This document shows, piece by piece, positions 1 to 6,289 of a stretch of 6,289 bases of DNA (positions are counted from its first letter, which is position 1; each line of letters starts with the position of its first letter). Location of the stretch: assembly GCA_903921965.1 (NCBI GenBank), contig CAIXSE010000305.1, positions 1 through 6,289 of the forward strand. The letters run 5' to 3'. This DNA is from an uncultured Thermoleophilia bacterium (GTDB lineage: Bacteria > Actinomycetota > Thermoleophilia > UBA2241). The translations under genes were made by a program, and so were the position numbers. The notes beneath the pieces are model-generated. The model was given only the letters and a program-made list of their open reading frames with translations, searched no databases and was not told the origin of the DNA.

Positions 1-147
1 GACCTCGTCGATGCCGGCCGCGCGCATCGCCTCGAGGCCGTAGAACAGCACCGGCTTGTTGGCCACCGGCACGAGCTGCTTCGCCGAGGTGTGGGTGATG
101 GGGCGCAGGCGCGTGCCGGCGCCGCCGCTGAGGATGAGGCCTTTCAC
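1..147 (-). CDS. rmlA: Glucose-1-phosphate thymidylyltransferase, N-terminal 49 codons (runs off left edge)
   Basis: The family enzyme joins glucose-1-phosphate and dTTP to make dTDP-glucose plus pyrophosphate, the first step towards dTDP-rhamnose and other deoxysugars in the cytoplasm. Only the N-terminal nucleotide-binding part is visible: MKGLILSGG, then GTRLRPIT (residues 11-18), then KQLVPVANKP (23-32), the signature of sugar-nucleotide pyrophosphorylases. The wording AKQLVPVANKPVLFYGLE fits the long-form RmlA/StrD type better than the short form, which usually reads KQLLPVYDKP. The GTG start (bases 147-145) is chosen because the family begins MKG at exactly this point and there is no in-frame start between it and the preceding stop. 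No convincing Shine-Dalgarno is present; the nearest GAGG is about 17 bases upstream. The preceding gene ends 19 bases before, so read-through or coupling is likely. The catalytic and C-terminal regions lie outside the window, so a related nucleotidyltransferase is possible. Confidence 0.88.
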   Translation of the reverse strand, partial: MKGLILSGGAGTRLRPITHTSAKQLVPVANKPVLFYGLEAMRAAGIDEV

Positions 148-166
148 GGGGGTGGTGCCGCCGGCC

Positions 167-442
167 TCAGATGGTCTCGTCGCCGGTGAGCTCGGCGTCG
201 GTCTCGGTGGAGAGCAGGTCGAGCACGCGATGCTCATCCACGGCCTTGCCGACGAAGATCACGTTGGGGCCCGCGTAGAGCGTGACCCGGGCGCCGACGG
301 GCAGCGCCAGCCCGGCGCCGTCTTTCACGATGCCCGTCAGCGTGGAGTGCTCGACGTCGCGCTCGACCTCGCAGCCGTCGATCGCGAACGGCTGCGCGTC
401 GTCGAGCTGCAGGCGCGGTTCTCTGTCGGCCCCGATCTTCAC
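167..442 (-). CDS. Hypothetical protein, 91 residues
   Basis: I do not recognise a family. The protein is soluble-looking, has no signal peptide or membrane segment, has a single cysteine (C24), and ends in a strongly acidic tail (ETDAELTGDETI). The middle (GIVKDGAGLALPVGARVTLYAGPNVIFVGKAV) alternates hydrophobic and polar residues around glycines and suggests a small beta-rich fold; that is inference. Codons strongly prefer G or C at the third position, as in the neighbouring genes, and the frame fills the gap between two well-supported genes on the same strand; these are the main reasons to call it real. The start is GTG (442-440). There is no Shine-Dalgarno, but TATACT lies 7 bases upstream, so it may be a leaderless start. 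It sits 22 bases after the HNH stop and 19 bases before rmlA. Nothing ties it functionally to either neighbour. Confidence 0.7.
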   Translation of the reverse strand: MKIGADREPRLQLDDAQPFAIDGCEVERDVEHSTLTGIVKDGAGLALPVGARVTLYAGPNVIFVGKAVDEHRVLDLLSTETDAELTGDETI

Positions 443-449
443 GGGCGTG

Positions 450-455
450 AGTATA
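450..455 (-). promoter_or_regulatory. -10-like TATACT before the 91-residue gene
   Basis: TATACT (read on the minus strand) lies 7 bases before the GTG at 442, the distance expected when transcription starts on the start codon itself. It is in the short gap after the HNH stop. No good -35 hexamer is found 16-18 bases further upstream, so the assignment rests on the -10 match and its spacing. Confidence 0.45.
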
Positions 456-464
456 GCAGCGAGG

Positions 465-968
465 TCACGTCGCGAAGCTCAGGTACGGTCGCCAGCTCTC
501 GTGGATTTGGTCCACGTGCATGGAGACGAAGTCGCCGGGCTCCGGCGGCCGCGGCTTGCGCGCCAGGCGCAGGCCGGCGGCGTGTGCCGGCCTGTCCCCC
601 TTCTTGCGGTTGCACGGGGCGCACGAGGTGACGAGGTTGTCCCACGTGTCGGCACCGCCCTTGGAGCGCGGCACCACGTGGTCGACGGTGAGGTGGCGCT
701 CGCTGCCGCAGTACTGGCAGCGGTGGCGGTCGCGGGCGAAGACGGCGCGGCGGGAGATGCGCGCGCCCGCACGCCGGCGCGGGAGGGTGACGTAGGTGTT
801 CAGACGGATGACGGAGGGCAGCTCGTGCGAGGTGCGCTCGCTGCGGTACGTGCTGCCGGCGTGCTCGAGCACCTCGGCCTTGTCCTTGAGGAGCAGCACC
901 AGTGCACGACGCACGCTGCAGACGTTCAGCGGCTCGTAGGTGGTGTTCAAGACAAGCACCTTCCGCAT
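465..968 (-). CDS. HNH endonuclease-like protein, 167 residues
   Basis: This is an HNH-family protein with a treble-clef zinc/metal nuclease fold. Visible motifs are C84-x2-C87 (CQYC), the D96-H97 pair in VDHVVPRSKGG (95-105), N111, then C116-x2-C119 followed by N120. All four zinc cysteines and the catalytic histidine/asparagine set are present, so it looks intact. The N-terminal 60 residues (starting MRKVLVLNTTYEPLNVCSVRRA) match the N-terminal extension common to a widespread stand-alone bacterial HNH family whose cellular target is not established. The start is ATG at 968-966; a longer upstream extension in this frame is unlikely because the family begins MR-VL-LN-TYEPL here and because the extension would overlap the divergent rarA. 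There is no Shine-Dalgarno; a promoter-like element ends 8 bases before the ATG. It is divergent from rarA, with 76 bases between the starts. There is no methyltransferase or phage gene beside it, so a restriction or homing role is not supported. Confidence 0.9.
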   Translation of the reverse strand: MRKVLVLNTTYEPLNVCSVRRALVLLLKDKAEVLEHAGSTYRSERTSHELPSVIRLNTYVTLPRRRAGARISRRAVFARDRHRCQYCGSERHLTVDHVVPRSKGGADTWDNLVTSCAPCNRKKGDRPAHAAGLRLARKPRPPEPGDFVSMHVDQIHESWRPYLSFAT

Positions 969-976
969 CGTGGACG

Positions 977-1004
977 ATGGTAGCAGAAAGCCGCGAGCGG
1001 GCAA
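977..1004 (-). promoter_or_regulatory. Promoter-like element for the HNH gene
   Basis: On the minus strand, TTGCCC (1004-999; 4 of 6 match to TTGACA) is followed after 16 bases by TACCAT (982-977), a TANNNT -10. TACCAT ends 8 bases before the ATG, placing the transcription start at or next to the start codon. This is consistent with a leaderless mRNA and with the lack of a Shine-Dalgarno. Confidence 0.5.
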
Positions 1005-1032
1005 TGCGCGCGGCTCACGCGCGGCGCGTCGG

Positions 1033-1038
1033 TATACT
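1033..1038 (+). promoter_or_regulatory. -10-like TATACT before rarA
   Basis: TATACT is followed by 6 bases and then the GTG start of rarA at 1045. No Shine-Dalgarno fits in that space, so the arrangement reads as a leaderless promoter and helps to decide the start. No recognisable -35 lies at 16-18 bases. The identical hexamer is found before the 91-residue gene. Confidence 0.55.
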
Positions 1039-1044
1039 TCGGGC

Positions 1045-2400
1045 GTGGACCTCTTCTCCCTGAGCGACGAGCAGGTCGCGGCCGAGGCGCCGCTGGCGGC
1101 GCGCATGCGGCCGCGCACCCTCGAGGAGTTCGCCGGGCAGGAGCACATCGTCGGGCCCGGCACCGTCCTGCGTGCGGCCGTCGAGGGCGGCGAGCTGTTC
1201 AGCATGGTCTTCTTCGGGCCGCCCGGCTGCGGCAAGACGACGCTCGCGCGCCTCATCGCCGCCCAGACCGGCGCGCGCCTCGTGCAGCTCTCGGCCGTGA
1301 GCTCGGGGACGGCCGACGTCCGGGCCGCGATCCAGGGCGCGCGCGAGGCGCGCGCCCTCGGCGCGGCCCGGACCGTCCTGTTCATCGACGAGATCCACCG
1401 CTTCAACAAGGCGCAGCAGGACGCCCTGCTCCCCGCGATCGAAGACGGCATCGTCGCGCTCATCGGGGCGACCACCGAGAACCCCTACTTCGAGGTCAAC
1501 TCGGCGCTTCTCTCCCGTTGCCAGCTCTACCGCTTCGAGCCGCTCCCGGCGGAGACGGTGGAGCGGGTGGTGCAGGCCGCGCTGGACGACGAGGAGCGCG
1601 GCCTCGGCGGCAGGGGCGTGACGCTCGGCCCCGGCGGCTCCGCCTTCCTGGCCGAGGTCTCCCGCGGCGACGCGCGCGTCGCGCTCAACGCGCTCGAGAC
1701 CGCCTGGCGCTCGCGTGCGGCCGGCGCGCCGGGGGCGCCCGTCACCCTCACCGTCGACGACCTCCGCGACGCCGCCCAGAAGAGCCCGGTCTCCTACGAC
1801 CGCGACGACGCCCACTACGACACCATCTCGGCGTTCATCAAGAGCATGCGCGGCAGCGACCCCGACGCGGCCGTGTACTACCTCGCCTCGATGATCGCCG
1901 GCGGCGAGGACCCGCGCTTCATCGCGCGGCGCATGATCGTGTTCGCCAGCGAAGACGTCGGCAACGCCGACCCGCGCGCGCTCGAAGTGGCCGTCGCGGC
2001 CTCCCGCGCGGTCGAGTGGGTCGGTCTGCCGGAGTGCCGCATCAACCTGAGCCAGGCGGCCACGTACCTCGCCATCGCGCCCAAGAGCAACGCGGCGTAC
2101 AAGGCCATCGACGCCGCGCTCGACGACGTACGGCGGCAGGGCAACCTCGCGCCGCCGCCGCACCTGCGCAGCGCCAACTACCGGGGGGCGAAGCAGCTCG
2201 GCCACGGCGAGGGCTACGAGTACCCGCACGCGCACGGCGGCTGGGTCGCGCGGCAGTATCTTCCGGACGAGCTCTCAGGCCGCCGCTACTACGTGCCGAT
2301 ACGCGGGGTCGAGCGGAGGATGGCCGACCACCTCGAAGAAGAGAGACGGCGGGCCGCCGGCCCGTCTGGGCCCGCCGGGACCGGAGCTGCGGATGAGTAG
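1045..2400 (+). CDS. rarA: Replication-associated recombination protein A, AAA+ ATPase (RarA/MgsA)
   Basis: RarA is a cytoplasmic AAA+ ATPase of the clamp-loader/RuvB clade that acts at stalled replication forks and DNA ends. This 451-residue protein has the full set of motifs: Walker A GPPGCGKT (58-65), Walker B FIDEIHRF (113-120), sensor 1 GATTENP (141-147), the arginine finger in LLSRC (R158) and sensor 2 GDAR (208-211). The C-terminal oligomerisation region is typical, with KSMRGSDPDAAVYYLA (266-281), FIARRMIVFASEDVGNADP (292-310) and QLGHGEGYEYPH (384-395). Length is normal for the family. GTG at 1045 is chosen over the ATG at 940 because family members begin (M)DLF- just before the PLAARMRPRTLEEF block, the ATG at 940 would overlap the HNH coding region, and TATACT sits 6 bases upstream. 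The next gene starts 8 bases before the rarA stop, indicating co-translation. Confidence 0.96.
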   Translation: MDLFSLSDEQVAAEAPLAARMRPRTLEEFAGQEHIVGPGTVLRAAVEGGELFSMVFFGPPGCGKTTLARLIAAQTGARLVQLSAVSSGTADVRAAIQGAREARALGAARTVLFIDEIHRFNKAQQDALLPAIEDGIVALIGATTENPYFEVNSALLSRCQLYRFEPLPAETVERVVQAALDDEERGLGGRGVTLGPGGSAFLAEVSRGDARVALNALETAWRSRAAGAPGAPVTLTVDDLRDAAQKSPVSYDRDDAHYDTISAFIKSMRGSDPDAAVYYLASMIAGGEDPRFIARRMIVFASEDVGNADPRALEVAVAASRAVEWVGLPECRINLSQAATYLAIAPKSNAAYKAIDAALDDVRRQGNLAPPPHLRSANYRGAKQLGHGEGYEYPHAHGGWVARQYLPDELSGRRYYVPIRGVERRMADHLEEERRRAAGPSGPAGTGAADE

Positions 2401-2788
2401 TCTGGCAATCACGATCGTGCTGTTCGTCGTCATCGCCCTCGTCGCGCTGGCGGTGGTCTGGTGGTACGCCAGCAAGGTGAAGCGCGAGCTGGACGACTCG
2501 GCGGCGATCGTCGCCGGGGCGCGCGGCGTCATCGACCTGCGCCCCGACAGCGTGGCGCAGCTCCGCGCGCTCAGCTCCGAGCCCATCCTCATGAAGCAGA
2601 GCGAGGAGGGCGTGCGCGTGCAGATCGACCAGCGGCCCATGATGCCGCTGCGCGCGTTCCTCGGCAAAGACGTCGCCGGGGCGCTCCAGGAGGCCGCCGG
2701 CGAAGTGTCCGAACGCTACGGCGTGAAGTGGGTCGTGCTCGTCGACTCCAGCGACCCGGAGCGCGTGCGCATCCAGCGCCTGGCGTGA
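2393..2788 (+). CDS. Small membrane-anchored protein of unknown function, 131 residues
   Basis: One strong N-terminal membrane segment (about residues 5-24, LAITIVLFVVIALVALAVVWWYAS) is followed by a short basic stretch KVKRE (28-32), then a soluble domain of about 100 residues, probably cytoplasmic by the positive-inside rule. The soluble part looks like mixed alpha/beta: a helix (ALQEAAGEVSERYG) and a strand-like WVVLVD near the C-terminus. I do not recognise a family. The ATG start overlaps the end of rarA by 8 bases and has GGAG (2383-2386) 6 bases upstream, so translational coupling to rarA is likely. In several Gram-positive genomes rarA is followed by small membrane proteins (DUF948, YtxH-like) and then alaS. 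This gene occupies the DUF948-like position, but I cannot see DUF948 sequence features in it. No cysteine is present. Confidence 0.85.
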   Translation: MSSLAITIVLFVVIALVALAVVWWYASKVKRELDDSAAIVAGARGVIDLRPDSVAQLRALSSEPILMKQSEEGVRVQIDQRPMMPLRAFLGKDVAGALQEAAGEVSERYGVKWVVLVDSSDPERVRIQRLA

Positions 2789-2794
2789 GCACTT

Positions 2795-2810
2795 CGTCCC
2801 GGCAGGGACG
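2795..2810 (+). other. Small perfect hairpin just after the 131-residue gene
   Basis: CGTCCC, a GGCA loop and GGGACG form a perfect 6-bp stem starting 6 bases after the stop codon at 2788. There is no T run after it, so as a terminator it is weak. It could equally be a chance hairpin in GC-rich DNA. Confidence 0.3.
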
Positions 2811-2813
2811 CGG

Positions 2814-2831
2814 TGTATACAGGACTGTACA
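2814..2831 (+). promoter_or_regulatory. Two palindromes one helical turn apart, overlapping -10-like hexamers
   Basis: TGTATACA (2814-2821) is a perfect 8-bp palindrome and TGTACA (2826-2831) a perfect 6-bp palindrome; their centres are 11 bases apart. A second symmetry, TACAG-GA-CTGTA (2818-2829), joins them. -10-like TATACA (2816-2821) and TACACT (2828-2833) overlap the same bases, with no clear -35. This AT-richer spot in the spacer before the YtxH-like gene is the best candidate for its promoter and an operator. The regulator is unknown. Confidence 0.4.
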
Positions 2832-2870
2832 CTGGTAAAGGGAACGGTCCTTTCTTCCGAAGAACAGACC

Positions 2871-2898
2871 ACCGGACCCGCGTTCCTGCGCGGCCGGT
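2871..2898 (+). other. Stem-loop in the leader of the YtxH-like gene
   Basis: ACCGG + CCGCG (with a 2-base AC bulge between), loop TTCCTG, then CGCGG + CCGGT make a 10-bp stem ending 20 bases before the Shine-Dalgarno. There is no T tract. It could be a leader structure for mRNA stability or translation, or chance in GC-rich sequence. Confidence 0.3.
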
Positions 2899-2918
2899 CC
2901 GTCGCTGGCTACCGCCCT

Positions 2919-2924
2919 AGGAGG
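2919..2924 (+). promoter_or_regulatory. Consensus Shine-Dalgarno AGGAGG of the YtxH-like gene
   Basis: AGGAGG lies 5 bases before ATG 2930 but only 2 bases before the in-frame GTG at 2927. The spacing decides for the ATG. It is the strongest ribosome-binding site in the window. Confidence 0.85.
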
Positions 2925-2929
2925 CTGTG

Positions 2930-5008
2930 ATGAAGGGGTTCTTCAAGGTCCTGCTGGGACTTGGGATCGGGGCGGTCATCGGCGTCCTGTTCGCCCCCAA
3001 GAGCGGCAAGGAGCTGCGCAAGCAGCTCGTCGGGACGGCGACGCGCAAGACGCTCCCCCCTCCGCCTCCGCTGCACGAGACGGCCCGTGACTGGGTGCCG
3101 CCGGTGGCCGAGCCCGAGCCGGTCTTCGAGCCCGAGCCGGTCTTCGAGCCCGAGCCGGTCTTCGAGCCCGAGCCGGATGAGGAGGTCGTGGCGTTCGAGG
3201 TGGCGGCGGTCGTGGAGACCGAGCTCGCCTGGGAGCCCGAGCCGGTCTTCGAGCCTGCCGAGGCCGAGGCGGTCATCGAGGAGACCGTGATCCGCGAAGA
3301 TCGCGTCATCACCGACGAAGGCGTGGTCGAGGACATCGTCACCATCGAGGAACGCGTGATCACCTCCGAGGGTGACGTGCTCGAGGAGACGGTGCTGCAG
3401 GAGGAGACCACCGTCATCGAAGAGCTCGTCGTCGAGGAAGAGCCGGTCGTCGTCGAGCAGCCTGTCGAGCCCGTCGTGGCGGAAGAGCCCGAGGACGTGG
3501 ACGACCTGCGCGCGCGCATCGAAGCCACGCGCGCCGAGATCGAGACGTCGCTGGCCGAGCCGTTCGGTGGCGCCACGCTCACCGAGGACATCGGCGAGGC
3601 CGCTCCCGCCGCCGACGCCCTGATAGCGGAGGCGCTCGGGGGCGGGTCGTACGTGGTCGAAGAGACGGTCGTCCGCGAGACCGTGCTCGAGGATGACGGC
3701 GGCCTGCCCGTCGTCGAGGAGACGGTCGTCGAAGAGACCGTCGCCGCCGGGGTGTCCGCAGACGAGGTGGTCGTGGAGGACGTGGTCGTCCGCGAGACCG
3801 TCCTCGAGGAGCAGGAGACGCCGCCCCCGGTTGCCGCCGAGGAGCACGAGCCGGTCCTCGTCTGGCCGGATGCCGGCGACGATGCCGCTCCGGTCCAGGA
3901 GGCACCGGAGTCGTCCGGTCAGGCGGTCGAGACGGAGATCCTCGACGAGCAGCCCGAGGCGCCGCGCGCGTGGGACATGTGGCGCGATGAGGAGGAGAAC
4001 GAGCAGCCCGCAGGCGAGGAGGCGCAGGTGGCGACCGGCGAGCCCGCCGCCGCTGAGGCCGCCGACGTGGCCTACGATGTGTTCGCGGGGCCCGCTCTGC
4101 CGGCGCCCGAGGCGGAGCCCGAGTCCGTCGCTGCGGTGGCCGAGCAGCCGGCCGCGTTCGCGCCGCCCGAGGCCCCGGCCGCGTGGACGCCTGGACCGGT
4201 CGCCGAGCCCGAGCCGGCCGCGTGGACGCCTGGACCGGTCGCCGAGCCCGAGCCGGCCGCGTGGACGCCTGGACCGGTCGCCGAGCCCGAGCCGGCCGCG
4301 TGGACGCCTGGACCGGTCGCCGAGGCGGCTCCGGAGCCGCCGGCGCTCGAGGAGACGGTGATCGAGGCGGCCGCTGCGGCGCCGCCGCCCGAGGCGCCGG
4401 TCGCCGAGACCCTCGCCGAGGCCGAAGCGCCCGCCGCGGAGACGCCTGTCGCCGAGGAGCGGGCCGTGTGGGCGGCAGAGCCGCCGGCGATGGCCAGGCC
4501 GGTGTGGGGGGACACGACGCCGGCCGCGCCTGCGTGGGGCGACGTCCCGGCCGCGGCCGCCGAGCCCGAGCCCGAACCCGCCGTCGTGGAGCCCGCGGTC
4601 GTGGAGCCCGCTGTCGCCCGGCCCCTCGCCGCGGCACCTCTTGCGGCGGCGCCGGAGCCCGAACCGCCGGAGCCCGCCGTCGTGGCGTCCGAGCCGGAGC
4701 CCGCGGTCGTGGAGCCCGCTGTCGCCCGGCCCCTCGCCGCGGCACCTCTTGCGGCGGCGCCGGAGCCCGAACCGCCGGAGCCGACCGGGCCCAGGGACAC
4801 CGGCGCCATCGACCAGGCCGAGATGCGGCGCCGCATCGAGGAGACCCGTGCGCGCCTGAAGGCCAAGGCCTTCGACGCCATGATGAGCGGAGAGGCCGCG
4901 CTGCTGGGCCGTGACGGTGATTCCTCGGTGCCGCGTCACGACGACATCAAGCTGGACGGCGACGTGGAGAGCACCATCGACGAGTCGCTGTCGCAGGAAG
5001 AGTACTGA
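2930..5008 (+). CDS. YtxH-like membrane-anchored, acidic repeat-rich protein, 692 residues
   Basis: Residues 1-33 (MKGFFKVLLGLGIGAVIGVL, then FAPKSGKELRKQL) match the YtxH pattern: one glycine-rich membrane helix, then APKSGKE-R. Ordinary YtxH proteins are around 100 residues; here about 600 extra residues follow. In order: a proline stretch (43-47); VFEPEP repeats (61-83, 102-109); a Val/Glu/Thr-rich block (115-188) with a doubled RVIT unit (125-159); a short charged helix DLRARIEATRAEIETSLAEPF (192-212); a second Val/Glu/Thr block (242-295); Ala/Pro/Glu-rich sequence with four AAWTPGPV units (about 417-465) and a 36-residue duplication; a second helix EMRRRIEETRARLKAKAF (631-648); and an acidic tail ending EEY. 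I see no cysteine, and no lysine between residues 40 and 644. The helices resemble the RxxIExTRAxL pattern of DUF3618-type proteins. The function is unknown; an extended membrane-tethered scaffold or spacer is inference. The gene is followed by a strong terminator. Confidence 0.85.
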   Translation: MKGFFKVLLGLGIGAVIGVLFAPKSGKELRKQLVGTATRKTLPPPPPLHETARDWVPPVAEPEPVFEPEPVFEPEPVFEPEPDEEVVAFEVAAVVETELAWEPEPVFEPAEAEAVIEETVIREDRVITDEGVVEDIVTIEERVITSEGDVLEETVLQEETTVIEELVVEEEPVVVEQPVEPVVAEEPEDVDDLRARIEATRAEIETSLAEPFGGATLTEDIGEAAPAADALIAEALGGGSYVVEETVVRETVLEDDGGLPVVEETVVEETVAAGVSADEVVVEDVVVRETVLEEQETPPPVAAEEHEPVLVWPDAGDDAAPVQEAPESSGQAVETEILDEQPEAPRAWDMWRDEEENEQPAGEEAQVATGEPAAAEAADVAYDVFAGPALPAPEAEPESVAAVAEQPAAFAPPEAPAAWTPGPVAEPEPAAWTPGPVAEPEPAAWTPGPVAEPEPAAWTPGPVAEAAPEPPALEETVIEAAAAAPPPEAPVAETLAEAEAPAAETPVAEERAVWAAEPPAMARPVWGDTTPAAPAWGDVPAAAAEPEPEPAVVEPAVVEPAVARPLAAAPLAAAPEPEPPEPAVVASEPEPAVVEPAVARPLAAAPLAAAPEPEPPEPTGPRDTGAIDQAEMRRRIEETRARLKAKAFDAMMSGEAALLGRDGDSSVPRHDDIKLDGDVESTIDESLSQEEY
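3110..3176 (+). repeat. 18-bp tandem repeat (EPEPVF), 3.7 copies
   Basis: The unit GAGCCCGAGCCGGTCTTC begins at 3110, 3128 and 3146, with a 13-base partial copy at 3164-3176. Copies are identical, and a further isolated exact copy lies at 3233-3250. The period is 6 codons, so copy-number change keeps the frame. Confidence 0.97.
3302..3406 (+). repeat. Diverged protein-level duplication (RVIT unit)
   Basis: RVITDEGVVEDIVTIEE (residues 125-141) is followed directly by RVITSEGDVLEETVLQEE (142-159). The two align with one inserted residue and conservative changes. DNA identity is lower than in the other arrays, so this looks like an older, selected repeat. Confidence 0.7.
3667..3810 (+). repeat. 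Two 27-bp copies encoding VVRETVLE, 117 bp apart
   Basis: Bases 3667-3693 and 3784-3810 differ at one position (G/C in a third-codon position) and encode VVRETVLED and VVRETVLEE. Related VVEETVVEETV sequence lies between them. The spacing of 117 bases is 39 codons. Confidence 0.85.
4175..4324 (+). repeat. 39-bp tandem repeat (AAWTPGPVAEPEP), about 3.8 copies
   Basis: GCGTGGACGCC recurs at 4181, 4220, 4259 and 4298. The copies are identical at the DNA level across 150 bases, and the period is 13 codons. Perfect identity including third positions implies recent expansion or homogenisation. Confidence 0.97.
4588..4782 (+). repeat. 87-bp perfect direct repeat with 21-bp spacer
   Basis: Bases 4588-4674 and 4696-4782 are identical over all 87 positions. 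The offset is 108 bases (36 codons), so the reading frame is kept. The copy encodes EPAVVEPAVARPLAAAPLAA followed by APEPEPPEP. It looks like a recent in-frame segmental duplication. Confidence 0.95.
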
Positions 5009-5030
5009 CGGCGGCGGTCTGACAGAGGGG

Positions 5031-5073
5031 CGACGAGGGGGGCCGGCGCCGTGAGGCGCCGGCCCCCTCGTCG
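5031..5073 (+). terminator. Strong stem-loop with GUGA tetraloop, between convergent genes
   Basis: The left arm (5031-5050) and right arm (5055-5073) pair over about 19 bp with one bulged G in the run of six. The closing CC-GTGA-GG is a GNRA-type tetraloop in the plus-strand RNA. No T run follows, as is common for GC-rich actinobacterial terminators. It starts 22 bases after the stop of the YtxH-like gene. Near-symmetry means it can also fold in the opposite transcript, though the loop there is UCAC. Confidence 0.85.
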
Positions 5074-5105
5074 TCCCGGCTGTCGCCGCCCGCCCGTCAC
5101 CTTCT

Positions 5106-5144
5106 GGCGGCCCGGCCCGGGTGTGGCCCTCCGGGCACGCCGCC
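5106..5144. other. Imperfect GC hairpin in the convergent gap
   Basis: GGCGGC (5106-5111) pairs with GCCGCC (5139-5144), and CCCGG (5116-5120) with CCGGG (5131-5135), around unpaired bases. It lies about 75 bases beyond the minus-strand stop at 5219 and could help end that transcript. GC-rich DNA gives such pairings by chance. Apart from this and the stem-loop at 5031-5073, I see nothing in the gap 5009-5218. Confidence 0.25.
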
Positions 5145-5218
5145 GGCCGGTCCGCCCGAGCTCGGCCGCGTTGCCGGTGCTCAGCCTCCCCGCCCGTACA
5201 GGGCCTCCCCGGCCGGAC

Positions 5219-6289
5219 TCAGCCGGCCCTGCCGCCTCCGGCGCTCCGAGGGCGGCGGCTGCGCGGGCGGCCGGCCGCCGGGCGCCTGCGGCGCGGCGGC
5301 CGCGGCTCGCTGGTGAGCTGGGCCGCCCACTCTTCGTCGCTCATGCGGTCGGGGCCGCGCCGGTCGATTGCCGGCCAGCTGAGGGCGCCCGGCGCCAGCC
5401 CGCGCTCGTGGAGCGCGTGGGCCAGCACGCCGGCCGTGGACACGAACAGCAGCAGCACCAGCACGGTCCCCGCGGGGATGGTGCGGTTCTCCAGCAACAG
5501 GAAGAAGTACCACCACACGTTCACGCCCAGCCCGAGCAGCGTCGCGTAGTAGATGAGCACGATGGGGATCGTGACGAGCCCCAGGTATGCGGGCAGGATC
5601 GAGCGCATCCACCCTCCCGGCCGGGTGAGAGGCCAGAGCACGGCCGCCGGCAGCACGAAGAGCACCGCGTAGGGGTCCACGAGCAGGGTGATGACGGCGA
5701 TCAGCACCAGGATGGCGTGCGCCACGAAGATGATGGCCCGCGGGTCGGTGTGGACGCGGCGGCGCAACCTCCGTTCCACCGCGACCGCGTAGCCGTACGC
5801 GAGCACGAGGAGCGCGACGAGGATCGCGACGCGCAGGTAGCGCGGGTTCATGGCGAGGTGGGAGTCGGGCGGGATGACGGCCCCGGGGCTCCTGGGCAGC
5901 TGGCCGACGAGGTTGGCGAGGTAGACGATCGCGAGCAGCACGAGCCAGGGGGCGTAGTGCAGGCCCGCGCGGAGCCACGCCGGCTGCAGCTCGACGCGGG
6001 CGCGGCGGCAGCGGGCGAACAGGTCGAAGGTGACGGCCAGCAGCGGGAGGAGCCCGGCGGCCAGCATGAGTGCGAGCGAGCCGCCGGGCAGGGTGCGCGT
6101 GTGCGTGAGCGAGATGGTGCCGCCGCTGCGCGCCCCGGGCGCCGGGGCCTGGTCGATGGCCATGAGCATCCCCTGTGCCACGGTGCCCATCTTGGTGAGC
6201 GTCTCGGTCGACACGTTCGCGAGCGTGTCCTGCTGGGGCGGGACGTGCTCGCCGGCGGCGGAGATGGTGATGGCCGGCGCCCCTGCGGC
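5219..6289 (-). CDS. M28 family peptidase-like protein with C-terminal membrane domain, partial (start beyond right edge)
   Basis: The 356 visible C-terminal codons stay open to the window edge. The first 45 or so residues, with APAITISAAGE (4-14), a histidine (15), and QDTLANVSTETLTKMG (20-35) running to AID, resemble the end of M28 zinc aminopeptidase domains, where the last metal-binding His precedes a DTL-NVS-ETL-MG stretch. The other zinc ligands would lie outside the window. After LPGGSLALM comes a membrane domain of about seven helices, roughly 68-91, 113-132, 152-171, 183-205, 206-222, 230-255 and 273-293. The loop FDLFARCRRARVE after the first helix matches what I recall of actinobacterial M28-plus-membrane proteins. 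The tail holds DRMSDEEWAAQL, then about 28 Arg/Pro/Gly/Ala-rich residues. A GTG at 6214 could be misread as the start, but homology-like sequence continues upstream. Substrate unknown; the peptidase domain is expected on the extracytoplasmic side. Confidence 0.72.
   Translation of the reverse strand, partial: AAGAPAITISAAGEHVPPQQDTLANVSTETLTKMGTVAQGMLMAIDQAPAPGARSGGTISLTHTRTLPGGSLALMLAAGLLPLLAVTFDLFARCRRARVELQPAWLRAGLHYAPWLVLLAIVYLANLVGQLPRSPGAVIPPDSHLAMNPRYLRVAILVALLVLAYGYAVAVERRLRRRVHTDPRAIIFVAHAILVLIAVITLLVDPYAVLFVLPAAVLWPLTRPGGWMRSILPAYLGLVTIPIVLIYYATLLGLGVNVWWYFFLLLENRTIPAGTVLVLLLFVSTAGVLAHALHERGLAPGALSWPAIDRRGPDRMSDEEWAAQLTSEPRPPRRRRPAAGRPRSRRPRSAGGGRAG

Follow-up and report, generated by a model that had tools for sequence, protein, structure and literature searches.

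HubP, FimV and PopZ are hub or landmark proteins known from proteobacteria. PopZ is, to our knowledge, not anchored in the membrane, and ZipA combines a membrane helix and a flexible linker with a C-terminal binding part. According to two papers, HubP and FimV feature a membrane helix, a long acidic cytoplasmic region of variable length and a conserved C-terminal part, and a c-di-GMP enzyme is bound by HubP through its GGDEF domain (PMC12918733, PMC9061725). A further paper treats a diguanylate cyclase together with a polar hub protein (PMC7033161). For PopZ, an acidic, proline-rich disordered region of -0.28 charge per residue between helical parts is reported, in which longer linkers are less charged and linker length is conserved (PMC9512792).

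Here, we describe a 692-residue protein of an uncultured Thermoleophilia bacterium, encoded in a stretch of 6,289 nucleotides that we refer to as the window. An earlier sequence-only reading of this DNA knew of no described protein with such a layout. The titles and opening lines of abstracts on YtxH, DUF3618, Thermoleophilia YtxH and DUF4388 regulators indeed hold no description of the protein or its layout, but HubP/FimV and PopZ share its kind of anatomy. Their defining domains were not found. At E up to 1, the protein has no match to LysM, which marks the periplasmic region of HubP/FimV (its own first helix begins at residue 2), to the C-terminal FimV/TPR domain in Pfam, to the PopZ family or to the C-terminal FtsZ-binding domain of ZipA, and NCBIfam likewise returns zero matches. 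Because these domains were not found, we place the protein outside the HubP/FimV and PopZ families, and membership of ZipA was rejected on the same grounds.

The window carries, in order, an HNH endonuclease gene (reverse strand), the DNA-repair gene rarA, a gene for a small membrane-anchored protein with no Pfam family above cut-off, the gene under study (hereafter the scaffold gene) and, again in reverse orientation, part of a membrane protein gene, namely its end (Table 1); no Rfam family, and hence no RNA leader, was found in it at the gathering threshold. The scaffold gene starts with ATG at 2930, preceded by AGGAGG at 2919-2924. Its product has a net charge of -127 and is dominated by alanine (126), glutamate (126), proline (98) and valine (84). 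It is cysteine-free, as had been claimed, and the accompanying claim that it is lysine-free is true of residues 41-643, with lysines present elsewhere (K40, K644, K646 and K674). A chance or untranslated frame is ruled out, since homologs keep both ends of the protein (126 others have both the N-terminal anchor and the C-terminal helix) and one of them, P0006, is 73% identical over residues 1-373. An antisense open frame of 676 codons also lies opposite the gene (2909-4939, reverse strand); it is probably a by-product of GC-rich codon use and is not counted as a gene.

Relatives were gathered in two ways. With residues 615-692 as a query and an E limit of 0.01, 137 proteins matched; 120 of them were listed, and protein-based figures below hold among these listed matches. 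A scan of a species-genome collection for RLK[AV]KAFD yielded 44 confirmed loci, 42 with titles naming actinobacterial groups (many Thermoleophilia) and two with titles naming unclassified bacteria. The protein search needs 5-residue words shared with the query and the genome scan needs its pattern, so the distribution is a lower bound. By the same logic, eight of the 12 invariant columns of the module alignment are present by selection, and the presence of the C-terminal module in all homologs carries no weight as evidence because the homologs were chosen by it. For comparison of layouts, seven loci with a contig starting inside the gene were excluded beforehand, which gave 158 sequences (the window, 37 loci and 120 proteins). 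We then left out P0079, which the helix C pattern in use did not retain, 11 GAF/GGDEF/TIR proteins and 19 sequences without an anchor by threshold, the last owing to a late start site, a frame broken upstream (L010, L041, L043) or a weakly hydrophobic anchor. The remaining 127 sequences are related, some near-identical, and one locus protein (L015) is the same as a database protein (P0118).

The N-terminus is YtxH-like, as originally recognized, though it falls 0.2 bits under the curated limit: Pfam YtxH (PF12732) matches residues 6-37 with 37.3 bits (E 3.9e-9) against a cut-off of 37.5, so that the protein is not a member by that standard. The precomputed family column lists PF12732 for 85 of the 120 module-search proteins listed (137 matched). 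The likeness to the family lies in a membrane helix that is rich in glycine and has PKSG and basic residues after it; the family model, however, spans 71 positions, and the helical second part of the 692-residue protein is hundreds of residues away. AlphaFold2 predicts a membrane helix at residues 2-20 and a membrane-proximal helix at 26-40, and the first of these would insert in the membrane.

Two similar charged helices had been singled out from the letters alone, RARIEATRAEI from residue 194 and RRRIEETRARL from residue 633. Both lie at exactly these positions and both are predicted to be helical (190-209 and 629-660); we term them helix A and helix C. Their kinship goes beyond chance, with a profile-profile probability of 92.4 (P 5.1e-7), and the score of the single A/C pair is reached in only 3 of 20000 shuffles. 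In the AlphaFold2 model of the full protein (mean pLDDT 49.2), 465 of 692 residues fall below a pLDDT of 50, and helices occur only at the anchor, helix A (blocks of 81-87), helix C and the tail (677-686). Helix A is kept in 123 of the 127 homologs with a detected anchor, themselves chosen by the C-terminal module, and is absent from P0034, P0062, P0064 and P0065. Of 143 linkers, 131 contain a strict helix A pattern, 130 of them once and one twice, and 12 lack it, against 0 of 143 reversed linkers and 0.0 expected from shuffles. While helix C starts 58-65 residues before the protein end in all 127, the distance from the start of helix A to that of helix C ranges from 79 to 861, and the distance from anchor to helix A also varies. 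The proposed tether with a length-variable linker between an anchor and two matched helices is thus kept across the family.

Weak Pfam traces of HalX and DUF3618 fall on helix A of the 692-residue protein. DUF3618 (PF12277) resembles the IEETR helix weakly, scoring 12.6 bits here and 19.6 in a short YtxH protein of the clade, both below its cut-off of 24.9; two of 19 module members match it, at best with E 0.15. The amphipathic moment of the helices does not exceed that of shuffles, and the charge patterns of helices A and C do not decide how the two would pair. The IEETR/IEEIR helix also occurs by itself in a 533-residue protein with no Pfam family (L088:1990-3591, reverse strand) and in a frame of 947 residues, possibly a run-on (L087:623-3466, reverse strand).

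Between these fixed parts, the linkers are not alignable yet remain acidic and proline-rich, with median fractions of 0.22 for glutamate, 0.15 for proline and 0.21 for alanine in the layout-comparison set and wide ranges (E 0.06-0.34, P 0.05-0.25). Predicted to be disordered in the 692-residue protein, they extend from 116 to 980 residues in the family and carry a median net charge of -0.235 per residue (range -0.33 to -0.09). The acidic fraction falls as the linker lengthens (rho -0.54 in 96 less redundant sequences; rho -0.61, n=59, in the largest clade and rho -0.52, p 0.08, n=12, in the second), a correlation in which shared ancestry is controlled in part only. Repeat arrays had been placed between the two helices. 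The WTP array and the 108-bp repeat do lie there, but the EPEPVF array precedes helix A. The further idea of repeated spacers as part of the layout applies to the window sequence and not to its homologs: copies of the 18-, 39- and 108-bp arrays are 100% identical at the DNA level (TRF), and the peptides of all three, including WTPGPV and ARPLAAAPLAAAP, are confined to the window sequence within the layout-comparison set, on which ground a conserved repeat array was rejected. Given DNA-identical copies seen only in this sequence, the arrays look like recent linker expansions or length changes.

Table 1. Features of the window; positions are counted from its first nucleotide.
Feature	Position	Strand	Basis
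HNH endonuclease gene	465-971	-	
rarA (MgsA)	1048..2400	+	Pfam MgsA_C 1.4e-65; syntenic neighbour of scaffold gene
Small N-terminally anchored protein, family not known	2393..2788	+	tblastn, between rarA and scaffold gene; syntenic in close relatives
5' element GTATACAGGACTGTACACTGGTAAAG...TTCTTCCGAAGAA	2815..2867	+	Present in 6/8 upstream regions aligned; single core pattern per genome in 6 genomes
Scaffold gene	2930..5008	+	692 aa; ORF with AGGAGG and homologs of same layout
YtxH-like anchor, residues 1-40	2930..3049	+	Pfam YtxH just under cut-off; AlphaFold2 helices 2-20, 26-40
Acidic linker 1, residues 41-186	3050..3487	+	Composition, low pLDDT; EPEPVF array inside
EPEPVF array, 18-bp unit	3109-3176	+	Before helix A, within linker 1
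Helix A, residues 190-212, DDLRARIEATRAEIETSLAEPF type	3497..3565	+	Alignment, pattern count, AlphaFold2 H190-209
Acidic linker 2, residues 213-624	3566..4801	+	Low pLDDT; length differs among homologs
39-bp tandem array, 3.8 copies, AWTPGPVAEPEP units	4175..4324	+	TRF; 100% identical
108-bp tandem array, 1.8 copies	4588..4782	+	TRF; 100% identical; peptide ARPLAAAPLAAAP
C-terminal module, residues 625-692	4802..5005	+	Helix C 629-660 and acidic tail helix 677-686; alignments, AlphaFold2, other carriers
Membrane protein gene, its end	5219-6214	-	Longer relative in L001 matches Peptidase_M28

The second of the two helical motifs opens a conserved module of ~65 residues that reaches the stop codon. 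Modelled alone (73 residues), it forms helices at 10-40 and 58-69 with a mean pLDDT of 75.8 and a pTM of 0.38; no solved structure matches its profile at E up to 1. Core residues like RLK[AS]KAFDAM are kept in all 34 loci that were found by profile and not by exact pattern. Judged by its carriers, this C-terminal segment is a portable module. Among the 120 proteins listed, it is borne by eight GAF-GGDEF proteins, one GAF protein (P0081) and two TIR proteins; the GAF and GGDEF assignments come from the precomputed column, with Pfam run directly for P0085 (GAF, GGDEF, HD_5). In all nine GAF-type proteins, which lack the strict helix A pattern, the module sits at the C end with a tail length of 62. 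It lies between two TIR stretches in P0097, and TIR_2 follows it in the close homolog P0006. These GAF-GGDEF and TIR carriers are database proteins without genomic context, and no such form occurs among the 44 loci or in the 34 profile-found loci, where the GGDEF motif was checked. A REC-DUF4388 response regulator (L083:4585-5550; REC 2.4e-26, DUF4388 3.7e-20) ends in a divergent module that, as a protein query, matches itself only; its gene is located between relA/spoT and, past a metallo-hydrolase gene, hisS. By position, length and similar start, with Pfam for one, this form occurs in four of 399 genomes from the class of one relative, three of which also encode the long scaffold protein. 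A PADLOC search returned no match for the 692-residue protein, which was accordingly rejected as a defence system, and weak TIR-type matches for P0006 and P0097.

The carriers also bear on the side of the membrane. Because GGDEF, response-regulator and TIR proteins are cytosolic kinds, and because four basic residues (K24, K27, R30, K31) follow the membrane helix, a cytosolic position of the linker and C end is the more likely one. A position in the wall or outside the cell is less likely for the same reason, and the bridge to the wall entertained by the sequence-only reading is not borne out by a module that ends GGDEF and response-regulator proteins and adjoins TIR domains.

The relatives document conserved ends and a conserved helix A, an acidic spacer that varies, a single strong copy in each genome, linkage to rarA and sharing of the module, and on their sequences the idea of a tether is well supported. 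From here, both the location of the protein and docking by its module are what we infer. At about an even chance of being right, we propose a membrane-tethered cytosolic hub that would work like HubP/FimV or PopZ, be built of unrelated parts and dock its clients via the shared module. Usually encoded once per genome, the hub would be held in the membrane by the YtxH-like helix with the remainder in the cytosol; the acidic, proline-rich and putatively disordered linker, whose length changes freely, would serve as flexible arm and spacer; and the binding elements would be helix A and the module at the C-terminus, which comprises basic helix C, a loop and an acidic tail helix, both elements being conserved. 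We suggest the module as docking element because it is also attached to signalling proteins of the GAF-GGDEF, REC-DUF4388 and TIR types. Clients bearing it may join the hub by module-module or module-helix A contact or, alternatively, hub and clients may meet through one common partner. Second-messenger and other signalling would then be concentrated at a membrane site, as HubP gathers a c-di-GMP enzyme and PopZ its clients, with the reach and fluidity of the assembly set by linker length and acidity. More tentatively, the family may represent an undescribed class of membrane hubs of Thermoleophilia-type Actinomycetota, in which a portable helix-loop-helix docking module and a matching helix, carried on a disordered tether of tunable length, recruit second-messenger, response-regulator and TIR proteins to a single site at the membrane, possibly into a condensate.

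The hub model leaves the linkage to rarA unexplained. This gene lies directly upstream in 37 of 44 loci, and the other seven contigs begin inside the scaffold gene. An HNH gene precedes rarA in 33 of the 37, and the small membrane protein gene stands between rarA and the scaffold gene in 13 of the 44 loci examined (both by tblastn at 1e-3). In 61 sampled genomes of the class, rarA is present in 58, of which 28 also have the module; in 26 of these 28 they are no more than a few kb apart on one contig, and in G003 and G035 they lie on separate contigs. Such linkage would fit a replication or repair tether that holds RarA or the fork near the membrane via helix A or the C-terminal module, with the signalling fusions incidental. 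We consider this reading unlikely. Thirty of the 58 rarA genomes lack the module (in G063 the contig ends soon after rarA), the fusions involve signalling rather than DNA-repair domains, and in close relatives a 5' element precedes the scaffold gene, which may on that account be expressed independently. In the stretches downstream of rarA in 20 module-free genomes (2.5 to 9.4 kb), the AlaS motif, the YtxH motif and the module profile were each found in none. Gene order rarA-alaS is familiar in Actinobacteria; with the AlaS motif at 0/20, it was rejected as the arrangement of module-free genomes here.

The 5' element consists of a GTATACAG..CTGTAGACTGGTAAAG-like sequence followed by TTCTTCCGAAG and contains a 13-base inverted repeat, TTCTTCCGAAGAA, at 2852-2864. 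Of eight upstream regions aligned, those of the window and L001, L003, L008, L009 and L030 have it, that of L010 has it in part, and in that of L014 it is not visible. Its core pattern occurs once per genome in six genomes, five of them sources of the alignment, with none in the backward control. In five of the six it lies between rarA and the scaffold gene, and in G003 it lies ~480 bases after rarA on a contig without the module. The element is possibly a promoter accompanied by an operator; scans of 2700-5200 for consensus promoters and terminators found neither, the promoter scan having missed the element.

Distribution across the class speaks to a second alternative. The module profile matches at E up to 0.001 in 49 of the 399 genomes and in none of the other 350; in 48, one match is strong (E 3.5e-18 or better), and the remaining genome, G098, shows the weaker response-regulator form alone. 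Every one of 15 genomes reached through loci matched, 12 of them just once at E up to 0.01. A ZipA-like division or pole tether, whose C-terminal module would bind FtsZ, SepF or another cytoskeletal partner and, borrowed by other proteins, bring these to the same site, shares its order of parts with ZipA and would agree with the single strong match in each of 48 genomes. We judge it rather improbable: at E up to 1, the protein matches none of the ZipA, FtsA, SepF and DivIVA families, and absence from 350 of 399 genomes argues that it is not a core division factor in the class. A mobile origin was likewise rejected after searches of plasmids with the small neighbour, of phages with the whole protein and of viral contigs with the module gave no match (in the last, 162 stretches matched a pattern and none was confirmed).

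In nine loci, the long gene is followed 6-8 kb downstream by a gene for a short YtxH protein (e.g., L034:15441-15734 and L037:15182-15478), and such a protein is also encoded in three more sequence pieces, two of them from genomes of counted loci. These short proteins combine a similar anchor with an acidic linker of small length and a single DLKARIEETR-type helix close to the end. Two were scored against PF12732, one passing (43.9 bits) and one reaching 36 bits; a short protein as query found 20 proteins, the first identical to it where aligned. By this resemblance the short protein looks like a minimal form of the long layout, and the long form may be a stretched short YtxH, as both have the anchor and an IEETR helix. 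An ordinary YtxH-type protein with a passive linker, in which the arm is filler and the helices bind only membrane or pair with themselves, would fit these short relatives and the recent duplications in the arrays, but is doubtful at best, as the module also occurs on GAF-GGDEF, TIR and REC-DUF4388 proteins and its core, kept in similar form in every profile-found locus, is in our judgement conserved beyond the seeming need of a membrane-binding helix.

If the hub reading is true, the hub design arose again, in parallel, from a YtxH-like anchor in a deep and mostly uncultured actinobacterial group. The natural series of linkers between fixed ends would provide a test of how length and charge tune such assemblies, and the short module would be a handle for finding client proteins from sequence alone.

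Finally, HubP/FimV and PopZ are, by analogy, the nearest working parallels to the 692-residue protein. Like HubP/FimV, its family has a membrane helix, a conserved C-terminal part and between them a long, acidic region of variable length, here on the presumably cytosolic side. Unlike HubP/FimV, it belongs to another phylum, the helix beginning at residue 2 leaves no room for a periplasmic LysM region, and the hub and its proposed clients carry the same module. With PopZ it shares an acidic, proline-rich region predicted to be disordered, a similar charge density (median -0.235 against -0.28 per residue) and the tendency of longer linkers to be less charged; unlike in PopZ, whose linker length is conserved, the length of the linker varies across the family.
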